From the NCBI GenBank assembly GCA_030673965.1, contig JAUTCN010000004.1, positions 62,001 to 126,000 of the forward strand: a stretch of 64,000 nt of DNA. Reading direction: 5' to 3'. The stretch is from Fusobacterium sp. JB019. Its GTDB lineage: Bacteria > Fusobacteriota > Fusobacteriia > Fusobacteriales > Fusobacteriaceae. The notes below the pieces were generated by a model. The model did no database searches and was not told the DNA's origin. It saw only the letters and a program-made list of their open reading frames with translations. Position numbers and translations under genes: made by a program. Positions 1 to 64,000 of the stretch are shown here, piece by piece; the first letter of the stretch is position 1, and each line of letters starts with the position of its first letter.

Positions 1-126
1 TTCTACCTTCCCTCCAGGAAATTCCCAGTAGTTTCCTAGTATCTTTTTGGTAGGCCTTAGAGTACATAAAATTTGACCTTCTTCATTTTCTATTATAGCT
101 CCAACTACTTTTATTATTTTTTCCAT
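1..126 (-). CDS. NUDIX hydrolase (MutT-like), 3' part cut by window edge
   Basis: Only the first 42 codons lie in the window. The visible protein starts MEKIIKVVGAII and reaches NYWEFPGGKVE, which is the beta-strand arrangement of a NUDIX hydrolase up to the first residues of the NUDIX box (GGKVE). Family members of this MutT type hydrolyse oxidised or non-canonical nucleoside triphosphates such as 8-oxo-dGTP; the catalytic REXXEE part lies outside the window. The ATG at 126 is chosen because a GGAGAG ribosome-binding site lies about 8 nt upstream; another ATG 6 bases earlier is too close to it. The gene is divergent from the Cys-rich protein gene and shares a palindromic spacer with it. Confidence 0.85.
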   Translation of the reverse strand, partial: MEKIIKVVGAIIENEEGQILCTLRPTKKILGNYWEFPGGKVE

Positions 127-179
127 AATCATCTCTCCATTAATATTTTTTTATTTTTATTTTATAACACTTTATTTCC

Positions 180-211
180 TTTATCAAATAAAATATATTT
201 TATTTGATAAA
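180..211. promoter_or_regulatory. 32-bp perfect palindrome in a divergent promoter region
   Basis: The left arm TTTATCAAATAAAA (180-193), a TATA centre and the right arm TTTTATTTGATAAA (198-211) are exact reverse complements. The right arm holds TTGATA (204-209), 18 bases before TATAAT (228-233), which makes a plausible promoter for the rightward gene. The left arm holds the same TTGATA on the minus strand, but the matching minus-strand -10 is less clear. It could be an operator for both genes or a cruciform; no terminator role fits, because there is no gene end here. Confidence 0.6.
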
Positions 212-265
212 AAAAATTATTTTATAGTATAATATTATATTGATTAAAAACTAGGAGGACTTTTT

Positions 266-670
266 ATGCTAAAAAATATTGCTAAAAAATATTATCACGA
301 ACAAAATTATAACTGTGCTGAATCTATTTTACTTGCTGTCAATGAATATTATCATCTAAATCTTAAAAAAGATGATTATGAATTTTTAACTGCTTTTGGA
401 GGAGGTCTTGGATGTGAAAGAATCTGTGGAGCTTTAACTGGAGGAATAGCTGCACTAGGAAAGCTTTTTAAAGTTGATAAAGAAACTATGCATACTTTGT
501 CTGCTGAACTTATAAATGATTTTGAAATTCATTTAAATACCAGTATTTGTTTAGAATTAAAAGAAAAATATAGAACAGAAAAATTCCATTGTTTAAAAAC
601 TGTTGAACTTGCAGCAGATGTTTTTGAAAACTTTGTTTCAAAAAATAAAAATTTTCTTAGTATTAGATAA
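266..670 (+). CDS. C_GCAxxG_C_C family (putative redox-active) protein
   Basis: A 134-residue soluble protein with cysteines at 17, 50, 54, 95 and 109 and the core motif GCERICGALTGG at residues 49-60, which matches the C_GCAxxG_C_C family. Members are small, conserved-cysteine proteins of anaerobes thought to be redox-active or metal-binding; no reaction is established. The first cysteine motif NYNCAES and the last Cys before a helical tail fit the family layout. The ATG follows an AGGAGG site at 252-257. It is a single-gene unit ended by a hairpin shared with the convergent chromate transporter genes. Confidence 0.75.
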   Translation: MLKNIAKKYYHEQNYNCAESILLAVNEYYHLNLKKDDYEFLTAFGGGLGCERICGALTGGIAALGKLFKVDKETMHTLSAELINDFEIHLNTSICLELKEKYRTEKFHCLKTVELAADVFENFVSKNKNFLSIR

Positions 671-672
671 AA

Positions 673-699
673 AAAAGCCTTCTTTTAAAGAAGGCTTTT
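673..699. terminator. Bidirectional rho-independent terminator
   Basis: The stem AGCCTTCTTT / AAAGAAGGCT, flanked by A and T runs, lies between the convergent Cys-rich protein gene and the second chromate transporter gene. It overlaps the last codon of the latter. The flanking runs give a U-tract in both directions. Confidence 0.85.
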
Positions 700-1261
700 A
701 TATTATCCCACCGTACACAAAAATTCCTATTATTCCTGAAAGAATTATTACTGTTATTGGGCTTTTTTTAAATTTTTTAAGTATTATATAACAGAATAAA
801 AATATCCAAATAGCTATAATATTTATATCTTTTAAAGCTCCTATTCTCTTGGTTCCCCAGAATGCAACTGTTATTATAGCCGCTCCTGCTGTTCCTATCA
901 AAGCAACAACTACTGGTCTTAAAGTTTCTAAAATCTTCTTTACACTCTCTAAATTTTTATATTTATAATAAAAGTGAGCCAATGTTATTACTATAATACA
1001 AGAAGGAGTTACACATCCTGCTGTAGCAACTACTGCTCCTGGAATTCCTCCTAATTTTGTTCCTACAAATGTCGATGCATTAATTGCAATTGGACCTGGA
1101 GTCATAGAAGCTATAGTTATTAAATCTGTAAATTGATTCATGGTAATCCAATGATTTTGATTTACTAAAATCTGTTCTATTAAGGGTAAAGCTGCGTAAC
1201 CTCCACCTATACTAAATAAACCTATTTGAACAAAACTTAAAAATATTTTAATATACATCAT
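698..1261 (-). CDS. chrA: Chromate transporter family, short-chain subunit (second of pair)
   Basis: A 187-residue hydrophobic protein with the chromate ion transporter (CHR) signature: FSIGGGYAALP near the N terminus, then MTPGPIAINASTFVG and several membrane segments. This is a half-size (short-chain) CHR protein; such proteins are usually encoded as adjacent pairs and are thought to work together as one exporter. Its ATG overlaps the stop of the upstream partner by 4 bases, so the two are probably translated as a coupled pair. In many anaerobes the real substrate of CHR pairs is untested, so chromate efflux is a family-level label only. Confidence 0.85.
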   Translation of the reverse strand: MMYIKIFLSFVQIGLFSIGGGYAALPLIEQILVNQNHWITMNQFTDLITIASMTPGPIAINASTFVGTKLGGIPGAVVATAGCVTPSCIIVITLAHFYYKYKNLESVKKILETLRPVVVALIGTAGAAIITVAFWGTKRIGALKDINIIAIWIFLFCYIILKKFKKSPITVIILSGIIGIFVYGGII

Positions 1262-1797
1262 TTCCTTATCACCCCAATTATCATTGCAATTATTATTATC
1301 AATGCTACATTTACTCTAAAATAATAAGCTGCTAAAAATGCAATTATCATTAAAATTATCATAAATATTTTTTTGCTTTTTAAAATAGTTAGAGTCATAG
1401 TAGATACCACATCAAAAATTACTACAGCAACCCCTGCTTGCATTCCTTTTAAAATTGCATTAACTACTTTATTATCTCTAAAAGCAGAATAAAACATAGA
1501 AACTATTGTTATTATTATTAGTGGTGGTAATACAGTTCCTGAAATAGTAACAAATGCTCCTCTTAACCCTGCTACTCTATATCCTATTAAAATTGAAGTA
1601 TTTACTGCTATTGCCCCTGGTGAAGATTGTCCAATAGCAATTAAATCTAGCATTTCCTTTTCTTCTACCCATCCTAAATCATCTACAAACTTTTTTTTCA
1701 TTAAAGGAACTATTACATAACCTCCTCCAAATGTAAAAGCGCTTAAATAAAAAGTTGATAAAAACAATTTAAAGTATAAATGTTTATTTTTAGTCAT
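1258..1797 (-). CDS. chrA: Chromate transporter family, short-chain subunit (first of pair)
   Basis: A 179-residue membrane protein, the first of two short CHR-family halves. Residues 20-35 carry FTFGGGYVIVPLM, followed by IGQSSPGAIAVNTSILIG, the two diagnostic CHR motifs, and about five further hydrophobic segments. It is homologous to the next gene, consistent with an ancient duplication that gives a two-subunit transporter. An AGGAGAA ribosome-binding site lies just upstream of the ATG, and a GTTAT/ATAAC inverted repeat sits in the AT-rich leader. Substrate cannot be read from the sequence. Confidence 0.85.
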   Translation of the reverse strand: MTKNKHLYFKLFLSTFYLSAFTFGGGYVIVPLMKKKFVDDLGWVEEKEMLDLIAIGQSSPGAIAVNTSILIGYRVAGLRGAFVTISGTVLPPLIIITIVSMFYSAFRDNKVVNAILKGMQAGVAVVIFDVVSTMTLTILKSKKIFMIILMIIAFLAAYYFRVNVALIIIIAMIIGVIRK

Positions 1798-1862
1798 TAA
1801 TATTCTCCTATAATTGTTATATAATAACTATTATACCTTAATTAGATATATTTACAAAATAA

Positions 1863-1894
1863 AAAAGAAAGTTATAATCTATAACTTTCTTTTT
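1863..1894 (-). terminator. Rho-independent terminator of the AGCS symporter gene
   Basis: The stem AGAAAGTTAT / ATAACTTTCT with a 5-base loop lies directly downstream of the symporter stop codon. It is flanked by A and T runs, so it may also stop transcripts from the other strand. Confidence 0.85.
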
Positions 1895-1897
1895 ATA

Positions 1898-3394
1898 TTA
1901 ATTTTTTTTTAAAAATTTACCTTCATAATCTTTTAAACTATCTATTGCTTGAGAAGATAAAGGTAAAATAGCCATAATATTAAATACTGTCATTAAGGCA
2001 ACTCCTAAATCTCCTAAATTCCAAACCCAAGTATACTGAGCTATTCCCCCGAAAAATAACATTACAATCATAAATACTCTATAAATATTTTGTGATTTCC
2101 AGTTATCTCCAAACAAAAAAGCTATATTTCCTCTAGCATAAAATGTTAATCCTAAAAATGTACTAAAACTAAATAAAAATAAAATTATAGCTATAAATAC
2201 AACTCCTATTTCTCCTATATGATATCTCATGGCTTCTTGCAATAAATCCATACCCATAAGCCCTTGCATTTTTTCACTAGGAACTAATAAAATTATGAAT
2301 GCTGAACAACTACAAATAAACAAAGTGTCTATAAAAACTCCTAACGATTGTATTAAACCTTGTTTAGCTGGATGATCAATGTCAGCTGCTGCTGCTGCAC
2401 AAGGAGCTGATCCTGATCCTGCTTCATTAGAAAATAATCCTCTTTTAACTCCGTTCATTAAAACTGCTCCAAATCCTCCTGCAACTACTTGCTTAAATCC
2501 CAAAGCTTGGCTAACTATCTCTTTGAACATATTTGGAATGAATGCTATATTCTTCAATAAAATAAAAATTGTTATTAATAAATATAATCCTGCCATAATA
2601 GGAACTATTTTATCTAAAATATTAACTACAGCTTCTTTTTTAAATATAACAATTGTAGATAACATAACTAATAACATAGTTGTGTACAAAGGAGAAATCC
2701 CAAATGCATTATCAAATGATTGAGAAACTGAATTTGCAACTATTTGGCTTATCCCTCCCCAACAAATTAAAGCTGATACTGCAAACAAAACTGCTATTAT
2801 TTTAAAACCTGAAGCCTTTCTAAATATTTCTCCACTATTTGTAAATAATTTATTTTCTTCATTTATTTCTGTTTTATTGATGTCATTTTTTTCTAACTTT
2901 GTAGTTAATGTCATTCTCTTTATATAGTAAGCTGGTCCTCCTCTAAAGCCACCATATAATGGGTCTTTTTCTTTATATATTTGTGCTAATGTTGACTCTA
3001 TAAAAGCTGTTGCTGAACCAAGTAAAGCTACTATCCACATCCAAAATACTGCTCCTGCTCCACCAAAAGTTATTGCTGCTGCAACTCCTGCTAAATTTCC
3101 CATTCCTACTCTTGTGGCTGTAGCAACGATTAAAGCTTGAAGACCTGAAATACTTTTAGAATCTTTTGTCTTTTTAGGTTCTGTTACAACTTTTAACATT
3201 TGAGGAAATAATCTAAATGGTAAAAATCTAGTTTTTAAAGTAAAATATATTCCAGATGGTAATAACAATAAAACTATTACACTCAACCCTATTTTTACAT
3301 CTCCTAGAGTTAAAACTACCATATCTCCCCATAAAAATTTATTCAAAGCATCTATTATATTAATAAACACCTTTGCTACTATATTTTCTCCCAT
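1898..3394 (-). CDS. AGCS-family sodium:alanine/glycine symporter
   Basis: A 498-residue polytopic membrane protein of the alanine or glycine:cation symporter family. Diagnostic motifs are YGGFRGGPAYYIKR in the first third, the glycine-rich ATRVGMGNLAGVA, and GLFSNEAGSGSAPCAAAAA in the middle. These proteins import alanine or glycine with Na+ (sometimes H+). A hydrophilic stretch around residues 170-195 (rich in K, E and N) forms a longer loop than usual. It is transcribed alone, from a good promoter that overlaps the end of hydE, and ends at a hairpin. A Na+-driven importer fits an organism that exports Na+ through the decarboxylase encoded downstream. Confidence 0.92.
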   Translation of the reverse strand: MGENIVAKVFINIIDALNKFLWGDMVVLTLGDVKIGLSVIVLLLLPSGIYFTLKTRFLPFRLFPQMLKVVTEPKKTKDSKSISGLQALIVATATRVGMGNLAGVAAAITFGGAGAVFWMWIVALLGSATAFIESTLAQIYKEKDPLYGGFRGGPAYYIKRMTLTTKLEKNDINKTEINEENKLFTNSGEIFRKASGFKIIAVLFAVSALICWGGISQIVANSVSQSFDNAFGISPLYTTMLLVMLSTIVIFKKEAVVNILDKIVPIMAGLYLLITIFILLKNIAFIPNMFKEIVSQALGFKQVVAGGFGAVLMNGVKRGLFSNEAGSGSAPCAAAAADIDHPAKQGLIQSLGVFIDTLFICSCSAFIILLVPSEKMQGLMGMDLLQEAMRYHIGEIGVVFIAIILFLFSFSTFLGLTFYARGNIAFLFGDNWKSQNIYRVFMIVMLFFGGIAQYTWVWNLGDLGVALMTVFNIMAILPLSSQAIDSLKDYEGKFLKKN

Positions 3395-3469
3395 TAAGCT
3401 TCCACCTTTTCAATTTTTTTTAAACATTTTTAATTTTTAATTTTTAATGTTTTTTTTATATATAAAGAA

Positions 3470-3499
3470 AGTATACACTAGAGCCCCTCACAAAGTCAA
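3470..3499 (-). promoter_or_regulatory. Promoter of the AGCS symporter gene
   Basis: On the minus strand TTGACT (3494-3499), an 18-base spacer and TATACT (3470-3475) form a near-consensus sigma-70-type promoter. It lies between the hydE stop codon and the symporter start and would give a leader of about 70 bases. Confidence 0.7.
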
Positions 3500-3508
3500 G
3501 GAAGATGT

Positions 3509-4612
3509 TTAACTTTTTTTGTTTAATTTTTTTTGTAATCTTTCAAAGTAGTGAGGTGAATCTCCTTTTTGAAAATAACCCACCTCTTCTCCCATTTCTT
3601 TTAAATTTTTTTCAAGTGAATATTTAACTTCTTTTGAATTGTCTTTAACTCCTGGCTTTCCGTCATATAAATTATAATTCTTTCTAGCTTCTATTTTTGT
3701 TGTATTTGGCATTATTACATTGGCCCCTGCTTTTATACCTTTTTCTCTCCCTTTTTCATCTAAAACTTGTAACGCTGTTGTTGCAGCAATGTTTATATCC
3801 TTAAGAAAAATTCTACAAATTGCTATCATTTTTAAAGATAACTCCAATCTTCTTTCTTCAGAAATAATATCATTTTTAAACTCTTTACCCATAGGGGTAT
3901 CCTCATGTAATATATATGGTCCCATTCCTATCATATCTAAATCTATTTCTTTAAAAAATAAAATATCATTTACTAAATCTTCTGGAGTTTGACCTGGAAT
4001 TCCAATCATAACACCACTTCCTACTTGATATCCTGCTTTTTTTAAATCCTTTAAAGCTTTTAATCTTTTTTCATAAGAATGTAAGTTGTCATCATAATGT
4101 ATCTTTTTAAATAATTCTTTATTTGTTGTTTCTATTCTTAAAAGATATCTACTTGCTCCTGCATTAAACCATTTTTTATAAGTTTCATAATTTTGCTCCC
4201 CTAAAGAAAGAGTTATCCCCATATCTAGTTCAGAAAGATTCTGAATTCTTTTAATTATATCTTCTATAAAATTAATATGCTCTTTATCTATTCTTTCTCC
4301 AGCTTGAATGGCCATAGAAGCATAACCATTTTTATAAATTAATTTAGCCGATTCAATAATATCTTCCTTAGTTAAGGAAAATCTTTCAACTTTTTTATTA
4401 TCTTTTCTTATTCCACAATACTTACAATTTTTTATACAAATATTACTGCATTCAATTAGACCTCGATAGAAAACTTTATTCCCTCTATGCTTTAACTTTA
4501 TTTCGTAAGCTTTCTTAAAAAGTTTATCTAAATCTTCCCTATTATCTATCAACATCAATTTTAATAAATCTTCTTTTTCTAATTGATTCTTATTTAATAT
4601 ATCTTCTATCAT
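3509..4612 (-). CDS. hydE: [FeFe]-hydrogenase maturase HydE (radical SAM)
   Basis: A 367-residue radical SAM protein. The motif C59-IKN-C63-KY-C66 is the CX3CX2C site that binds the SAM-cleaving [4Fe-4S] cluster, preceded by the HydE-typical YRGLIE. The SGVMIGIPGQTPEDL and GMGPYILHEDTPM stretches are also typical of HydE. HydE acts in the cytoplasm with HydG and HydF to build the diiron subcluster of the H-cluster. No hydF, hydG or hydrogenase structural gene lies in the window, so the maturation genes are scattered. The close relative PylB is less likely because no pyrrolysine genes are nearby. The ATG is preceded by AAGGAGGG. Confidence 0.9.
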   Translation of the reverse strand: MIEDILNKNQLEKEDLLKLMLIDNREDLDKLFKKAYEIKLKHRGNKVFYRGLIECSNICIKNCKYCGIRKDNKKVERFSLTKEDIIESAKLIYKNGYASMAIQAGERIDKEHINFIEDIIKRIQNLSELDMGITLSLGEQNYETYKKWFNAGASRYLLRIETTNKELFKKIHYDDNLHSYEKRLKALKDLKKAGYQVGSGVMIGIPGQTPEDLVNDILFFKEIDLDMIGMGPYILHEDTPMGKEFKNDIISEERRLELSLKMIAICRIFLKDINIAATTALQVLDEKGREKGIKAGANVIMPNTTKIEARKNYNLYDGKPGVKDNSKEVKYSLEKNLKEMGEEVGYFQKGDSPHYFERLQKKLNKKS

Positions 4613-4702
4613 TTTTCCCTCCTTAAACTAAAACTATAATAGTTACATCATAACATTTTTTAATCTTTTTATAAATTTATTTGAAAAAAAAATATCTATA
4701 TG

Positions 4703-4733
4703 TTAAACTCTATACATATAGGGGTATACCCTA
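4703..4733 (+). promoter_or_regulatory. Candidate metal-responsive promoter/operator of the P-type ATPase gene
   Basis: The inverted repeat TAGGG-gtata-CCCTA (4719-4733) is the only G/C-rich patch in a long A/T spacer. It overlaps a possible -10 (TATACC, 4725-4730) with TTAAAC at 4703-4708 as -35. The G-run/C-run dyad resembles CsoR-type operators; no regulator gene is adjacent. Confidence 0.4.
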
Positions 4734-4753
4734 ACAAAAATGGAGGTTGATTT

Positions 4754-6907
4754 ATGAATTTAGAATTAAATATAAACAATTTAAATTGCGCTCATTGCGG
4801 TCATAAAATTGAAACTGCTATCGCAAAGTTACCTGATGTTGAAAAATGTTATTTAAATTTCTATATAAAAAAAATAACATTAACAGTTGATAAAAATGTA
4901 AACATAAAAGATTTACTGAAAGAAATTAATTTGATAGCAAATAAAATAGAATATGGTGTTAGTTTTACCTCTAATAATTCTGAAGAAACTAATTGTAATT
5001 ATCCTGAAGAATGTAAGTGCTCTGACACGCATAATAAAGGCTCTAATTTTAAAAATTATTCTTATGACAAGCATAAAATTAATAATTTAATCTTAGTAAT
5101 AGCTACAATAAGTTTAGTTTTATCTTTATTTTTCCCTTTTAGTGTATATAAAAAATTAATTTTAATTATTATATACTTTTTAGTTGGATATGACATACTA
5201 TGGAAATCTATTCTAAATTTAAAAAATAAAAATTTTTTAGACGAAAATTTCTTAATGTCTCTAGCTACTATTGGAGCTATTTCTATAGGAGAGTATACTG
5301 AAGCTATTGGTGTTATGATTTTTTATAAGATTGGAGAATATTTTCAAGAAAAAGCAGTAGGAAATTCTAAGAAATCTATAGAATCTCTTTTAAAACTAAA
5401 AAATATCACTGCAAATTTAAAAGACATATCAGGAGAAACTAAAAAAGTTAGACCTGAAGCACTAAAAAAAGATGATATTATAATTGTTAAAGTTGGAGAA
5501 AGTATTCCTGTAGATGGAATAATTATTAAAGGTAGTTCTAGTCTTAATAGTGCTGCATTAACTGGAGAATCCTTACCTATTTCTGTCCAGATAGGAACAG
5601 AAGTTTTAAGCGGAAATATTAATCTTGAAGAAATTCTAGAAATTAAGGTTTTAAGAGAATATAAAAATTCTGCAATTAGTAAAATTATTAAAATGGTTGA
5701 AGAATCTAATTCTAAAAAATCTGAAATTGATAAATTTATAACTAAATTTGCTAAATATTATACACCTATTGTAGTTTCTTCAGCAGTTTTTATTGCTTTA
5801 ATAATCCCATTATTTCTAGGAGATTTTCAACTTTGGTTTAAAAAAGCTTTGATTTTTCTAGTTATATCTTGCCCTTGTGCACTTGTGTTATCTGTCCCTT
5901 TAACTTTTTTTAGTAGTATTGGTCTATGTTCTAAAAGAGGGATTTTAGTAAAAGGTGCTAATTATTTAGAAAGATTAAACAAAATTGATTCTATTATTTT
6001 TGATAAAACTGGAACTCTTACTAAAGGAACTTTTAAAATAGATGAGATTATCCATATAAATTCTTCTAAAAATGAAGTTTTAGAAATTGCTAAAGCTGGA
6101 GAAATTTACTCTAATCATCCTCTAGCTAAATCAATACTTAATTATAATACTTTTAAAATAAATGAAAACAATATAAATAATTACAAAGAAATTTCTGGAA
6201 AAGGAATCTCTTGCACCTATAAAAACGATTCTATTCTAGTTGGAAATAAAAAATTAATGGATACTTTTAATATAAATTATAATCATATAAATTTATTGGA
6301 AAATAACTCTAATGTTTTTATTGCTAAAAATAATAATTTAATTGGAATAATTAAATTTTCAGATGAAATAAAAGAAGATGCTACAAAAACAATTAATTTT
6401 TTAAAAGATATCGATATTTCTTCATATCTTTTAACTGGAGATAATAAAAATATTGGAGAAAAAGTTGGTTCTAAAATAGGCTTTAAGAAAGAAAATATTT
6501 TTACCAATCTTTTACCTGAAAATAAAGTTTCTATTTTAACAAAAATAAAAGATAAAAGTAAGGGTACTATTTTTGTTGGTGATGGTATAAATGATGCTCC
6601 TTCTTTAAATTTAGCTGATATTGGTATTGCTATGGGAGGAATTGGAAGTGATATTGCTGTAGAATCTGCTGATATTGTATTAATTAACGATGAGCCTTCT
6701 AAAATTATTGAGTTATTAAAGATAGTTAAAATAAATAAAAAAATCGTTATTCAAAATATTACATTTTCTTTAGGAGTCAAATTTATTGTAATGCTTCTTG
6801 GGATTATGGGGTTAGCCAACATATGGATGGCAATATTTGCTGATGTTGGAGTTTCACTAATTGCAGTTTTAAATGCTTCTAGAATATTAAAGATAAAAAA
6901 GTTATAA
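4754..6907 (+). CDS. cadA: Heavy-metal P1B-type ATPase (Zn/Cd/Pb exporter type)
   Basis: A 717-residue P-type ATPase. An HMA domain with C12-AH-C15 is followed by a second Cys/His-rich patch (residues ~75-95, with NCNYPEEC and KCSDTH). The membrane metal site is C373-P-C375, the phosphorylation loop begins at D417 (DKTGT), and the hinge is VGDGINDAPSL. The CPC motif and overall length fit ZntA/CadA-type exporters of Zn2+, Cd2+ or Pb2+. Copper ATPases also use CPC, so the metal is inferred from the overall resemblance and the second Cys patch. It acts in the inner membrane. It is a single gene with a G/C-rich dyad at its promoter and a terminator after it. Confidence 0.88.
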   Translation: MNLELNINNLNCAHCGHKIETAIAKLPDVEKCYLNFYIKKITLTVDKNVNIKDLLKEINLIANKIEYGVSFTSNNSEETNCNYPEECKCSDTHNKGSNFKNYSYDKHKINNLILVIATISLVLSLFFPFSVYKKLILIIIYFLVGYDILWKSILNLKNKNFLDENFLMSLATIGAISIGEYTEAIGVMIFYKIGEYFQEKAVGNSKKSIESLLKLKNITANLKDISGETKKVRPEALKKDDIIIVKVGESIPVDGIIIKGSSSLNSAALTGESLPISVQIGTEVLSGNINLEEILEIKVLREYKNSAISKIIKMVEESNSKKSEIDKFITKFAKYYTPIVVSSAVFIALIIPLFLGDFQLWFKKALIFLVISCPCALVLSVPLTFFSSIGLCSKRGILVKGANYLERLNKIDSIIFDKTGTLTKGTFKIDEIIHINSSKNEVLEIAKAGEIYSNHPLAKSILNYNTFKINENNINNYKEISGKGISCTYKNDSILVGNKKLMDTFNINYNHINLLENNSNVFIAKNNNLIGIIKFSDEIKEDATKTINFLKDIDISSYLLTGDNKNIGEKVGSKIGFKKENIFTNLLPENKVSILTKIKDKSKGTIFVGDGINDAPSLNLADIGIAMGGIGSDIAVESADIVLINDEPSKIIELLKIVKINKKIVIQNITFSLGVKFIVMLLGIMGLANIWMAIFADVGVSLIAVLNASRILKIKKL

Positions 6908-6945
6908 TTTATGATATAATACATATATTAGTTCAGAATATATAT

Positions 6946-6975
6946 AAATTCCTGCCTAATGCAGGAATTTTTTTT
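6946..6975 (+). terminator. Terminator hairpin between cadA and holA
   Basis: The stem AATTCCTGC / GCAGGAATT with loop CTAAT is followed by a run of T that abuts the holA ribosome-binding site (AGGAGG, 6976-6981). A TATAAT sits upstream of the hairpin (6915-6920), so the hairpin may lie inside the holA leader. Confidence 0.8.
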
Positions 6976-6989
6976 AGGAGGTTATAATT

Positions 6990-7976
6990 TTGATTTATTT
7001 TTTATATGGAGATATTCCCTTACAACTTAAATATGAAGTTTTAATTAATAAATTACGGAAAGAACATCATAATTTCCCAGAGAAAATTTTTGATGCATCT
7101 CAAGATGATATGGAATTTATTTTCCAAGCGTTATCATCTAATAATATGTTTATACCTCTGGAACTTATTGTTATTAAAAATTTAGATAAAATTAAAAATC
7201 TATCTAAATTTTTTAAAGGATTAAAAGAATTTAATTATTCTAAAAAGATTGTAATTTTAATGTATAATGAATTTTTTAATGATTTTGGCACAGTTCAAAA
7301 TGAGGTCTCTAAAACAATTTTAAAGTCTGCTGAAAAAATTTGTAAATTAGTTTCTGCTAGAAAAGCTGATGAAAAAAAATCACTCTTATTCTATATCAAA
7401 GAAAAACTTAATTGTTCTGATTATGATGCTGAAAAATTTTTAGAAATGATTGGAGAAGACTTTATTAAATTAAAAAATGAAATCAATAAAGTCAATAATT
7501 TTTTCAATAGAAATCCTTTTAATTTAGAAAAAGCTATTCCTATTTTATCAATAAATAAAGAATTTAATTTAAATCTATTATGCCAAGAATTAATATATAA
7601 AAAGAAACATAAAAATTTAATTTTAAATTTAAAAAGCACAAAAAATTATATGCTTTTTTTGAATATAATTTCAGAAGAAATAACAATCTTAATGAAATTA
7701 AAAAATTTAGAAGAACGAGGAATTATTAGCTCTAATATAAATTTTAATTTATTTAAAAATAAAATTTATCCTACAATAAAAGAAATATTTAAAAATAAAA
7801 ATCGTTATATGCATCCTTATCCTTTATTTCTTAAATTTCAATATTTAAAACTTTTTGAATTTAATTTTTTAGAAAAAAAATTAAATGAATGTTTAGAAGC
7901 TGAATTTAATTTTAAATCTGGCTTAACAGAAGGCTTCTCTTCTATTGAATTATTTATAATAAATTTTAATAACTAA
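6990..7976 (+). CDS. holA: DNA polymerase III delta subunit
   Basis: A 328-residue protein beginning MIYFLYGDIPLQLKYEV, matching the N-terminal AAA+ fold of HolA with the degenerate phosphate-binding region (FLYGD). The acidic/lysine-rich middle contains the usual DAEKFLEMIGEDFIKLKNEINK helix region. The delta subunit opens the beta sliding clamp as part of the clamp-loader complex. The start is TTG: the AGGAGG at 6976-6981 lies 8 bases before it and no ATG fits better. The sequence is very Lys/Asn/Ile-rich, as expected for this genome, so the homology is weak in the C-terminal half. Confidence 0.85.
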   Translation: MIYFLYGDIPLQLKYEVLINKLRKEHHNFPEKIFDASQDDMEFIFQALSSNNMFIPLELIVIKNLDKIKNLSKFFKGLKEFNYSKKIVILMYNEFFNDFGTVQNEVSKTILKSAEKICKLVSARKADEKKSLLFYIKEKLNCSDYDAEKFLEMIGEDFIKLKNEINKVNNFFNRNPFNLEKAIPILSINKEFNLNLLCQELIYKKKHKNLILNLKSTKNYMLFLNIISEEITILMKLKNLEERGIISSNINFNLFKNKIYPTIKEIFKNKNRYMHPYPLFLKFQYLKLFEFNFLEKKLNECLEAEFNFKSGLTEGFSSIELFIINFNN

Positions 7977-7994
7977 ATAAAAGGACGGTAATTT

Positions 7995-8918
7995 ATGAAA
8001 AAAATGTTAATCAGTTTATTCTTAACAGCATCTTTAACATGTTTAGCTAATGGTGAAGGAGGATTTGTAAAATCTGATTTAAAAGAAAATATGACTAAAA
8101 ATGATAAAGCTTCAGTACTTGTTGTTCATTTCGGTACAACTTTTGATGATACTAGAGCTAAAACTATTGATGCTCTTAACAGTGATATAAAAAATAATTT
8201 TAAAGATTTTAAAGTGGAGGAAGCTTATACATCTAGAATCATTATGAGAAGACTCAAAACTAGAGGAATTAAAAAAGATAATCCTGCAGAAGCTCTTGAT
8301 AAACTTATCAGTGAAGGATACACTCATTTAATTGTTCAATCTAGTAATATTATTCCTGGAATTGAATTTAAAACTCTTGAAAAACAAGTTGAAATGTATA
8401 AAGATAAATTTAAAGAAATTAGAATTGGGCATCCTCTTCTTTCAAAATCAGAAAATTATAAAAAAGTTTTAACAATATTAAGAAATGATATTGGAGAATT
8501 AGATAAAAATGAAGCAGTTGTTTTAGTTGGACACGGAACACATGATTCTGCTAACTCTACTTATGCTTGTGTAGATTATGTTGCAAAAGATCTTGAACTT
8601 CCTTTCTATGTAGGAACTATTGAAGGTTACCCTACTATTGAAAATGTTATCAAAAATTTAAAGAAAGATCATGTAAAAAAAGTTATTCTTACTCCATTTA
8701 TGTTTGTTGCAGGAGATCATGCTAATAATGATATTGCTGTGGATTGGAAAGAAACTCTTGAAAGAAATGGTTTTATTGTAGAAAATAGAATTAAAGGACT
8801 AGGAGAAGTTAAAGAAATTAGAAATTTAATGATTGAAAATGCTAAATTTATGACAACACATAAAGAAGAAGATATGATTTCCAAAAAACTTTTCTACAGT
8901 AAACAAAAAGATAATTAA
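7995..8918 (+). CDS. cbiK: CbiK-type sirohydrochlorin chelatase with signal peptide
   Basis: A 307-residue class II chelatase of the CbiK family. The N terminus MKKMLISLFLTASLTCLA is a hydrophobic export signal, so the mature enzyme probably lies in the periplasm or is membrane-anchored; C16 does not sit in a canonical lipobox. The two candidate metal-binding histidines are H180 (VGHGTHDSAN) and H242 (GDHANND). Cytoplasmic CbiK inserts Co2+ into sirohydrochlorin for B12 synthesis; exported versions, described in Desulfovibrio, are linked to tetrapyrrole binding or metal transport. No cobalamin gene lies nearby. It follows holA by 18 bases and is probably co-transcribed with it. Confidence 0.85.
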   Translation: MKKMLISLFLTASLTCLANGEGGFVKSDLKENMTKNDKASVLVVHFGTTFDDTRAKTIDALNSDIKNNFKDFKVEEAYTSRIIMRRLKTRGIKKDNPAEALDKLISEGYTHLIVQSSNIIPGIEFKTLEKQVEMYKDKFKEIRIGHPLLSKSENYKKVLTILRNDIGELDKNEAVVLVGHGTHDSANSTYACVDYVAKDLELPFYVGTIEGYPTIENVIKNLKKDHVKKVILTPFMFVAGDHANNDIAVDWKETLERNGFIVENRIKGLGEVKEIRNLMIENAKFMTTHKEEDMISKKLFYSKQKDN

Positions 8919-8938
8919 TTTATTTATTTTAAAACTAA

Positions 8939-8972
8939 AAAAGATTGTATTAAAAAAATACAATCTTTTTTT
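8939..8972. terminator. Bidirectional terminator between cbiK and the WYL gene
   Basis: The stem AAGATTGTATT / AATACAATCTT, with an A-rich loop and A/T runs on both sides, lies between two convergent genes. It abuts the stop codon of the WYL gene. Confidence 0.85.
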
Positions 8973-9810
8973 AATAATTTTTCAAAGCTTCTAAAAAATC
9001 TTGTTTCATTTCCTCTCTTAAATCCAAAGGTTCTAATATAATAGCTTCTTTTAGAAATTGTCTAAAATATAACTTTGCATTTTCATTAGAAGACTCAAAT
9101 AAATATACATCATTTTTTTTACTTACTAATCTTGGCCTATAATTTGTTAACCCTTTTAATAATTTTTTTCCTTCATTAGAAAGCCTAACTTTTACAAAAT
9201 TTCCATTTCCTAAAAAAGGATCAAACTTTTTTCTAACACTTTCTATATATTTTTTATTTTTTCCCTTTATTTTTTCTTCTAAAATTGAAATAACTTCTAA
9301 ATCTTTCAATTTATAATTATGATAGGTTTTATCATCATCTACAAAACAAAATAGAAAATTTTCATCTCCTTGTTCTTCTCTTTTCAAAAAATAAGGCTCC
9401 ACTGTTTCTATTTTATTATTATATTTTATTTTTATTTTTTTCTTATTTCTTATTGCTTCTAATATTATTTTAACTTTATCTTCAAAAACAAAAAGTTCCC
9501 TAATATATTTGAATTTAGAACAATATCTTTCAAATAATTCTCTAAAAAATTCAGCTTCTATTTCAACGTTATTTTCTTTCAAAATATCATAATAAATTCT
9601 TTTATTTGAAACATTTAAATCGAATTGAACAATCTTTTTTAAAGGTCTCCCTTGAGTTTCTAACTCTTTTTCTATATCTATTTCTTTTTTATATTTTAAT
9701 TTATCTAAAATATAATTACATAACTTATTATTATTTATTCCAAATTCTTCAATATCATTTTTCATCATACGCCAAATATCTTCTGGAACTGTAACTCTTA
9801 TCTTTTTCAT
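8971..9810 (-). CDS. WYL-domain transcriptional regulator with ribbon-helix-helix-like N terminus
   Basis: A 279-residue protein. The N terminus (KKIRVTVPEDIWRMMKND) looks like a ribbon-helix-helix DNA-binding strand and helix. Residues ~115-210 (FEDKVKIILEAIRNKKKIKIKYNN ... VEPYFL) form a WYL domain, followed by a C-terminal WYL-associated segment ending in LREEMKQDFLEAL. WYL proteins are regulators that respond to nucleic acid or nucleotide ligands, including regulators of phage defence. The ATG at 9810 is chosen because AAGGTGG lies 5 bases upstream; a GTG 9 bases earlier overlaps that site. It is divergent from the FAH-family gene; the target is unknown. Confidence 0.75.
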   Translation of the reverse strand: MKKIRVTVPEDIWRMMKNDIEEFGINNNKLCNYILDKLKYKKEIDIEKELETQGRPLKKIVQFDLNVSNKRIYYDILKENNVEIEAEFFRELFERYCSKFKYIRELFVFEDKVKIILEAIRNKKKIKIKYNNKIETVEPYFLKREEQGDENFLFCFVDDDKTYHNYKLKDLEVISILEEKIKGKNKKYIESVRKKFDPFLGNGNFVKVRLSNEGKKLLKGLTNYRPRLVSKKNDVYLFESSNENAKLYFRQFLKEAIILEPLDLREEMKQDFLEALKNY

Positions 9811-9920
9811 TTTGACCACCTTTTAAAAAAATAATATATTATTTCCTTTATTATAACATAATTTATATTTTTTAGTGTATAATATATTTATTATAATCAC
9901 TTTTAAAAAAGGAGCTAGTT

Positions 9921-10814
9921 ATGAAATTTGTAAAATTTATTCCTAAAAATTCACAAAAAGAAACTTTAGGTATTTTATCTAAATGTGAAAAATTTATTAT
10001 TGAATTGAAATCTATTAATTCCTGTTTTAATTTTAATTCAACTTTAGAATTAATTGAAAATATTACTGAAGATAATATATCTCTTTTAAATAATATTAAT
10101 ATTTTAAATAATTTAGAAAATTATAATATCTTTTCAATTAAAAATGTAAATCTTCTATCTCCATTCAAACAAACAAAACATGATATTATTTGTGCTGGCT
10201 TTAATTATATGGATCACTTAAAAGAAATAAAAAAAGACATATCTCATAACAAAAAAAATACAATATATTTTTCTAAAAGAGCTACTTATATACTTGGTCC
10301 TAATGATAAAATTATATCTCATTCTGATATTAATGACTCATTAGACTATGAAGTAGAACTAGCTGTAATTATTGGAAAAAAAGGATATCAAATCAAAGAA
10401 AATGAAGTAGAAAATTATATTTTTGGGTACACTATTTTAAATGATATTTCTTCTAGAAATCTTCAAGGAAAATACAGACAATGGTATCTTGGTAAAAGCT
10501 TAGATTCATTTACTAGTTTAGGGCCATTTATTATTCATAAATCTTCTTTACCTCTGCCTTTTGAAATTAATATTTCTAGTTATTTAAACGGAGAACTTCG
10601 GCAAAAATCAAATACTAAAAATATGATCACACCTATAAATAAAATGATTGTAGAACTTTCTCAAGGAATCACTCTTGAACCTGGAGATATTATAGCAACA
10701 GGAACATGCTCTGGGGTTGGAGTAGGATTTACTCCTCCAAAATATATGCACTCTGGTGATAAAATTGAATGCATTATTGAAAAAATTGGTAATCTCACAA
10801 ATTTTGTTAAATAA
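9921..10814 (+). CDS. Fumarylacetoacetate hydrolase (FAH) family protein
   Basis: A 297-residue protein with an FAH-type fold. The catalytic region contains CAGFNYMDHL (with H99), DYEVELAVIIG (metal ligands E144 and E146) and ILNDISSRNLQ (D175), followed by WYLGKSLDSFTSLGP and the glycine-rich ATGTCSGVGVG. FAH-family enzymes use Mg2+ or Mn2+ to hydrolyse, isomerise or decarboxylate acylpyruvate-like compounds; many bacterial members are acylpyruvases or oxaloacetate decarboxylases. The N-terminal 80 residues are poorly conserved. The gene stands alone, with a good AAGGAG site and its own terminator, so the substrate cannot be inferred from neighbours. Confidence 0.85.
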   Translation: MKFVKFIPKNSQKETLGILSKCEKFIIELKSINSCFNFNSTLELIENITEDNISLLNNINILNNLENYNIFSIKNVNLLSPFKQTKHDIICAGFNYMDHLKEIKKDISHNKKNTIYFSKRATYILGPNDKIISHSDINDSLDYEVELAVIIGKKGYQIKENEVENYIFGYTILNDISSRNLQGKYRQWYLGKSLDSFTSLGPFIIHKSSLPLPFEINISSYLNGELRQKSNTKNMITPINKMIVELSQGITLEPGDIIATGTCSGVGVGFTPPKYMHSGDKIECIIEKIGNLTNFVK

Positions 10815-10846
10815 AAAAATGGAACTTTACAGTTCCATTTTTATTT
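10815..10846. terminator. Terminator between the FAH gene and hgdB (convergent)
   Basis: The stem AAATGGAACT / AGTTCCATTT with a TTAC loop and flanking A and T runs serves the FAH gene and is placed to stop the long leftward glutamate-fermentation transcript as well. Confidence 0.85.
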
Positions 10847-10865
10847 TTAATTATTGTTTTATTTT

Positions 10866-11996
10866 TTAGAAGTTTTCTGCAAATGCTTGTAAAGAAGTTC
10901 TTGCTTGACCAAAGTCTACCATTTGTTGATCATAACCGAATTTTACATGTGGCATTTCTGCTTCATCTAAAGCTTTTCTTAATGATGGATATTCTATTTC
11001 TTCTGGATCGCAGAATTGCATCATTCCTATTATTACACCGTCAGCTCCTGCTTTTTTAGCTTGCTCTGCTATGTATAATGGTCTTGTAAATATTGTTGGG
11101 TCATATAAGATTGTATCATTATCTTGGTTTGCAAATTGCTCTGCTAATGCTCTTACTGGATCTTTTTCGTCCATTGATACATCTACTCTTATTGCTCTTG
11201 TTTCTTGAGCTACATCGTCACCAACTATTACTAATCCATATTCATCAAATAATTGTAATAATTTTGGATTATCCATTATTATTCCTGAAGTAAATACTTT
11301 TGCTCCTTTAGGTGATACTTCTTCCATTTTCTTTAATTCTTCATTTAATTCTTTTACTAATACTGTATGCTCATCTTTTAACATGAAGAACGCACTTTTT
11401 AATACAGCTGATCTTGAAACTGCTGAAATTACATCTGAATGCTTTCCTGCTAGTTCTATGAATTCTCTTCTTGCTGCTCTACTTTCATTGTATACTTTAA
11501 ATGCATTATACATTTTTTCATCTGTTATTTCTTTTCCTGCTATTTCTTCTAATTGACCTTTTATTCTATTATATTCAGTCATTGTATATTTTATTCCGTA
11601 TTCTGGTTTTCTGCTTTGTGGATGCGCTAAAAACATGAATGGTAATTGAGGTACTGCTACACGGAAATTTTGAGTAAATGGACGTAATGTATCACACATT
11701 GAACTTAAAATTACTCCTGATAATCCATCTAAAGTTCCATCTAATCCCATTTCTAATCCCATTTGTGCTATTGTACAATAGAATGATGGGAAATATTCTT
11801 TTGCTTTATTTGGTGTTCCATGTTTTCCCCATACTCCCATTGGTACCATATCTGCTGCATAAACTATTTCTTCTGGAACATAATATGGGAAACATCCTAT
11901 TACTTTTTTACCTTGCTCTGTATATTTAGCTAATTGTTTTTTTGGATTATATGCAATTTCTTTTAATTCTTTTATTAACTCTTCTACTCTAGTCAT
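10866..11996 (-). CDS. hgdB: (R)-2-hydroxyglutaryl-CoA dehydratase beta subunit
   Basis: A 376-residue protein of the 2-hydroxyacyl-CoA dehydratase D-component family. Cysteines in GCFPYYVPEEIVYAADMVP, in SSMCDTLRPFTQNF and in MQFCDPEEIEYP match those that hold the [4Fe-4S] cluster in this family. With HgdA it forms component D, which removes water from (R)-2-hydroxyglutaryl-CoA by a ketyl-radical mechanism to give glutaconyl-CoA. Its ATG overlaps the HgdA stop by one base (TAATG), so translation is coupled. It is the last gene of the nine-gene operon. Length and context favour the glutamate pathway over lactoyl-CoA or phenyllactyl-CoA dehydratases. Confidence 0.93.
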   Translation of the reverse strand: MTRVEELIKELKEIAYNPKKQLAKYTEQGKKVIGCFPYYVPEEIVYAADMVPMGVWGKHGTPNKAKEYFPSFYCTIAQMGLEMGLDGTLDGLSGVILSSMCDTLRPFTQNFRVAVPQLPFMFLAHPQSRKPEYGIKYTMTEYNRIKGQLEEIAGKEITDEKMYNAFKVYNESRAARREFIELAGKHSDVISAVSRSAVLKSAFFMLKDEHTVLVKELNEELKKMEEVSPKGAKVFTSGIIMDNPKLLQLFDEYGLVIVGDDVAQETRAIRVDVSMDEKDPVRALAEQFANQDNDTILYDPTIFTRPLYIAEQAKKAGADGVIIGMMQFCDPEEIEYPSLRKALDEAEMPHVKFGYDQQMVDFGQARTSLQAFAENF

Positions 11997-13243
11997 TACT
12001 TGTTTCCTCCCTCTTTTGCAGCTTTGTTTGCTTGCATTACTTCAAATAATCCTTCTACACGAGTATTATATTGCTCTTCTGAGAAGTTTCTTGGATCCGC
12101 TTGGTCTCCATCAAATCCTGCAACTGCTACACCTAAATCTTTACGGAATCTTCTTTCCATTTCTGGCATATAACCACTCCATGGTTTACAACTTCTGTTA
12201 TAGTGTACTAAGATACCATCAACATTGTTTTCTTTACAAATTGTTTCTCTCCACTCTACACCTTTTTCTATACAAACTGAGTTTGGAGCTTTACAATATG
12301 CTGCCATTAATTCGTCCATATTATTATATTCAAATCCAAATGCTGGAGCATAAACTACTGCTGTTGTGTTTATTCCTCTTTCTTTTAATGGCTTGAATAA
12401 TTTTCCTAATTGTGGCCAACAAGGAATTCCTTCAAACATGATTCTATGATTTTCATCATATTTCCATGTTGATTTTCCTGTTTTTACATTTTCTTCTAAT
12501 TCATCTGCTAATTGTTCAAAAGCTAATGCTGTTGCTTTTTTAGCACGAGCTGTAACTATATCTGCCATGTGATTGAATAAGTCGAATCCTGCAAATGGTG
12601 CTGGAGTATATTGTAAGTAACTACATACTTTTAACCATGCTTTTGCTGCTCTATTCGCATTAGAACAAGCTTCTTCAAATTTTTCCATATCCATTTTACG
12701 ACCAGCTATTTTTTCTAGTTGTTTGATAGCATCGTCAAATTGTCCACGGATGTAATCTATTTTATTTTGATCTGGTTCTTTTGTATTTGCATAAGGAACG
12801 TCAATCATGATTAGTGGAATATTATGCATTCTTGCTAAGTTTTCATACCATTTTGTCATACAGTTACAAATATTATTACAACATAATACAAAATCTGGTT
12901 GTGGCATTGGTTTTTCTTCTGCTTCATGTCCTGCAGCGTAAGCTAGGTTTATTCTTGCATAAGCACAGATATCATTGTCAAATCCCATAGCTTCTGCATG
13001 TTCACACATTCTTTCTCCACCATGTTTTGCTCCAATTGCTGCTGCTTGGTTTTCAGGATAAACTAAGTTTAATCCTAATGCTTCTGTTATTTCAGAAGGG
13101 AATTTAGAAGATGACCATCCTACTGGTTCTCCTCTTTTTTTAGCATCCCATGCTGCTTGATAAACTTCTCTTTCAACTACTTCTCTAAGTACATATTTTG
13201 CAGCCTTTTTTTCTTCAGCTGGTTTATTTATTGCTTCACTCAT
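11996..13243 (-). CDS. hgdA: (R)-2-hydroxyglutaryl-CoA dehydratase alpha subunit
   Basis: A 415-residue protein, the partner of HgdB in component D. Candidate cluster ligands lie in the typical segments [29 protein letters not shown] and [14 protein letters not shown], and a further Cys sits in [14 protein letters not shown]. It binds substrate and cluster together with HgdB and receives an electron from the activator HgdC. Its start overlaps the hgdC stop by 4 bases (ATGA), and its own stop overlaps hgdB. The strong bias for Gly, Ala, Glu and Lys codons relative to neighbours suggests a highly expressed enzyme, as expected for the main energy pathway. Confidence 0.93.
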
Positions 13244-14040
13244 TTTTTATTCACTCCTTCGTATTTTTTATATGCAAATAATGCTGCTCCAATTGCTCCT
13301 GCGTATTGTGTCAATGGAGATGTTTTTATTTCATGATTTAAAGCTTCTTCCATAGCTTTTACAACTCCACCATTTAACGCTACTCCACCTGTCATTACTA
13401 AATCATCTTCTATTCCGACTCTTTTAGCTAGTCCTCCAACTCTTCCTGCAACTGAACGATGAATACCCTTAATTATATCATTCTTATGAACCCCTTTTGC
13501 TAGTTGAGAAATAACTTCTGATTCTGCAAAAACAGTACAAGTTGAACTTATGCTTACATCTTCTGTAGATTGTGCTGACAATCCTTCTAGTTCACTAACT
13601 TTAACTTCTAAGATTTTTGCCATTACATCTAGAAATCTTCCTGTCCCTGCTGCACATTTGTCATTCATTACAAAATTACTTAGAACTCCATTTGGACCAA
13701 CTTTTAATACCTTAGCATCTTGACCACCAATATCTATCACTGTTCTTACGTTTGGAAATAAATAATTAGCACCTTTTGCGTGACAACTTAGTTCACTCAT
13801 TTGATGATCTGCCCATTCTAATAAAGAATTACGACCATACCCTGTTGCTAAAATAAAACTAATTTCCTCCCTAGAAAGTCCAGCTTCTTTTGTTACTTCT
13901 TCTATAACTCTTTTTGGACCACTAGTTCCTGCCCCCACATCAATAACTGCTTTACTAACGATTTCTTTCCCATCTTTTAGTATTACACTTTTTGATGCTG
14001 TAGAGCCTATATCAATTCCCATTGTATATATAGCGCTCAT
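13240..14040 (-). CDS. hgdC: 2-hydroxyglutaryl-CoA dehydratase activator (archerase)
   Basis: A 266-residue ASKHA-fold ATPase (BadF/BadG/BcrA/BcrD family). The nucleotide-binding start is [17 protein letters not shown], with the second phosphate motif [11 protein letters not shown]. The homodimer shares one [4Fe-4S] cluster held by C129 ([11 protein letters not shown]) and C168 ([11 protein letters not shown]). It uses ATP to inject a low-potential electron into HgdAB and is oxygen-sensitive. The ATG at 14040 is chosen because GGAGG lies 5 bases upstream; a longer reading frame from a TTG would run through that site. A 132-base gap with a stem-loop separates it from gcdA upstream. Confidence 0.95.
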
Positions 14041-14108
14041 TACTACCTCCAATTCAAATTTTAAACATTATTATTTTCCATAACTTTATAGTTATATAAA
14101 CTAATGTA

Positions 14109-14146
14109 AGATTATCTCTTTCCTCAAAAGAGAAAAGAGATAATCT
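14109..14146 (-). other. Intercistronic stem-loop between gcdA and hgdC
   Basis: The exact 13-base arms AGATTATCTCTTT / AAAGAGATAATCT enclose a 12-base loop. There is no T-run after it in the direction of transcription, so it is not a normal terminator; an RNA-processing or stabilising element is more likely. Confidence 0.6.
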
Positions 14147-14172
14147 CAACTATTATTATTTATAATTTCTAA

Positions 14173-15930
14173 CTATTTTTTAAAAGTTTGAAATTCACGT
14201 ATTGCTCTTGGTAATAGCATTTGATGGAATGCACATATTGATTTTGGATTTTGATAAGCTGCTTCAGCAAAAGCTTCAACATATCCACGAATAGATTTCA
14301 TATCTATAATCTCATCTATCATTCCTGCTGCTGTACAAGATTGAGGTCTTGATTCAGCTGTAAATTTCTCTATTAATTTATTCATTTTATCTATTGTAGG
14401 TTGTAAATCTTTACCTGCTTTTTTGTCTTTTCCTAATCTTCTTGAGTACATTGCAGATGCTGCAGTTTCTCCGTTCATTACATATACTTCAGATGCTGCA
14501 GTTCCTACAGTAAATACATTTGTATTATTTCCTTGAGGTCCTCCAAGAACATAGTGAGCTGCTGCAGATGCTTTTCTTATAGTTACTTCAAATTGAGGCA
14601 CTTTAGAATTTTCAATTGAATATATTAAAGATTGACCTAATCCTAATAATTCAGCTTTTTCAGCTTCATCTCCAACATCTATTCCTGTTGTATCTTGTAA
14701 CCAAACTATTGGAAGACGATCTCTACCACATAAAGTTACAAATTCATTCATTTTTACAAGTCCTTGACGGTATAATTTACCTCCAATTCCTATTGCGTTT
14801 TCTTTGTATTCAGGATATTTCATAAGTAATCCTTGAGCATTAGCAACAACCCCTACTAATAATCCGTTTACTTTAGCTATACCAGTAACAACTTCTGGTC
14901 CATATCCTTTTTTATATTCAGAAAATTCACTATTATCAAATAAACGACCGATTACTTGATAAATATCGTAAGTTTTCTTTTGATTCATAGGAACTATAGT
15001 ATATAAGTCTTCAGAATCAAATTGAGGCATTTTAGGGTCATCAACTCTAAAGAAATCTAAATTATATGCAGGTAACATTCCTAAATATTTTTTAATTCCT
15101 TCGATTACTCCTAATTCCTCTTGATATACTTCTCTCATGAATCCAGTTTCATTAAAATGAACTGAAACTGATCCTGGTGGTAATTGTTTTTTAGAATTGT
15201 TTACCATATCTGCCATTTGTTCAGCAGATTCCATGTCAACATATCCTTTTGGATTCATTCCACCTAATATTCCTGCTCCTCCAACTGCCATGTTAGCATT
15301 TCTATGAGCAATTAATACAGTAGGACTGATACTATGATATCCTCCACCTGCTGGATTTGTTCCATAGATTCCTACAATTACAGGAATTCCTAATTGTTGT
15401 AATTCAGCATTTCTAAAGAATGGAGTTCCTCCACCACGTCTATTTGGATAAACTTTATCTTGCTCATCAAACTTAACACCACTACAGTTTAAGATATAGA
15501 TTAAAGGAATATTTAATAATTTAGCAGTATCAGAACCTCTTAATAAACTTTCTGCTTGACCTTTAATCCAAGCTCCAGCAAGTTTTTTGTTGTCAGATGC
15601 AACTATTACAGCCCATCTTCCATCAACTTTTCCTAGTCCTTTTACAATTCCTACTGTTCCATGTTTATTTCCTTCTGGATTAAATAAACTATTTAATGGA
15701 CACCAAGTTCCTTTATCTACTAAAGCATTAATACGTTGTAATGCTGTCATTTGTCCTGCTTGATTTAAAGATTCAGTAGAACGTCCTGCATCTTGAGCTT
15801 CTTTTACAGCTGCAGCGATTTCTTCTTCAACTTTTTTTATAGCTTCTGTATTTTCTTGATTTGCTGCAGAAAGAGCTTTTCCTACTGTAGGCATATTTTG
15901 AAAATATCTTGGCATTGAATAATTTTTCAT
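14173..15930 (-). CDS. gcdA: Glutaconyl-CoA decarboxylase alpha (carboxyltransferase) subunit
   Basis: A 585-residue carboxyltransferase, close to the usual 587. Two crotonase-like carboxyltransferase halves are visible: the N-terminal half with GGGTPFFRNAELQQLGIPVIVGIYGTNPAGGGYHS, and the C-terminal half with WLQDTTGIDVGDEAEKAELLGLGQSLIYSI and LGGPQGNNTNVF. It transfers the carboxyl group of glutaconyl-CoA to biotin on GcdC and releases crotonyl-CoA. It faces the cytoplasm and docks on the membrane subunits. An AGGAGG site precedes the ATG. Its distance from the gcdBCD genes (about 2 kb, with gctAB between) is a local gene order, not a break: all genes run in the same direction. Confidence 0.95.
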   Translation of the reverse strand: MKNYSMPRYFQNMPTVGKALSAANQENTEAIKKVEEEIAAAVKEAQDAGRSTESLNQAGQMTALQRINALVDKGTWCPLNSLFNPEGNKHGTVGIVKGLGKVDGRWAVIVASDNKKLAGAWIKGQAESLLRGSDTAKLLNIPLIYILNCSGVKFDEQDKVYPNRRGGGTPFFRNAELQQLGIPVIVGIYGTNPAGGGYHSISPTVLIAHRNANMAVGGAGILGGMNPKGYVDMESAEQMADMVNNSKKQLPPGSVSVHFNETGFMREVYQEELGVIEGIKKYLGMLPAYNLDFFRVDDPKMPQFDSEDLYTIVPMNQKKTYDIYQVIGRLFDNSEFSEYKKGYGPEVVTGIAKVNGLLVGVVANAQGLLMKYPEYKENAIGIGGKLYRQGLVKMNEFVTLCGRDRLPIVWLQDTTGIDVGDEAEKAELLGLGQSLIYSIENSKVPQFEVTIRKASAAAHYVLGGPQGNNTNVFTVGTAASEVYVMNGETAASAMYSRRLGKDKKAGKDLQPTIDKMNKLIEKFTAESRPQSCTAAGMIDEIIDMKSIRGYVEAFAEAAYQNPKSICAFHQMLLPRAIREFQTFKK

Positions 15931-15973
15931 TATTTCCTCCTGAATTATTTATTTTACTTTATTTTAAAATTAA

Positions 15974-16774
15974 TTATTTAGATTCTACAGGTACTTTTAT
16001 GAAAGCTTGTCCTGGATCTATATCTTCTCTTATCATACGGATAACTTCTGGAGTTGGAGCTTCTAATTCAACAGCTTTTGATACATCTATATCAAATCCT
16101 GTATTTTCAATTACATCTTCTGGAGATGAAGTTGGATAGTATCCTGCTAAGTACATACGTTTAGTTTCTTCATCAAACTTAAGTATTCCTCTGTCTGTTA
16201 CTACCATTACTGGTCCTCTATTTCCAGGAAGTCCTACTTTTTCACGACCTCCAGGTCCATCCATCCATCCTGGTGATGTTATATAATCTATTTTTTTCAT
16301 AAATCTTCTTTTTTCATGTTGCATCATTATTATTGTATTTGAATAAGTTGCAATTCCATTAGCTCCACCTGAACCAGTGAATCTAGTTTTAGGATGATTA
16401 TAATCTCCTATTGAAGTAGAGTTAACATTTCCATATGGATCTATTTGAGCTCCACCTATAAAAGCTATTAACCTATCAGAATCATGTAACCATTCATTTG
16501 CTTCAAATCCTATAAATCTTACATTTGGCCATTGCACTCCACAATGTGCCATTAATCTATTGTCCCCAACACTTCTAGGTACTTCGATTGGTGCACAATC
16601 CATAAGTCCACTTTCCACTATTAAATTACATTTTGGGGCAAATACTCTTTTAGCTAAAGATGCTCCTATTAAAGGAAGTCCAGTTCCTACTATAACGATT
16701 TGTCCATCTTTTATTTGTTTACCTATTGTAACTGCTTGCATTTCTTTATTTGTATAATTAGTATAATCTGCCAT
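15974..16774 (-). CDS. gctB: Glutaconate CoA-transferase subunit B
   Basis: A 266-residue protein, the exact length of the Acidaminococcus enzyme subunit. The catalytic glutamate is E54 in LIVESGLMDCAP, which forms the enzyme-CoA thioester. The GSGGANGIATYS glycine loop and the TSPGWMDGPGGREKVGLP stretch are typical of the family. With GctA it moves CoA from acetyl-CoA to (R)-2-hydroxyglutarate (and glutaconate), activating it for dehydration. Only 3 bases separate it from the gctA stop, so the two are translated as a pair. Confidence 0.95.
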   Translation of the reverse strand: MADYTNYTNKEMQAVTIGKQIKDGQIVIVGTGLPLIGASLAKRVFAPKCNLIVESGLMDCAPIEVPRSVGDNRLMAHCGVQWPNVRFIGFEANEWLHDSDRLIAFIGGAQIDPYGNVNSTSIGDYNHPKTRFTGSGGANGIATYSNTIIMMQHEKRRFMKKIDYITSPGWMDGPGGREKVGLPGNRGPVMVVTDRGILKFDEETKRMYLAGYYPTSSPEDVIENTGFDIDVSKAVELEAPTPEVIRMIREDIDPGQAFIKVPVESK

Positions 16775-16777
16775 TTC

Positions 16778-17734
16778 CTACTTTACCCCCTTTGTAGCAT
16801 ATCCTAAACCTGGAACTATATTTAAATCTACTAAACGAGAAGCTCCTAATTTATTGATATAAGCTTCATGATTTGGTACATCATAAACCCATTCTTGAAT
16901 AAATGCATCAAAATCTTCTTGAGTTTTACTTACTTTATCATAAAGTTTTAAGAAATCATTGTCATAATCATAATATCCATAACATTGAGTTGGATGAGCT
17001 CCATATGGTAAATGAACTACTGCATCTACGCAGAAACATGGAATAGAATTTTTAGTAGGATCTTTACGAATTTCTTCGTTACTTACTAACTCTTCACAAG
17101 TTACTATACAACGTTTTGCTGCTATTGCGATATCTACATCATGGAATTCGTCACCTAAAATAGAACAAGTTCCATCTGGAGATGCTTTTTGTACATGGAT
17201 TAAAGCTAAATCTATTTCAGGTACTGGAACAGCTACCACTTTTTCTCCTGGGTTGAATGGATTTTCAACATATACAAATTTATCATCTGGTATTTTTGGT
17301 ATAGTTTTTCTTATTTCTTTTGAAATTCCCCATTTATTTACTAAATCAGTTCCCATCATTAAACGAACTGGTAAATAAGGTAATCCTAATGAAGCTGCAT
17401 GTAACATTAACATAATAACATCTTGAGAATAATCTTCCATATGAAGTTTCCCTGCTTCAAACCATTTTCTGAAACGTCTAGAAACATTTGTTACTCCTGA
17501 ATTTGCTGTATAACAGTTAATGTATGCTTTAACACGGTCACACCCTATAAGCATGTCCCAATCTCCACCTGCAGGTCCACCTTCTCCTACAAAATCTTTA
17601 AATCCTTGTCTTAAAATTTCATAAACTAATGAATATGGTTTTCTGTTTGTAGTGAAACCACCAATTACTATGTGATCTTCATTTTTGACATATTTTGCTA
17701 CTGCTTCTTTTAAAGTTAACACTTTATTTTCCAC
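16778..17734 (-). CDS. gctA: Glutaconate CoA-transferase subunit A
   Basis: A 318-residue protein (family about 320). The N-terminal VIGGFTTNRKPYSLVYEILRQG and the glycine-rich VGEGGPAGGDWDMLIGCDRVKAY match the alpha subunit of glutaconate CoA-transferase. Together with GctB it makes 2-hydroxyglutaryl-CoA in the cytoplasm. The start codon is GTG: GGAGG lies 8 bases upstream and no ATG fits the N terminus. A 120-base gap with an inverted repeat separates it from gcdB, and this gap may hold an extra control point. Confidence 0.95.
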   Translation of the reverse strand: MENKVLTLKEAVAKYVKNEDHIVIGGFTTNRKPYSLVYEILRQGFKDFVGEGGPAGGDWDMLIGCDRVKAYINCYTANSGVTNVSRRFRKWFEAGKLHMEDYSQDVIMLMLHAASLGLPYLPVRLMMGTDLVNKWGISKEIRKTIPKIPDDKFVYVENPFNPGEKVVAVPVPEIDLALIHVQKASPDGTCSILGDEFHDVDIAIAAKRCIVTCEELVSNEEIRKDPTKNSIPCFCVDAVVHLPYGAHPTQCYGYYDYDNDFLKLYDKVSKTQEDFDAFIQEWVYDVPNHEAYINKLGASRLVDLNIVPGLGYATKGVK

Positions 17735-17798
17735 GTCAAAAACCTCCTTAAAATATTTGTTTTTTTATTTTTACTTATAAATTTTATTTTATTACTTT

Positions 17799-17843
17799 AA
17801 TATATAGTAACATATTGCATTACACAGTACATTACTATATATT
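17799..17843 (-). other. Intercistronic inverted repeat between gcdB and gctA
   Basis: The exact 12-base arms AATATATAGTAA (17799-17810) and TTACTATATATT (17832-17843) have a 21-base spacer. It could fold in the operon mRNA or be a binding site; there is no G/C clamp or U-tract, so termination is unlikely. Confidence 0.5.
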
Positions 17844-17854
17844 TTTAATTACTT

Positions 17855-18994
17855 TTATCCAAAAATCATCATAAAGAATCCTGCTGCAACAGCTGATCCT
17901 ATAACCCCTGCAACATTTGGTCCCATTGCATGCATTAATAAGAAGTTAGTTGGATTAGCTTTAGCTCCTTCAACTTGTGCAACTCTTGCTGCCATTGGTA
18001 CTGCCGAAACTCCAGCTGCTCCAATTAATGGATTTATTTTTCCTTTTGTTAGAAAACATAATAATTTCCCTAACAATAAACCACCCATAGTAGAGAAACA
18101 GAAAGCTAAAAGTCCCATCCCTATGATTGCTAATGTTTGAGTTCTTAAGAATATTGCTCCGTCTGATGTTGCCCCAACTGCTAACCCTAACATAATAGTT
18201 ACTATATTACATAGCGCATTTTGACAAGTATCTGATAAACGTCCTACTACTCCAGACTCTCTCATTAAATTTCCATACATTAACATACCAATTAATGGAG
18301 CTACTGAAGGAAGTAATAAAGAACAGAATAATGTTACGAATACTGGGAAAACAACTTTTTCAGTTTTAGAAACTTTTCTTAATTGTCCCATTTTAATTTT
18401 TCTTTCTTCTTCTGTAGTTAAAGCTCTCATAATAGGAGGTTGAATCATTGGAATCAACGCCATATATGAATACGCTGCAACGGCTATTGGTGCAACTAAT
18501 TGAGGTGCCAGATTATTTGCAATATAAATTGCTGTAGGTCCATCTGCTCCACCTATAATCCCTATAGCTGCTGCTTCTCCAACTGAAAATAATCCAGTTG
18601 CATTTGCTAACATAAATGCTACATATATACCAAATTGTGCTGCTGCTCCTAATACCAAACTTATTGGGTTTGCAATTAACGGACCAAAATCAGTCATTGC
18701 TCCAACACACATGAATATTAAACATGGGAATAAACTACTTTTTACCCCATTATATATAATTCTTAAAATTCCTGATGAATACCAAGGATCTGCATGTTTC
18801 ATTAAATCTGCTAATGGTAAATTCGCTAAAAACATTCCGAAAGCTATCGGTAAAAGTAATAACGGCTCAAACTTTTTAACAATAGCTAGATATAATAGTA
18901 CAAAAGCTACTAACATCATAACAGCTTGTTGCCAACTTATTGCTAAAAATCCTGATTGCATCAGTAATTCTTTTAATACTGTAAAAAAGTTCAT
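17855..18994 (-). CDS. gcdB: Na+-translocating glutaconyl-CoA decarboxylase beta subunit
   Basis: A 379-residue polytopic membrane protein of the OadB/MmdB/GcdB family. Recognisable motifs are the first-half [26 protein letters not shown] and the C-terminal [16 protein letters not shown]. It accepts the carboxyl group from biotin on GcdC, releases CO2 and uses the energy to move Na+ across the inner membrane. About ten hydrophobic segments are visible. Family members cannot be told apart by sequence alone; the glutaconyl-CoA assignment rests on neighbours gcdA, gctAB and hgdABC. An AAGGAGG site precedes the ATG, and gcdC lies 13 bases upstream. Confidence 0.95.
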
Positions 18995-19007
18995 TTAATG
19001 TTCCTCC

Positions 19008-19424
19008 TTATTTAAGAACAACTAAAGTTGCGTCTGTATCTACTGCATCCCCAGCTTTAACAAGAACAGAATCAACTGTTCCATCAGCTGAAGCAACTAC
19101 TTCAGTTTCCATCTTCATAGCTTCTAAAACTACTACTACTTGTCCAAATTTAACTGCATCTCCTGCTTTAACTTTAACATCTAAAACTGTTCCTGGTAAA
19201 GGACTTACTACTGATGATTCTCCTGCTGCTGGAGTTGCTGCTGGTGCAGGTGCTGCTGGTGCCGCTTGAACTGGTGCTGCTGGTGCAGGTGCTGCTTGAA
19301 CTGGTGCAGGTGCAATAACTGCATTTGGATTAGCTATTTCTTCACGTGTTAATGCTCTATAATCCTCAACTCTTTCTAATTCTACCTCATATTTTTTCCC
19401 ATTTAATGTAGCTATGTATTTCAT
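19008..19424 (-). CDS. gcdC: Biotin carrier subunit of glutaconyl-CoA decarboxylase
   Basis: A 138-residue biotin carrier. A short N-terminal domain (residues 1-30) is followed by an Ala/Pro hinge at ~37-67 (repeats of AP and VQAAP) and a biotinyl domain from ~70 to the end. Biotin is expected on K104 in EAMKMET. The flexible hinge lets biotin swing between GcdA and GcdB. The hinge is one of the few G/C-rich stretches in the window and is repetitive, so its length may vary between strains. It is the second gene of the operon, between gcdD and gcdB. Confidence 0.95.
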   Translation of the reverse strand: MKYIATLNGKKYEVELERVEDYRALTREEIANPNAVIAPAPVQAAPAPAAPVQAAPAAPAPAATPAAGESSVVSPLPGTVLDVKVKAGDAVKFGQVVVVLEAMKMETEVVASADGTVDSVLVKAGDAVDTDATLVVLK

Positions 19425-19479
19425 ATTAATATAACCCTACCTTTCAATTTTTATTTTTTTGTTTTTTTTGTTTTTCTTA

Positions 19480-19761
19480 CTATTTTACTTCTTTGATTTC
19501 TTTAATTTTATATTCCCCTTTTAAAGAACGAACTTCTTCAGATACAGCAGCCATAATAACTGCATATACATCATCGTTGTTCTCTTTTTTAGGTTGAACT
19601 ACTGGCTTTTTGCTTTCTTCTTGTCCTGAAAATTTTCCAAAAATTTTAGAAAATACTACTATTGACAAGGCTAATGTTACCAAAGCTGAAAACACTATTG
19701 AAACACCCAAACCTGATATGACTAGTGATTCCATAAAAGTCATTACATTACCTTCGAACAT
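19480..19761 (-). CDS. gcdD: Small membrane subunit of glutaconyl-CoA decarboxylase (OadG-like)
   Basis: A 93-residue protein with one membrane helix (residues ~11-36, SLVISGLGVSIVFSALVTLAL) and a charged cytoplasmic tail ending in a V/E/K-rich helix (VYAVIMAAVSEEVRSLKGEYKI). It matches the OadG/gamma-delta subunit that anchors the soluble carboxyltransferase to the Na+ pump. It is the first gene of the operon. The ATG follows an AGGAGG; a strong promoter and a palindromic operator lie upstream. Confidence 0.85.
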   Translation of the reverse strand: MFEGNVMTFMESLVISGLGVSIVFSALVTLALSIVVFSKIFGKFSGQEESKKPVVQPKKENNDDVYAVIMAAVSEEVRSLKGEYKIKEIKEVK

Positions 19762-19802
19762 TTAATAATACACCTCCTTGTGTTATTATTTTATTTCTTT
19801 TA

Positions 19803-19827
19803 TTCCATATTGTGGAACGCATTCCAC
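19803..19827. promoter_or_regulatory. Composite palindromic operator upstream of gcdD (IclR-type candidate)
   Basis: Two overlapping dyads share a TGGAA element: TTCCA-tattg-TGGAA (19803-19817) and GTGGAA-cgca-TTCCAC (19812-19827). The TGGAA/TTCCA half-sites resemble operators of the IclR family. It lies about 10-30 bases downstream of the predicted transcription start, where a bound repressor would block elongation. Confidence 0.7.
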
Positions 19828-19842
19828 TAATTTTATAAAAAG

Positions 19843-19871
19843 ATTATAATACAACACTTCTTAGAAGTCAA
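19843..19871 (-). promoter_or_regulatory. Promoter of the gcd-gct-hgd operon
   Basis: On the minus strand TTGACT (19866-19871), a 17-base spacer and TATAAT (19843-19848) are almost perfect consensus. A second exact dyad, ACTTCT-t-AGAAGT (19856-19868), overlaps the -35 box and spacer. This is one of the strongest-looking promoters in the window. Confidence 0.8.
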
Positions 19872-19968
19872 TAGTTTTTTTTAACTATAGTCGTATTACA
19901 TAATATTTTCTCTTATTTAATTCATTGCATCCTGCAACAGTACAGTTTAAGATGCCGTTATATAATTT

Positions 19969-20724
19969 TTATATTCTTTTAGAATATCCCATACATTGAG
20001 ATAATTCTTCTCCCATATCTTTTACTACTTCCTTTAAAAACTCTATTCTTTCATCAGTTAAACTTTTGTTTCTTAAAACTACAATTCCTATAGAAGATAT
20101 AACTTTTCCATTGCTGTTAAATATAGGAGAAGCTATCCCCATTGTTCCTTTAACATAATCTCCTGTAGAAGTTGATATTCCATCTTCTCTTATTTTTTCC
20201 AACTTTTTTAAAAGTTGTTCCCCCGTCATTTTTAATTTGCATTTTTTATTAACAATAATCTTCTTTATATATGCATCTATAAAATCTTCACCTTGATAAG
20301 CTAATATTGCTCTTCTGATTGCCCCATAATGTAAATATAGTTCATCCCCAAATTCTTCTACTATTTTTAAAGTTCTTGGACCATCTATTCTTTCCAATAC
20401 AATTCCTTTATTTCCCACAGGAATAACCAAAAATGTGTCTTCTCCTGTTAAGGTAACTAATTTTTTTAGAATAGGATATGCAATCTTTTGTAAATGAATA
20501 TTTTTAGAAGCTGCAGTACCTAAAGATATTAAAGCTGGACCTAACATATAATAATGAGAATTTCCATCTTTTACCACATATTTTTCAGAACATAATGTTT
20601 TCAAAATACGGTGAACTGTACTTGGTGGTAAATTTAGTTCTTCTACTATCTGAGCTATTGTGCAGCTTTCTTTCGCTTTTAAAACTCCTAATACTTCAAT
20701 AGACTTTAATAAGCTTTGAATCAT
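19969..20724 (-). CDS. IclR-family transcriptional regulator
   Basis: A 251-residue regulator. The N-terminal winged HTH (residues 1-60, with CTIAQIVEELNLPPSTVHRILKTL) is followed by an IclR effector domain with the signature HYGAIRRAILAY and the C-terminal GTMGIASPIFNSNGKVISSIGIV. IclR proteins bind small organic acids. It lies directly upstream of, and in the same direction as, the glutamate-fermentation operon, and divergent from gltS; it is therefore the obvious candidate to control either. No TGGAA/TTCCA dyad was seen in front of its own start or of gltS, so autoregulation is not evident. Confidence 0.9.
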   Translation of the reverse strand: MIQSLLKSIEVLGVLKAKESCTIAQIVEELNLPPSTVHRILKTLCSEKYVVKDGNSHYYMLGPALISLGTAASKNIHLQKIAYPILKKLVTLTGEDTFLVIPVGNKGIVLERIDGPRTLKIVEEFGDELYLHYGAIRRAILAYQGEDFIDAYIKKIIVNKKCKLKMTGEQLLKKLEKIREDGISTSTGDYVKGTMGIASPIFNSNGKVISSIGIVVLRNKSLTDERIEFLKEVVKDMGEELSQCMGYSKRI

Positions 20725-21141
20725 AATATTTTGTTGTTTATAAAAATCTTTTAAATTTCTATAACTTTTCCCTCCTTTCTTTCATTAATATATTATAAAT
20801 TTTTTATAATACAAATTTAAATACTCTATTTTTTAGTATACTATTTTTTTTCAAAATAGCAAATTTTTTTGATAATGTTTTTTTATGAATTATCTTTTCT
20901 CTTAGAAACAAAGAGTTTATACCGACACTATATACTTCATATATACATCGTATATGCTAACATTAAAAATATAAATTTTTAGATATTTGAATTATATGGT
21001 ATTATCGTTTATGAAGTGATAAATAAGTACATTTTCCTTATCTTTTTTATCGAATCTGAACAAACTTAGTTTTTCATTCAGTAGTACTTACTTTTTAGTG
21101 CTATTAATGATATATATAATACAAATAGGGGGTAATATTTT
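20725..21141. other. 417-base divergent spacer between the IclR gene and gltS
   Basis: No convincing gene was found. It holds the leaders of two divergent genes. A TATAAT (21115-21120) lies upstream of gltS, with a strong AGGGGGG ribosome-binding site after it. Small dyads are visible (AGTATACT near 20836; CATATA/TATATG around 20939-20955) but none is clearly an operator. Its length leaves room for a small RNA that could not be shown. Confidence 0.5.
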
Positions 21142-22341
21142 ATGACGTTTAATTTTAACATGTATGAAACTCTTGCTATTGCAATTGTTATACTTCTAGT
21201 TGGAGATTTCTTGAAAAAAAGAATTTCTGTACTTGAAAGATTTTTTATTCCTGAACCAGTTATTGGTGGGGTACTATTTTCTATAATTTTACTTATAGGA
21301 CATAACACTAATATGTTCAATTTCACTTTTGATGGAACTTTAAAGACTTTCTTAATGGTTGCTTTCTACGCAACAGTAGGATTCCTTGCAAGTTTCGAAC
21401 TTCTAAAAAAAGGTGGAGTTGGAGTTGCTTTGTTCCTAGTATGTGCTATTATACTAGTTACTCTTCAAGATATAGTTGGTGTTTCTTTAGCTAAAATGTT
21501 TGGATTACATCCATACATTGGTCTTGCAGCCGGATCTGTTCCTTTAACAGGTGGACACGGAACTTCTGGAGCATTCGGTCCTATCATGGAACAAGCTGGA
21601 GCTACTGGAGCAATGTCTGTTGCTATGGCTTCTGCTACTTTTGGACTTGTTGCTGGTTGTTTAATCGGTGGACCTATCGCTAAGAAATTAATTGAAAAAT
21701 TCAAACTTCAAGGACCTAAAGAAGAAACTGTACTTAATGAAGATGGTACTGATTCTGAAACTGCTGTTGTTGAACATAGAATGACTGAACAATCTATAAC
21801 TCATGCAATTGTTGCTATTGGTTTAGCAGTTGGTTGTGGTGTTTGGATTCCAGCTTTTTCTAAAGCTCACGGTTTAGCTTTACCTATTTACTTAGGACCA
21901 ATGATCATTGCAGCTCTTATCAGAAATATCATGGATGCTTCTAAAAAGAAACTTCCTTTAAAAGAAATTTCTGTTATTGGAAATATCGCACTTGCTTTAT
22001 TCCTTGCTATGGCATTAATGTCTATGAAATTATGGCAGCTTGCTGACCTAGCTTTACCATTAATTGTTATCTTATTGGTTCAAACTTTTATGATGGGTGT
22101 ATTCGCTTACTTCATTACATTTAATGTAATGGGAAGAGACTATGACGCAGCTACTATAGCATGTGGACATTGTGGATTTGGAATGGGAGCTACTCCTAAT
22201 GCAATGGCTAACATGGAAGCTTTCACTAAAGCAAACGGACCATCTATCAAGGCATTCTTTGTTATACCTTTAGTTGGATCTCTATTCATAGATTTCTTTA
22301 ACGCTTTCGTTATAACTACTTTTATGAATATTTTCAAATAA
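21142..22341 (+). CDS. gltS: Sodium/glutamate symporter
   Basis: A 399-residue polytopic membrane protein of the ESS/GltS family. The duplicated re-entrant-loop motifs are visible: GSVPLTGGHGTSGAFG in the first half and CGHCGFGMGATPNAMANM in the second. GltS imports glutamate with Na+. Codon use is richer in C-ending codons than neighbours, suggesting high expression. The neighbouring nine-gene operon degrades glutamate and exports Na+, so this is very likely the supply step of that pathway. It has its own promoter and a strong terminator. Confidence 0.95.
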   Translation: MTFNFNMYETLAIAIVILLVGDFLKKRISVLERFFIPEPVIGGVLFSIILLIGHNTNMFNFTFDGTLKTFLMVAFYATVGFLASFELLKKGGVGVALFLVCAIILVTLQDIVGVSLAKMFGLHPYIGLAAGSVPLTGGHGTSGAFGPIMEQAGATGAMSVAMASATFGLVAGCLIGGPIAKKLIEKFKLQGPKEETVLNEDGTDSETAVVEHRMTEQSITHAIVAIGLAVGCGVWIPAFSKAHGLALPIYLGPMIIAALIRNIMDASKKKLPLKEISVIGNIALALFLAMALMSMKLWQLADLALPLIVILLVQTFMMGVFAYFITFNVMGRDYDAATIACGHCGFGMGATPNAMANMEAFTKANGPSIKAFFVIPLVGSLFIDFFNAFVITTFMNIFK

Positions 22342-22360
22342 AAACAAATCATTAAAATAG

Positions 22361-22398
22361 AAAAGCCCTCTAGGATAAATCCTAGAGGGCTTTTCATA
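22361..22398 (+). terminator. Terminator of gltS
   Basis: The long stem AAAAGCCCTCTAGGA / TCCTAGAGGGCTTTT with a short loop lies 20 bases after the gltS stop codon. Confidence 0.9.
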
Positions 22399-22525
22399 TG
22401 TGTTCCTAAAACGTCTTTTAGCCTTCTTTTTAAGTTACTCTATTATTCTTCTATAGTTTAATTGTAGAAACTCTCTATTAACTTAATAAAGCAATATAGA
22501 AGCTCAACTTTTATTAACACAATAA

Positions 22526-22558
22526 AAAAACTCTCCAGCTTAAAGCTAGAGAGTTTTC
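22526..22558 (-). terminator. Terminator of the accD-accA-pfkA operon
   Basis: The stem AAACTCTC-AGCTT / AAGCT-GAGAGTTT, with one mismatch, is followed in the minus direction by a run of seven T. It lies immediately after the pfkA stop codon. Confidence 0.85.
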
Positions 22559-22560
22559 AT

Positions 22561-23526
22561 CTATCTTGAGAACACATCTGCAACACGATACAAATCTATA
22601 ACATCTTGTTTCTTTTCACCTTCCCAAGCATAAGAAATAGGATGCGTTACTATAGTTCCATTTTCTATACCTACCATAACTCCACCTTTTTCTTCTTCTA
22701 GGACTTCCACTGCTTTTAAAGCCATTCTTGTAGCTATAATCCTATCTCTTCCTGAAGGAGCTCCTCCTCTTTGGACATGTCCTAAAATAACTGATCTAAC
22801 TTCTGTAGAAACTTTCTCTTTTAATTTTTTTTCTATCTCTAATATATCTCCAGCACCTTCTGCAACTAATATAATATCATGAAGTCTTCCAGTATTTCTT
22901 CTTTGTTTAATTTGAAAAGCTAACATTTCAATAGAATTCTCAACTTCTGGTATAAGCAACCCATCTCCACCACCAGCAAGACAAGCATGAACCGCTAAAT
23001 CTCCAGCGCTTCTTCCCATAACTTCTATCAAAATTGTCCTTTCGTGAGAAGTAGCAGTATCTCTTAATTTAGAAATAGCATCTAATATTGTATTCAAACA
23101 AGTATCGAAACCTATTGTAAAATCAGTTCCAATTATATCATTATCAATAGTACCTGGCAATCCTACAACTTTTATCCCATGTTCCTTTGCTAAAAGATCT
23201 GCTCCATGATAAGATCCATCCCCACCTATAACTATAAGACCTTCTATTCCTCTTCTTTTTAAGTTTTCAGCTGCTATTGCTCTATATTTAGGATCTTTGA
23301 ATTCTGGACATCTAGCAGTTAAAAGAGCCGTTCCTCCTCTTTCTATAATCCCAGATAAAAATGATCCTTCTATTAAAAAGATTTCATCCATTAACATTCC
23401 ATGGTATCCTCTTCTAACACCATAAACTTCCATTCCCTTATATTGAGCCATTTTTGCTGCTGCTCTTATGGCTGCATTCATTCCAGGAGCATCTCCTCCA
23501 CTTGTTAAAATAGCTATTTTTTTCAT
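22561..23526 (-). CDS. pfkA: ATP-dependent 6-phosphofructokinase
   Basis: A 321-residue protein (family about 320). Signature segments are ILTSGGDAPGMNAAIRA (nucleotide site), GGDGSYHGA, LPGTIDNDIIGTDFTIGFDT (catalytic aspartate) and the allosteric-type region LGHVQRGGAPSGRDR. The enzyme phosphorylates fructose 6-phosphate in glycolysis. The small Gly in GGDGS (not GGEDT as in PPi enzymes) supports ATP use. It lies 27 bases downstream of accA, an arrangement that links glycolysis and fatty-acid synthesis in one transcript. Confidence 0.96.
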   Translation of the reverse strand: MKKIAILTSGGDAPGMNAAIRAAAKMAQYKGMEVYGVRRGYHGMLMDEIFLIEGSFLSGIIERGGTALLTARCPEFKDPKYRAIAAENLKRRGIEGLIVIGGDGSYHGADLLAKEHGIKVVGLPGTIDNDIIGTDFTIGFDTCLNTILDAISKLRDTATSHERTILIEVMGRSAGDLAVHACLAGGGDGLLIPEVENSIEMLAFQIKQRRNTGRLHDIILVAEGAGDILEIEKKLKEKVSTEVRSVILGHVQRGGAPSGRDRIIATRMALKAVEVLEEEKGGVMVGIENGTIVTHPISYAWEGEKKQDVIDLYRVADVFSR

Positions 23527-23553
23527 ATTACCCCTCCAAGTTTTGCATATGTT

Positions 23554-24501
23554 TTACTCTTCTAAAAATATACCCATTTTTCTATACTTATTATATCTAT
23601 TTTCCAATAAAGTATCTATCTCTATTTTTTTCAACTCTTGAATTGATAACAATACTGCTTTTTTAAGGTTAATTTCTGCACATAATTTATCTTTATGAGC
23701 TCCTCCCAATGGTTCTGGTATTATCTCATCTATTATCTGCAACTTTTTTAAATTTTGAGCTGAAATTTTTAAACTGGAAGCCGCTTTTTCTGATAAGCTA
23801 CCATCTTTAAATAATATTGCTGCACATCCTTCAGGTGAAATCACTGAATAAACAGAATGTTCAAGCATCATTACCTTATCGGCCACTGCAAGAGCCAAAG
23901 CTCCTCCACTTCCCCCTTCTCCAATTATGATTGCTATTATTGGAGTTTTAATTCCTGACATTTCCATTAAATTTCTGGCAATAGCCTCTCCTTGACCTCT
24001 TTCCTCTGCTTCTAATCCCGGATAAGCTCCTGCTGTATCTATCAAGGTCAAAACCGGAATTTTAAATCTTTCTGCCAGTTTCATTAATCTCAAAGCTTTT
24101 CTGTAACCTTCTGGGCTAGCCATTCCAAAATTTCTATGGATTTTTTCATCCATACCTCTTCCTTTTTGAATTCCAATAATCATAAATTTATGACCTGATA
24201 TTTTACAAAGGCCTCCTACTATAGCTCCATCATCTCCAAATAATCTATCTCCATGTAACTCAACAAAATCTTCTGTAATTCCATTTATGTATTCAACTGT
24301 ATTTGGTCTTTCTGGATTTCTAGCAATATAAACTTTTTCCCAATCACTAAGATTAGAATAAACCTCTTTCGCTCTTTTCTTATATTCTTTTTCTAATTTA
24401 TTTATCTCATCATCTAAATTAATATTTTTATCTGTAGAAAATTGTTTTAACTCTTCTATTTTATTTTCTATTTCTAAAAGTTCTTTTTCAAATTCCACCA
24501 T
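23554..24501 (-). CDS. accA: Acetyl-CoA carboxylase carboxyltransferase subunit alpha
   Basis: A 315-residue carboxyltransferase. A coiled N-terminal helix (residues 1-45) precedes the crotonase-like core with GDDGAIVGGLCKISG, GMASPEGYRKALRLMKLAERF, DTAGAYPGLEAEERGQGEAIARNL and IIGEGGSGGALAL. It works with AccD to carboxylate acetyl-CoA to malonyl-CoA for fatty-acid synthesis. It is 13 bases downstream of accD, forming the usual DA pair. The accB and accC genes are not in the window. Confidence 0.95.
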   Translation of the reverse strand: MVEFEKELLEIENKIEELKQFSTDKNINLDDEINKLEKEYKKRAKEVYSNLSDWEKVYIARNPERPNTVEYINGITEDFVELHGDRLFGDDGAIVGGLCKISGHKFMIIGIQKGRGMDEKIHRNFGMASPEGYRKALRLMKLAERFKIPVLTLIDTAGAYPGLEAEERGQGEAIARNLMEMSGIKTPIIAIIIGEGGSGGALALAVADKVMMLEHSVYSVISPEGCAAILFKDGSLSEKAASSLKISAQNLKKLQIIDEIIPEPLGGAHKDKLCAEINLKKAVLLSIQELKKIEIDTLLENRYNKYRKMGIFLEE

Positions 24502-24514
24502 AACCCCCTAACAA

Positions 24515-25393
24515 CTATAAAATATTACTTAAAATTTTTGTAATTGTATCTTTCATTTCTTCTCTTTTAACTATAACATCCACCATTCCATGATCTAATA
24601 AAAATTCACTTCTTTGGAATCCTTTAGGTAATTTTTGCTTAATTGTTTCTTCAATAACTCTTTGACCTGCAAATCCAATAAGAGCATTAGGTTCAGTTAC
24701 TATCACATCTCCTAGCATTGCAAAAGATGCTGTTACACCACCTGTTGTAGGATTTACTGGTACCGAAATGAAAGGAATACCTGCTTGCTTCAATTTTTCA
24801 ACTGCTGCTGATGTCTTAGCCATCTGCATTAAAGAAACAATTCCCTCATACATTCTCGCTCCACCTGAACTAGCCACTACAATTACTGGTATTTTTTGTT
24901 CAAGTCCTCTTTCTAAAGCCCTAGTTATTTTTTCTCCAACTACAGACCCCATACTTCCACCTAAAAAATTAAAATCCATTATAGCAACACTAACTTCTAT
25001 TCCTGAAATTCTACCTACTCCTGATAAAACTCCTTCTTTCATGTTTGTTTTTTCTTTAGATTTTTTTATTTTTTGTTCATATCCTTGGAATTCTAAAAAA
25101 TCTTTAGCTTCTAAATTTACATCCTTTTCTTCAAAAGTTCCCTCATCAATTAATAAATCTAGTCTTTCCTTTGCAGTCATCTTATAATAATAACCACATT
25201 GAGGACATTTTTTTAAATTTCTTCTTATATCTTTTTTTATTGTAATTTCTCCACATTCTGGGCATTTTTCCCATAACTCCGATACCTCTTCTGTGATCCC
25301 ATTTTTTTCTTTTTCTATTATTGTACTAGTTTGATCTGAATCTTTAACTGTTAAAGTAGCATACTTTTTCTTTCTTAGAGAAAAAAATCTCAT
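24515..25393 (-). CDS. accD: Acetyl-CoA carboxylase carboxyltransferase subunit beta
   Basis: A 292-residue protein. The N-terminal zinc ribbon has two CXXC pairs (CPECGE and CPQCGYY), followed by the carboxyltransferase core with GGSMGSVVGEKITRALE, VASSGGARMYEGIVSLMQMAKT and NPTTGGVTASFAMLGD. The ATG at 25393 is preferred over an upstream ATG that would add 11 basic residues: AAGGAGG lies 6 bases before it, and MRFFSLRKKK is a normal AccD N terminus. It is the first gene of accD-accA-pfkA and diverges from the chorismate mutase gene. Confidence 0.95.
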   Translation of the reverse strand: MRFFSLRKKKYATLTVKDSDQTSTIIEKEKNGITEEVSELWEKCPECGEITIKKDIRRNLKKCPQCGYYYKMTAKERLDLLIDEGTFEEKDVNLEAKDFLEFQGYEQKIKKSKEKTNMKEGVLSGVGRISGIEVSVAIMDFNFLGGSMGSVVGEKITRALERGLEQKIPVIVVASSGGARMYEGIVSLMQMAKTSAAVEKLKQAGIPFISVPVNPTTGGVTASFAMLGDVIVTEPNALIGFAGQRVIEETIKQKLPKGFQRSEFLLDHGMVDVIVKREEMKDTITKILSNIL

Positions 25394-25523
25394 TCTCTTC
25401 CTCCTTATTTTTGATTTCGTAACCATTATTTTATATGATTTTTACAAATATTTCAACATTTATTTGCATTCTATTACATTATAATATAGAATAAATATAA
25501 AAATCAATAATTATTACGAGGTG

Positions 25524-26033
25524 ATGATCATTAATAAAAATTTAACAAATTTACGTCTTGAATTAGATAATATCGATAATAAAATAGCAGAGCTAATTTT
25601 ACAAAGAATCGAAATAGTTAAACAAGTTGGAAATATAAAAAAACAAGAAAAAAATAATTTCTATGTCCCAAAAAGAGAAGAAGAAATTTTTTCCAGAATA
25701 TCTAAACTATATCCCCAATTGAATCCCAAAATAATAAAAGCTATTTTCACAGAAATCATTTCTTCTTGTAGAAGCTATGAAAAAATATTTAACGTCGGCA
25801 TAACAAAACATTTTTTATCTAAAATAGCTATTCAAAATACATTTGGATCTTTTTGTAATACCTTTGTTTTCAACAACATTAATGAAATCGATTTAAAAAA
25901 TATTGACTATCTCCTTATACCTTTAGATGTCAATTCTTGCGATTTAGTTGAAATTAATTCAAATTTTTTATTACTAAAAAAAATAATTTTAGAAAACATT
26001 GAATTTCACCTTTTAGAGAAAATAAAAAAATAA
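25524..26033 (+). CDS. Chorismate mutase (AroQ type) with a stunted prephenate-dehydratase-like tail
   Basis: About 169 residues. Residues ~6-90 form an AroQ-type chorismate mutase: LRLELDNIDNKIAELILQRIEI, IKKQEKN, VPKREEEIFSRIS and a third helix. The last ~80 residues resemble the first lobe of prephenate dehydratase from a P-protein (KIAIQ..GSF, then IDYLLIPL, then LLLKKIILENIEFHLL), but the catalytic TRF region, second lobe and ACT domain are missing. The start is uncertain: the AGGTG site almost touches the ATG at 25524, and GTG 3 bases earlier is no better. It probably converts chorismate to prephenate only. It is divergent from accD. Confidence 0.75.
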   Translation: MIINKNLTNLRLELDNIDNKIAELILQRIEIVKQVGNIKKQEKNNFYVPKREEEIFSRISKLYPQLNPKIIKAIFTEIISSCRSYEKIFNVGITKHFLSKIAIQNTFGSFCNTFVFNNINEIDLKNIDYLLIPLDVNSCDLVEINSNFLLLKKIILENIEFHLLEKIKK

Positions 26034-26035
26034 CT

Positions 26036-26064
26036 TTGCTAAACAAAGAAATAGATTGTATAAT
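26036..26064 (+). promoter_or_regulatory. Promoter of the lipoprotein gene pair
   Basis: TTGCTA (26036-26041), a 17-base spacer and TATAAT (26059-26064) lie directly after the chorismate mutase stop codon and 37 bases before the lipoprotein start. Confidence 0.6.
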
Positions 26065-26100
26065 TTTAGTATATTCAACTTATTACTTGGAGGTTTCATT

Positions 26101-26757
26101 ATGAAAAAACTAATTATATTTACAATATTGACTCTATTTATTGGATGTAGTAATTTACCATCTCTATCATCCACTAAACCTTCACCACCAGTTTTAAAGA
26201 AAATTTCTGAACATACAGATTCAAAAAATGAAACGTATGGTATTGGATCTGACAGAATATCTTCCACAGGAGATTTTGTTGCTGAAGGAAAAGCTAAAAA
26301 AGAATCTTTAAATAATCTTAGAAAAAATATAAATAAAGAAGTTAATGCTTATTTTGATGACTTCTTAAAAAATGTAGATCCTTATTCTAAGTCTATGTTT
26401 ATAAATTCTAAAAAAGAATTAACTAATTATGCTACTGATGATATTTTACTTAACGCTTCACAAAAAGAATCATTTACAATTAACGGTAAAATCTACGTAT
26501 TATCCACAGTAGAAAAAAAAGATATCTTTGACAAAAGTAAATTTACATTTTTAGAATATACTTCTAATATAAAAAAACGATTAGAAAAAATATATTCTCG
26601 TATAAACACAAATTCTTTCCAAAATAGCGAAGATATTCCTATAAAAAAAGTATTTAAAGATACAATTTCAGAGCCTGAAATTTCAAACAAAAAAATAAAT
26701 AATGATTTATCTTCAGATGATTTTACATCACTTGAAGATGATCCTTTATTTCTTTAA
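26101..26757 (+). CDS. Putative LPP20-like lipoprotein
   Basis: A 218-residue predicted lipoprotein. The signal MKKLIIFTILTLFIGC ends in a lipobox with the acylated Cys at 16. The stretch GIGSDRISSTGDFVAEGKAKKESLNNL resembles the LPP20/FlgO-like fold found in outer-membrane lipoproteins; the match is moderate. The C-terminal third is charged and low in complexity, ending DDFTSLEDDPLFL. The ATG at 26101 follows GGAGG by 6 bases; an upstream in-frame ATG would destroy the signal peptide. The next gene is another small lipoprotein, 31 bases downstream, probably in the same transcript. Function is unknown. Confidence 0.6.
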   Translation: MKKLIIFTILTLFIGCSNLPSLSSTKPSPPVLKKISEHTDSKNETYGIGSDRISSTGDFVAEGKAKKESLNNLRKNINKEVNAYFDDFLKNVDPYSKSMFINSKKELTNYATDDILLNASQKESFTINGKIYVLSTVEKKDIFDKSKFTFLEYTSNIKKRLEKIYSRINTNSFQNSEDIPIKKVFKDTISEPEISNKKINNDLSSDDFTSLEDDPLFL

Positions 26758-26788
26758 ATTATAAAAGAAAGGGGCATTACAAAAAATT

Positions 26789-27190
26789 ATGAAAAAATTA
26801 CTTTTATTATTCTTTATTTTATTTTCCTTAATTGGATGTAGTAACTTAAAGAAGGTTAATTATCCTAAAAATGGAACTTCTAAAGTATTTTATGAAAATG
26901 GAAATTGTAAAAGAATAGAAAACTATAAAAATGGATTTTTAGATGGAGAATATATTGAATTTTATAAAAATTCTAATGTGAAATCTAAAATTAGTTATAT
27001 AGTTGGAAAAAAAGAAGGCCTTTTTGAATCTTTTTATGAAAATGGAAATTTAAAAGAAAAAGGATTTTATAAAAATGGATTAAGAAATGGTATATGGTCT
27101 TATTTCAAAGAAGATCAAAGTTTAAATTTTAAAATAGATTTTAAAAGTAAAGGTTATTTTAATCCAGAAGAATATAATATCATGAAATAA
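26789..27190 (+). CDS. MORN-like repeat lipoprotein (YwqK-type)
   Basis: A 133-residue predicted lipoprotein with signal MKKLLLLFFILFSLIGC and acylated Cys at 17. Residues ~32-115 hold four MORN_2-type repeats of about 23 residues (VFYENGNCKRIENYKNGFLDG, EFYKNSNVKSKISYIVGKKEG, SFYENGNLKEKGFYKNGLRNG and one partial). Such repeats are common in surface proteins of fusobacteria and are often annotated as toxin-antitoxin YwqK-family antitoxins, a label that carries no real functional evidence here. No toxin gene is beside it. A bidirectional terminator follows. Confidence 0.75.
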   Translation: MKKLLLLFFILFSLIGCSNLKKVNYPKNGTSKVFYENGNCKRIENYKNGFLDGEYIEFYKNSNVKSKISYIVGKKEGLFESFYENGNLKEKGFYKNGLRNGIWSYFKEDQSLNFKIDFKSKGYFNPEEYNIMK

Positions 27191-27192
27191 AA

Positions 27193-27220
27193 AAAAGACA
27201 GATTAATCTGTCTTTTTCTT
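27193..27220. terminator. Bidirectional terminator between the MORN lipoprotein and usp genes
   Basis: The exact arms AAAAGACAGATT / AATCTGTCTTTT meet without a spacer, so the loop comes from the central ATTAAT. It separates two convergent genes and overlaps the usp stop codon. Confidence 0.85.
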
Positions 27221-27617
27221 ATTCAGGAACTATCATAACTATACAGTGAGAGTGTTTAACAACATAAGTTGTTACAGACCCTATCATACGAGTTAATCCT
27301 TTTTTTGTAGATTTAGTCATTACTATAATATCCGTATTTTCTGTTTTTGCAATTCTTAATATTTCTCTACCTGGTTCAACAAAGCCAACTCTGCATGTAA
27401 CGTCATAGCCCTCTAAGTTTTCAACTGCTTCTGCTACTTTTTCCTGCATTTCTTGCTCTGCTTCTGAGTAATCCATTTCTTCAATAAATAGTTTGGCATC
27501 TTCTTTTACATATAACAATGTAATAGAAACCTCTTCAGGTTTATAAAGATTTTTAACTAAGTCAATAGAATGCATACTTCTTTCTGTTCCGTCTAAAGGT
27601 ATTAATAATTTTTTCAT
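27219..27617 (-). CDS. Universal stress protein UspA family
   Basis: A 132-residue protein with one Usp domain. It begins MKKLLIPLDGTERSMHSID and ends with the glycine-rich MTKSTKKGLTRMIGSVTTYVVKHSHCIVMIVPE, which corresponds to the ATP-binding G-2X-G-9X-G(S/T) region (here G..RMIGSVT). Usp proteins of this kind bind ATP and raise survival under stress; the target process is unknown. It is a single gene, with a gap before homoserine dehydrogenase. Confidence 0.9.
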   Translation of the reverse strand: MKKLLIPLDGTERSMHSIDLVKNLYKPEEVSITLLYVKEDAKLFIEEMDYSEAEQEMQEKVAEAVENLEGYDVTCRVGFVEPGREILRIAKTENTDIIVMTKSTKKGLTRMIGSVTTYVVKHSHCIVMIVPE

Positions 27618-27714
27618 AACAAACCCTCCTTATACAGATTGATAAAGTAAAAAATAAATAAACATTTCCTCTTATATAATATTCTGCGTTCCTTAAAATT
27701 TTCCTTTATTTTTT

Positions 27715-28878
27715 TTAATTAATTCTAACAAAAAAAGCATTTTCATCATGTATTTCTTTTAATATATTACACATCTTTTCATTAGTAATATTTTTAGTTG
27801 TATATACATTATAATCTTTTACTGTTTCTTGTTTATCTATAAACTTCATTCTTGTTTCGTTTATTTTTTTTCTTGTTCTAATATAATATTTACCCTCAAC
27901 TAAAGAAGGATCTTTAACTAGTTTATTTTTAAACTCAGGATAATCATATTCTTTCTTCTCAAGAATATCTATCAAATCTTGAACTCCTGCATTTCCTGTA
28001 GGATATTTTCCTGCTCCCTGTCCAAAAAATTTCAATTCTCCAATCGAATCTCCCTTTAAAAAAGCAATATTAAAATTAGTTGGAACTGTTGCTTCCATTT
28101 CATCAAAATTATAAGCTACAGGCTCAACACAACAAATATATTTATCTTCTTTTTTCTTTCCTACAGCCATCAATTTAACAACTTTATCCTTTTCTTTAAA
28201 ATAATCAATATCTATTTTCAATATATTTCTAATACCAAAAACATTTACTTCTTTTTCAGGAACTAAAAAATCAAATGCAATAGAAGTGGAAATCATTATT
28301 TTCCTTAGGATATCTATCCCATCTATATCTGCAGAAGGATCTGCCTCAGCATATCCTTTCTCTTGAGCTTCTTCTAATGTTTCTTTAAATTCAGCAGAAA
28401 ATTTAGTCATTTTATCTAAAATAAAATTTGTAGTACCATTAAAAATCCCACCGATTTCAGAAACTTCATCAATTTTTTTCACTTTTTTTAACCCTTCTAT
28501 TATTGGCACTCCCCCACATACACTAGGTTCATAATAAAATTTAACCTCATACTCTTTCGCCAATTCTACAAACTCTTTAAAATGTTTAGCCACAACAGCT
28601 TTATTTGCTGTTACTACATTCTTACCTGCTTTTAATGAAGATATAATATAATCATAAGCCGGATTAATCCCACCCATGACTTCTACTACAGTATCTATTT
28701 CTTTATCCTGTATTATATCTTGAGGATTTATGGTTAGGATATCTAAATTTCTACCTTTTATCGAGCTTACTAAGGCTTTTTTTATTTCTATTCTTTTTAA
28801 ACCCGACGTCTTTTTAGTTTCTATAATATCAAAAATACCTCTTCCAACTACTCCAAAACCAAATAATCCTACTTTCAT
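27715..28878 (-). CDS. hom: Homoserine dehydrogenase
   Basis: A 387-residue enzyme. The NAD(P)-binding Rossmann start is KVGLFGFGVVGRG; the catalytic domain contains GGINPAYDYI, VTANKAVVAKH, YEPSVCGGVPIIEGLK, GIFNGTTNFILDKM and YAEADPSADIDGIDILRK. It reduces aspartate semialdehyde to homoserine for methionine and threonine. The C-terminal ~60 residues are shorter than a full ACT domain, so feedback control may be reduced or absent. The ATG at 28878 has GGAGG 5 bases upstream; a longer start would run through that site. No other amino-acid synthesis gene of this branch is adjacent. Confidence 0.93.
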   Translation of the reverse strand: MKVGLFGFGVVGRGIFDIIETKKTSGLKRIEIKKALVSSIKGRNLDILTINPQDIIQDKEIDTVVEVMGGINPAYDYIISSLKAGKNVVTANKAVVAKHFKEFVELAKEYEVKFYYEPSVCGGVPIIEGLKKVKKIDEVSEIGGIFNGTTNFILDKMTKFSAEFKETLEEAQEKGYAEADPSADIDGIDILRKIMISTSIAFDFLVPEKEVNVFGIRNILKIDIDYFKEKDKVVKLMAVGKKKEDKYICCVEPVAYNFDEMEATVPTNFNIAFLKGDSIGELKFFGQGAGKYPTGNAGVQDLIDILEKKEYDYPEFKNKLVKDPSLVEGKYYIRTRKKINETRMKFIDKQETVKDYNVYTTKNITNEKMCNILKEIHDENAFFVRIN

Positions 28879-28948
28879 AATTACCTCCATTTAATCTTTG
28901 TAATATTTATTTCATTGTATTGCTGAGTATTATACCATATTTTTTCGA

Positions 28949-29617
28949 TTATTTGGAGCATAAAAAATATCCGACACTGTAAGAAAGACATTTTTCTGAA
29001 AATGTTCTAATTTTTCGGACAGAAGCTTTTGATCCAACTCCAACTCCCGTCCTTTTTAGATGCCTCAAAGCATCCAAAGGTTGATCAAACTTAATAATTT
29101 TTTCTTCTTCATAACTTTCTATTTTATAAAAATATTTTTCTAATAATAATACAATTTCTTCTCTTGTTTTATAATTTAAACTAACATTAAAATGTTTTTG
29201 AATTTCTTTTAAATTTCCTTTTATATATATTGAAAAAGCTAATCTATCAGTTCTTTGAGAAATACTTTTTATCAAACTTTCTAAATCTTCAATCCATTGA
29301 AAACTAGAACTAGAAATAACTAAATCATAGTTTTCATTTAAACTTTTAGACATATCTCCTTTTATAAATTTCTCATAATTTAATTCCGCTAAATATTTTT
29401 CAGTATTAAAATAATCGTTCAAAATTAATTTTTCAATTTTCATATCTTTTAAAACACATCTGGTAAATATTCCTGTTCCACATCCTAATTCAATCACTTT
29501 AGAATAATTATTTTTTCTAAAGTAATTTTTCATTAAATTAACAAGTTTCTCAGCTACTTGTTTTTGTACTATCGCATTATCATTGTATGTTGAAAAGTTT
29601 TTATTAAATTCTTTCAT
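28949..29617 (-). CDS. bioC: Malonyl-ACP O-methyltransferase
   Basis: A 222-residue SAM-dependent methyltransferase. The SAM motif is VIELGCGTGIFT (residues ~42-53), with DLVISSSSFQWIEDLESLIKS, a typical BioC stretch. BioC methylates malonyl-ACP to disguise it as a fatty-acid primer for pimelate synthesis. It is the last gene of the bioDAFGC operon and starts one base after bioG ends. Other small methyltransferases share the fold; the operon makes BioC by far the best call. Confidence 0.88.
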   Translation of the reverse strand: MKEFNKNFSTYNDNAIVQKQVAEKLVNLMKNYFRKNNYSKVIELGCGTGIFTRCVLKDMKIEKLILNDYFNTEKYLAELNYEKFIKGDMSKSLNENYDLVISSSSFQWIEDLESLIKSISQRTDRLAFSIYIKGNLKEIQKHFNVSLNYKTREEIVLLLEKYFYKIESYEEEKIIKFDQPLDALRHLKRTGVGVGSKASVRKIRTFSEKCLSYSVGYFLCSK

Positions 29618-29618
29618 A

Positions 29619-30206
29619 TTATTTTATTATATCCTCCCAGCTTTTTAATTGAGGAAAAATATAATGTCCCCCGTCTATCTGTTTTATCTCTACGCTTTTT
29701 GATTTATAATATTTAATCTGATTTTTGCTCTTTATAATTTTATCATTTAAGCCTATTATTGCTTTTGAAACTTTGTTTTCTTGAGGAATATAATTTTCTT
29801 TTAAATATTCAAGTTCATAAATTAAATCTTTTATTTCTTTATCTTTTGGTCTTAATTTACAATCCATATTTATATAAAATTTTTCTAGATTTTCTTCGTC
29901 CATTCCTTTTAATGTCAAATTATAAACTTTCTCCATAATTCCATATTTACCTATTATTTCAGGAGTTCCATTAATAGATATAACCTCTTGATAATCAAAA
30001 TCTAAATTATCATTTAAAAACTTACACATATAATATACTCCAAAAGACCAACCTATAAATATTATATTGTTATATCCTTTTAATTTGTTTCTATCTAATT
30101 TATAAGGAAAAGAAATGTTTAAAATTTCATATTCACTTTTATTCTTTAACTCTTTTAAAACTTCTTCATTCATTCCCCAGCCATTAAAAAATACTATTAT
30201 ATTCAT
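29619..30206 (-). CDS. bioG: Pimeloyl-ACP methyl ester esterase BioG
   Basis: A 195-residue protein of the BioG family (DUF452), a compact alpha/beta hydrolase. It starts MNIIVFFNGWGMNEEVLKEL, has the nucleophile S54 in FIGWSFGVYYM, and the probable catalytic His at about 181 in IDGGHYIFPQL. BioG replaces BioH in some bacteria: it removes the methyl ester once pimeloyl-ACP is long enough. It overlaps bioF by 23 bases, so the two are tightly coupled. Other bacteria carry BioH, BioJ, BioK or BioV instead. Confidence 0.88.
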   Translation of the reverse strand: MNIIVFFNGWGMNEEVLKELKNKSEYEILNISFPYKLDRNKLKGYNNIIFIGWSFGVYYMCKFLNDNLDFDYQEVISINGTPEIIGKYGIMEKVYNLTLKGMDEENLEKFYINMDCKLRPKDKEIKDLIYELEYLKENYIPQENKVSKAIIGLNDKIIKSKNQIKYYKSKSVEIKQIDGGHYIFPQLKSWEDIIK

Positions 30207-31308
30207 GTTTAAATTCCTTTAAAAATTTTTCTATTTCCTCTTTTGTTATATCAGGATTAAGCCCTATCCTTATTCTTTCCGTTCCTTTACCAACTGTCGG
30301 ACTTTTTATTGAATAAACTATATACCCTTTGTCTCTTAATCTTTTTGAAATTATATCTACTTTTTTATTGTCACCTATAATTAACCCTAAAATATGAGAA
30401 TCTGAAACAACCTCTATTTCTAGCTCTTTTATTTTTAAAAAAGTAAAATCTATTAATTCCTTTAATTTTTCTCTTTTTTCTTGAAAATTATTCATATTTT
30501 CTAAAATAAATAAATTCCATAAATTATTAACTGGAGGTAAACTTGTAGTATAAATAAACTCCCTACCAAAATTTATCAAATAATCTTTATAATAATTTTC
30601 ACAAATTATATAAGAACCTATCGATCCTCCACCTTTTCCTAAGGGAATAACTAAAAATTCTATATCTTTTACTAAGTTTAAATTATAAGCTACCCCATAT
30701 CCATTAACACCATAAGAGTGAGCTTCATCTATCATTAAATCACAATTATATTTTTTCTTAAGTTCAACTAATTTTTTTAAATTAGCTGTATCTCCTTCCA
30801 TGCTATAGGTAGTTTCAGATATAATTAATACATCTTCGTATTTATCCCTATATTTTATCAATATATCTTCCAAATGTTTTGTATCCAAATGTCTATATCT
30901 CAAAATTTTACATTTACTAGAAATTATACCATCGTATATACTTGCATGATTTAATTTATCCGTTATTATCAAAGATTCCTTATTATAGAAAGTGTCTATT
31001 ATTGTTTTATTTGCTGAAAAACCGCTATTCATAACAAGACCAGGTTTTCCATAAATTTTTTCTAACTTATTTTCAAGAGATACCACTCCCTTATAATTTC
31101 CTGTAATCAATCTAGAAGAGCTAGAAGATAAATATACCTCATTTTTAAACTCTTTATAAAATTTTTCCTTTAGCTTTTCATCGTGAGCTAATCCTAAATA
31201 ATCATTTGAAGATAAATTTAAATCTTTTTCATTGAATTTTTTCAAAGTTCTAAAATTATTTTCTTCTTTTTTTCTATTTAATTGTGATATTATTTTATCT
31301 TTCTTCAT
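30184..31308 (-). CDS. bioF: 8-amino-7-oxononanoate synthase
   Basis: A 374-residue PLP enzyme of the alpha-oxoamine synthase family. Landmarks are SSNDYLGLAHD, SSSSSRLITGNY, MIDEAHSYGVNGYG (D194 contacts PLP, H197) and the PLP lysine, expected at K225 in IPLGKGGGSIG. That glycine-rich segment departs from the usual GKALG or GKAFG form. BioF joins pimeloyl-ACP (or CoA) with alanine to make KAPA. It lies between bioA and bioG. Confidence 0.93.
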   Translation of the reverse strand: MKKDKIISQLNRKKEENNFRTLKKFNEKDLNLSSNDYLGLAHDEKLKEKFYKEFKNEVYLSSSSSRLITGNYKGVVSLENKLEKIYGKPGLVMNSGFSANKTIIDTFYNKESLIITDKLNHASIYDGIISSKCKILRYRHLDTKHLEDILIKYRDKYEDVLIISETTYSMEGDTANLKKLVELKKKYNCDLMIDEAHSYGVNGYGVAYNLNLVKDIEFLVIPLGKGGGSIGSYIICENYYKDYLINFGREFIYTTSLPPVNNLWNLFILENMNNFQEKREKLKELIDFTFLKIKELEIEVVSDSHILGLIIGDNKKVDIISKRLRDKGYIVYSIKSPTVGKGTERIRIGLNPDITKEEIEKFLKEFKHEYNSIF

Positions 31309-31340
31309 AAGCTGTACTCTTCCTTATTTTTTAATTAAAT

Positions 31341-32711
31341 TTATTTTTTATTTGATAAAAATTCATCAATTGAAACTTTACATATATTAACCATATCATC
31401 TATTTCTTCTTTTGTTATTATAAATGGAGGTAAGAAATAAATTGTATCCCCTAACGGTCTTAAAATAGCTCCATGCTTTAAAGCTGTTTTATATATTCCA
31501 TATCCAACTCTTTCTTTTGATGAAAATCTTTCTTTAGTATTTTTATCTTTTACTATTTCTAAAACTCCAATAAGACCTATTCTTCTTATTTCACCGATAT
31601 TTTCATTTCCCTCAAAAGCTTTTTTCATTTGAGCTTCTAAATAATCTCCCTTTTCATTTATCTTAGCTAACATGTTGTCTTCTTCATATATTTTTAAAAC
31701 TTCTAAGGCTATTCTACAACCCAATGGATTTCCTGAGAAACTATGAGAATGTAAAAATGATTTTCCTTCTGAATAATCAGCATAAAAAGAATCATATATC
31801 TCTTCCTTCATACAAACTATTGACATAGGATAATATCCTGCTGTTAGTGCCTTTCCTACTGTCATAATATCTGGAGATATTCCTGCCCATTCACTAGCGA
31901 ACATTTTACCTGTTCTTCCAAATCCCATAGCTATTTCATCAACTATCATTACTATATTTAATTCTTTTGTTATTTCTCTTAATTCTTTAAGATATTTAGG
32001 AGAATATATTTTCATTCCTCCTGCCCCTTGGACAATTGGCTCTACTATTACTCCTGCTATTTCTTCGTGATTTTCTCTTAAAACTTTTTCCATATGACAA
32101 AAACATTCCGCCTCACAAGTTTTATATTTTTTATTATATTTACAATTAAAACATTCTGGTCCTTCTACTTTTATAGCTTCTTTTATTAAAGGTCTATAAG
32201 TTCTAGTAAAGAAATCTATATCCCCAACAGCTAAAGCTCCAATTGTTTCTCCATGATATGAGTTTCTAATAGTTACAAATTTTCTTTTCTTTTCATATCC
32301 TCTTTGTTTTTGAGATTGGTAAGCTAATTTTAAAGCTATCTCAACTCCAGATGATCCATTATCTGCAAAGAATAATTTTGACAATCCTTCTGGTAAAATT
32401 TCAACTAATTTTTCTGAAAGTTCTATTGCTGGTCTATGAGAAAAATTAGAAAAAATAACATGCTCTAAAGTATTAGCTTGATCTATTAAAACTTTATTTA
32501 TTCTATCATTACAATGTCCTAAAGGATTTAACCACCAGCTAGCAATACAATCCATATATTTTTTCCCATCTTCGTCATACACATACATTCCTTTTGCTTT
32601 TTCTATAACAATAGGAGGAAAATCTTCATAATCCTTCATTTGTGAACACGGATGAAATATATGTTTTAAATCCCTTTTTTGTAATACAGTTAAATTTTTA
32701 TTTATTTCCAT
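31341..32711 (-). CDS. bioA: Adenosylmethionine-8-amino-7-oxononanoate aminotransferase
   Basis: A 456-residue class III aminotransferase. BioA signatures are DCIASWWLNPLGHCNDRINK and HVIFSNFSHRPAIELSEKL near the N terminus, NSYHGETIGALAVGD, and the PLP-lysine region VGKALTAGYYPM. It converts KAPA to DAPA using SAM (or lysine) as amino donor. A Cys-rich insert around residues 175-200 (ECFNC, KTCEAECFCH) is present; similar Cys pairs occur in other class III enzymes. Its start overlaps the bioD stop by 14 bases. Confidence 0.93.
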   Translation of the reverse strand: MEINKNLTVLQKRDLKHIFHPCSQMKDYEDFPPIVIEKAKGMYVYDEDGKKYMDCIASWWLNPLGHCNDRINKVLIDQANTLEHVIFSNFSHRPAIELSEKLVEILPEGLSKLFFADNGSSGVEIALKLAYQSQKQRGYEKKRKFVTIRNSYHGETIGALAVGDIDFFTRTYRPLIKEAIKVEGPECFNCKYNKKYKTCEAECFCHMEKVLRENHEEIAGVIVEPIVQGAGGMKIYSPKYLKELREITKELNIVMIVDEIAMGFGRTGKMFASEWAGISPDIMTVGKALTAGYYPMSIVCMKEEIYDSFYADYSEGKSFLHSHSFSGNPLGCRIALEVLKIYEEDNMLAKINEKGDYLEAQMKKAFEGNENIGEIRRIGLIGVLEIVKDKNTKERFSSKERVGYGIYKTALKHGAILRPLGDTIYFLPPFIITKEEIDDMVNICKVSIDEFLSNKK

Positions 32712-33390
32712 TTTTTTCCTCCCTAAATAATTTCATTAAATCTTTTTCATCTAAATTTTGTTGATTTTCTTTCACTATAACATAATTCTTTATTCCACTA
32801 TCTTCTAATACTACTTTAATGTTATCATCCTCATACTTTTCTCCAGTATATCCATTAAAAACTATTCCTTGAATATCTATTCCTTTTAATTTTAAAAATT
32901 CTACTGTTAACATAGTATGATTTATTCCACCAACCTTAGTATTGGAAACTAAAATCACTGGAAATTTAAGCTCTTCCATTATATCAAACATATAAAGTTT
33001 ATTTCTTATTACAGGAACATAGGCCCCCCCTGCTCCTTCAACTAAAAGAGTTGAATATTTTTTCTTTTTCATATTTATTTTTTCATAGACTTCTTCTATA
33101 TTTATCTCTTTATTTTCCATTTCAGCTGCAAGATGTGGTGATACTTCTGGCATTAAGGTACACGTACACATTTCTTTATCATACTTTATTCCACTAAAAT
33201 CACATACAAATTTAACATCTGGTGCTATAATTCTATCAGCTTTATAAAAGCAACCACTTTGAATAGGTTTATAATAACCTGTATTATATTTTTCTCTTAA
33301 TGCTTTATAAAGTAAAGCACTTACATAAGTTTTACCTACATCTGTTCCTATTCCTGTAACAAAATATCCTGATTTTAATCCTTTTTCCAA
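32698..33390 (-). CDS. bioD: Dethiobiotin synthetase
   Basis: A 230-residue P-loop enzyme. The ATP site is GTDVGKT (residues 15-21); YKPIQSGC, LVEGAGGAYVPV and NTKVGGINHTMLTVE are family landmarks. It closes the ureido ring of dethiobiotin from DAPA and CO2. The start is TTG, supported by AAAGGAAG 7 bases upstream; the first in-frame ATG would remove the P-loop. It is the first gene of the operon, with a promoter that carries two GGTTAA repeats. bioB, needed for the final sulfur insertion, is not in the window. Confidence 0.93.
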   Translation of the reverse strand: MEKGLKSGYFVTGIGTDVGKTYVSALLYKALREKYNTGYYKPIQSGCFYKADRIIAPDVKFVCDFSGIKYDKEMCTCTLMPEVSPHLAAEMENKEINIEEVYEKINMKKKKYSTLLVEGAGGAYVPVIRNKLYMFDIMEELKFPVILVSNTKVGGINHTMLTVEFLKLKGIDIQGIVFNGYTGEKYEDDNIKVVLEDSGIKNYVIVKENQQNLDEKDLMKLFREEKNGNK

Positions 33391-33426
33391 AAAATCACTT
33401 CCTTTAAACTTTTATCAAACACAATC

Positions 33427-33478
33427 ATTATATATTTAAATTGGTTAATATTACAATGAAAAATATCTTAAAGGTTAA
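33427..33478 (-). promoter_or_regulatory. Promoter and candidate operator of the biotin operon
   Basis: Minus-strand TTGTAA (33451-33456), an 18-base spacer and TATAAT (33427-33432) form a promoter. Two GGTTAA direct repeats (plus strand 33443-33448 and 33473-33478), 30 bases apart (three helix turns), lie in the spacer and just upstream. BirA sites elsewhere contain GTTAAC-like half-sites, but as inverted repeats, so the regulator is uncertain. Confidence 0.5.
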
Positions 33479-33494
33479 CATTTAAAAGTATAAA

Positions 33495-33521
33495 AAAAGA
33501 CCCTTTTAAAAAGGGTCTTTA
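33495..33521 (-). terminator. Terminator of the outer-membrane barrel gene
   Basis: The stem AAAGACCCTTTT / AAAAGGGTCTTT, with a run of T after it in the minus direction, lies 21 bases after the stop codon. It also sits at the upstream edge of the bio promoter. Confidence 0.85.
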
Positions 33522-33541
33522 AATTTTTATTTATATTTTTT

Positions 33542-34402
33542 CTAGAATTGATAGTTCCAACCAATTAAGAACTCTCCATAATAATCATCATCTGATTCTT
33601 CATACTTATTAAAATCATATTCATAATAAGATGTTAAAGATAAATTATCATTTACTTGATAGTCTGCTGATAGAACTACAATATGCGCATTATTTTCATC
33701 ATCCCAATCTTTATTATCTAAATCTTTATCTTCATAGAATTGATATCTATATTCTAAATTTAAAGCTAATTTATCATTAGAATATACTGGAGCATATAAT
33801 CTCACTTGATGTTTTGACCAAGATTCTTCTTCGCCTAAAGAAGTAGATCCTACTGTATCTCTTCCTTCTAAATAATATCCTATTGCAAAATTATTATATG
33901 AGTATTTTACAGGAATAGCTTCTAAATAGAAATTATCTGCTGATTCTTCATCTGCTTGATATGCAAAATCTGCCCAACCTGAAAAATCTCCATAATGATA
34001 TTTTCCTCTTAAATAATATCTATCTGAATCAGAATCCTCTGAATTAGTTTCCTGTCTCCATCTAAAACCTAATGAATAATTGTCATAATTTCTCCATACA
34101 TCTAAATCTATTCTGCTAGAAGTATCTCCAAAACCGTCACTGGTATCTGTATCCCATCCTTTTCTTGCCATTAATCCAAATGTCCAGTCATCTCCATAAG
34201 ATAAACCTACTTTTTGAGCAAACATCATATGTCCTATATCTCCATTTGAAGATCCTGAATCATTATCAACTTCTATGTATTGTCCTATTGAATCCACTTT
34301 AAGCATTGGTGCTGCTGCAACTTCTGCTACTGGCATAACTTCCTTAGCATAAGCTGAAGATACTATTGATAGTGCTCCTAAAAATACAACTAACTTTTTC
34401 AT
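33542..34402 (-). CDS. Outer-membrane beta-barrel protein (monomeric porin-like)
   Basis: A 286-residue secreted protein. The signal MKKLVVFLGALSIVSSAYA is followed by alternating polar/aromatic strands, such as YSLGFRWRQETN, YYLRGKYHYGDFSGWADFAYQAD, FAIGYYLEGRD, HQVRLYAPVY and LALNLEYRYQFY. It ends in FLIGWNYQF with a terminal Phe, the hallmark of outer-membrane barrels. About 12-14 strands fit a small OmpG-like channel. It is very rich in Asp and Glu in turns. The ATG at 34402 follows GGGGGA; an upstream ATG would add 7 residues before the signal. It is preceded by a MerR regulator gene whose promoter has the same design. Confidence 0.8.
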   Translation of the reverse strand: MKKLVVFLGALSIVSSAYAKEVMPVAEVAAAPMLKVDSIGQYIEVDNDSGSSNGDIGHMMFAQKVGLSYGDDWTFGLMARKGWDTDTSDGFGDTSSRIDLDVWRNYDNYSLGFRWRQETNSEDSDSDRYYLRGKYHYGDFSGWADFAYQADEESADNFYLEAIPVKYSYNNFAIGYYLEGRDTVGSTSLGEEESWSKHQVRLYAPVYSNDKLALNLEYRYQFYEDKDLDNKDWDDENNAHIVVLSADYQVNDNLSLTSYYEYDFNKYEESDDDYYGEFLIGWNYQF

Positions 34403-34465
34403 AATTTTTCCCCCTTGACTCATTATTTACAAAGAAATAAAATATACATTCTTTATATTAAGTTT

Positions 34466-34496
34466 ATTTTAAACCTCCGACTTACTCAGAAGTCAA
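34466..34496 (-). promoter_or_regulatory. MerR-type promoter (19-bp spacer) of the outer-membrane barrel gene
   Basis: On the minus strand TTGACT (34491-34496) and TAAAAT (34466-34471) are separated by exactly 19 bases. The spacer holds the arms ACTTCTGAGT and AGTCGGAGGT, which match as an imperfect dyad at 7 of 10 positions. The elongated spacer with a dyad inside is the classic MerR-activated arrangement. It overlaps the 3' end of the MerR gene. Confidence 0.75.
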
Positions 34497-35354
34497 CTTT
34501 TTTATAGGAATTTTTATTATTCTTATTTGTACACTATCTTCTGAAACTCTAACAACTTCATTAACACACTCTACAAAAATATTACCTTTTATTTCATAGC
34601 CATGATTTTTTATCCATAACAATAATTTACTTAAAAGATTCTTTTCCACTGAATCTGACTCTAAATAATATACTAAATATTCTCCTTTTTCTAAAACCAC
34701 TTTACTTTTAAGAGATTTTTTATTTTTCAAAACTAAAAACTTTTGAGATCTATAGTTTAAATCTAAATAATCATCCTTATCAATAGAATAACCCATAACA
34801 TATTTACCAAGTGTAAATGGTTCATTTAAAATTTTTTCTATTTTTTTCATAAGCTCTACTTGCTTTAAATTTCTAGCTTCCAGCTCTTCCTTTAAACTAA
34901 TATCTATATCAATAGATATTCCTCTTTTTTCTTCTTCCTTTATTATATGAGGAATCCCTAACTTATTTTTAGATTCTAAAACAAATTTTAAACGCTTTTT
35001 TTTATTTCTTAAACATTTTATTTTATCTAATAAACTTCTTATTTCAGTTTTTATTTCTTTTATTTTTTCATCTATAGTATCTAAATCACTTTCTTTTATT
35101 TTAAAATTATCTTTTCTTTTCTCAATTCTATTTTTCATATCTAAAATTTCTTTTATAGAAAAATTCATTTCTCTTAAAAACAATGCTCTTTTAAAGCTTC
35201 TTATATGTTCAAAAGTATAATACCTATAATTATTTTCTTTCCTCCTAGCTTTAACTATACCCTCTTTATCATAATATAAGACTGTATTCTTATTTATCTT
35301 TAAAATATTAGCTATTTCACTTACAGTGAAAGTCTCTTTTATTTTTTTTATCAT
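34482..35354 (-). CDS. MerR-family transcriptional regulator with effector-like C-terminal domain
   Basis: A 290-residue regulator. The MerR winged HTH is at residues ~8-75 (FTVSEIANILKINKNTVLYYDKEG, YRYYTFEHIRSFKRALFLREMNFSIKEIL). A long Lys/Glu coiled coil follows (~75-130), then a ~150-residue domain that may be GyrI/BmrR-like (GKYVMGYSIDKDDY, YLVYYLESDS, VEKNLLSKLLLWIKNHGYEI, VQIRIIKIPI). Such domains bind hydrophobic or cationic small molecules. It lies directly upstream of an outer-membrane barrel gene, in the same direction, and both have 19-bp-spacer promoters, so it probably activates itself and the barrel gene. The ligand is unknown. Confidence 0.85.
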   Translation of the reverse strand: MIKKIKETFTVSEIANILKINKNTVLYYDKEGIVKARRKENNYRYYTFEHIRSFKRALFLREMNFSIKEILDMKNRIEKRKDNFKIKESDLDTIDEKIKEIKTEIRSLLDKIKCLRNKKKRLKFVLESKNKLGIPHIIKEEEKRGISIDIDISLKEELEARNLKQVELMKKIEKILNEPFTLGKYVMGYSIDKDDYLDLNYRSQKFLVLKNKKSLKSKVVLEKGEYLVYYLESDSVEKNLLSKLLLWIKNHGYEIKGNIFVECVNEVVRVSEDSVQIRIIKIPIKKLTSE

Positions 35355-35382
35355 AATTTCCCTCTTCTTTTTTATAAAATTT

Positions 35383-35420
35383 AAAAATCTCTGAAGGTTG
35401 AGAATTCCTTAGAGATTTTT
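35383..35420 (-). other. Hairpin in the leader of the MerR gene
   Basis: The outer arms AAAAATCTCT / AGAGATTTTT and the inner AAGG / CCTT pair across a short loop, followed in transcription direction by T-rich sequence. It lies between the MerR promoter and its start codon, so it could be an attenuator. Confidence 0.5.
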
Positions 35421-35455
35421 AATATATAATATGAACTAACACTTTTATTATCTTT

Positions 35456-35486
35456 AGTATAAACTCCTGAGTGACCCATAGGTCAA
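35456..35486 (-). promoter_or_regulatory. MerR-type promoter (19-bp spacer) of the MerR regulator gene
   Basis: On the minus strand TTGACC (35481-35486) and TATACT (35456-35461) are separated by exactly 19 bases. The spacer aligns with that of the barrel gene promoter (shared TG-GT-A-TC-GGAG pattern). It contains ACCTATGGGT and ACTCAGGAGT, an imperfect dyad. This suggests autoregulation. Confidence 0.75.
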
Positions 35487-35501
35487 CTTTTTTCAAATAA
35501 A

Positions 35502-35542
35502 AATCATCTTTTAAAACAAATATCTTATTTTAAAAGATGATT
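35502..35542 (-). terminator. Terminator of the pseudouridine synthase gene
   Basis: The arms AATCATCTTTTAAAA / TTTTAAAAGATGATT have an 11-base loop and T-rich sequence after them in the minus direction. It follows the last gene of the rnr-smpB-rsuA/rluB run. Confidence 0.8.
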
Positions 35543-35552
35543 AACTTAAAAT

Positions 35553-36257
35553 TTATATTATATCTTCTCGATTTATTTCTTTTATTTCTCCTAATTTTAA
35601 ATTTTCTAAAGTTAATTTACTCATTTTTATTCTTTTTAAATAATTAACTTTATTATCAATAGCTTTAATCATTTTTTTAACTTGATGAAATCTACCCTCT
35701 GTAATAGTTAGGTTTATAGATTTTGAAGTTATTTTTTCTACTTTGGCAGATTTACAAATATGATCATCAATTCTTATATTATTTTCTAGTTTTTTTATAT
35801 CTTCTTGCCTAATTTCTCTATCTAACTCCACATAATATATTTTTTCACAGTCACTTTCTGGAGATAATACTAATCTTGTTAAATCTCCATCATTGGTAAA
35901 TATTAATAACCCTTCAGTATCTTTATCAAGACGTCCTATAGGAAATAATCCTTTAGTATCTAAGTTTTTAGGCAATAAATCTTTCACTGTTTTTTTACCA
36001 TTACTGTCTTTCATGGCCGTAATATATCCAGAAACTTTATTTAACATATAATATTTTAACTTTTTTTTATTTAATTTTTCATCATTAAAAGTAACTATAT
36101 CAATTTCTTCTTTTATATGTATTCTTTCATCTAAGATTAATTCATTATTTACTTTTATCTTTCCATTATGCACATAATCTTTAATTTCTCTTCTTGTTCC
36201 TATGCCGCACTCCACTAAATATTTTTCTAATCTTTTAGTATCTTTTATTTCTTTCAA
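35553..36257 (-). CDS. RsuA/RluB/E/F-family rRNA pseudouridine synthase
   Basis: A 234-residue pseudouridine synthase. An S4 RNA-binding domain (residues ~9-65, RLEKYLVECGIGTRREIKDYVHNGKIKVNN) precedes the catalytic domain with GRLDKDTEGLLIFTNDGDL, where the Asp of the RLD motif is catalytic. Family members modify 16S rRNA (RsuA) or 23S rRNA (RluB); the short length and lack of extensions make the exact site undecidable. It begins 2 bases after smpB ends, in a translation-related cluster. Confidence 0.9.
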   Translation of the reverse strand: MKEIKDTKRLEKYLVECGIGTRREIKDYVHNGKIKVNNELILDERIHIKEEIDIVTFNDEKLNKKKLKYYMLNKVSGYITAMKDSNGKKTVKDLLPKNLDTKGLFPIGRLDKDTEGLLIFTNDGDLTRLVLSPESDCEKIYYVELDREIRQEDIKKLENNIRIDDHICKSAKVEKITSKSINLTITEGRFHQVKKMIKAIDNKVNYLKRIKMSKLTLENLKLGEIKEINREDII

Positions 36258-36259
36258 AT

Positions 36260-36703
36260 TTAATACCTTTCCTTTATTGCTCTTTCCAATGCTCTTTTTT
36301 GATCTTTTTTAGCTAAACTTTCTCTCTTATCATAATTTTTCTTACCCCTTGCAAGAGCTATATCTAGCTTGACCAATCCTTTAGATAAATGAACATTCAA
36401 AGCAACTATAGTATAACCCTTTTGAGTTACTTTTTCATTAAATTTTCTTATTTCTTTTTTATGAAGCAATAATTTTCTTACCCTTCTTTCTTCAGGATTA
36501 TAAATACTTCCAAATTCCCAAGGAACAACAGACATTCCCATAATAAACATTTCTCCGTTTATAATTCTAACAAAAGATTCTTTTATACTTAATTTTCCAG
36601 CCTTTATAGATTTCACTTCGCTTCCAATAAGCTCTATGCCCACTTCTAATCTATCTTCTATGAAATAATCAAAAAAAGCCTTCTTATTATTTGCTAATAT
36701 CAT
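36260..36703 (-). CDS. smpB: SsrA-binding protein
   Basis: A 147-residue protein of normal SmpB length. Landmarks are NNKKAFFDYFIEDRLEVGIELIGSEVKSI near the start, RKLLLHKKEI and the basic C-terminal tail KGKKNYDKRESLAKKDQKRALERAIKERY. SmpB binds tmRNA to rescue stalled ribosomes. The ATG at 36703 (MILANNKKAFF) is preferred over one 18 bases upstream because AAGGAGG lies just before it; this start overlaps the rnr stop by 17 bases. No tmRNA gene was found here. Confidence 0.94.
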   Translation of the reverse strand: MILANNKKAFFDYFIEDRLEVGIELIGSEVKSIKAGKLSIKESFVRIINGEMFIMGMSVVPWEFGSIYNPEERRVRKLLLHKKEIRKFNEKVTQKGYTIVALNVHLSKGLVKLDIALARGKKNYDKRESLAKKDQKRALERAIKERY

Positions 36704-38819
36704 ACTTTCCTCCTTCGACATATGGAGATACCTCTATTTCTAAATTTACCATATCTACTCTTGCTACTATTACCTCTATTTTATCTCCTAAATTATACAT
36801 ATTTCCATTATCCCTATCTAACATATGATAATCTTTTTCATTAAATTCATAATAATGAGATGAATTTGTTACATCCCACAAACATTCTACTAATTCTTCC
36901 GTTTCTATAAATACTTTTCTATTGCTAAATCCTACTATAGTACCTTTAAAAACATCCCCTATTTTATCAAGCATAAATTCTACAATTTTGATTTTTGTGC
37001 TTTCTTCTTCAGCTTTCATGGCACTTCTCTCTGATTTAGAAATAGATGTACAAATATTAGGAAGTTCACCCTCCATCTTATCTATATATTTTTTACTTGG
37101 ATAACCCTCTAAACTTTTTTCTAATATTCTATGAATCATTAAGTCCGCATATCTTCTTATTGGAGATGTAAAATGAGTGTAATAACTTGAGGCTAATCCA
37201 AAATGCCCTATATTATCCTCTGTATATCTAGCTTGTTTTAAAGATCTTAAAATCATCTTATGAACAATCATACTTATTCCTTTTTCTTGAGAATCTTCTA
37301 TAATAGACTGAAATTTTTTAGGATGTATCCCTTCTGAATTTAGCCAAATTTTATAACCAAATTTTCCTAAAACTTCATTTAAATTTTCAATTCTTTCTGA
37401 ATCAGGTTTTTCATGAATTCTATAAATACTAGGTACTTCTAGCCAAAATAATTTTTCAGCAACAGATTCATTAGCTGTAATCATAAAATCTTCTATAACT
37501 CTTTCAGCTTCTCCTCTATCTTTTCTTTCTAAATAATCAACTTTTCCTTTATTATCTAACACAACCTTGATTTCTGGTAAATCAAAATCGATACTTCCTC
37601 TCTTATGCTTTGTCCCTCTGATTATTCTAGATAATTCCAACATATTAAAAAGCATATCCTTTATATCTTTATACTTTTCTGTTTCTTCTATTTCCCCTGC
37701 AAATATTTTATTAACACCTGAATAAGTCATTCTATAAGAAGAATCCATCACTGCTTTATATGTTTTAACATCCTTAACTTTTCCACTAGAATCTATTCTC
37801 ATATCACATGTAAAAACTAATTTATCTTCATTAGGATTTAAAGAACATATTCCATTTGAAAGTTCCCTAGGCAGCATAGGTAAAACTCTATCCACTAAAT
37901 ATACTGAATTTCCTCTTTTAAAAGCTTCCTTATCCATAGCAGAATTTTCTTTTACATAATAGCTTACATCTGCTATACTAACAATCAATCTATAATCACC
38001 ATTATCATATTTTTCAACATAAACTGCATCATCTAAATCCTTAGCATCTGACCCATCTATTGTAATTAAAGATAAATCTCTAATATCAACTCTACCCTCT
38101 AAATCTTTTTTTGAAATCTTGTCAGCTACTTTTCTAGCCTCGTTTAAAACTTCTCTTGGAAATTTCTCTTCTAATCCTTCTCTTTTTAAAAGTCCTTCAA
38201 TCATTGCGTTGCTGTCTAAAGGATCTCCTAATTCTTCAATTATTTTTCCTTCTGGTTTTCTTTTAGCATCTCCAAAGAAATCCACCTTAACAAGTACTAA
38301 TTGCCCATCCTTTGCTTTTTTTAAAAATCTTTTTGGAATATAAATATCCTTTCCAAAAGAATGAGTTGGAGTAACAAAACCAAAAGTTTTCTGTTTAGTT
38401 AAAATCCCAATAACTGTATCATTAGCTCTTTTTAAAACTTTATATATCTCTCCCTCTTTTTTACCTTTTTCTCTTTTAGATTCAGCTATCATCACAAGAA
38501 CAGTATCACCATCTAATGCTCCATTAAATTTTGATCCTGGAATAAATATCCCTTCTGTCTTTGTATCTACAAACCCAAATCTATTTTTTACAATAGATAA
38601 TTCTCCTTTTATCATTCCTATATTTTCAGGAATGTTATATTTACCTCTTTTATTTCTTGTTAATTCTCCTAATTCTACCCAAGAATCTAGGATATCTCTA
38701 TTCTTTTTTTTCATTTTAGAAGACCAATTTAGAATTTTATAAATTTCATCAATTCCAACTGATTTCTTATTATTTTCTAAATATTCTCTTATTTTCTTCA
38801 AAGCCACTGCTACGTCCAT
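36687..38819 (-). CDS. rnr: Ribonuclease R
   Basis: A 710-residue RNase II/RNB exonuclease. An N-terminal wing (residues 1-60) precedes cold-shock-like domains, the RNB core with RVDIRDLSLITIDGSDAKDLDDAVYVEK (metal-binding Asp cluster) and NSVYLVDRVLPMLPRELSNGICSLNPNEDKL, and a C-terminal S1 domain near residues 640-705. RNase R degrades structured RNA and works with SmpB-tmRNA in trans-translation, in line with its overlap with smpB. It starts 1 base after yqeK-like ends. Confidence 0.94.
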   Translation of the reverse strand: MDVAVALKKIREYLENNKKSVGIDEIYKILNWSSKMKKKNRDILDSWVELGELTRNKRGKYNIPENIGMIKGELSIVKNRFGFVDTKTEGIFIPGSKFNGALDGDTVLVMIAESKREKGKKEGEIYKVLKRANDTVIGILTKQKTFGFVTPTHSFGKDIYIPKRFLKKAKDGQLVLVKVDFFGDAKRKPEGKIIEELGDPLDSNAMIEGLLKREGLEEKFPREVLNEARKVADKISKKDLEGRVDIRDLSLITIDGSDAKDLDDAVYVEKYDNGDYRLIVSIADVSYYVKENSAMDKEAFKRGNSVYLVDRVLPMLPRELSNGICSLNPNEDKLVFTCDMRIDSSGKVKDVKTYKAVMDSSYRMTYSGVNKIFAGEIEETEKYKDIKDMLFNMLELSRIIRGTKHKRGSIDFDLPEIKVVLDNKGKVDYLERKDRGEAERVIEDFMITANESVAEKLFWLEVPSIYRIHEKPDSERIENLNEVLGKFGYKIWLNSEGIHPKKFQSIIEDSQEKGISMIVHKMILRSLKQARYTEDNIGHFGLASSYYTHFTSPIRRYADLMIHRILEKSLEGYPSKKYIDKMEGELPNICTSISKSERSAMKAEEESTKIKIVEFMLDKIGDVFKGTIVGFSNRKVFIETEELVECLWDVTNSSHYYEFNEKDYHMLDRDNGNMYNLGDKIEVIVARVDMVNLEIEVSPYVEGGKYDISK

Positions 38820-38820
38820 A

Positions 38821-39378
38821 TTATCTCCCTTTTTCTAAAAACCTTAACATCTTTAAGGTGTTTTGATGAATCTTGCCATCTTTTCCCTTCAAAAACTCTA
38901 TTTTTCTCTTAACTTCCTCTATTATTCCTTTATCTATATTTTCCATTGCTTCTTCTCTAATTTTATCTACTCCAGGGTAATCTCTCCCCTCTTCTATAGC
39001 GTCTGAAATATAAATTATTTTATCAAGTAACGACATTTTTTCTCTTCCTATAGTATGATATTTAATAGCTTCTTTTATTTCTTTGTCTTCTATATTAAAT
39101 TCTTCTCCTATAATTTCTCCTGCTGCAAACCCATGTAATATCTCTGTTAATTCTTCATATCCTTCAACTTCTTTTATTCCTTTACAAATATTTTGCAAGT
39201 TTTCTATTTTTTCTTCTTTCATATAATCATGTAAAAGAGCTGCTATCCTAACTTTTTTTTCATCATAATTATTTTTATGAGCCAAAATTACTGCCATTTT
39301 TTCAACACCTAAAGTGTGTCTGTATCTTCTATCAGATAGTTTCTTTTTTACTCTTTTTCTGATGTCCTCTATCTCCAT
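38821..39378 (-). CDS. yqeK: YqeK-type HD-domain phosphohydrolase
   Basis: A 185-residue HD-domain protein. Metal ligands are visible as RYRHTLGVEKMA, ALLHDYMK, LHGFAAGEIIGEEF, AIKYHTIGREKMSLLDKIIYISDAIE and the Asp therein. The YqeK family hydrolyses diadenosine tetraphosphate and is often linked to nadD. Here no nadD is adjacent, but rnr follows directly. The length and all HD motifs fit the family. Confidence 0.85.
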   Translation of the reverse strand: MEIEDIRKRVKKKLSDRRYRHTLGVEKMAVILAHKNNYDEKKVRIAALLHDYMKEEKIENLQNICKGIKEVEGYEELTEILHGFAAGEIIGEEFNIEDKEIKEAIKYHTIGREKMSLLDKIIYISDAIEEGRDYPGVDKIREEAMENIDKGIIEEVKRKIEFLKGKDGKIHQNTLKMLRFLEKGR

Positions 39379-39425
39379 TTTTTCTCCTTAAATAAATAAG
39401 GGTGTATATACACCCCTATTATACA

Positions 39426-40013
39426 CTAAATATTTCTTTTAAAAGTATAATCTTTCATTAAATTTGAATATTTAACTTTCTCTTGATCTACATTATCTAT
39501 TAAAAACCTAACTTTTTCTATTCCTTCTATATTTGTTAATGAATTAACAAATGAATATATTATTAACAATTCTTCCCTTGGAGAATTAACTTCATCAAAT
39601 AATTTTTCCGGAATATCTAAATATAATTTATTTTCTATTAAAAAATATCCAATTTCTTTTTGTAAATTAACCTGTGGTATTTTCTCTAATAATTTAAGCT
39701 TTAAAACAATTTCCTTTATCGTTTCTCCCATAATTTCACTTGAATCTAATTGTCCTTTAATAATTATTTCTTCATTTAACAAGTTATTATTTTCAGGAAA
39801 ATAGATATAAAGCTTATTTTCTCTTTCTTTTTCTATTTCATTATTTCTTATTAGTATCTTCTTAGGAGTATAATCTCTATTAAAATAAAAATATCCTGTG
39901 ATTAACGTTATAAAAAAAATAACTCCTAAAAATTTATTTAGGTTATCCATTTTTAATAATTTTTCTGTTTTTATTTCTTTTTCTTCATTTATATTCTGTG
40001 ATTTTTTTTCCAC
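39426..40013 (-). CDS. GerMN-domain membrane-anchored protein
   Basis: A 195-residue protein. A charged N-terminal tail (residues 1-25) is followed by one membrane helix (FLGVIFFITLITGYFYF) and an extracytoplasmic domain with the GerMN pattern: LYIYFPENNNLL, GYFLIENKLYLDIPEKLFDEV, ELLIIYSFVNSLTNIEGIEKVRFLID. GerMN domains occur in spore-germination protein GerM and in envelope proteins of non-spore-formers. The next gene downstream encodes an amidase, suggesting a role in peptidoglycan handling. It is inferred, not shown. Confidence 0.75.
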   Translation of the reverse strand: MEKKSQNINEEKEIKTEKLLKMDNLNKFLGVIFFITLITGYFYFNRDYTPKKILIRNNEIEKERENKLYIYFPENNNLLNEEIIIKGQLDSSEIMGETIKEIVLKLKLLEKIPQVNLQKEIGYFLIENKLYLDIPEKLFDEVNSPREELLIIYSFVNSLTNIEGIEKVRFLIDNVDQEKVKYSNLMKDYTFKRNI

Positions 40014-40022
40014 TATTTTCTC

Positions 40023-41042
40023 CTAATAAAAATATTTTCTAACATGTTTTGCTATTTCTTTAGCTATTATTTTCCTATTTGTCCTATTTTTTAATTTTCT
40101 GCTATCTGACTTATTTCTTATGAATCCTGTTTCTATTAATATTCCCGGACAATTAACTCCTCTAAGTACTGCGAAGTTAGCTCCATGAATTTTTCTATTT
40201 TTCATTTTCATTCTTTTAGATAAATCATTATTTAATTTTTCAGCTAATTTCATAGATTCTGCTTTATTATTATTATAAGAAATATCTGTCACTATTTGTA
40301 CTATTTTTTTTGTATCTTCTCCATATTTTTCTGCAAAACTATTTTCAAATTTAGCTATTTTTCTTGCATATGAAGATGATTTTTTTGAAAAATAAAATAT
40401 TTCCATACCATTCATCTTCGTAGAAGTTGATGAATTAATATGTAAACTTATAAACAAATTAGCTTGAAGACCATTAGCTATTTTACTTCTATTTTGTAAA
40501 GTTATAAATTCATCTGTATCTCTTGTCATCACAACATTAAAATCCTTATTTAACTCTTTTCTTAAATATTTTCCTATTGAAAGAACTAAATCCTTTTCTC
40601 TTAATCCATTACCTACAGCCCCAGGATCTTTTCCTCCGTGTCCTGGATCTATAACAACTGTATATTGCTTATTCCTTTTACTTTTAGATAAATCTACTAC
40701 TACTCTGTAAGGATTTTTTCTAGTACTCACCCGATAGAATATATTTTTTTTTAAATTTACAAAAAATCCTGTAGAATTATTATAATTAACTTGTTTTATG
40801 CTTTCTATATACTTAGATAACGGATTGTTTAAACTAAAATTATTGTAATTATTATTCTTTATTTCTAAAAATAATAGTCGATTATATTCATCATAATCAC
40901 TATGATAATTAGGTGAATCTTTATCCATATCAAAGACAATTTGAGAAGGATATTTATTAAATCTTATATTTTTTATGCTTGTTGAAAAACTAAATGTAAA
41001 AGTTATAAAAAATATTATAAGGCTTAGAAATTTTTTTTTCAT
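40023..41042 (-). CDS. N-acetylmuramoyl-L-alanine amidase (AmiC/CwlD type)
   Basis: A 339-residue exported amidase. The signal KKKFLSLIIFFITFTFSFS precedes an AMIN-like domain (residues ~20-120) and an Amidase_3 domain (~130-335). Zinc ligands and catalytic residues lie in VIDPGHGGKDPGAVG, the following Glu (LREKDL), ISLHINSS and GILIETGFIRN. It cuts the bond between the sugar and peptide of peptidoglycan, probably in cell separation in the periplasm. Preceding gene: yajC, 84 bases upstream and separated by a terminator. Following gene: GerMN protein, 9 bases away. Confidence 0.9.
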   Translation of the reverse strand: MKKKFLSLIIFFITFTFSFSTSIKNIRFNKYPSQIVFDMDKDSPNYHSDYDEYNRLLFLEIKNNNYNNFSLNNPLSKYIESIKQVNYNNSTGFFVNLKKNIFYRVSTRKNPYRVVVDLSKSKRNKQYTVVIDPGHGGKDPGAVGNGLREKDLVLSIGKYLRKELNKDFNVVMTRDTDEFITLQNRSKIANGLQANLFISLHINSSTSTKMNGMEIFYFSKKSSSYARKIAKFENSFAEKYGEDTKKIVQIVTDISYNNNKAESMKLAEKLNNDLSKRMKMKNRKIHGANFAVLRGVNCPGILIETGFIRNKSDSRKLKNRTNRKIIAKEIAKHVRKYFY

Positions 41043-41084
41043 ATTTTATCTTATCCTTTTATTTATAAAATAATCTGTAAAAAA

Positions 41085-41112
41085 AAACGACAATTATTAC
41101 TAATTGCCGTTT
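41085..41112 (-). terminator. Terminator between yajC and the amidase gene
   Basis: The arms AAACGACAATTA / TAATTGCCGTTT with a TTAC loop and one mismatch are followed by T-runs in the minus direction, directly after the yajC stop codon. Confidence 0.75.
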
Positions 41113-41126
41113 CGCATTATAATCAA

Positions 41127-41396
41127 TTAGTCTAGTACAACTGCAACAGCTGACTTTCTAATAGTCATATGTGTACCTTTATCTATTTTTACAACAACAA
41201 AAGATTCATCTACTCTTGTGATAGTCCCTTTTATTCCTCCAATAGTTACAATTTCATCTCCGTCTTTTAACGCATCCATCATAGCTTTTTGTTTCTTTTG
41301 TTTCTTCTTATTTGGCATAACCATAAAGAAATATATAATTGCTATCCATATTGCAATCATTATTACAGTTCCGTATTTTGCAAAAATTTGATTCAT
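41127..41396 (-). CDS. yajC: Preprotein translocase accessory subunit YajC
   Basis: An 89-residue protein with one N-terminal membrane helix (residues ~10-27, VIMIAIWIAIIYFFMVMP) followed by NKKKQKKQKAMMDALKDGDEIVTIGGIKGTI, the conserved YajC pattern. YajC binds the SecDF complex and helps secretion. No secD/secF gene is next to it. It has its own promoter (41431-41459) and terminator. Confidence 0.93.
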   Translation of the reverse strand: MNQIFAKYGTVIMIAIWIAIIYFFMVMPNKKKQKKQKAMMDALKDGDEIVTIGGIKGTITRVDESFVVVKIDKGTHMTIRKSAVAVVLD

Positions 41397-41430
41397 TAAT
41401 AGTCCCTCCTAATTTTAGTCTCACACTCTA

Positions 41431-41459
41431 AGTATAGCACACAGATATCCTTTTTTCAA
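41431..41459 (-). promoter_or_regulatory. Promoter of yajC
   Basis: Minus-strand TTGAAA (41454-41459), a 17-base spacer and TATACT (41431-41436) lie just beyond the end of dnaJ and 35 bases before the yajC start. Confidence 0.65.
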
Positions 41460-41466
41460 TTATTCT

Positions 41467-42612
41467 TTAGTTCATGAATAAATCTTTCAATTTATTTAAA
41501 AATCCCTTATTCATTTTATAATTTTTATCTTTTAAACTATCATCAAATTCTTTTAGTAATTTTTCTTGTTCTGCATTTAAATTAGTTGGAACCTCTATTA
41601 TTATTTTAACTAAAAGATCTCCAGGAGAATAAGCTCTAGGATTATTAATTCCTTGACCCCTTAATCTTAACACTTTTCCATTTTGAGTTCCTTTTGCTAT
41701 TTTTATAGTTTTCTTTCCATCTAATGTAGGAATTGCTATTTCTCCACCTAATGTTGCCTTTGTAAACGTAATTGGAACCTGGCAAATAATATCTTCTTCA
41801 TCTCTTATAAAGAATTTATGTTCTTTAACATGGAAGAATATATATAAATCTCCATTTTCTCCACCTTCTGAACTAGCATCTCCCATTCCTGACATTCTTA
41901 ATCTTTGACCATCATGAATTCCCACAGGAATTTTTATTTTTTTCTTAATTTGCTCTCTTTCAACTCCTGTTCCTCTACATTTAGAACATTTAGTCTCAGG
42001 TATTTTCCCTTTTCCATGACATTCATCACACTCAACAACATTCTTAAAGTTTCCTAACATTGTTCTTTGAATTTGTTCTATTCTACCTGCACCATGACAT
42101 TTTGGACATGTCTTAGTTTTTGTCCCTGGTTCTGCTCCACTTCCATTACATTTAGAACAATTTCCCATTCTTGTATATTTTATTTCTTTTTCTCCACCTT
42201 TAGCTACTTCTTCTAGAGTCACTGTGACATCTACTCTTAAATCATCTCCTGGTTCTGGACCTCTAGATCTTGAACTACCTCCAAAACCTCCTCCAAAAAA
42301 TGAAGAGAATATATCTTCTGCGCCACCAAATCCGCCAAATCCACCGAATCCGCCAGCTCCTCCTCCACCATTTTCAAAGGCTGCATGACCAAATCTATCA
42401 TATTTTGATCTTTTATCTGAATCAGATAAAACTTGATATGCTTCATTAATTTCTTTAAATTTATTTTCAGCTTCTTTTTTCTCTTTCTCACTTGCATTAC
42501 TAAATTTATCTGGATGATATTTCATAGCAAGCTTTCTATATGCTTTTTTTATTTCTGAATCAGAAGCTGTTTTTTCTACTCCTAAAAGATCATAATAATC
42601 TTTTTTTTCCAT
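41467..42612 (-). CDS. dnaJ: Chaperone DnaJ
   Basis: A 381-residue type I J-protein. It has a J domain with HPDK, a Gly/Phe-rich linker ([16 protein letters not shown]), a zinc-binding domain with four CXXCXGXG motifs ([24 protein letters not shown] and CSKCRGTG) and a C-terminal substrate-binding region. It stimulates the DnaK ATPase. It ends the hrcA-grpE-dnaK-mutarotase-dnaJ run. Confidence 0.96.
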
Positions 42613-42632
42613 TTTTTTTCCTCCATTAAATT

Positions 42633-43502
42633 TTAGACTGTTATCATTATATCATATTTCTTTTCTCTATTTGATTCTATTTTTCTTATTCCTATTTTTT
42701 CTTTTAATTTTCCTGAAGAATTTATATAATCAGTTATTCCATCCCAGGGCTCAAAACATATAAAATTACCACCTTGAACTCCCCAAAAAGCTAAATATTC
42801 AAAATCTTTAAATTGAAATTTTAGAATTTCTTTATTTTTTTTATTTTTCAAATAAATCAATTTAGATTTAATATTCTTAAAAATTAAAGCATCATTTATA
42901 AAAATATCTTTCTTTAAGTTTAGTTTTTTTTCTTTAAATATTTCTTTTTCTTTATTTGGAACTATAAACCCCTCTTTTAAAACTTTAGAATTTCCTATTT
43001 CATCCTTATCAAACTCAACATAATAATCTTCATACTTATTTTTTGAATCTAAATTAATGTTAAATGCTGGATGAGCTCCAAAGGAAAAATACATTTCCTT
43101 TTCATCTAAATTCTTTATTCTATAATTAATTTCTAGACTTCTATTTTTTAAAGTGTATTTTATAAAAAGTTTAAACTTAAAAGGATATATTTCTAAAGTA
43201 TTTTCTGAATATTTAAAAACAAGTTCTATAAAATCCTTTCCTTTATCAGAAACTTCAAATTCATTATCCCTTGCAAATCCATGACGAGTTTTCATTTCAT
43301 ACTCTTTATTCTCATGTATATATTTCCCATCACGAATAGATCCTACAAAAGGAAATAATACAGGAGATGATTTCCCCCAATATTTAGGATTTTTTTGCCA
43401 AATATATTCATTTTCACTAGTTCTATCTTTAATTCCTACTAATTCTGCTCCAAACGATTCTATTTTAATACTTAGTTCTTTATTTTCTAAAATATATTCC
43501 AT
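42633..43502 (-). CDS. Aldose 1-epimerase (galactose mutarotase-like)
   Basis: A 289-residue protein of the galactose-mutarotase/LacX-like fold. Landmarks are [29 protein letters not shown] (H catalytic-type region), [11 protein letters not shown] and [23 protein letters not shown]. It probably interconverts alpha and beta forms of hexoses or binds hexose 6-phosphates. The ATG at 43502 is chosen for the GGAG 7 bases upstream. Its position between dnaK and dnaJ is unusual: a metabolic gene within a chaperone operon. Confidence 0.85.
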
Positions 43503-43531
43503 AGCATTCTCCAAAAAACTTATACAATAAA

Positions 43532-43561
43532 TTGGGAATAGAGCTAAAACTCTATCCCCAA
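43532..43561 (-). other. Stem-loop between dnaK and the mutarotase gene
   Basis: The arms TTGGGaATAGAG / CTCTATcCCCAA form a strong stem (one mismatch) right after the dnaK stop codon. There is no long T-run after it, so it may be a partial terminator or an mRNA stabiliser that sets DnaK above DnaJ. Confidence 0.6.
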
Positions 43562-43581
43562 CAAATATTTTTCAATATCAA

Positions 43582-45423
<1,842 letters not shown>

Positions 45424-45451
45424 TTACATATGAATAATATTAATTAAATTT

Positions 45452-46048
45452 TTATTTTTTACAAACTTTTACCATTGAAGGTCTTACTACCTTTCCTTTT
45501 AAAACATAGCCTTTTTGAAGTTCCATAATTATGTGATTATTTTCTACTTCTTCATTTTCTTCAACCATAACTGCCATATGTTTTTGAGGATCAAATTCTT
45601 GATTCTCTGTTTCTATAGCTTCTACTCCTTCAGCTTTTAAAACTTCTTTAAACTGATTTAATGTCATTTCTACTCCTTTTGAAAGGCTTTCAAAATCTGA
45701 AGTTTGTTTTGAAGTTTCTACCGCTCTAGATAAATTATCTATTCCATCTAATAATTTAACAATTATTTTTTCAGATGCAAATTTTCTAAGTTCATCCATT
45801 TCTTTTTCTTTTCTTTTAGTAAAGTTTTGGAAATCTGCTTGCTTTCTCATATAAGATCCTTTCCAATCCTCTACTTCTGCTTTTAATTTTCCTATTTCTT
45901 CTTCAAAAGAGCTTTCAGTATCAACTGATGTCTTGTTTTCTTTTTTATTTTCTTCTTTATTTTCTTCTTTATTTTCTTCTTTTTTTAAAGTTTCTTCTTC
46001 ATTAAGGATTTCTTCTTTTACTTCTTCTTGCTTCTTATTTTTTGCCAT
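45452..46048 (-). CDS. grpE: Nucleotide exchange factor GrpE
   Basis: A 198-residue protein. A charged, repetitive Glu/Lys/Asn N-terminal tail (residues 1-45, several EENKEENK copies) precedes a long coiled coil (~48-130) and a beta-rich head ending GYVLKGKVVRPSMVKV, the GrpE signature. It releases ADP from DnaK. Its start overlaps the hrcA stop by 14 bases. Confidence 0.95.
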   Translation of the reverse strand: MAKNKKQEEVKEEILNEEETLKKEENKEENKEENKKENKTSVDTESSFEEEIGKLKAEVEDWKGSYMRKQADFQNFTKRKEKEMDELRKFASEKIIVKLLDGIDNLSRAVETSKQTSDFESLSKGVEMTLNQFKEVLKAEGVEAIETENQEFDPQKHMAVMVEENEEVENNHIIMELQKGYVLKGKVVRPSMVKVCKK

Positions 46049-47084
46049 TAGTCAGCTCCTTTTTTTTATGTAAATCTAATAATTTTTTTTCATTATTAAT
46101 TACTTTTTCAACTTCATTGCTTATATATTCTATTATCCCCATAGTTTTTGAATAAGGCATTCTTTTTGGACCAAGGACACCTATAATCCCTTTGGAACCA
46201 CCTTTTTTATAGGTTGAATATACAAAACTAAAATCTTCTAATCCTTTTATAGGAAGTTCATCCCCAAGAATTACATTTACTTTTCCTTCTGTTTCATCCC
46301 TCGTAGCTAGAACATTTTCAAAAAAGTTTTTAACATCCTTTTCTTCACTAAACATTTCTAAAACATCCATAACTTCATTTACATTTTTATCTTTAAATAT
46401 AATAGGAGAATTGTTTAAGTACAATTTTCCTTCTATATCTCTATACACCTCATCTTTTAAGTTATCATATTCTTCAAAGTTTTTTATAATAACTTCTTCT
46501 ACTTCATAACTTTTAATAATTCTTCTTTTTATTTGCTCATTAAGTCTTTCAGACATAATATCCAATTTTTCCTTTGATATAGGATGTTCTAATTGAATTT
46601 TTTTAGTACTTACATTCATATCTTCAGTAACTGTTATTGCTAGTACTAGAAAATCATTTATATGCACAAGTTCGATTTTTTTTATATTTTCTTTTCTATG
46701 AACTGGTTCGATTACCACAGATGCACAATTAGTTAATTTAGAAAGTAGAGATGAAGTCTGTTGTAATATAACATCCACCGCATTTACTTTTCTTTCATAC
46801 TCATTATTTATCTTTACTTTTTCTTCTCTAGATAACTTTTCTATTTTCAAAAGTTCATCTAAATAATATTTATATCCTAAATCTGTAGGTATTCTTCCTG
46901 ATGAGGAATGCTTCTTAACTATAAATCCATTATCCTCTAAATCAGACATAACATTTCTAATAGTAGCAGAAGATAATCCAATATTATATTTTTTTACCAA
47001 AGTTCTTGATCCTATTGTCTCTCCAAATCTTAAATAAAAATCTATAATAGCATTTAATACTAGCTTTTCTCTATCATTAAGCAT
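46035..47084 (-). CDS. hrcA: Heat-inducible transcriptional repressor HrcA
   Basis: A 349-residue repressor. The N-terminal winged HTH (LNDREKLVLNAIIDFYLRFGETIGSRTLVKKYN..LSSATIRNVMSDLEDNGFI) is followed by the GAF-like HrcA core and KGIIGVLGPKRMPYSKTMGIIEYI. HrcA binds the CIRCE element, which is present 16 bases upstream of its own start, and represses the whole operon until heat stress. It is the first gene of hrcA-grpE-dnaK-x-dnaJ. Confidence 0.96.
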   Translation of the reverse strand: MLNDREKLVLNAIIDFYLRFGETIGSRTLVKKYNIGLSSATIRNVMSDLEDNGFIVKKHSSSGRIPTDLGYKYYLDELLKIEKLSREEKVKINNEYERKVNAVDVILQQTSSLLSKLTNCASVVIEPVHRKENIKKIELVHINDFLVLAITVTEDMNVSTKKIQLEHPISKEKLDIMSERLNEQIKRRIIKSYEVEEVIIKNFEEYDNLKDEVYRDIEGKLYLNNSPIIFKDKNVNEVMDVLEMFSEEKDVKNFFENVLATRDETEGKVNVILGDELPIKGLEDFSFVYSTYKKGGSKGIIGVLGPKRMPYSKTMGIIEYISNEVEKVINNEKKLLDLHKKKELTNGKK

Positions 47085-47099
47085 TTCATCATCCTCCTA

Positions 47100-47126
47100 T
47101 TAGCACTCATCTCAAAGGAGTGCTAA
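47100..47126. promoter_or_regulatory. CIRCE operator (HrcA binding site)
   Basis: TTAGCACTC, 9 bases, GAGTGCTAA: an exact match to the 9-9-9 CIRCE consensus. It lies between the hrcA promoter and start codon. Confidence 0.97.
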
Positions 47127-47136
47127 CCATATAAAA

Positions 47137-47165
47137 ATAGTATCAGATTTATATATTTTTGTCAA
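47137..47165 (-). promoter_or_regulatory. Promoter of the hrcA-grpE-dnaK operon
   Basis: Minus-strand TTGACA (47160-47165), a 17-base spacer and TACTAT (47137-47142) lie just upstream of CIRCE, so a sigma-70-type promoter is blocked by HrcA. Confidence 0.8.
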
Positions 47166-47284
47166 CAATTTATTCCTTATTTTAATAAAAACAGATTCAT
47201 TTTTTTTATGTTTACTTTTTTTCATTTTTTCAATACATTTTTCTTTATATTTCCTTGAAAAATAAAGTCTCTAGATTTTTTTTT

Positions 47285-47313
47285 TTGATTTTTTTACTAA
47301 AGAATGTTATAAT
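47285..47313 (+). promoter_or_regulatory. Promoter of the compatible-solute ABC importer operon
   Basis: TTGATT (47285-47290), a 17-base spacer and TATAAT (47308-47313) lie 56 bases before the ATPase start. The spacer between hrcA and this gene (284 bases) shows no further gene. Confidence 0.65.
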
Positions 47314-47368
47314 GTATTATATATTTTATATATGATACACTACTTTTTATTTACAAGGAGGAATATGT

Positions 47369-48505
47369 ATGATTGAATTTAGAAGTATATCCAAACGTTT
47401 TAAGAACGTCACTGTTCTTAAAAATCTTGATTTAAAAATAAATAAAGGAGAATTAGTATCTATAATTGGTGAAAGTGGTTGTGGTAAAACCACCCTCCTA
47501 AAAATGGTAAACCGGCTTATTGAACCTTCAAGCGGTACCATATTCATTAAAGATAATAACATTAAAAAACAAAATGTTATTCAACTTCGTAGAAATATTG
47601 GATATGTTATCCAGCAAACCGGGCTCTTCCCTCATATGACTGTTAAAGAAAATATCGAACTCATTCCTAAAATCGAAAATGTAAATCCTGAAACACTAGA
47701 AAAAAACACACTTAACTTAATGTCCATGATTGGACTTGAACCTACAAAATTTTTAAACAGATACCCTACTGAATTAAGTGGTGGGCAGCAACAAAGAATA
47801 GGTGTTGCTAGAGCTTTTGCCACAGATCCTGAAATAATATTAATGGATGAACCTTTTTCAGCCTTAGACCCTCTTACTAGATCAGACCTACAAGACGAAT
47901 TAATCGAATTACAATCTAAATTAAAAAAGACTATTGTTTTCGTAACCCATGATATGGATGAAGCTATAAAAATATCTGATAGAATTTGTATTATGAAAAG
48001 CGGAAAAATTTTACAATATGACACACCAGAGAATATTCTTAAAAATCCAGCAGATTCATATGTTGAAAATTTTGTTGGAAAAAATAGAATCTGGACTTCT
48101 CCTGAATTTATTAAAGTTAAAGATATTATGATAGAACAACCTGTTATCGCCTCTATTGATTCTAAAATTATTGGTTGTTTAGAAGTTATGAGATCTCGTA
48201 AAATTGATAGAATCCTTATTATTGATTTACCTACTAGAAAATTAAAAGGAATAGTTACAGCTAATAAACTTAGAAAAGAAGAAAATAAAACAAAACGTAT
48301 TTCTGAAATTCCAGGACTTATGGAAACTAATTTTATTACTTTATCACCTGAAGAAAATATAATCAACACTCTAAAAATCGTAGATGAAAACCGTATTTCT
48401 ACTATTCCAGTTGTTAATGAAAACTTTATATTAAAAGGATTGCTAACAAAAAGTAGCCTAGTTACTACATTAAGTCAACAATACTTAGACATGGAGGTAG
48501 AATAA
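47369..48505 (+). CDS. opuCA: Glycine betaine/carnitine/choline ABC transporter ATP-binding protein (OpuCA-like)
   Basis: A 378-residue ABC ATPase. Walker A is GESGCGKTT (residues ~36-44), the signature is LSGGQQQR and Walker B is IILMDEP. After residue ~245 come two CBS domains (VIASIDSKIIGCLEVMRSRKIDRILI and ENIINTLKIVDENRISTIPVV), which sense ionic strength or nucleotides in OpuA/OpuC systems. It powers uptake of quaternary amines for osmoprotection. A strong AAGGAGG precedes the ATG. The permease gene follows after 1 base. Confidence 0.92.
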   Translation: MIEFRSISKRFKNVTVLKNLDLKINKGELVSIIGESGCGKTTLLKMVNRLIEPSSGTIFIKDNNIKKQNVIQLRRNIGYVIQQTGLFPHMTVKENIELIPKIENVNPETLEKNTLNLMSMIGLEPTKFLNRYPTELSGGQQQRIGVARAFATDPEIILMDEPFSALDPLTRSDLQDELIELQSKLKKTIVFVTHDMDEAIKISDRICIMKSGKILQYDTPENILKNPADSYVENFVGKNRIWTSPEFIKVKDIMIEQPVIASIDSKIIGCLEVMRSRKIDRILIIDLPTRKLKGIVTANKLRKEENKTKRISEIPGLMETNFITLSPEENIINTLKIVDENRISTIPVVNENFILKGLLTKSSLVTTLSQQYLDMEVE

Positions 48506-48506
48506 T

Positions 48507-50075
48507 ATGAATTTAATAACATACATGATAGAAAATCACTCGCAAATCTTATCTTTATTAATAGAACATTTAGAACTCACTTTACTTTCCGTTGGACTTG
48601 CTATATTAATAGGAGTTCCTCTTGGAATTCTTGTATCCTATGTTAAAAAACTAAGTAAACCTATACTTGGAGCGTCTAATGTAATGCAAGCAATTCCGAG
48701 TATGGCTCTACTTGGTTTTATGATTCCTTTTCTTGGAATTGGTAGTTTACCTGCAATTGTAGCTGTTATTCTATACTCTTTACTTCCAATTATAAAAAAC
48801 ACTTATATTGGGATAGATAATATTAACCCGCAAACAATTGAAGCAGCTAAAGGAATTGGACTTACCAAATTTCAAATTTTAACAAGAATTCAAATTCCAT
48901 TAGCTCTTCCTGTTATTATGGGTGGAGTTAGAATTTCTTCTGTTACTGCTGTTGGGCTTATGACTATTGCTGCATTTATTGGTGCTGGTGGACTTGGATT
49001 TTTAGTTTTTTCTGGAATTAGAACTGTTAATAATCTTCAAATCTTATCTGGGGCTATTCCTGCTTGTTTACTTGCTTTAACTATGGACTATCTTGCTGGA
49101 CTAGTTGAAAAATTAGTTACTCCTATTAGCTTACAAAAATCAAATACTTATAAAAAACCTAAAAATAGGTTAATTGCAAAGGGTATTTTATTTTTCTCAC
49201 TTTTATTAATTATTTTTTCTTTCGGTTATACAAATTTATCTAAAAATAAAACTAACGATAAAACTATCATTATTGGTTCAAAAGATTATACTGAACAAGT
49301 TCTTTTAGGTAACTTAGTTGGAGATATGATAGAAGAAAATACCGATATTTCAGTTATAAAAAGAACTAGCCTTGGAGGAACTCAAGTTTGTTTCTCTGCT
49401 TTAAATGCAAAAGAAATAGACATGTATGTTGAATACAGTGGAACTGCCTTTGTTGAAGTTTTAAATCATAAACCTATCAGTGATGTTGAAAAAGTATATA
49501 ATACTTGTAAAAAAGAATATAAAGAAAAATACAATATAGAAATTTTGCCTCAAATAAATTTCAATAATACTTACGTTATGGCTGTAACTCAAGAAACTGC
49601 TAAAAAATATAATTTAAAAACAGTTACTGACCTTTCTAAAGTTGCTCATAAATTAATTTTTGGAACTTCTTTTGAATTTTTAAGTAGAGAAGATGGTTTA
49701 CCTGGGCTTATGAAAAAATATGATTTTAAAGTTAAAGAAACAAGAGCTCTTGAAGATTCTCCTAAATATATTGCTATTGCAAATAATAAAATTGATGTAA
49801 CTGATGCTTTTTCTACTGATGCTTTAATTAAAAAATATAATTTAGTTACTTTAGAGGATGATAAACATTTCTTCCCACCTTATTATCCTATGCCAATAGT
49901 AAGAGCTGATGTTTATGAAAAATATCCTGAAATTAAAGACGCTCTTAAAAATTTATCTCAAGCTTTAACGGATAAAGTCATGACAGATTTAAATTATCAA
50001 GTTAATGAATTACATAAAAGTCCTGAAGAAGTCTCTAAAAACTTCTTAATTGAAAATAATTATTTCAAAGATTAA
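48507..50075 (+). CDS. Fused permease/substrate-binding protein of the compatible-solute importer
   Basis: A 522-residue fusion. Residues ~1-215 form a BPD-type permease with six membrane segments and the EAA loop (INPQTIEAAKGIGLTKFQILTRIQIPLAL). After a membrane anchor at ~225-245, residues ~250-522 form an OpuAC/ProX-type binding domain (IIIGSKDYTEQVLLGNLVGDMIEEN, MYVEYSGTAFVEV, VTDAFSTDALIKKYNL). In OpuC-type systems these are often separate. The protein imports glycine betaine, choline or carnitine with OpuCA. It stands just upstream of a TetR/OMP pair but has no shared gene end with it. Confidence 0.92.
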   Translation: MNLITYMIENHSQILSLLIEHLELTLLSVGLAILIGVPLGILVSYVKKLSKPILGASNVMQAIPSMALLGFMIPFLGIGSLPAIVAVILYSLLPIIKNTYIGIDNINPQTIEAAKGIGLTKFQILTRIQIPLALPVIMGGVRISSVTAVGLMTIAAFIGAGGLGFLVFSGIRTVNNLQILSGAIPACLLALTMDYLAGLVEKLVTPISLQKSNTYKKPKNRLIAKGILFFSLLLIIFSFGYTNLSKNKTNDKTIIIGSKDYTEQVLLGNLVGDMIEENTDISVIKRTSLGGTQVCFSALNAKEIDMYVEYSGTAFVEVLNHKPISDVEKVYNTCKKEYKEKYNIEILPQINFNNTYVMAVTQETAKKYNLKTVTDLSKVAHKLIFGTSFEFLSREDGLPGLMKKYDFKVKETRALEDSPKYIAIANNKIDVTDAFSTDALIKKYNLVTLEDDKHFFPPYYPMPIVRADVYEKYPEIKDALKNLSQALTDKVMTDLNYQVNELHKSPEEVSKNFLIENNYFKD

Positions 50076-50141
50076 AATAATTTTGTTATTTTATTTTCAA
50101 AGGATGTTATCTTATTCCTATATATTTTTATTATTTATTTA

Positions 50142-50225
50142 TTGATTTTTAAGACCTTATGAAGTATAATTTTTATATGTTTGCTAAAAATTATATAATT
50201 TTATTTCATAATGATGTTATGAAAT
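50142..50225 (+). promoter_or_regulatory. Promoter and TetR-type operator of the TetR-FadL pair
   Basis: TTGATT (50142-50147), a 17-base spacer and TATAAT (50165-50170) form a promoter. Downstream, ATTTCATAA (50203-50211) and TTATGAAAT (50217-50225) are an exact inverted repeat with 5 bases between. A single half-like TTATGAA lies in the promoter spacer (50157-50163). A second TATAAT (50194-50199) precedes the operator. Confidence 0.75.
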
Positions 50226-50241
50226 GATTACGGAGGTTTTT

Positions 50242-50832
50242 ATGGCTCGAACTTTAAAATTTTCAAAAGATAAAATTTTAAATGTTGCCTACAACATTTT
50301 AATAACTGAAGGAATGAAAAGTGTTACTGCTAGAAATATTGCAAAAGAACTAAATTCTTCCACTATATCAATTTATTCTAATTTTGGATCTATGACAGTA
50401 TTAAAAAATCAACTATCAGAAGTTGCAAGAAGTAAACTTTTTGATAAAGTTGCTACAAATTATACCGACTTAAGTCTTTTAAATATTGGCATTGGAATTT
50501 GTTTATTTGCAAAGGAAGAAAAAGCGCTTTTCAGAGCAATTTTCATGAGAGAAAATCTATCTAAAAATTTTTTAGATGAATTAGTTGAAGATCTTAAAAA
50601 GCTTGTATTTAAAGGTTTTAAAGAAGGTACTAGTTATAATTTTCTTGAAGATGAAACAATTGAATGGATGTTAAAAAAAGGTTGGTGGTATGTTCACGGT
50701 TTCGCTTGTCTTATTTGCTCTGGATTTTATAATCCTAGCTATGAAATGATTGAACATGAACTTAAAGAAAATGGAAATGTTATCTTAAAAGAAGCACTTT
50801 GCTTTAATAAATCAATAAAAAAAACTAAATAA
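50242..50832 (+). CDS. TetR/AcrR-family transcriptional regulator
   Basis: A 196-residue regulator. The N-terminal HTH is at residues ~9-55 (FSKDKILNVAYNILITEGMKSVTARNIAKELNSSTISIYSNFGSMTVLKNQL), typical of TetR. The C-terminal ligand domain is diverged, with several Trp, Cys and Tyr residues (WMLKKGWWYVHGFACLICSGFYNP). The ATG at 50242 follows GGAGG. A perfect 23-bp dyad lies just upstream, the usual site of self-repression. The FadL-type gene follows after 20 bases and is probably co-transcribed, so the regulator may control hydrophobic-compound entry. Confidence 0.88.
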   Translation: MARTLKFSKDKILNVAYNILITEGMKSVTARNIAKELNSSTISIYSNFGSMTVLKNQLSEVARSKLFDKVATNYTDLSLLNIGIGICLFAKEEKALFRAIFMRENLSKNFLDELVEDLKKLVFKGFKEGTSYNFLEDETIEWMLKKGWWYVHGFACLICSGFYNPSYEMIEHELKENGNVILKEALCFNKSIKKTK

Positions 50833-50852
50833 TATATGGGGAGAAATTTATT

Positions 50853-52205
50853 ATGAAAAAATCATTACTACTTTTATCAGTATTAGCATCTGTAAGTGCT
50901 TATGCTGGAAGTATCGACTATCTTGCCGAACAAGATTCTGAATACTTTGCACATCCTTCTATGATAGGAAAGATAGGAACTTCAGCTGCTTTTTATAATC
51001 CAGCTGGTACTGCTTTCATGGAAGATGGAAATTATTTTAAAATTAATTCACAAACAGTGTTTAAAAAATATAAAATGGAAACTAGTTATCCAACTATTAA
51101 AAATTGTGGAGTTCACGAAAGTGATCATCCATCTGCTTTAGTTCCTGCAATTCAATTCGTTGCTAAAAATGGGGATAGATCTTATTTCATACATGCAGGA
51201 GTTGCAGCTGGTGGAGGAGCTCTAAAATACGATGGCGGACTTACTGCCTTTGAGGTTATTGGAGAAGCTATTGAATTTGCTGCTAAAAAAGGAGCATTTG
51301 GTAATTTCCCAAATTCTACTGTCACATACCTAGATAGCCCTCAAACTATAGGATCTTCTTACTATGTTAATACTAATTTTGGTATGGCTCAAAAAATAAA
51401 TCCTAAATTTAGTATAGGTGGAGCTATAAGATTAATATATGCTACTAGAGATTTAGATTGTACTGCTAATTATGATTTATCATTAGATGGTTCTTCTGAA
51501 AATAATCAAAATGTTCAAGTTCAACTTGATGCAGAAAGAAAGGCTTATGGAGTTGGAGGAGTTATTGGATTTGACTATAAACCAACTGATAAATTGAATA
51601 TTGGATTTAAGTATGAGTCTGAAATTGAATTATATTTCAAATCAAAAAAAGGAAGAGATGGATTAACTGTAAAATCAGATATATATCCTGATCCTATCAC
51701 CTCAGGAATCAAAGAAAGTTTATTAAACGAAAAAGTAATTAGTGAATGGACTGATAAGGAAAGAAGAAATTTACCAGCTGTTATGGCACTTGGACTAGCC
51801 TATGATTTAAATGAAAAAGTTACTTTACTTGCAAGCGGTAATTATTATTTTATAAAAGAAGCTAATAGAGATGGAGCTTATGATAATTATGATAATGGTT
51901 ATGAAGTTTCTGCTGGAATCGATTATAAATTAAATGAGAAAGTTACTTTAATGGCTGGATACCAATATACAGATACTGGAGCTAATGAAGATACTTATAA
52001 GGATACTGACTTTGCTCTTGATGCTAATTTATATGGAGTTGGAATCAAATATTCTCCTAGAGAAGACAGAGCCTATACTCTAACATATTCATATGTTGAT
52101 TATAAAACTGCTCAAGCAAATACAGATTATTTAAACAAAGGAACTGGAACAATTTTTAGTAAAACTGTACAAGCTATTGGGGTATCTGCTGAATTTAAAT
52201 TCTAA
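50853..52205 (+). CDS. OmpP1/FadL-family outer-membrane transport protein
   Basis: A 450-residue secreted protein. The signal KKSLLLLSVLASVSAYA precedes a mature start GSIDYLAEQDSEYFAHPSM, then AAFYNPAGTAFMEDGN, the Asn-Pro-Ala (NPA)-type motif near the N terminus that is typical of FadL. The remainder is alternating beta-strand sequence (FSIGGAIRLIYAT, KVTLMAGYQYTDTG, YGVGIKYSPRED) ending in SAEFKF with a terminal Phe. FadL-type barrels let long-chain fatty acids and other hydrophobic compounds cross the outer membrane. It is paired with a TetR regulator. The ligand is unknown. Confidence 0.9.
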   Translation: MKKSLLLLSVLASVSAYAGSIDYLAEQDSEYFAHPSMIGKIGTSAAFYNPAGTAFMEDGNYFKINSQTVFKKYKMETSYPTIKNCGVHESDHPSALVPAIQFVAKNGDRSYFIHAGVAAGGGALKYDGGLTAFEVIGEAIEFAAKKGAFGNFPNSTVTYLDSPQTIGSSYYVNTNFGMAQKINPKFSIGGAIRLIYATRDLDCTANYDLSLDGSSENNQNVQVQLDAERKAYGVGGVIGFDYKPTDKLNIGFKYESEIELYFKSKKGRDGLTVKSDIYPDPITSGIKESLLNEKVISEWTDKERRNLPAVMALGLAYDLNEKVTLLASGNYYFIKEANRDGAYDNYDNGYEVSAGIDYKLNEKVTLMAGYQYTDTGANEDTYKDTDFALDANLYGVGIKYSPREDRAYTLTYSYVDYKTAQANTDYLNKGTGTIFSKTVQAIGVSAEFKF

Positions 52206-52235
52206 TTTAATACAAATATTTTTTAACTCTTACAC

Positions 52236-52264
52236 TTGACAGAAAAAAAATATAGATGTATAAT
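52236..52264 (+). promoter_or_regulatory. Promoter of the thiamine operon
   Basis: TTGACA (52236-52241), a 17-base spacer and TATAAT (52259-52264) is a full-consensus promoter. It lies about 32 bases upstream of the riboswitch. Confidence 0.85.
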
Positions 52265-52296
52265 CACAATGTAAAAAACAACTAAATATAAAAATA

Positions 52297-52388
52297 ACTT
52301 ACTAGGGGAGCCTTAACCGGCTGAGAGGAGATTCGGTCTCGACTCTTATTACTTGAACCAGATAATGCTGGCGAAGGGAAGTAAATGA
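52297..52388 (+). promoter_or_regulatory. TPP riboswitch (THI box)
   Basis: Conserved elements are in order: AGGGGAGCC, GGCTGAGAGGA, TTGAACCAGATAATGCTGG and CGAAGGGAAGT. The closing helix pairs TTACT (52299-52303) with AGTAA (52380-52384). Such elements bind thiamine diphosphate and switch off thiamine biosynthesis genes. Confidence 0.97.
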
Positions 52389-52479
52389 ATTAGCCCTCCT
52401 ATTTAGGAGCATATTTAAATTTTAAATATGACTATTAAGTTATACATATGGTTAATTTTTTACGAGAAATAAGAAGCTA

Positions 52480-52509
52480 AGCTCTAACTATTAAGTTAGA
52501 GCTTTTTTT
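52480..52509 (+). terminator. Riboswitch-controlled terminator before thiS
   Basis: The stem AGCTCTAACT / AGTTAGAGCT with loop ATTA and a run of T precedes thiS by 25 bases. Upstream, ACTATTAAGTTA (52431-52442) repeats the sequence at 52487-52498, giving a segment that could pair with the terminator arm. Confidence 0.85.
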
Positions 52510-52533
52510 ATTAACTTTTTTAAGGAGGAAACT

Positions 52534-52746
52534 ATGAATATTATACTTAATGGGGCTAATGAAGTACTTGATAAAGAAATTTCTGTACAAAATTTTATAG
52601 AAAATCTTTCAGAAGAAAAAAAAATAAATTTATCTGGTGCTGTAATCTTAATTAATACTGATCTTGTAAAAAAAGATAATTGGCATAAAACTATAATAAA
52701 AGAAAATGATGACATCGAAGTTCTTGCCTTTGTTTCTGGTGGGTAA
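52534..52746 (+). CDS. thiS: Sulfur carrier protein ThiS
   Basis: A 70-residue ubiquitin-like protein ending in FVSGG, the Gly-Gly terminus that ThiF adenylates and loads with sulfur. The N terminus is MNIILNGANEVL. It supplies sulfur to ThiG for the thiazole ring. AAGGAGG precedes the ATG. It is the first gene of thiSGHFE. Confidence 0.93.
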   Translation: MNIILNGANEVLDKEISVQNFIENLSEEKKINLSGAVILINTDLVKKDNWHKTIIKENDDIEVLAFVSGG

Positions 52747-52801
52747 TAACCATTTGCTTTAATAAATTTAAAAATAAAACTATACACTTAAGGAGAGATA
52801 A

Positions 52802-53578
52802 ATGGATAAATTAATTTTAAAAGGACATGAATTTGAAAATAGGCTTCTAACTGGAACAGGAAAATTTGCTGATAAAAATCTTATTGCTCCAATGTTAAAA
52901 GCAAGTAAATCTAATATTATTACTATGGCTTTAAGAAGAGTTAACTTTTCTAATCCCAAGGAAAATATATTAAACTATATTCCAAAAGAAGTTACTTTAC
53001 TTCCAAATACTTCTGGAGCTAGAAATGCTGAAGAGGCTATAAAAATAGCTAGAATAGCTAGAGAAGCTGGATGTGGAGATTTTATTAAAATTGAAATTAT
53101 AAACGATATGAAATATCTAATGCCTGACAATGAAGAAACTGTTAAAGCTACAAAAGTATTAGCTGAAGAAGGATTTATTGTTCTTCCTTACATTGTTCCA
53201 GATTTAATTACTGCTAAAAAATTAGAAGAAGCTGGGGCTGCAGCTATTATGCCTCTTGGTTCTCCAATTGGTTCTAACAAAGGACTTTTAACTAAACCTT
53301 TAATAGAAATGATTAATGACAATAAAAAACTTCCTGTTATTGTGGATGCTGGAATTGGTGCTCCTTCTCAAGCTGCTGAAGCAATGGAAATGGGTATCGA
53401 TGCTGTTTTAGTAAACACTGCTATCTCAACTGCTGAAGATCCTGTTAAAATGGGAGAAGCCTTTGCTATGGCTGTTAAAGCTGGTAGAATGGCTTATCTT
53501 GCAAAACTTGCTAAAACTTCTAAATTTGCAAATGCCTCTTCTCCTTTAACAGATTTTTTATTCAGAGGTGATAAATAA
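52802..53578 (+). CDS. thiG: Thiazole synthase
   Basis: A 258-residue TIM-barrel enzyme. It starts [21 protein letters not shown]; the Schiff-base lysine is K96 in [22 protein letters not shown] and [18 protein letters not shown] are family landmarks. ThiG forms the thiazole phosphate from DXP, dehydroglycine and ThiS-thiocarboxylate. DXP comes from Dxs, encoded about 8 kb downstream. It overlaps thiH by one base (TAATG). Confidence 0.96.
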
Positions 53579-54684
53579 TGGGATTCTATTCTGTTTTAGA
53601 AAAATGGAACAATTTTGATTTTGAAAATTATTTTTCTCATGTAACTGATAAAGATGTTATTGAAAGTATTGAAAAAGATAATTTAGATGAATTTGATTTT
53701 CTTAATCTTTTAGCACCTATTGCTAAAAATCATCTTGAAAAAATGGCTATTAAAGCTAATCTAGTAAAACAACAATATTTTGGAAACGTTATCTCTTTAT
53801 ATATACCTATTTATGTTTCTAACTTCTGTACTAATAACTGTGCTTACTGTGGATTTTCTAAAAAAAATCATATAATAAGAAAACATCAAACAATAGAGCA
53901 AATAGAAGAAGAAGCTAAAGAAATTGCAAAAACTGGAATTGATCATATTCTTTTATTAACTGGGGAAGCTAAAGAAATTGATACAATGGATTATTTGAAA
54001 GAAGCTGTCAAGGTTTTAAAAAAATATTTTGATTCTGTTTCAATAGAAGTAATGCCTCTTGAAGAAGAAGAATATAGAGAATTAAAAGAAATTGGTCTTG
54101 ATGGATTAACAGTTTATCAAGAAACTTATAATGAAGAAATCTATGATCAAGTACATATAAGCGGTAAGAAAAAAGATTATCACTTTCGTTTAAACACTCC
54201 AGAAAGAGGAGCTAAAGCTGGACTTAGAACTGTTGGAATGGGACCTTTATTTGGTCTTAGTGAAATTAAAAAAGAAGCCTTCTTAGCTGGTTTACATTTA
54301 AAATATCTAACTGATAAATATTTAAATACTGCTTTTTCTATTTCTTTACCTAGAATAAATCCTGCTGAAGGAGGATTCCAACCTAGTTTCCCTCTTGATG
54401 ATGTTACTTTTGTCCAATTTTTAACAGCATTTAGATTATTTCAAGTAAAAGCAGATATTAATATTTCTACTAGAGAAGTTGCTGAATTTAGAGATCATCT
54501 TATGCATATTGGAGTAACAAAACTTTCTGCAGGTTCAAAAACTGATGTTGGAGGTTATACTAAAAAAGATGAGTCCACATGTCAGTTTGAAATAAGTGAT
54601 ACTCGTTCTGCCGAAGAAACTATTCAAGCTATTGAAAATTATGGTTATCAGCCTATATACAAAGATTGGCAGCAAATATTATGA
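53578..54684 (+). CDS. thiH: 2-iminoacetate synthase (radical SAM)
   Basis: A 368-residue radical SAM enzyme. The cluster motif is C84-TNN-C88-AY-C91. It splits tyrosine to give dehydroglycine and p-cresol for the thiazole ring; the alternative ThiO is oxygen-dependent, so ThiH fits an anaerobe. The following VSIEVMPLEEEEY, GMGPLFGLSEIKKEA and SAGSKTDVGGY are typical. Its stop TGA overlaps the thiF ATG (ATGA). Confidence 0.96.
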   Translation: MGFYSVLEKWNNFDFENYFSHVTDKDVIESIEKDNLDEFDFLNLLAPIAKNHLEKMAIKANLVKQQYFGNVISLYIPIYVSNFCTNNCAYCGFSKKNHIIRKHQTIEQIEEEAKEIAKTGIDHILLLTGEAKEIDTMDYLKEAVKVLKKYFDSVSIEVMPLEEEEYRELKEIGLDGLTVYQETYNEEIYDQVHISGKKKDYHFRLNTPERGAKAGLRTVGMGPLFGLSEIKKEAFLAGLHLKYLTDKYLNTAFSISLPRINPAEGGFQPSFPLDDVTFVQFLTAFRLFQVKADINISTREVAEFRDHLMHIGVTKLSAGSKTDVGGYTKKDESTCQFEISDTRSAEETIQAIENYGYQPIYKDWQQIL

Positions 54685-55223
54685 TTATCGGAATCGCAGG
54701 TTGTGGTGGCATTGGATCTAACGTAGCCTACCATTTAATAAGAACTGGAATAACTTATCTTAAATTTGGAGATTTTGATAAAATTGAAATTTCAAATCTA
54801 AATCGTCAATTTTTCTTTGAAAATCAAGTTGGGCTTTTTAAAAGTGAAACCTTAGCTAAAAATTTAAATCTAATAAATTCAAAGGCTAAATTTGATTATG
54901 AAATTATTAGATTTAATAAAAATAATATTGCTAATTTTTTTAAAGATTGTGATATTATAGTTGAAGCTTTTGATAAAAAAGAAAATAAAGTAATGTTAAT
55001 AGAAGAACTTCTACCACTAAATAAAATTATTATTTCTGCATCTGGAATAGGTAATTTTAAAACTGACACTATTAAAAGAAAAAAAATGGGTAAAAATCTA
55101 TTTATAGTTGGAGATTTTGAAACTGATGTAGATAACAATAAAACTTATTCTCATAAGGTTAACACTGTTGCCTCTATTATGGCTGAATTAGTTTTAGAAA
55201 AAGGAGGATATTGTGAGAAATAG
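54681..55223 (+). CDS. thiF: ThiS adenylyltransferase (short ThiF)
   Basis: A 180-residue protein of the E1-like ThiF/MoeB family. The nucleotide-binding start is GIAGCGGIGSNVAYHLIRTGI; FGDFDKIEISNLNRQFF is the second signature. It activates the ThiS C terminus. It is shorter than Escherichia coli ThiF (about 250) and lacks the C-terminal zinc-binding Cys pairs; short forms are known in anaerobes. The start ATG is chosen at the ATGA overlap with thiH. It overlaps thiE by 11 bases. Confidence 0.88.
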   Translation: MIIGIAGCGGIGSNVAYHLIRTGITYLKFGDFDKIEISNLNRQFFFENQVGLFKSETLAKNLNLINSKAKFDYEIIRFNKNNIANFFKDCDIIVEAFDKKENKVMLIEELLPLNKIIISASGIGNFKTDTIKRKKMGKNLFIVGDFETDVDNNKTYSHKVNTVASIMAELVLEKGGYCEK

Positions 55224-55842
55224 AATTTCTATTCCTGAAGGTATTTATGGAATTACTGGAGATAACTTTTCCAATGGTAAATCTAATTTAGAATGCGTTA
55301 AGGAAATGATTAAAGGTGGTATTAAAATTATTCAATACCGTGATAAAAATAAATCTATAAATGAAAAATTAAAAGAAGCTTTAGAAATAAAAAAACTTTG
55401 TAAAGAAAACAATGTTTTATTTATTGTAAATGATCATATTGATGTGGCTCTTTTAGTAGATGCAGATGGAGTTCATGTGGGACAAGATGATTTGGATCCT
55501 AAATATGTTAGGGAACTCATTGGAGATAATAAAATAATAGGACTTTCCACTCATTCTCCTGAACAAGGAATAAAAGCCAACTTAAATCCTTATATAGACT
55601 ATATTGGGGTTGGACCTATCTTCCCTACTACTACTAAGGATACTGCTCCTGTTGGACTTGAATATTTAGACTTTGTAATTAATAATTTAGATATCCCTTT
55701 TACTGCTATAGGAGGAATTAAATCTAATAATCTCAATATCATAAAAAAACATGGAGCTAAGAGAGTTTGTCTTGTAAGTGAAATCGTTGGAGCTAATCAT
55801 ATCTCTGATAAAGTTAAAGAACTTTATCAATTATTAAAATAA
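55213..55842 (+). CDS. thiE: Thiamine-phosphate synthase
   Basis: A 209-residue TIM-barrel enzyme. Landmarks are IQYRDKN, FIVNDHIDVALLVDADGVHVGQDDL, IIGLSTHSPEQG, DYIGVGPIFPTTTKD and FTAIGGIKSNN. It joins the thiazole and pyrimidine (HMP-PP) moieties to thiamine phosphate. The start is GTG, with GGAGG just upstream. thiC, thiD and thiM are not present, so the pyrimidine must be made or salvaged elsewhere. Confidence 0.95.
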   Translation: MRNRISIPEGIYGITGDNFSNGKSNLECVKEMIKGGIKIIQYRDKNKSINEKLKEALEIKKLCKENNVLFIVNDHIDVALLVDADGVHVGQDDLDPKYVRELIGDNKIIGLSTHSPEQGIKANLNPYIDYIGVGPIFPTTTKDTAPVGLEYLDFVINNLDIPFTAIGGIKSNNLNIIKKHGAKRVCLVSEIVGANHISDKVKELYQLLK

Positions 55843-55877
55843 AAAAATTTTGTTTCGTCCTTTTTAATCACAGCAAT

Positions 55878-55908
55878 AAAAAAATGGAGATTGCCCTCCA
55901 TTTTTTTT
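55878..55908. terminator. Bidirectional terminator after thiE
   Basis: The stem AAAATGGAG / CTCCATTTT with loop ATTGCC and long A and T runs lies between thiE and a convergent membrane protein gene. Confidence 0.9.
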
Positions 55909-55917
55909 ATTTATATC

Positions 55918-56283
55918 TTAATCTTTTAATTCTTCTAGTGACTTTTCCATTTTCTTTATCTTTGTACTCATTTCATTTATTCTAATTTCTATAGTACTTA
56001 ATATCCAATATTGAAAATGATTAGCTCTACTCATTTCATAAAGAAGCCAAATTATTTTAACTATTCCAAGCATCATAGCACAATACATTGTTACATTTAT
56101 AGGAATTTTTCTTAAAACTCCTCCAGTAAATAATAATATTCCAATCATCCCTATTAACAACATATTTACTCTTTTAGTTTGAATATTATCTTTTCCACCT
56201 AGTTTTCCAACTATTTGTTTTACTCTATCTTTTTCTTTTTTAAATTCTTCTAATTCTTCTAAAAGTTTTTGATGATTATCCAT
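55918..56283 (-). CDS. Conserved two-helix membrane protein of unknown function
   Basis: A 121-residue protein, not recognised. A charged N-terminal coiled-coil-like segment (residues 1-35) is followed by two hydrophobic helices (about 41-58, MLLIGMIGILLFTGGVL, and 66-83, MYCAMMLGIVKIIWLLYEM) and a basic C-terminal coiled-coil helix (100-121). Both termini are probably cytoplasmic. It lies 25 bases downstream of nadE and may be its last operon partner. Confidence 0.6.
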   Translation of the reverse strand: MDNHQKLLEELEEFKKEKDRVKQIVGKLGGKDNIQTKRVNMLLIGMIGILLFTGGVLRKIPINVTMYCAMMLGIVKIIWLLYEMSRANHFQYWILSTIEIRINEMSTKIKKMEKSLEELKD

Positions 56284-56308
56284 AGAGCACCTCCATTTTA
56301 TAATTAAA

Positions 56309-57094
56309 TTAATATTTAGCTATAGTCGGCATATTTCTTTTATATTCATTTCTTTTTATTCTTTTAAATATAGTATTTACGATATCTTTATTATATCCCA
56401 TATCTTCTAATTCTTCTTGAGTTTTGTTCTCTCTAGCAAATTGAAATAATATTTCATCAGCCATATCATAAGTAAATCCTAACTCTTCTTCATCTGTCTG
56501 ACCTTCCCATAAATCTGCACTAGGTTTTTTCTCTATAAGTTCTTTTGGAACTCCTAATCTTCTTGATAATTCAAATACTTGAGCTTTAAATAATTCACCT
56601 ATAGGATTAATTGCACATGCAGTATCCCCAAATTGAGTTCCATACCCTAATAATATTTCTGTTTTATTAGATGTTCCTATTACTAAAGCATTTTCTTTAG
56701 AAGAGTTATCAAACAATACCGCCATTCTAGTTCTTGCCATCATATTTCCTCTTCTTAAACTAGTTGCTTCTCCTTCATTTGCAAAATAAGCATCTACCAT
56801 TGGAGTTATTTCTATCTTTCTATTTTTTATTCCTAATTTTTCAACAACTAATTTTGCATGATCTAAACTTCCTTGACTTGAAGTCTTATAAGGCATCATT
56901 AATGTACATACATTTTCTTTTCCTAAAGCTTTAGTAGCTATAAATGCAACTAATGCTGAATCTATACCTCCAGAAAGACCTAATATAACTTTTTTAAAAC
57001 CTCTCTTTTCTACTTCATCTTTTACAAATTTAACTAATTTACCTTCAATTTCGTCCATAGGACTTGTCATTTTTTCAAGTATGTCTTCTCTCAT
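56309..57094 (-). CDS. nadE: NH3-dependent NAD+ synthetase
   Basis: A 261-residue enzyme of the short (ammonia-using) NadE type. The ATP pyrophosphatase motif is SGGIDS (residues 41-46), with LMMPYKTSSQGSLDHA, GTSNKTEILLGYGTQFGDTACAINPIGELFK and KKPSADLWEGQTDEEELG. It amidates deamido-NAD to NAD. It lacks the glutaminase domain of eukaryote-like enzymes. It follows rbgA by 9 bases. Confidence 0.95.
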   Translation of the reverse strand: MREDILEKMTSPMDEIEGKLVKFVKDEVEKRGFKKVILGLSGGIDSALVAFIATKALGKENVCTLMMPYKTSSQGSLDHAKLVVEKLGIKNRKIEITPMVDAYFANEGEATSLRRGNMMARTRMAVLFDNSSKENALVIGTSNKTEILLGYGTQFGDTACAINPIGELFKAQVFELSRRLGVPKELIEKKPSADLWEGQTDEEELGFTYDMADEILFQFARENKTQEELEDMGYNKDIVNTIFKRIKRNEYKRNMPTIAKY

Positions 57095-57103
57095 CTCTTC
57101 CTC

Positions 57104-57979
57104 CTAAAGTAAAAACTCTCTATCTAAACCAAATTTCCCTAACTTAGCACTTCTGTAATCTCTTAGTAAAGTATGAGTTGCTTGATGGATATTTAATTTT
57201 TCTCCTTTTTGAAGCATTTTCATTCTAAGAGCTATTTTTTCTATTACATTTCCTGCTACACCTTCAAAATCTTCATCTAAAAGCTTATATTTTTTCTTTA
57301 GATTATCTTTTAGCCCATAAGATATCATTTTTTCAATCAAAATGCAAGCTACATCTTCAATAGGTAAAATTTCATCCTTTATTGCTCCAGAGATGGCTAA
57401 ATTATATCCAACCTTCTCGTCTTCAAATTTTGGCCATAAAATTCCTGGAGTATCTAATAATTCTAACCCTTCTTTTATCCTTATCCATTGTTTACCCTTT
57501 GTATATCCTGGTTTATTTCCTACTCCTGCTGTATTTTTACCAACAATTTTATTAATCAATCTTGATTTTCCTACATTTGGAATTCCAGTAACCATTAATC
57601 TTGTATTTACTTTTCTAAGACCTTTCTTCATAAGTCTTTCTCTTTTTTCTGAAGCTACTTTATCTATAATAGAAAATAATTTTTTCATATTAAATCCTGT
57701 CTCTGCACTTAATTCTAAAACTTCATCTGCATCATTATTATCTAAAAAATATTTTTTCCATAACGCTAACTCTTTTTTATCAACTAAATCTGCTTTATTT
57801 ATTACTATTATTCTTTTTTTATTTTTAGAAAATATTCTAATATCTGGATTTCTACTAGAAATAGGAATTCTTGCATCCACTACTTCTAAAACTATATCTA
57901 TTAGTGGCATATTCTCTTTCATCATATCTTTAGTTTTTTTCATATGACCTGGATACCAGTTAATTTTTGTCATTGCCAT
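57104..57979 (-). CDS. rbgA: Ribosome biogenesis GTPase (YlqF/RbgA family)
   Basis: A 291-residue circularly permuted GTPase. The G4 motif NKADLVD (residues 61-67) precedes G1 GIPNVGKS (132-139) and G3 DTPGI. The N-terminal INWYPGHMKKTK is the family hallmark. RbgA helps assemble the 50S subunit. The ATG overlaps the rsmI stop by one base (TAATG). Confidence 0.93.
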   Translation of the reverse strand: MAMTKINWYPGHMKKTKDMMKENMPLIDIVLEVVDARIPISSRNPDIRIFSKNKKRIIVINKADLVDKKELALWKKYFLDNNDADEVLELSAETGFNMKKLFSIIDKVASEKRERLMKKGLRKVNTRLMVTGIPNVGKSRLINKIVGKNTAGVGNKPGYTKGKQWIRIKEGLELLDTPGILWPKFEDEKVGYNLAISGAIKDEILPIEDVACILIEKMISYGLKDNLKKKYKLLDEDFEGVAGNVIEKIALRMKMLQKGEKLNIHQATHTLLRDYRSAKLGKFGLDREFLL

Positions 57980-58701
57980 TAATATTCACCCTCTTCTTTC
58001 ATATTCGCATATTTATTAACCTTTTCTTTTTTAGGTTCTTGTTCATTTCCTCTTACTATTATTACAAATTCACCCTTTAACGTTTTATCTTGTAAACGTT
58101 CTATCAATTCTTCAATTGTTCCCCTTATTATTTCTTCATAAATTTTAGTTATTTCTCTTACTAGAACAACCTCTTTATTTCCAATATATTCTCTCACATC
58201 ATTTAACGTTTTTATTACTCTATGAGGAGATTCAAAAAACATTATTGTTCTTTTCTCTTCTGCTAATGATTTTAACAATGTTTGTCTTCCTTTCTTTTTA
58301 GGAAGAAACCCTTCAAATATAAATCTTCTCATAGAAACCCCTGCTACAGAAGCAGCAGCAGTCATAGCGCTTACTCCTGGAATTGGAGTTACTTGTAACC
58401 CTTCTTTTAAAGCTTTATCTACAACTTCGTAGCCTGGATCTGAAATGCAAGGAGTTCCTGCATCTGTAACTAAAGCTACATTTTTTCCTTCTTTTAATAA
58501 ATTAACTATATTTTCTACTTGATGTTGCTTTGTATGTTCATCATATCTATATAAAGTATTAGAAATTTCTAGATGATTTAAAAGTTTTTTAGTTACTCTT
58601 GTATCTTCAGCAAAAATATAATCTGCTTCTTTTAAAATTCTAACTGCTCTTAAAGTTATATCTTCTAAATTTCCTATTGGAGTTGCCACTATATAAAGCA
58701 T
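57979..58701 (-). CDS. rsmI: 16S rRNA (cytidine-1402 2'-O) methyltransferase
   Basis: A 240-residue SAM methyltransferase of the tetrapyrrole-methylase fold. It starts MLYIVATPIGNLEDITLRAVR; EDTRVTKKLL, LVTDAGTPCISDPGY, PIPGVSAMTAAASVAGV and FFESPHRVIKTL are typical. It methylates C1402 of 16S rRNA. It is the gene upstream of rbgA, making a ribosome-related pair. Confidence 0.95.
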   Translation of the reverse strand: MLYIVATPIGNLEDITLRAVRILKEADYIFAEDTRVTKKLLNHLEISNTLYRYDEHTKQHQVENIVNLLKEGKNVALVTDAGTPCISDPGYEVVDKALKEGLQVTPIPGVSAMTAAASVAGVSMRRFIFEGFLPKKKGRQTLLKSLAEEKRTIMFFESPHRVIKTLNDVREYIGNKEVVLVREITKIYEEIIRGTIEELIERLQDKTLKGEFVIIVRGNEQEPKKEKVNKYANMKEEGEY

Positions 58702-58716
58702 AATTCCACCTTTCTT

Positions 58717-60000
58717 TTATTTCTTATTTTTTTTATTTTTATAATTTTTTATCATTTTTAATATTTCTTTTTCCGCAGCCTTTAATTGCTTATCTTCTTT
58801 TGAAATTAAATCTTTTGCTTCCTTTTCTCCCACTGCATCTTTTAATAATTTTTCCTTACTTTTTTCTTGAGATTTCTCATTTATATTTGTTATAATTCCA
58901 TCATAAAATAAGAAATCATCTTCTTCTTCAACTTTTATATCTGGTTCTATTCCTTTTCCATTTATATTTTCTCCCTTAGGTGTATAGTATTTAGCTATTG
59001 TCAATTTTATTCCATCTCCATCTGGTAATGGCATTAAAACTTGTACACTTCCTTTTCCATAACTTTTTTCTCCTAAAAGAACTCCTCTTTTGTAATCTCT
59101 AACTGCTCCAGAAACTATTTCAGAAGCAGAAGCACTACCTTCATTAATTAAAATAATTAATGGAAAATCACCATAATATTTTCCCTCTCTTTCAGAAAAT
59201 ATTTCTTTTCCTTTTTTAGGTCTTTCACTTACTATTATTCCTTTTTCTATAAACATAGAGCCTATTTTTATAGCTTGATCTATTCTTCCACCTGGATTAT
59301 TTCTTAAATCAAATATAAGCCCTTGCATTCCTTGGTTTTGTAGTTTTTCTAAACTTTTAGAAACCTGTAAATCTACATCTGCACCAAATTGAGTTAATTT
59401 AATATAACCTACTTTATTAGATAACATTTTGCTTCTTACATTTTCTAGTTTTATATTAGCTCTTTTTAATATAACTTCTTTTTCTTTCTTTTCTTTTTCT
59501 CTATAAATTAAAAGTTTTACACTAGTTCCAACTTTCCCTTTTAATTTTTTAGAAGCATCTTCTAGTTCCATATTATAAGTACTTTCATTATCTATCTTTA
59601 TTATTTTATCATTGGGTCTGATTCCTGCCTTAAATGCTGGAGTTCCTTCTATTAATAATTCAACTGTTACCGGTTCATTAGAATGCTTTCTAATTATCAT
59701 TCCCACACCAGTATATTCTCCACTTATTTTATCTTCTAAATCTTCCATTCCATCCTTTGAAAAATAATTAGAATGAGGATCTTCTAAAGATTCTATCATT
59801 CCCTTTAAAGCTCCTTGCATAAGAATAGTTTTATTTATTTTTTTTTCTCCTACAAAATTTTCTGTAATAATATCCATTATATCGGAAATTTCCTTCAACT
59901 GTTTTACGTTACTCATAAAGCCTGTTTTTTCTTTTGCTGATATATTAACAGTAATTAATCCCATTATTAGTACCACTAATAACTTCTTTAATTTTCTCAT
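58717..60000 (-). CDS. C-terminal processing protease (S41 family)
   Basis: A 427-residue secreted protease. A signal (residues 1-22, KKLLVVLIMGLITVNISA) is followed by an N-terminal helical domain, a PDZ domain (~90-180) and the S41 protease core. The catalytic Ser and Lys are S291 (GSASASE) and K316 (SYGKGSVQ), 25 residues apart as in other CTPs. It trims or degrades proteins in the periplasm. The Lys-rich C-terminal tail is unusual in length. It overlaps tlyA by 4 bases. Confidence 0.92.
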   Translation of the reverse strand: MRKLKKLLVVLIMGLITVNISAKEKTGFMSNVKQLKEISDIMDIITENFVGEKKINKTILMQGALKGMIESLEDPHSNYFSKDGMEDLEDKISGEYTGVGMIIRKHSNEPVTVELLIEGTPAFKAGIRPNDKIIKIDNESTYNMELEDASKKLKGKVGTSVKLLIYREKEKKEKEVILKRANIKLENVRSKMLSNKVGYIKLTQFGADVDLQVSKSLEKLQNQGMQGLIFDLRNNPGGRIDQAIKIGSMFIEKGIIVSERPKKGKEIFSEREGKYYGDFPLIILINEGSASASEIVSGAVRDYKRGVLLGEKSYGKGSVQVLMPLPDGDGIKLTIAKYYTPKGENINGKGIEPDIKVEEEDDFLFYDGIITNINEKSQEKSKEKLLKDAVGEKEAKDLISKEDKQLKAAEKEILKMIKNYKNKKNKK

Positions 60001-60809
60001 AAAGCTCCCCCTAAATTTTCACAACAATTAACAATTTCTTCAATATTTATATCAGTTTCTACTTCTTTCATTCCAAATATTGATAAATATTCTGAATTTC
60101 CCTTCCCCCCTTTTATTGGAGAATAATCTAATTTTTCCAAATACAATTCCCTTTTACTCGCTTCTTCTATAACTCTATTTATAGCAAATCTTTGATTTTC
60201 TTTCTTTTTAACTATTCCTCCCTTTGATAACATTGATTTTTCAACTTCAAATTGAGGCTTAATTAATGCCATTAATTTAGTTCCATCTGAAAAAAATTTT
60301 TTAAGATGTTCAAATACATTAGTTATTGAAATAAAAGAAACATCCATAACTATATAATCTATTTCTAAATTATCAACATCTTCTAATTTTAAATCTCTTA
60401 TATGGGTATTTTCAAGTGAAGTCACTCTCTCATCTGATCTTAGTTTCCAATCAAGTTGATTTGTCCCAACATCAACAGCGTAAACATGTTTAGCTCCATT
60501 TAAAAGAGCACAATGAGTAAATCCCCCTGTCGAAGCTCCTACATCTAAAATTATCTTATCTTGAAAATTTAATTGAAAAACCCTTAAAGCTTTTTCTAAT
60601 TTTAATCCCCCTCTACTTACATAAGGAAATTTTTTACCCTTTATTCTAATTTCAAGTTCATCATTATCAGGTATCTTTATCATAGTTCCAGCTTTATCAA
60701 TCTTTGTTTCATTAACTATTACCTGTCCCGCCATAATAAATCTTTTTGCTATATCTAAATTTTCACAAAAACCGTTTTTTACTAAAAGAACATCTAGTCT
60801 CTCTTTCAT
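59997..60809 (-). CDS. TlyA-family rRNA (cytidine-2'-O) methyltransferase
   Basis: A 270-residue protein. An S4 domain (residues ~3-60, RLDVLLVKNGFCENLDIAKRFIMAGQVIVN) precedes a FtsJ-like methyltransferase with SRGGLKLEKAL, LDVGASTGGFTHCALLNGAKHVYAVDVG and ALIKPQFEVEK. TlyA proteins methylate rRNA cytidines and influence sensitivity to capreomycin in some species; the site here is not known. It is in an operon with the HD-HTH gene upstream. Confidence 0.88.
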   Translation of the reverse strand: MKERLDVLLVKNGFCENLDIAKRFIMAGQVIVNETKIDKAGTMIKIPDNDELEIRIKGKKFPYVSRGGLKLEKALRVFQLNFQDKIILDVGASTGGFTHCALLNGAKHVYAVDVGTNQLDWKLRSDERVTSLENTHIRDLKLEDVDNLEIDYIVMDVSFISITNVFEHLKKFFSDGTKLMALIKPQFEVEKSMLSKGGIVKKKENQRFAINRVIEEASKRELYLEKLDYSPIKGGKGNSEYLSIFGMKEVETDINIEEIVNCCENLGGAL

Positions 60810-60831
60810 TTATTTCTCCTAATTTTTTAAA

Positions 60832-61656
60832 TTAATCTTCAAATATCTCTCTATCATTTAAATAATTTAATGCTTCGTTATCTAATATTAACTCTTTAAA
60901 TCCTTTTTTTTCAACAGAAGATATTAATTTTGAAGTTTCTCTTACTCGTTTTGTAAAAAAATCATCTCCTATTGGAACTTTCTTTACTTTTTTATAATAA
61001 TTTAATAAATGCTTAGTATTCTTGCATCTAGTTTCTATCTTAGCTCTTTTTAATCTATCTTTAATTACTCCTAATGTACAACTAATTTTTTGGCTTGCTT
61101 CTACCATATTATATCCTTTTGCTAGCAAAGCTAATATTTCATTTGCTGATATTGGATTTATTCTATGATATTTAGCTGAATACATATCTGCTTTATGAAC
61201 TATCTTAGCTTCTTTTGTACTTGGATAAATTTTTCCCCATTTTCCATGATGAGAAACAACTATATGTGTAATCTGTTTCTTTATTTCTTCCTTTAATTGT
61301 GAGCCTACCTCTACTTCCACTTCTGTTAAAATATTTTCAGCTTCCTTAACTATATAGTCTGGCTTTTTTAACATCATTTGAGAGTGAGAAAATATTTCAG
61401 ATTTAGATCTTATACTTCCCTTACTCAAATCATGAATAATTACTCCAATAATTATCGAAAATAAATCAATTTTCCCCATTGAATTTTCCAAGTTTCCATA
61501 TTCGTTTTTAACTTCATCTATTGAAATTTTTAATACATCATAAGTATGAGCTGTAACTTTAACTCCTTGGTCATCGTATTTTTCTAGTTCATTAACTTCT
61601 TTAGTATTTATAAGTGTTTTTATAAATTTTAATACTTTTTGGTTAATTTGATTCAT
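60832..61656 (-). CDS. HD-domain phosphohydrolase with C-terminal helix-turn-helix
   Basis: A 274-residue protein of uncertain function. HD-type metal ligands are H37 (HTYDVL), H75-D76 (VIIHDLSKG), H136-H137 (VSHHG) and D157 (HKADMYS). After the HD core, residues ~170-208 (ANEILALLAKGYNMVEASQKISCTLGVIKDRLKRAK) look like a helix-turn-helix, and the rest is a charged helical tail. The mix suggests a nucleotide-binding hydrolase linked to DNA or RNA. It overlaps dxs by 14 bases and precedes tlyA. Confidence 0.65.
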   Translation of the reverse strand: MNQINQKVLKFIKTLINTKEVNELEKYDDQGVKVTAHTYDVLKISIDEVKNEYGNLENSMGKIDLFSIIIGVIIHDLSKGSIRSKSEIFSHSQMMLKKPDYIVKEAENILTEVEVEVGSQLKEEIKKQITHIVVSHHGKWGKIYPSTKEAKIVHKADMYSAKYHRINPISANEILALLAKGYNMVEASQKISCTLGVIKDRLKRAKIETRCKNTKHLLNYYKKVKKVPIGDDFFTKRVRETSKLISSVEKKGFKELILDNEALNYLNDREIFED

Positions 61657-63445
61657 TAATCTTCCCTTCTATATTTCTAACTAAACTTTCTCCTCTTAAT
61701 CCACATAATTGAAGGAGTTCTCCTCTTTCCCCATGTGATATTTTTCCATTATTTATTCCTATTTTGTGGATCTGTTTTTTAATGTTATTTTCATTTAAAA
61801 AATCTATTATTTCAGTTCCAAATCCATTTTGTATATACCCTTCTTCTAATATAAATATATTTTTATATTTTTTAAATTCATTTTTTATATAATCTTCGTC
61901 AAAGGGTCTTATTGAACCTGCACTAACTATAGTTCCACTTAAATTTTTAGAGATTAATTTATCTTTAACCATTAAAAGTTCTTCCAACATATTACCAGTT
62001 GCGATATATAAGTTATCTGTCCCCTTAATAATTTCATTCCATTTCCCTAATTGAAATTTAAAATTATATTCTTTATCACAAACCCATCCTTTATTGTATC
62101 TTATAGCAATAGGTTGTTTTACATCTAAACTAAATTTTATCATTTCCTTCATTTCTTTTTGTGTTGTTGGTGACAACACTATAAAATTAGGAATATTCAA
62201 TAAAAATGAGATATCATATAAGCCATGATGAGTCTTCCCATCCTGACCAACTATTCCAGCTCTATCAATACATAATCTTATTGGCAAATTTTGTAAAGAA
62301 ACATCATGAATTAATTGTCCTACTCCTCTTTGTAAAAATGTTGAATATACTGCAAAATAAGGTTTCTTACCTGATTTTGCCAAACCTGCAGCAAAAGTTA
62401 CTCCATGCCCCTCTGCTATTCCTATATCAAAACTTCTACTTGGATATTTTGTAAAGAAATTCTTTAATCCTGTTCCACTTACCATTCCTGCTGAAATCGC
62501 CATAATATCTTCATCGTTTTTCGCATATTTACTTAATTCTTCTCCAAAAATTTTTGATGTTGTTACTTCATTTATATTTTTATTTGGATTATAAGGACTT
62601 ACCCCATGAAATTTTTCTTTATTTTCTTCTGCTGGTAAATACCCTTTTCCTTTTTTTGTTTTAACATGTACAAAAATAGGACCTTCCATCTCTTTTGTTT
62701 CTTCAAATATTGAAACTAATTGCTCTATATTATGCCCATCTACTACTCCAAAATATTTAAACCCTATGTTTTGAGGAATATTTATTGGTAAAAGTATATT
62801 TTTTATTCGATGCTCAGCTTTTCCCAAAGTATCATGAACTTTTTTTCTTAAATTTCCTTTATTTATTATACTTTTAACATCTTTTCTTAAACTTAAATAT
62901 GTCTTACTTAAAAGCATTTTACTAAAAAATTTAGAAAGACATCCTACGCTTTTCCCAATTGACATATCATTGTCATTTAAAACAACTATCATATTTTTTA
63001 AATTTATCATATTATTTAAAGCTTCAAGAGAATGTCCATTTGCTATGGAAGCATCTCCAACAACTACTATTATTTTTTTATTTGGATAAGCTACTGCCAT
63101 TCCACAAGCTGCAGATAATGCACTTCCTGCATGACCACTTATAAAATTATCATATTCACTTTCCTCAGGATCTAAAAAAGGTCCTACTCCATCTAACTTT
63201 CTTAGAGTATTAAAATTGTTTTTTCTGTCTGTCAAAAGTTTATATACATAAGCTTGATGCCCCACATCAAATAAAATTTTATTTTCCTTGAAATTAAAAA
63301 CTCTATCTAATGCTACTGTCAATTCTACAACTCCTAAATTAGAAGCTAAATGTCCTCCATTTTTTAGAACAACATCTATTATCTTTTCTCTAAGACCTTT
63401 ACATAAATTATTTAATTCATCTACCTGCATATTTTCTATATTCAT
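61643..63445 (-). CDS. dxs: 1-deoxy-D-xylulose-5-phosphate synthase
   Basis: A 600-residue thiamine-diphosphate enzyme. The N terminus reads GGHLASNLGVVELTVALDRVFN, with FDVGHQAYVYKLLTDRK, SGHAGSALSAACGMAVA and the ThDP motif VVGDASIANG...LNNMINLKNMIVVLNDN. It condenses pyruvate and glyceraldehyde 3-phosphate to DXP for isoprenoids, thiamine and pyridoxal. It uses the very cofactor whose synthesis genes lie 6 kb away. It is slightly shorter than the usual 620-640. It overlaps the HD-HTH gene. Confidence 0.95.
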   Translation of the reverse strand: MNIENMQVDELNNLCKGLREKIIDVVLKNGGHLASNLGVVELTVALDRVFNFKENKILFDVGHQAYVYKLLTDRKNNFNTLRKLDGVGPFLDPEESEYDNFISGHAGSALSAACGMAVAYPNKKIIVVVGDASIANGHSLEALNNMINLKNMIVVLNDNDMSIGKSVGCLSKFFSKMLLSKTYLSLRKDVKSIINKGNLRKKVHDTLGKAEHRIKNILLPINIPQNIGFKYFGVVDGHNIEQLVSIFEETKEMEGPIFVHVKTKKGKGYLPAEENKEKFHGVSPYNPNKNINEVTTSKIFGEELSKYAKNDEDIMAISAGMVSGTGLKNFFTKYPSRSFDIGIAEGHGVTFAAGLAKSGKKPYFAVYSTFLQRGVGQLIHDVSLQNLPIRLCIDRAGIVGQDGKTHHGLYDISFLLNIPNFIVLSPTTQKEMKEMIKFSLDVKQPIAIRYNKGWVCDKEYNFKFQLGKWNEIIKGTDNLYIATGNMLEELLMVKDKLISKNLSGTIVSAGSIRPFDEDYIKNEFKKYKNIFILEEGYIQNGFGTEIIDFLNENNIKKQIHKIGINNGKISHGERGELLQLCGLRGESLVRNIEGKINESN

Positions 63446-63462
63446 AAATCCACCTTAATTTT

Positions 63463-63927
63463 CTATGGAATTAAATAACTTTTAAATAATAAAGCTACAC
63501 CTACTCCTAATATCATCCCTACAAATACTTCTATTGGAGTATGACCTAAAAGTTCCTTTAATTTTTCATCATTAAATTTTTCACCAATTTTAAAACTAAG
63601 TCCATCAACCATTTTATTTACAACTCTAGCTTGTTTTCCTGCTGCTCTTCTTATTCCTGCTGCGTCATACATAATTATCCCTGCAAATACCAAAGTTATC
63701 GAAAATAATGGATCTCTTGTTCCATAAACTATTCCTACACAAGTTGCTAAACAAGAAACTGTTGAAGAATGCGAACTTGGCATTCCTCCAGTTTCGTAAA
63801 ATCTTTTTAAATTAAAAGCTTTATCTACAAAAATTGTTGCTATCACTTTATAAAATTGAGCTATAAACCACGCTATAAATGTTACATCTAATATTTTATT
63901 TCCAAAAATAATTCCATATTCATCCAT
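63463..63927 (-). CDS. Divergent PAP2-like membrane protein (DUF212/YuiD)
   Basis: A 154-residue membrane protein of the DUF212 family. Landmarks are FYETGGMPSSHSSTVSCLATCVGI (PAP2-like SH..S active-site-type motif), MYDAAGIRRAAGKQARVVNKM and LGHTPIEVFVGMILGVGVA. It resembles lipid phosphatases but substrates are unknown. It lies 17 bases upstream of dxs, with an AGAGG site before the ATG. Confidence 0.85.
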   Translation of the reverse strand: MDEYGIIFGNKILDVTFIAWFIAQFYKVIATIFVDKAFNLKRFYETGGMPSSHSSTVSCLATCVGIVYGTRDPLFSITLVFAGIIMYDAAGIRRAAGKQARVVNKMVDGLSFKIGEKFNDEKLKELLGHTPIEVFVGMILGVGVALLFKSYLIP

Positions 63928-63943
63928 ATCATAACCTCTTATT

Positions 63944-64000
63944 TTATTTTATTTTTGATACCTCTTCTGAAATTTTAGGATTATCCTTATTAGGTTTATA
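63944..64000 (-). CDS. 3' end of an unidentified gene, cut by window edge
   Basis: Nineteen codons, including the stop, are open to the window edge on the minus strand and end in ...NPKISEEVSKIK. The frame is plausible because it ends 16 bases before the DUF212 gene start and runs in the same direction, but 18 residues are too few to name a family. Confidence 0.4.
   Translation of the reverse strand, partial: YKPNKDNPKISEEVSKIK

Follow-up and report, generated by a model that had tools for sequence, protein, structure and literature searches.

Organization of the gcd-gct-hgd operon

The window analysed here, a 64,000-nt stretch of the Fusobacterium sp. JB019 genome (GCA_030673965.1, contig JAUTCN010000004.1, positions 62,001–126,000), carries on its minus strand the nine-gene operon described in the first-pass annotation, running from 19761 to 10866. 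The genes are, in order, gcdD (19480–19761; OAD_gamma), gcdC for a biotin carrier (19008–19424), gcdB for a sodium-ion-translocating decarboxylase subunit beta (17855–18994), gctA (16778–17734) and gctB (15974–16774) for two CoA-transferase subunits, gcdA for a carboxyltransferase subunit (14173–15930), hgdC for an acyl-CoA dehydratase activase (13240–14052; TIGR00241 above cut-off), and hgdA (11996–13243) and hgdB (10866–11996) for the alpha and beta subunits of a 2-hydroxyacyl-CoA dehydratase. Both CoA-transferase subunits have weak family matches, and gctA is assigned to glutaconate CoA-transferase by operon context. Operon context also underlies part of the gct, gcd and hgd naming in general: several of the curated models that were matched describe relatives, and the matches to them fell short of their cut-offs. 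The 2-hydroxyglutarate route, which supplies butyrate formation, is a main pathway of glutamate fermentation in fusobacteria as well as in many Clostridia of the gut.

The next gene upstream, in tandem on the same strand (20724–19969), is the iclR gene that had been noted there, encoding a predicted regulator with HTH_IclR and IclR_C domains. Its product belongs to the IclR family (PF09339, 42.1 bits against a cut-off of 22; PF01614, 90.7 bits against 24), and its best solved relative is the IclR transcriptional regulator 1mkm (E-value = 1.6e-39). Divergent from iclR lies gltS (21142–22341, plus strand). Elsewhere in the window, a TPP riboswitch was recognized at 52294–52396 (plus strand) with 65.9 bits, above the Rfam gathering score.

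The near-consensus promoter claimed for the operon was also found: TTGACT (19866–19871) and TATAAT (19843–19848) are separated by 17 bases on the minus strand (19871 to 19843) and agree with the consensus at 11 of 12 bases. Among the congeners the -35 hexamer has an identity of 0.91, and the -10 hexamer is identical in all six. The promoter spacer contains another dyad, ACTTCTTAGAAGT (19856–19868), which was rejected: it is no longer intact even in the closest relative (L002), and it is missing elsewhere.

A three-box site downstream of the promoter

Directly after this promoter the plus strand reads ATTCCATATTGTGGAACGCATTCCAC (19802–19827), in which TTCCA-tattg-TGGAA (19803–19817) shares bases with GTGGAA-cgca-TTCCAC (19812–19827); the composite palindrome pointed out earlier is thus real, and both dyads can be read directly from the sequence. 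On the operon strand the putative operator, GTGGAATGCGTTCCACAATATGGAAT (19802–19827, minus), has the architecture TGGAA-4-TTCCA-5-TGGAA, that is, three half-sites of alternating direction: box 1, TGGAA (19822–19826; TGAAA in most relatives), box 2, TTCCA (19813–19817), and box 3, TGGAA (19803–19807). Taking the predicted transcription start as 7 bases past the -10 hexamer, the site spans about +10 to +35.

The pattern TTCCAN5TGGAAN4TTCCA with up to two mismatches is expected by chance 0.16 times per window, and its sole exact match is the gcdD site. In pattern scans of the whole 2.27-Mb genome, TGGAAYRYRTTCCA occurred exactly once, and the full composite had two good matches, one before gcdD and the other before the hadh operon described below. 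The half TTCCAN5TGGAA, with 10 sites in the genome against three for a reversed control, is unremarkable when taken alone and was rejected as a regulon marker. Sites with three mismatches were not commoner in this genome than in the reversed control, so further targets cannot be claimed; here the regulon appears to be a narrow one.

Conservation in Fusobacteriaceae

The site is kept in all six genomes of the genus that have iclR beside gcdD. Across these six congeners no other 25-base window between iclR and gcdD is as well conserved: mean pairwise identity is 0.87 in the site, against 0.49 ahead of the -35 hexamer, 0.63 from the -10 hexamer to the site, and 0.39 from the site to the ATG. The sole congener without a gcd-type IclR (G034) lacks gcdA as well. 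In the family, all eight assessable genomes with a gcd-type IclR have the site before gcdD, so that its absence beside the same IclR, which the first-pass annotation had named as evidence against an operator, was never encountered. None of the seven genomes without that IclR has it (G015, G016, G017, G026, G027, G036 and G037); G050, whose contig begins within the operon, was left out of the count. The association gives a Fisher p of 1.6e-4 when shared ancestry is ignored; as presence and absence follow genus lines, the counts overstate the number of independent events.

In genus g12, iclR lies on the far side of hgdB, some 11 kb away from gcdD, and the gcdD promoter nevertheless keeps the site (TGAAATGCGTTCCACATTATGGAAT in G049; TGAAATACGTTCCACAATATGGAAT in G051 and L106), which indicates that more than a shared neighbourhood links regulator and site. 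In g12 the iclR promoters themselves carry CATGGAATCTGTTCCAT, CGGAATCGATTCCG and TGGAATATATTCCA immediately past the -10 hexamer. The variant CGGAAT..ATTCCG is altered in both arms, as expected for a site that is read as a dyad. In the window's genus, no copy above 9 bits was found in the iclR–gltS intergenic region of the loci scanned, and none was found before gltS in the window.

A 14.9-bit match in G036 (L076:14094) was not accepted as a site; it is promoter-like and precedes another regulator gene. In that genome a 666-residue BglG/PRD-type-like regulator (L076:12047–14047) precedes gcdD, and a similar C-terminal coding sequence stands before gcdD in G026, G027 and G037. The presence of such a protein where both IclR and the site are missing (genera g5 and g6) suggests a swap of regulators.

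Occurrence in Bacillota

When one genome was scanned for each species, the same IclR clade was recognized in many Clostridia at 42–54% identity, including Clostridium symbiosum, C. aminophilum, Caproicibacter and Anaerotruncus, in many cases beside gcd-gct-hgd clusters. Where the start of the operon is visible, the site is present in Caproicibacter, two Anaerotruncus, UBA5408, Clostridium vitabionis and Copromonas. A weight matrix was run over 952 kb of loci, some of them from metagenome bins. The matches above 22 bits all lay before gcdD or iclR, and on reversed sequence, as a control, a single match exceeded 13 bits. As gcdD sites had served to train the matrix, independent matches are confined to those at iclR, at hadh, in G051 and in Copromonas. 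In the iclR promoters of Anaerotruncus, Caproicibacter and Pygmaiobacter (Oscillospiraceae are among the carriers), the site overlaps the -35 hexamer of TTGCA[TC]-17-TAT[AG]CT, as read by eye.

In the phylogenetic tree, rooted at its midpoint only, the gcd-type IclR proteins form a single clade (100/98) in which those of fusobacteria branch within those of Bacillota. This nesting suggests transfer between the phyla, and the regulator, perhaps with the whole cassette, may have moved from one to the other.

Two further arrangements were observed. UBA5408 (Ruminococcaceae, L137:5960–6024) has two tandem operator copies before gcdD, 40 bases or about four helical turns apart, a spacing that suggests cooperative binding. 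In Desulfovirgula a deeper IclR relative (36% identity) directly precedes gctA-gctB-like genes (L151:10833–12574), and a site-like sequence (L151:9969–9993) lies 32 bases ahead of the start of that relative.

A probable second target and diverged paralogues

The only other good match in the JB019 genome, GAACGCGTTCTACAATGTAGAA at C8:2223, precedes a D-2-hydroxyacid dehydrogenase gene (hadh), which is followed by a GltS-family transporter gene; two IclR paralogues flank this operon. In G050 the same dehydrogenase gene stands directly after hgdB (C96:5248), which ties hadh, whose substrate we presume, to the pathway. In the tree the paralogues group as a clade of their own (100/100), which sits inside the gcd-type proteins. 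Their operator keeps the three-box layout, with TTCT/AGAA replacing TTCC/GGAA (G000, G031 and G017), and G037 has only a degenerate form of it. The recognition helix is PK[ST]TA[HY]G in the paralogues and PPST[VI]HR in nearly all gcd-type proteins read, with PRSTVHR in L144 as an exception. By alignment to 1mkm, residues 34 and 39 are positions 28 and 33 in Table 5 of PMC8222616, both correlated with operator bases there.

Judged by proximity, the paralogues probably pair with the TTCT operator, and a duplicated, diverged regulator pair probably serves the separate 2-hydroxyacid dehydrogenase operon through a diverged operator. They represent a natural case of a duplicated regulator in which the DNA-reading helix and the operator changed together. 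It is conceivable, at somewhat less than even chances, that the whole IclR clade is a dedicated sensor of a 2-hydroxyglutarate-pathway intermediate in Fusobacteriota and Bacillota, and that some fusobacterial copies were re-specified, helix and half-site together, turning one regulon into two parallel switches, one for gcd and the other for the 2-hydroxyacid dehydrogenase and transporter.

The 5' leader of hadh contains a block of about 85 bases that is nearly identical across three genera (L047:2410–2505, in the JB019 genome on contig C8; L048:7281–7375; L051:7280–7380; L052:7637–7735), and among 98 genomes of the phylum it was found before hadh only. Relative to shuffled sequences its folding has z = -4.2 to -4.9 in three of the four sequences and -2.4 in the fourth, and a hairpin ATCCCA/TGGGAT competes with GGGATAAG/CTTATCC. 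The block has no Rfam match, and the four sequences show no two-sided covariation; we regard it as a candidate structured leader RNA. Two matches to its pattern on viral contigs were dismissed as chance, the rest of the element being missing.

Proposed regulation of the operon

Conservation, the matched presence and absence of site and IclR, the site in the iclR promoters of other genera and a published family motif together strongly support the site as the operator of the neighbouring IclR. Very probably, then, the composite palindrome is an operator whose boxes would be bound past the transcription start, with the gcd-gct-hgd promoter blocked until a small molecule binds. IclR dimers or a tetramer would occupy the three alternating half-sites, and the bound protein would block the promoter; the block would be lifted when a small molecule, probably one of the pathway's acids, occupies the C-terminal domain. 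We infer that IclR contacts the site itself, that it represses and does not activate, and that the inducer is of this kind.

The position of the site, past the predicted start at gcdD and past the -10 or over the -35 hexamer in the iclR promoters of other genera, is suited to blocking transcription and fits repression together with autorepression. IclR most likely acts as a repressor of the gcd operon, and position likewise supports autoregulation of iclR in the related genera. Of the earlier claim that the site is a repressor's operator, the operator part is borne out by conservation and co-occurrence with IclR, and for the repression part it is position that speaks. The IclR_C domain makes a small-molecule effector likely, and relief of repression by a pathway metabolite is plausible.

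PcaU and PobR are activators or dual regulators in other bacteria, and activators occur among the IclR-family proteins that use three-box sites. It is accordingly worth considering that the same IclR binds the site as an activator or dual regulator, all the more as a promoter is not evident at the operon site of Bacillota such as C. vitabionis and Caproicibacter. However, a site downstream of the start, as in the fusobacteria, or over the -35 hexamer, as in several iclR promoters, is ill-suited to activation, and we consider this unlikely. Less probable still is that the dyad serves another regulator, perhaps a global one, and that the adjacent IclR is coincidental: the abundance of the isolated TTCCAN5TGGAA half, about ten per genome, is compatible with it and nothing speaks for it directly, whereas the composite has just two good matches in the genome and tracks the gcd-type IclR, even into that protein's own promoters in other genera. 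That the palindrome acts as a hairpin in the mRNA 5' leader (for stability, attenuation or as an RNase site) is the least credible reading, and was rejected as the pairing is neither conserved nor compensated. The leader of JB019 itself folds somewhat better than shuffled sequences (z = -2.2), and there is a scored terminator-like pattern, although it lies on the plus strand and the operon on the minus strand. Against this, four of six congener leaders fold no better than chance; GTGGAA/TTCCAC is intact in only two of 13 species, with no case of compensation in both arms; the second hairpin is mismatched in five of 13; loop and stem are equally conserved; and where the site lies over a -35 hexamer it is untranscribed.

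With repression by the adjacent IclR as the preferred reading, the site, the regulator and the broad set of orthologues provide a directly testable regulon and possibly a new metabolite-responsive regulator. Because regulator and site are kept together in two phyla, control of this energy pathway is directly testable. In the open-access literature searched, we found no description of a transcriptional regulator for the 2-hydroxyglutarate pathway.

Comparison with known regulators

The NCBIfam models BhcR, KdgR, AllR and IclR share their domain layout with the window regulator. BhcR is the best match, with 111.8 bits against a cut-off of 350, and the scores are also well under the KdgR, AllR and IclR cut-offs; the regulator is therefore none of these, and no ligand can be transferred from them. 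DhdR belongs to the GntR family and has a role in D-2-hydroxyglutarate catabolism. This protein, from Achromobacter denitrificans, is a bacterial transcription factor linked to D-2-hydroxyglutarate (PMC8651671).

According to PMC8222616 (Suvorova and Gelfand), IclR-family motifs are of two types, and 32 orthologous groups have three-box sites joining both. The suggestion that TGGAA/TTCCA half-sites mark an IclR-type operator agrees with this three-box motif. Boxes 2 and 3 of the window site correspond to the group 1 motif ATTCC-N7-GGAAT and are an exact fit to WTTYCRYW3RYGRAAW; for the group 1 pair GKTYCRYW3-4RYGRAMC the fit is to the WTT-11-AAW subgroup, which ATTCCACAATATGGAAT matches on the 25-mer of most relatives, the base preceding TTCC being G in the window and A in most relatives. 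The box 1–2 pair, TGGAATGCGTTCCA, has the arms of group 2 (TGRAACAN1-2TGTTYCA), but 4 bases separate TGRAA from TTYCA where the consensus has 5 or 6, so that its spacer is at least one base shorter.

The GenR site of Corynebacterium glutamicum, also of the IclR family, is tabulated in PMC8222616 as ATTCC-N7(5)-GGAAT, like the ATTCC-N7-GGAAT of most relatives of the window site; however, GenR regulates gentisate and 3-hydroxybenzoate genes, and its tabulated site is without a third box. The gcd-type IclR group may already be among the regulogs in the supplement of that paper. The three-box operators of PcaU, PobR and HmgR have alternating boxes as in the window site. The known targets of such operators belong to aromatic or sugar-acid catabolism, whereas the target here is a glutamate-fermentation pathway. 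In short, the site represents a known type of operator with an unusually clean cross-phylum footprint.
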